Below are positions 1 to 7,167 of a stretch of DNA of 7,167 nt, one piece after another. The DNA is from Candidatus Zhuqueibacterota bacterium. GTDB taxonomy: Bacteria; SM23-31. Every line of letters begins with the position of its first letter. Position 1 is the stretch's first letter. A program made the position numbers and the translations under genes. The notes beneath the pieces were generated by a model. That model saw nothing but the letters and a program-made list of their open reading frames with translations. It was not told the DNA's origin and ran no database searches. The stretch lies in assembly GCA_022562855.1 (NCBI GenBank), contig JADFON010000089.1, positions 1-7,167 on the forward strand. The letters are read 5' to 3'.

Positions 1-1
1 G

Positions 2-439
2 GTGATAGTTGCTACGGATATAGATAAGAAGGCAGTAAAATTAGCCCGTGAAAATGCCATCCGAAATGGAGTGGACAAAAAAATAGATTTCCGGGTTTCC
101 GACATTTTTGAGGCAATAGACAGCGATTTTTCCGATGTTCATGTCGTTGTTTCCAATCCCCCCTATGTTGCAGAAGACGAACGGGAAATCCTGCAGAAAG
201 AGGTCATCGATCATGAACCTCATATAGCCTTGTTTTCGGAGAAAGATGATTTGCGTTTTTACAAAACGATATCAAACCTTGCGAATAAGTGGCTGATCCC
301 GAGGGGAATGCTTGTGTTTGAAACAGCGTACAACAAAGGCGGAAAAGTGGTTGAAATAGTGAAAAATGCAGGATTTAAAAAAGTACAATTAACAAAAGAC
401 TATGCAAAATTTGACAGGGTAGTTACAGGGATTCAATAG
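2..439 (+). CDS. prmC: Peptide chain release factor N5-glutamine methyltransferase, 5'-truncated
   Basis: C-terminal 145 codons of a class I SAM-dependent methyltransferase; the reading frame enters from the left edge, so the GTG at position 2 is probably an internal Val and not the start. Seen: an acidic post-motif II loop (ATDID, near residues 4-8), the catalytic motif SNPPY at residues 51-55, and a downstream HEPHIALF segment matching the yEPxxAL signature that follows NPPY in PrmC/HemK proteins. The family methylates the Gln of the GGQ motif in release factors RF1 and RF2 in the cytoplasm; NPPY binds the target glutamine. The missing N-terminus would hold the release-factor-binding helical domain and the glycine-rich SAM motif I. 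In many bacteria prfA lies just upstream, so it may sit outside the window. The stop is 44 bases before the rnr ATG, which is compatible with co-transcription. PrmB, an NPPY paralogue for ribosomal protein L3, is a less likely alternative because of the EPxxAL context. Confidence 0.9.
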   Translation: MIVATDIDKKAVKLARENAIRNGVDKKIDFRVSDIFEAIDSDFSDVHVVVSNPPYVAEDEREILQKEVIDHEPHIALFSEKDDLRFYKTISNLANKWLIPRGMLVFETAYNKGGKVVEIVKNAGFKKVQLTKDYAKFDRVVTGIQ

Positions 440-483
440 AATTGTGTTTGATTACCCACATTAAAGGCAGGACAATAGTAAAT

Positions 484-2601
484 ATGAATACAATAAGTAC
501 AGATGAATTAACAATAAAACTACAGAAATTTTTTCATTCCCATACTGAAAAATCGTACCGGCTGCCGGATATCCTGGCTGCCCTGGGACTTTCGGAAGAG
601 GACTCGTCTGTTGTAAAACGGTCCCTTCGAAAGCTCGTGAGCAAGAAATATGTTCAAAAACTTAAGGGAAAAAAATACTCAGCTATTACCCGGTCGCACC
701 TGAGGTCGGGAACATTTGAACAGGGCAGGTTCGGGGCAGGCAGGGTACGAACCGACAATGGAGAATTGCATATTCCCCAAGGCTGCTCCGGTACGGCATT
801 GCCGGGCGATCTGGTAAAAATAGAAGTAATAGCAAGACGTTCCGGTCCAAATCCAGAAGGCAGGGTAATCGAAATTCTGAAACGCGTTAAGCATGAGTTC
901 GTTGGTGAGTTTTTGTTAGGTAGTAATGGCGGCTTTGTCCAATTGGATTCCGATTTTTTAAAACGGCAGATATACATACCTCAAGAGTTTGTTAAAAAAG
1001 CACGCAACGGACAGCGTGTTGCGGTAAAAATAGTAAAATGGGACAACGAATATACGAACCCTGCCGGAGAGATAATCGAAGTTATCGGTTTTCCCGGTGA
1101 AATAGGCGTCGACATTCTTTCCATCGCCATAGCCGCAGGAATTCCAAAGAACTTTCCGAAGAAAGTCATAATGGAAGCGGATTCATTAAAACCTGGATAT
1201 AGTGATTTACCCGGCGGCTGCCGGAAAGACTTTCGTGAGGATGTTATTTTTACCATAGACCCGGAAGAGGCAAAGGACTTTGACGATGCGGTTTCCATGA
1301 AAAAGTTAGCTGACGGCAACTGGCTTCTCGGCGTATATATCGCTGATGTGACCGCCTATATCCATGAAGGAAGTGCGATTGACAAAGAAGCCGCAATGCG
1401 TGGAACAAGCGTATATCTCATTAATAAAGTAATCCCAATGCTGCCTGAACGGTTGTCAAACGATTTGTGCAGTTTACGCCCGGATGAAGACCGCCCGGCA
1501 TATTGCATTCTAATGACATGTAAGCCTGATGGAGAAGTTGTAGATTACGAAATAACCCAGGGGATTATTAGAAGCAAATACCGCTTCAGTTACAAAAAAG
1601 CACAGGATGTTATTGACGGAAAGAAGAACAGCCCATATGCAAAAATCCTGCGCACAATGAACGACTTTGCAAAGGTACTCCGTAAAAAACGCTTTAGAAA
1701 AGGCGGCATGGATTTTTATGTCCCTGAGGTATCGTTTAAAATTGACGATTCCGGTGTGCCTTCTGCGCTAACTATAAAACCGGTTCTCGAAACAAACATA
1801 CTGATAGAAGAATTCATGCTTCTGGCTAATATTGTTGCTGCACGTCACAAGAGGACTCTTGAAAGAAAGTATAAAATGAGTCTTCCGTTTATTTACCGGG
1901 TACACGATGAACCGAATACCGAGAAAATAAAGGAGTTCGCAGAACTTGCCCGTTCGCTTGGATGCAAGGTCAACAAAGGTACACCCGGTACTTCTCCATG
2001 GTTTCAAAATATTCTCCGCTATTTCTCCGATAAACCGGAAAAAACACTCATAGAAGAGATAGCCCTTCGAAGTATGATGAAAGCGGTGTACCAGCCTCGT
2101 AATATCGGTCACTTTGGATTGGGATTCAAGGAATATACACATTTTACTTCCCCGATACGGCGTTATCCCGATTTGGTTGTCCACCGTACTTTGAAAAAAT
2201 ATGCAAAAGGTGTAAATTCCGGGGAGGCTGCGTCGCTCAAACGGAAATTAAACTCGATAGGGAAGCATTCGACTGAAATGGAAATTCGGGCTATGAAAGC
2301 TGAACGGGAAGTCGTAAAACTCAAGAAGCTTGAGTACATGAGAGATAAAATCGGGGACGTATTCAACGGGGTGATAACCGGTGTAACATCTTTTGGGGTT
2401 TTTATCGCACTGGAAGACATCCTTGTGGAGGGGTTAATACACGTACGGGACATGGATGATGATTTTTATGTTTATGAAGAAAAAAAATACAGGCTGAAAG
2501 GACAAAGGAGCGGTAAATCTCTAAAACTTGGAAACAGGGTGACTGTCCGGGTGATAAAAGTGAATGTGGAACGCCGGCATCTTGATTTCATGCTTGTTTA
2601 G
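484..2601 (+). CDS. rnr: Ribonuclease R (3'-5' exoribonuclease, RNB family)
   Basis: Complete 705-residue RNase R, a processive 3'-5' hydrolytic exoribonuclease that degrades structured RNA and acts in mRNA/rRNA quality control. Domain order: N-terminal winged-helix (HTH_12-like) about residues 8-65; two cold-shock/OB regions about 75-225; the RNB catalytic domain about 235-565; a C-terminal S1 domain about 624-705. The RNB active-site motif TIDPEEAKDFDDA starts at T257 and supplies acidic residues D259, D265, D267 and D268, matching the Mg2+-binding aspartates of RNase II/R. The second signature HFTSPIRRYPDLVVHR spans H553-R568. The chain ends right after S1 and lacks the long Lys-rich tail of enterobacterial RNase R; its length is normal for many other phyla. 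ATG 484 is preferred because the HTH domain begins directly after it and AAAGGCAGGA lies about 12 bases upstream. An in-frame TTG at 442 would add 14 residues with no family resemblance. Confidence 0.95.
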   Translation: MNTISTDELTIKLQKFFHSHTEKSYRLPDILAALGLSEEDSSVVKRSLRKLVSKKYVQKLKGKKYSAITRSHLRSGTFEQGRFGAGRVRTDNGELHIPQGCSGTALPGDLVKIEVIARRSGPNPEGRVIEILKRVKHEFVGEFLLGSNGGFVQLDSDFLKRQIYIPQEFVKKARNGQRVAVKIVKWDNEYTNPAGEIIEVIGFPGEIGVDILSIAIAAGIPKNFPKKVIMEADSLKPGYSDLPGGCRKDFREDVIFTIDPEEAKDFDDAVSMKKLADGNWLLGVYIADVTAYIHEGSAIDKEAAMRGTSVYLINKVIPMLPERLSNDLCSLRPDEDRPAYCILMTCKPDGEVVDYEITQGIIRSKYRFSYKKAQDVIDGKKNSPYAKILRTMNDFAKVLRKKRFRKGGMDFYVPEVSFKIDDSGVPSALTIKPVLETNILIEEFMLLANIVAARHKRTLERKYKMSLPFIYRVHDEPNTEKIKEFAELARSLGCKVNKGTPGTSPWFQNILRYFSDKPEKTLIEEIALRSMMKAVYQPRNIGHFGLGFKEYTHFTSPIRRYPDLVVHRTLKKYAKGVNSGEAASLKRKLNSIGKHSTEMEIRAMKAEREVVKLKKLEYMRDKIGDVFNGVITGVTSFGVFIALEDILVEGLIHVRDMDDDFYVYEEKKYRLKGQRSGKSLKLGNRVTVRVIKVNVERRHLDFMLV

Positions 2602-2618
2602 TAAATTTGACTTCTCTT

Positions 2619-2649
2619 TCGACATTCGTCGGGTGATTTTCTATATGAT
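2619..2649 (+). promoter_or_regulatory. Weak candidate sigma-70-like promoter for the radical SAM gene
   Basis: In the 116-base gap after rnr, TCGACA (2619-2624, 5/6 to TTGACA) is followed 17 bases later by TATATG (2642-2647) or, at 19 bases, TATGAT (2644-2649, 5/6 to TATAAT). This is the widest gap in the window and the place where a new transcription unit could begin. If the organism is Bacteroidetes-like, TAAATTTG at 2602-2609 would instead fit the TAnnTTTG -7 element. The two possibilities exclude one another and neither is strong. Confidence 0.2.
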
Positions 2650-2692
2650 TGAACCTCTTGATAAGAATCGCCCTGGTTACCAAACAGCCTAA
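2645..2692 (+). other. 15-codon mini-ORF upstream of the radical SAM gene
   Basis: ATG at 2645 opens a short frame encoding MIEPLDKNRPGYQTA and stops at TAA 2690-2692, 25 bases before the radical SAM start. A GGGTGA purine run at 2631-2636 lies 8 bases before the ATG, an acceptable Shine-Dalgarno match. It could be a leader peptide, a translated remnant or chance; nothing in the sequence proves translation. It has no Cys and is very short, so a modified-peptide precursor is unlikely though not excluded. Confidence 0.12.
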
Positions 2693-2702
2693 TATTTGTC
2701 GT

Positions 2703-2708
2703 GAAGGA
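2703..2708 (+). promoter_or_regulatory. Ribosome binding site that sets the radical SAM start
   Basis: GAAGGA at 2703-2708 is followed by a 9-base spacer and ATG 2718. It is the clearest Shine-Dalgarno sequence in the accessory block and favours ATG 2718 over the in-frame TTG at 2649, which would add 23 residues ahead of the conserved N-terminal region. Confidence 0.7.
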
Positions 2709-2717
2709 AAAAATTCA

Positions 2718-3746
2718 ATGTACATCTTTGACTGGGCACAAGTAAAAATCATCAACCCGAAACGTGCCTTCAATATAATAAAACTTTACAGTTCCTACTA
2801 TTACTCACGGTTTACAAAACAAGTATGGCTCGCAGGTTATCCCGCGGTTTTGTCGATAGAACCAACCAGTTACTGCAATTTGAAATGTCCCCAATGTCCG
2901 ACCGGTTTGGGTACGTTAAACCGGCAGGACGGGTACATGGATATGAAAACATACCGGTCAATTGTCGATGAATTGGGAGCTTATCTGACTACGATACAGT
3001 TTTTTTTCCAGGGAGAACCCTTTATGCATAAACATCTTCCTGAAATGATAAGCTATGCGAAATCAAAAAATATTTACACGTTGACAAGTACAAACGGTCA
3101 TTTTCTTTCGAGAGATTCGGTTAATGCAATTCTCGATTCGGGTCTCGATACCATCGTGGTTGGACTTGACGGGGTCTCTCCGGAAGTATACAGGTTCTAC
3201 CGCCGAAACGGTAAATTCGACCTGGTTGTGCAGGGGATACAAAGACTGATTGCAGAACGAAACAGACGAGGGCTGAAGCATCCAAAAACGGTATTGCAGT
3301 TCATCGTATTTAAAAGCAATGAAGACCAGGTCGAAGATGTCAAAAAATTCGGCAAAGAACTCAAATTCGATAAAGTGGTGATCAAAACTGCTCAGATTTA
3401 TCCCGAAACAAATATAGACGATTTTCTGCCCGACAATCCCGCGTTGTCGAGATATAAAAAGGAGAACGGTAGTCTTCGCTTGAAAACTTCTATCCCTAAT
3501 CATTGTAAGCGCGTATGGACACAAGCTGTCTTTACCTGGGACGGTGTTCTGGCTTCATGCTGTTTTGATAAAGATGCAAGTCACTCTTTCGGCAAATGGA
3601 ACCCGGAATGCGGGGCAGGCGGAGATCCATTTCTCGAACTTTGGAAAAGTGAAAAAGGAATGCATTTCAGAAAACAAATTCTCAAAAATCGTTCGGACAT
3701 TCCAATGTGTGGAAATTGCACAGAAGGGATAAAAGAGTTCAGGTAG
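2718..3746 (+). CDS. Radical SAM protein with SPASM/twitch-like C-terminal domain
   Basis: 342-residue radical SAM enzyme, predicted cytoplasmic. A short aromatic/basic N-terminal region (1-45) leads into the core strand LSIEPTSYCNLKCPQC, where C53, C57 and C60 form the CxxxCxxC motif that binds the radical SAM [4Fe-4S] cluster. QGEP at 98-101 replaces the usual GGEP SAM-amine-binding motif. LDGVSPEVYRFYRRNGKFD is the typical post-strand segment of the MoaA/PqqE/SkfB group. The C-terminal region carries C263 (CKRVW), C281-C282 (SCCFD), C298 and C331/C334 (CGNC), consistent with at least one auxiliary Fe-S cluster of SPASM or twitch type. Known members mature peptides or modify sugars and cofactors; the substrate here is unknown. 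No clear precursor peptide gene lies next to it. It is separated from the glycosyltransferase by 90 bases and may belong to the same operon, so a role in modifying the glycan or its carrier is inferred. The class assignment is secure; the function is not. Confidence 0.9.
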   Translation: MYIFDWAQVKIINPKRAFNIIKLYSSYYYSRFTKQVWLAGYPAVLSIEPTSYCNLKCPQCPTGLGTLNRQDGYMDMKTYRSIVDELGAYLTTIQFFFQGEPFMHKHLPEMISYAKSKNIYTLTSTNGHFLSRDSVNAILDSGLDTIVVGLDGVSPEVYRFYRRNGKFDLVVQGIQRLIAERNRRGLKHPKTVLQFIVFKSNEDQVEDVKKFGKELKFDKVVIKTAQIYPETNIDDFLPDNPALSRYKKENGSLRLKTSIPNHCKRVWTQAVFTWDGVLASCCFDKDASHSFGKWNPECGAGGDPFLELWKSEKGMHFRKQILKNRSDIPMCGNCTEGIKEFR

Positions 3747-3776
3747 AATACTAAGCGGATTGGTCCACAGATAAAA

Positions 3777-3790
3777 GAATTTCGAAATTC
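3777..3790. repeat. 14-bp perfect palindrome in the radical SAM-GT2 gap
   Basis: GAATTTC/GAAATTC is a perfect two-fold palindrome with no spacer, in the 90-base gap before the glycosyltransferase. It is not followed by a T run, so it does not look like an intrinsic terminator. A dimeric regulator operator is possible, but no regulator gene is in the window. The core resembles the TGAAATTTCA palindrome 38 bases downstream. Confidence 0.5.
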
Positions 3791-3827
3791 GGGTGTCGAG
3801 GTTCGCATTTGATAAATACTTATGAAT

Positions 3828-3837
3828 TGAAATTTCA
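3828..3837. repeat. 10-bp palindrome overlapping the GT2 start codon
   Basis: TGAAATTTCA is a perfect palindrome whose last base is the A of ATG 3837. No Shine-Dalgarno sequence precedes this ATG; the upstream bases are A/T-rich. An ATG at 3823 is followed at once by a stop and cannot be an alternative start. A palindrome this short and AT-rich can easily arise by chance. Confidence 0.35.
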
Positions 3838-5012
3838 TGAATATATTAGAAATTGTATTGTTTACGATTGGTGGGATTTATGTTCTTTTTAATATAATCC
3901 TTACTGCCGGTGTTGCAGCAGGTTCGAAATCTGTCAAAAATGAGAACGGAAAAAACAAACCGTCCGAACCAAACGTATCGGTTATAGTTCCTGCGCGTAA
4001 CGAAGAGCAAAACATCAAAAGATGTCTCGATTCTCTCGAAGCCCTGGACTATCCTGAAGATAAGCTCGAAATAGTCATTATAGATGATAATTCGGATGAC
4101 AATACAGCGTCCATTGTGCAGAATTATTGCGACCGGATAAAACATTTTTCCTTGTTATCTTTAAATGGTTCCTCTGAAAGCGCAGGCGCCAAAAGTACGG
4201 GCACAGGCACCAATAATACGGGTGCAAGCGGGAAGATCGCTGCGTTGAAATACGGTTATCAGGAAACATCGGGCGATATTATTCTCCAAACGGATGCAGA
4301 TTGTGCTGTTCCCTCCGGATGGATTAAAACGATAACTTCAATCATGGATAAGGAAGTGGGGATTGTCGGCGGTGCAATAATGTTGGATGAATATTCTAAA
4401 AGAAATTCTTGGATTACCAGAATTCTATCATTAGATTGGTTGTACCTTCTCGGAGTGGGCGCAGGAGCAAATGGCGCTGGCTTCCCGTTAAGTTGTTTCG
4501 GCAACAATCTTGCCGTACGAAGAACTGCTTATGAGGACGCCGGCGGTTATGATGCCATACCATTTACCTTTACAGAGGATTTTGCGCTATTTAAATCTAT
4601 AACCCGCGCCGGCTGGAGAAGCAGTTTTTCCCTGAAAAATACCTCGGTCATTCTTAGCAGACCTCCGGATTCATTCCGTGATTTTATAAACCAGCGGCTC
4701 AGGTGGGCTACCGGCGGCATAAAATTAGCCGGTCCCGGAATAATACTTCTTATCGCTGCCTTTTTATTGCATCTACTGGTGATTGCCGCCGTTGCTTTTA
4801 ATATTAGTCTTTCTGTCCTTGTGACGGTAATTATTGTGACCGGTTTTTCCGATTTCATATTTTTAGCAACCTTAACGAACAAAGTCAATAAGTCAAAATT
4901 ACTGCTTTATTTTCCGCTGTTCGAGGTTTACTTTTTTCTTTCAACAACATTATTCGGTTTGGCGCTTCCGTTTGTATCTTCGCTCAAATGGAAAGATAGA
5001 AAATACAGGTAA
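3837..5012 (+). CDS. Membrane-anchored family 2 glycosyltransferase
   Basis: 391-residue GT-A fold glycosyltransferase of the COG1215/PgaC-like type, expected at the inner membrane with its catalytic domain in the cytoplasm. One hydrophobic segment lies at about residues 4-28 and about three at 301-322, 326-348 and 353-380. Catalytic motifs in order: SVIVPARNEE at the start of the GT domain; the nucleotide-binding acidic cluster IIDDNSDD (D83, D84, D87, D88); TDADC with the DxD pair D153/D155; TED at 246-248 (general-base region); and QRLRW at 286-290, the QxxRW acceptor/product-binding motif of membrane GT2 enzymes. The family transfers sugar from a nucleotide-sugar to a growing glycan or lipid; donor and acceptor are unknown. 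A low-complexity insert (110-132) precedes the GKxxAL segment. ATG 3837 is chosen because it begins directly before the first membrane segment, though it lacks a Shine-Dalgarno site. The stop lies 30 bases before the PHP-like gene. A related partial GT2 begins at 6644. Confidence 0.9.
   Translation: MNILEIVLFTIGGIYVLFNIILTAGVAAGSKSVKNENGKNKPSEPNVSVIVPARNEEQNIKRCLDSLEALDYPEDKLEIVIIDDNSDDNTASIVQNYCDRIKHFSLLSLNGSSESAGAKSTGTGTNNTGASGKIAALKYGYQETSGDIILQTDADCAVPSGWIKTITSIMDKEVGIVGGAIMLDEYSKRNSWITRILSLDWLYLLGVGAGANGAGFPLSCFGNNLAVRRTAYEDAGGYDAIPFTFTEDFALFKSITRAGWRSSFSLKNTSVILSRPPDSFRDFINQRLRWATGGIKLAGPGIILLIAAFLLHLLVIAAVAFNISLSVLVTVIIVTGFSDFIFLATLTNKVNKSKLLLYFPLFEVYFFLSTTLFGLALPFVSSLKWKDRKYR
4164..4232 (+). 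repeat. Gly/Thr/Ser/Asn-rich low-complexity insert in the GT2
   Basis: Codons 110-132 encode only small residues plus one Glu and one Lys, with a GTGTNNTG stretch. At DNA level it contains imperfect repeats of ACGGGCA (4197-4203) and ACGGGTGCA (4218-4226). It lies between the strand after the DDNSDD motif and the SGKIAALKYG segment. The related glycosyltransferase at 6644 has only a short IPAGFAPKK loop there, so this looks like a lineage-specific insertion. Confidence 0.7.
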
Positions 5013-5023
5013 TTTCACTCCCA

Positions 5024-5037
5024 TAATCCATGGATTA
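5024..5037. repeat. 14-bp perfect palindrome before the PHP-like gene
   Basis: TAATCCA/TGGATTA occupies half of the 30-base gap between the GT2 stop and ATG 5043. The only purine-rich candidate ribosome site, GGATTAAGA (5032-5040), overlaps its right arm. As RNA it could fold into a 5-bp stem with a CAUG loop. It may be an operator, a translational element, or chance; it has no terminator T run. Confidence 0.5.
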
Positions 5038-5042
5038 AGACT

Positions 5043-6608
5043 ATGGTAGAGTCGATAAAGAATTTATATAATCAATCGATAGGAATACGCAGAGGAATCA
5101 CCATCGATGCGCCCTACAGGATTGAACCATGTCAACCCGTTTCCCTTATATTCCGGTTTCAAAATGCTCATATTATACCTTTCTGTATCGATTCGATTTC
5201 TGTAAAGATCGGTCAGCCCGGAAAAATTTTTGGTCCTGTTTCGGTGTTGAAAAAGCCTGTAGAGATCCAGACCTCATTCTGGCAGAGCGTTTTTTATGTT
5301 GATATTCCGGAAAATTTAAACGGTGTTCTCAAAGTTGAAGCGGTGATGAAGATACATGTAAACGGAAAAACAAAAAACATCCGGGTCAGCCCCGCCGCCG
5401 GTGGAAACAAAACCCTTTTTGTTTACCGTTCCCGGGAATCGCTTCCTTCGTTAAGCAATTATTATTTTGGTGATTTTCATTTTTACAACTGTCTGTCACC
5501 GGATGAAAAATTGACCCAGAAATCGCTTTCGGAATCAGCGGGAATCGCCAGATCAATGGGGTTGAAGTTTTTTACTGCAACCGGTTCATCACATAACGGT
5601 TCCAATGGCGAAGATGGAGAAAACAGCAATGGAAGCGGGTCATGGGAAGGATTTAAGAAAGCTTTGGAAACATGGAATCAAAAAAGTGATCTTGTTGTCT
5701 TGCCGGGAGAGAAAATCGTTTGTAAAAACTATCGAAACAGGGACATTGATCTGCTGGTATTGAATTATACAGAATCAATTTCCGGAACGGCAAACGAAAA
5801 TGAGAAGCATGCCCATAAAAAACCGGAAAAAAGATTGAAAGAAGTAGTTGGGAGTGTCGCCGCCAAAGCGCTGACCTTTGCAGTCCGCCCTGTAAAGAAG
5901 CTGACATTTCTCGACAGGTGGCTGCTTCGAAAGGGAATCTGGGGAAAGCCCGATCTAACCTTGACTGGTCTTACAGGTATGCAGGTCAATAACATACCGG
6001 ATTACAATTCACTTAGTCTTGAGATTAGAAAGTGGACAGAAGTACTGCTAAAAGGGAAACGAACAATAATCATTACCGGAAGCGATACCCAAAATAGTCT
6101 CAATGGAGGTAATGGAAACCGGGTTTCTTCAAACTCCGGCGGGTCTCCTCGAGTGTCACAAAAAGCCAGAAACGGAATTTTATGTAAACAACCGGCAACT
6201 GCCGCCAAAATCATAGCAAGTCTTGAGAGAGGAAATTCGGTTATTACGAACGGTCCGCTGATGGATTTTACTGTCAAAAATGAATCCGGCGGAAAATCTC
6301 TTCTTGGAGGTGAAATAGAAGGTTCATCTTTTGTAGTAAAGTACAAAGCCGTTTCAACACCGGAATACGGTCCGCTATTGAATCTCAAGATTTTTGCCGG
6401 TGACATTAAAGCCGGGGTGGAAGAGCTTATTTATACCGCTAATTATGATAACGACCGGTTTTCTGTTGATGGGAAGTTTAATTTTGAACCCCGAAGTAAC
6501 CAAGGATATTTACGGGGAGAATTACGGTCGGGAAAGATTGACGACAAGGAGATCACAAGTTACTGCCTGACAAATCCTGTCTGGATTAGGTCATCGATTT
6601 ATAAATAA
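5043..6608 (+). CDS. CehA/McbA-type PHP-domain protein with degenerate metal site (probable pseudoenzyme)
   Basis: 521 residues, no signal peptide or membrane segment, so probably cytoplasmic. Residues about 15-135 look like a beta-rich N-terminal domain. The PHP-like domain starts at YYFGDFHFYN (H146), where the family has GDLHxHT; the second His is Y148. The TDHN strand is TATGSSHN (178-185). LVVLPGEKI (218-225) matches LPGxEv but has K224 at the expected Glu, and the GHxN element reads RDID. GIWGKPDLT and the GSDTQ motif (346-350, family GSDAH) follow. The C-terminal signature ATAAKIIASLERGNSVITNGP (385-405) and the final LTNPVWI (509-515) are typical of CehA/McbA proteins and support the assignment. 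Intact members are metal-dependent hydrolases. Here at least four ligand positions appear replaced while the frame is undamaged, so a binding or scaffolding role is inferred. Asn/Gly/Ser-rich inserts follow two of the degenerate motifs. It lies between two GT2 genes (30 and 35-base gaps). The family call is by eye. Confidence 0.7.
   Translation: MVESIKNLYNQSIGIRRGITIDAPYRIEPCQPVSLIFRFQNAHIIPFCIDSISVKIGQPGKIFGPVSVLKKPVEIQTSFWQSVFYVDIPENLNGVLKVEAVMKIHVNGKTKNIRVSPAAGGNKTLFVYRSRESLPSLSNYYFGDFHFYNCLSPDEKLTQKSLSESAGIARSMGLKFFTATGSSHNGSNGEDGENSNGSGSWEGFKKALETWNQKSDLVVLPGEKIVCKNYRNRDIDLLVLNYTESISGTANENEKHAHKKPEKRLKEVVGSVAAKALTFAVRPVKKLTFLDRWLLRKGIWGKPDLTLTGLTGMQVNNIPDYNSLSLEIRKWTEVLLKGKRTIIITGSDTQNSLNGGNGNRVSSNSGGSPRVSQKARNGILCKQPATAAKIIASLERGNSVITNGPLMDFTVKNESGGKSLLGGEIEGSSFVVKYKAVSTPEYGPLLNLKIFAGDIKAGVEELIYTANYDNDRFSVDGKFNFEPRSNQGYLRGELRSGKIDDKEITSYCLTNPVWIRSSIYK
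5595..5642 (+). repeat. Asn/Gly/Ser-rich insert 1 in the PHP-like protein
   Basis: Codons 185-200 encode a run made almost entirely of Asn, Gly, Ser, Glu and Asp, directly after TGSSH, the position of the TDH metal motif in active relatives. The adjoining residues (SWEGFKKALETW) resume a normal helix, so the insert is probably a flexible surface loop. Confidence 0.65.
6093..6146 (+). repeat. Asn/Gly/Ser-rich insert 2 in the PHP-like protein
   Basis: Codons 351-368 (beginning NSLNGGNGN and ending SNSGGS) follow immediately after GSDTQ, the counterpart of the GSDAH metal-binding motif. Composition resembles insert 1 and the insert in the upstream GT2. Confidence 0.65.
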
Positions 6609-6619
6609 TACCTCGCAAC

Positions 6620-6635
6620 AACCACGTGAGTGGTT
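6620..6635 (+). promoter_or_regulatory. GNRA-capped hairpin just before the second GT2
   Basis: AACCAC-GTGA-GTGGTT forms a perfect 6-bp stem closed by GUGA, a GNRA-type tetraloop. It lies in the 35-base gap, 8 bases before ATG 6644. The best Shine-Dalgarno-like bases (GTGAG) fall in the loop and first stem base, so folding could affect initiation. No T run follows, so it is not a standard terminator. An RNA processing or stability element is another possibility. Confidence 0.4.
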
Positions 6636-6643
6636 ACTATGTG

Positions 6644-7167
6644 ATGCACACTTTTCTCTTCGCAGCAGGTCTTTTCCTCACTTTTTTATACGTCATATTT
6701 GTTTTGTCACTGTATGTCGGACTGGGAAGGCTCAAACCCGGTACAAATTCTACCAGACATAAGGTGTCTGTTGTAGTTGCCGCACGTAACGAAGAAACTC
6801 AAATCCGGGCTTGCATAGACGCGCTTCTCCTGCAGGACTATCCACAAGACCTGCTTGAAATAATCGTCGTAAATGACCGTTCTGAAGATGAGACGCCTTC
6901 AATTCTCGAAGAATACTCAGCAAATAACCCTTCCATCAAAATAATCAACATTAATGTAATTCCCGCGGGTTTTGCCCCAAAAAAGTATGCCATTACAAAA
7001 GGTGTCGAAGCGGCGGAAGGTGAAATTATCTGTTCGACCGATGCTGACTGTGTCCCGCCGCCGACATGGGTATCGGAAATGGTCTCATATTTCGATGACA
7101 AAACCGGATTTGTCGCCGGTTTTTCCCCTCTCTACGCCTCATCTAACGGAAAATTTAAAACCAATAC
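6644..7167 (+). CDS. Family 2 glycosyltransferase, 3'-truncated
   Basis: The first 174 codons of a second GT2 run off the right edge without a stop. The N-terminal hydrophobic segment (about residues 3-28, FLFAAGLFLTFLYVIFVLSLYVG) predicts an inner-membrane anchor. The GT-A domain begins at VSVVVAARNEE, followed by the nucleotide-binding motif VVNDRSEDET (D78, E81, D82) and the DxD motif in STDADC (D133/D135). Sequence and layout are close to the gene at 3837 (ARNEE, DYPxDxLEI, TDADC), so the two are likely paralogues acting on related substrates; this one lacks the low-complexity loop. TED, QxxRW and C-terminal membrane segments would lie beyond the window. ATG 6644 begins directly before the membrane segment. 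GTG 6641 and GTG 6626 are in-frame alternatives that add only 1 or 6 residues, and none of the three has a good Shine-Dalgarno site. It probably shares an operon with the preceding PHP-like gene. Confidence 0.85.
   Translation, partial: MHTFLFAAGLFLTFLYVIFVLSLYVGLGRLKPGTNSTRHKVSVVVAARNEETQIRACIDALLLQDYPQDLLEIIVVNDRSEDETPSILEEYSANNPSIKIININVIPAGFAPKKYAITKGVEAAEGEIICSTDADCVPPPTWVSEMVSYFDDKTGFVAGFSPLYASSNGKFKTN

Follow-up and report, generated by a model that had tools for sequence, protein, structure and literature searches.

What becomes of an enzyme of the PHP fold when the residues of its metal site are replaced and its gene stands between two glycosyltransferase genes is the question raised by the window, a stretch of 7,167 nucleotides from a Candidatus Zhuqueibacterota MAG (79.6% complete, 491 contigs). 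The open reading frame at 5043-6608 (+) encodes a degenerate PHP-fold (CehA/McbA-like) protein of 521 amino acids (also labelled Q), described here from its reading frame, homologues, NCBIfam profile NF038032 and an AF2 model. The first-pass annotation had read the gene as an uninterrupted frame of 521 codons, and the frame indeed starts with ATG and contains no internal stop.

The same annotation had proposed a PHP/CehA-McbA-like identity, on which profile, orthology and fold agree. The sole family with a significant E-value for the window protein is NF038032 (CehA_McbA; E=1.4e-13), with a match confined to residues 313-515 and a score of 50.9 bits, below the cut-off of 80 bits that defines membership; among intact relatives, L027 passes this cut-off with 86.9 bits and L045 lies just under it with 77.3 bits. 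Pfam gave nothing above cut-off for the protein, the profile searches assigned no unrelated fold, and a phmmer search against the PDB returned chance matches only, the family profile giving weak matches to PolX, TM0559 and YcdX. No relative was found by the single-sequence scan of the genome contig collection or in the viral contigs. Full-length matches, with E-values down to 1e-120, together with a common gene neighbourhood, place it in a PHP family encoded in GT2 clusters of KSB1, Ignavibacteria and related phyla. Its counterparts within the phylum comprise (i) L002, 41% identical, and (ii) L003, 33% identical, both from other genera of the same GTDB family, referred to as f1 (genomes G000, G001 and G002, three genera), and (iii) L027 (= L004), an intact version from another family of the same class; the phylum of the window is represented by six genomes in the searched collection.

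The AF2 model of the window protein, built from 66 sequences, is confident (pLDDT 85.4, pTM 0.88), and its best PDB matches by VIA-align are all PHP proteins, 3e38 (Z 14.2), 7rty (Z 13.9) and 2anu (Z 13.5), spanning approximately residues 138-405, the region of the PHP barrel. The same three proteins are matched at Z 15.4-16.9 by the model of the intact L027, obtained from the same sequences with a pLDDT of 91.1. The protein comprises (i) an N-terminal β-sandwich, delineated by the AF2 strands and VIA-align (residues 15-138; 5085..5456, +), with an arrangement like that of arrestin, Spo0M and TRAP (Spo0M 5cl2, Z 9.2, and TRAP, Z 9.0, over approximately residues 13-135); (ii) the PHP core, defined by VIA-align and the ligand columns, in which the metal site is lost (residues 139-396; 5457..6230, +); and (iii) a C-terminal part (residues 397-521; 6231..6605, +). 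The top rows of Foldseek, mostly β-sandwich glycosidases and complement proteins, were discarded, being long chained alignments with a TMq of 0.12-0.22 in nearly all cases. Two catalytic loops differ in confidence between the window protein and L027: the loop following DAH (window residues 351-369) has a pLDDT of 42-45 versus 85-92, and the loop following HxH 53 versus 80-88, part of which may be technical because the window sequence is an outlier of the AF2 alignment.

The gene order in the window is PrmC-like methyltransferase, RNase R, radical SAM/SPASM protein, GT2, PHP-like protein and GT2. The radical SAM/SPASM protein (2719..3746, +; PF04055, E=2.6e-18; PF13186, E=7.9e-7) contains CNLKCPQC; the TTG start listed for its reading frame (window 2649-2719) is probably wrong, homology to L017 indicating the ATG at 2719. 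The upstream glycosyltransferase, GT2a (3837..5012, +; PF00535, E=2.5e-25), has intact TDADC, TEDF and QRLRW motifs, and the downstream one, GT2b (6626..7165, +; PF00535, E=1.4e-25), is truncated where the contig ends; the first of its listed start codons lies 17 bases past the stop of the PHP-like gene. The catalytic motifs are thus kept in GT2a, GT2b and the radical SAM protein, with GT2b judged mainly on its full-length orthologues in L017 and L018, which display TDADC, GDDD and QRxRH. No RNA families were found in the window, and the repeats in the region look like chance. The order radical SAM-GT2-PHP-GT2 is preserved in all three f1 genera, G002 having in addition a flippase-like gene and a second radical SAM gene.

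Outside the phylum of the window the family is broad: relatives of the intact protein are encoded in 399 stretches of genome contigs, of which the 80 best come from KSB1, Ignavibacteria, Calditrichota, Zixibacteria, Latescibacterota, Neomarinimicrobiota, Poribacteria and others. In four other phyla, the PHP gene occurs in 60/82, 78/245, 9/9 and 11/13 genomes, nearly always as a single copy. Many loci contain parts of a series comprising radical SAM, flippase-like (LPG_synthase_TM), polysaccharide deacetylase, GT2, GT2 or second radical SAM, and PHP genes, and the window shares this neighbourhood with loci of KSB1, Calditrichota and Ignavibacteria; the start of the PHP gene may overlap or abut the preceding gene (L045, L040). 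DUF3108 proteins are encoded in the same cluster at one Gemmatimonadota and one KSB1 locus (L042:5102-5893 and L040:2728-3642).

Against this background the metal site stands out. Nine motif positions, H146, H148, D181, H182, E224, H236, H282, D348 and H350 in window numbering, are each identical in 80/80 of the named intact relatives, that is, the best 80 of the 399 stretches. The corresponding residues are H, Y, G, S, K, D, R, D and Q in the window protein; H, R, D, Q, E, N, H, N and H in L002; and Y, R, D, N, L, N, E, N and Y in L003. With the full PHP ligand set taken as HxH, a third acidic residue or His, H, E, H, H and DxH, six of the eight aligned ligands are changed in the window protein, and the ligands left, of the eight clearly assigned, number two in the window protein, four in L002 and none in L003. 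D181, a residue of the TDH motif, is itself probably not a ligand. The PHP consensus has a third ligand (PMC3666897), which in window numbering would be D154 or E157; E157 is present in 80/80 of the same best 80 of 399 and is lost in all three f1 proteins.

Along the gene, all on the plus strand, the HxH motif now reads H146-F147-Y148 (5478..5486; R148 in L002, Y146 and R148 in L003), and the TDHSY motif, with D181, H182, S183 and Y184 in 80/80 intact relatives, reads T180-G181-S182-S183-H184 (5580..5594). The ligand Glu of GEE is K224 (5712..5714), the ligand His of (N)VH is D236 (5748..5750; N in both L002 and L003), the ligand His of AHP is R282 (5886..5888; E in L003), and DAH has become D348-T349-Q350 (6084..6092). 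The alignment with the 80 relatives bears out the substitutions read from the window alone, with H146 and D348 kept and H148→Y, H182→S, E224→K, H236→D and H350→Q changed. The replacement of TDH by TGSSH, also put forward there, is a real change, though with another register: the D-H pair of TDH corresponds to G181-S182, and H184 takes the place of the invariant Tyr of TDHSY, not of the TDH His. The earlier list was moreover incomplete, having overlooked H282→R at the AHP His, the VEFGAP loop that includes E157, the GxGDxAE loop and the DAHGNFNRFRQ tail, each of them missing or changed in the window protein, as well as the N-terminal YAEIHY motif, which the window protein and L002 lack and for which L003 has a different sequence. 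In intact relatives, YAEIHY(R) is near-invariant (L027:346-450 and others) and precedes the β-sandwich.

Because the pattern used to gather the named relatives was biased towards D348 and H350, a second survey was performed across four phyla with A3, a profile of the dead clade that does not depend on any such motif. All 140 of 140 loci keep the nine positions, DAH included, eight of them with D181E (L182, L192, L215, L222, L224, L227, L230 and L231, all from one phylum, with the remaining ligands intact), so that frequent ligand loss outside f1 is rejected (0/140 loci). The catalytic residues are therefore lost in 3/3 f1 proteins and kept in the 80 relatives and the 140 surveyed loci elsewhere, two sets that probably overlap in some genomes. 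One internal stop occurs in each of several relatives outside the phylum, L009 (G058) and rows G133, G203, G205, G395, G396 and G409; those that were aligned, all except G133, keep the ligands, and the stops may thus be sequencing errors or young pseudogenes.

The earlier proposal to look for the same substitutions in homologues with the same GT2 context is answered by the two further f1 genera, which likewise lack the metal site. The window protein, L002 and L003 form one clade (SH-aLRT 99), with long branches leading to the window protein and L003. H148, H182 and H236 are absent from all three, the other losses differing among genera, and these common losses point to one ancestral inactivation: the metal site would have been lost once, in the common ancestor of f1, the residual site then drifting differently in each genus. 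L002, which keeps H146, D181, E224, H282 and H350, may retain a reduced metal site. The comparison of aligned proteins strongly supports the loss of the metal site in the f1 PHP proteins, the dead clade consisting of three sequences, all from incomplete MAGs. No intact PHP copy was found elsewhere in the three f1 genomes, which are 63-80% complete, and a second intact copy was set aside as a candidate explanation, weak matches to other PHP proteins being all that appeared. The idea that catalytic loss goes together with the absence of the second radical SAM gene was rejected as well, since this gene is still present in G002 next to a dead PHP gene.

The pattern of divergence indicates where constraint has changed. 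All three f1 genera have 0 stops, whereas neutral saturation would be expected to yield ~31 over the 521 codons, and third codon positions are near saturation between the f1 genes, positions 1 and 2 diverging less in every domain, the core included. When the identity of the core (bin 139-360) is subtracted from that of the C-terminal part (bin 361-518), the 3001 intact pairs give a mean of -18 points and a maximum of +1, versus +13, +14 and +16 points for the three dead pairs. At similar radical SAM divergence, for which two intact pairs were available, the identity of the core is 55-62% in intact and 28-33% in dead pairs, and that of the C-terminal part 31-35% in intact and 44-46% in dead pairs; by these identity tests the C-terminal part is the most conserved part of the protein in the dead clade. 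Within f1, the PHP proteins are 33-41% identical versus 57-71% for the radical SAM proteins, a faster-than-neighbours pace missing in intact lineages that also fits relaxed constraint. Because core identity falls as C-terminal identity rises, the relaxation seems to concern the core and not the protein as a whole. The open frames, the C-terminal conservation and the codon-position pattern, compared among three genera with no close strains, support the view that selection may still be keeping the protein.

The favoured explanation, to which we assign a probability of about 0.6, is that the f1 proteins form a pseudoenzyme lineage, likely a non-catalytic partner of the flanking GT2s. The ancestor would have been a PHP metalloenzyme, nearly always single-copy, in a radical SAM-flippase-like-GT2-GT2-PHP cluster resembling those of envelope glycolipid or glycan synthesis. 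Catalysis is presumably absent from the f1 proteins, judging from the residues lost, and the PHP body, the N-terminal β-sandwich and especially the C-terminal part would still be maintained. On the most economical reading, the protein persists in the GT2 operon for a role in folding, binding or scaffolding; most likely it now either acts as a scaffold for the two flanking GT2s or binds their substrate or product, an anionic lipid-linked compound. Positively charged side chains (K224 and R282 in the window protein, R148 in both L002 and L003) may partly substitute for the charge of the metals. A more specific version, in which the protein is a dedicated non-catalytic GT2 subunit whose functional centre now lies in the C-terminal β region instead of the PHP barrel, with the conversion at different stages in the three genera, is advanced tentatively and is less probable than the general reading.

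Three other explanations deserve consideration. The gene may be a vestige under relaxed selection, the step having become dispensable in f1 and the gene drifting to loss with no new function. Different residues are lost in each genus, the PHP gene evolves much faster than its neighbours, and the cluster is shrinking, the flippase-like gene not being found in G000 and G001 and the second radical SAM gene giving weak matches only; moreover, family f2 keeps the upstream part of the cluster without the PHP gene. In this f2 genome of the same class (G003, locus L257), the genes for RNase R, the radical SAM protein and the flippase-like protein stand next to one another with no PHP or GT2 gene after them, and as the genome, 83% complete, has only weak other PHP matches, the PHP gene may have been lost there. 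Drift to loss is nevertheless unlikely, given frames that stay open in three genera at near-saturated synonymous distance, a C-terminal part more conserved than in intact relatives, a confident predicted fold, and a place in the operon that is still flanked by two GT2 genes whose motifs are intact.

Alternatively, the f1 proteins may be altered but active enzymes, with a reduced mononuclear or rebuilt site (e.g., H146, D236, D348 and H184) and changed chemistry, as suggested by H146 and D348 in the window protein, the acidic D236 in place of His, and the five of nine motif residues kept by L002. This is distinctly improbable, since the three proteins have no ligand set in common and L003 keeps 0/8, the invariant VEFGAP, GxGD and DAHGN loops are gone, K224 and R282 place positive charge at metal positions, and the catalytic loops are modelled with low confidence. 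Least credible of all, and barely worth entertaining, is an artefact of assembly, binning or sequencing, or a chance resemblance to PHP proteins: the fragmented state of the source MAG speaks in its favour, but the same loss recurs in three independent genomes with matching synteny, and profile, orthology and fold all indicate PHP.

The pseudoenzyme reading has a precedent in the PHP domain of DNA polymerase III, of which the E. coli variant has lost metal ligands and is retained as a structural element, Arg being the commonest ligand replacement in variant PHP domains (PMC3666897). The Pol III α PHP domain and the f1 proteins have in common (i) a PHP fold with ligands lost and positive side chains as common replacements, (ii) retention of the fold in a structural role, putative for f1, and (iii) a loss limited to some lineages of a metal-binding family; anion binding by the Lys/Arg replacements would fit this pattern. 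In contrast to the Pol III α domain, which is fused to the polymerase, the window protein is separate, carries two β domains, lies in a GT2/radical-SAM cluster and belongs to a CehA/McbA-like branch. Here a stand-alone PHP protein appears to have taken a Pol III-like route of metal loss independently. From the CehA/McbA metallohydrolases of NF038032 the window protein differs in scoring below the cut-off and lacking the metal ligands. The solved PHP proteins nearest to its model are 3e38 (BVU_3505), 2anu (TM0559) and 7rty (PsfC), of which 2anu displays HxH, TDH, GxE and AHP in the profile alignment, sets that the window protein lacks.

The finding draws attention to a PHP gene that is widespread in envelope-type clusters across many uncultured phyla; no description of it was found in the literature searched, which covered CehA/McbA and PHP proteins, pseudoenzymes of the PHP fold, and gene clusters that combine PHP with glycosyltransferases, radical SAM and flippase. 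The f1 branch should not be annotated as a metallohydrolase. Because the three genera keep different degrees of loss, the course of the change and the shift in constraint can be read directly. Within a cluster whose ancestral enzyme is elsewhere invariant, the f1 sequences make this lineage a good candidate for the conversion of an enzyme into a non-catalytic component.
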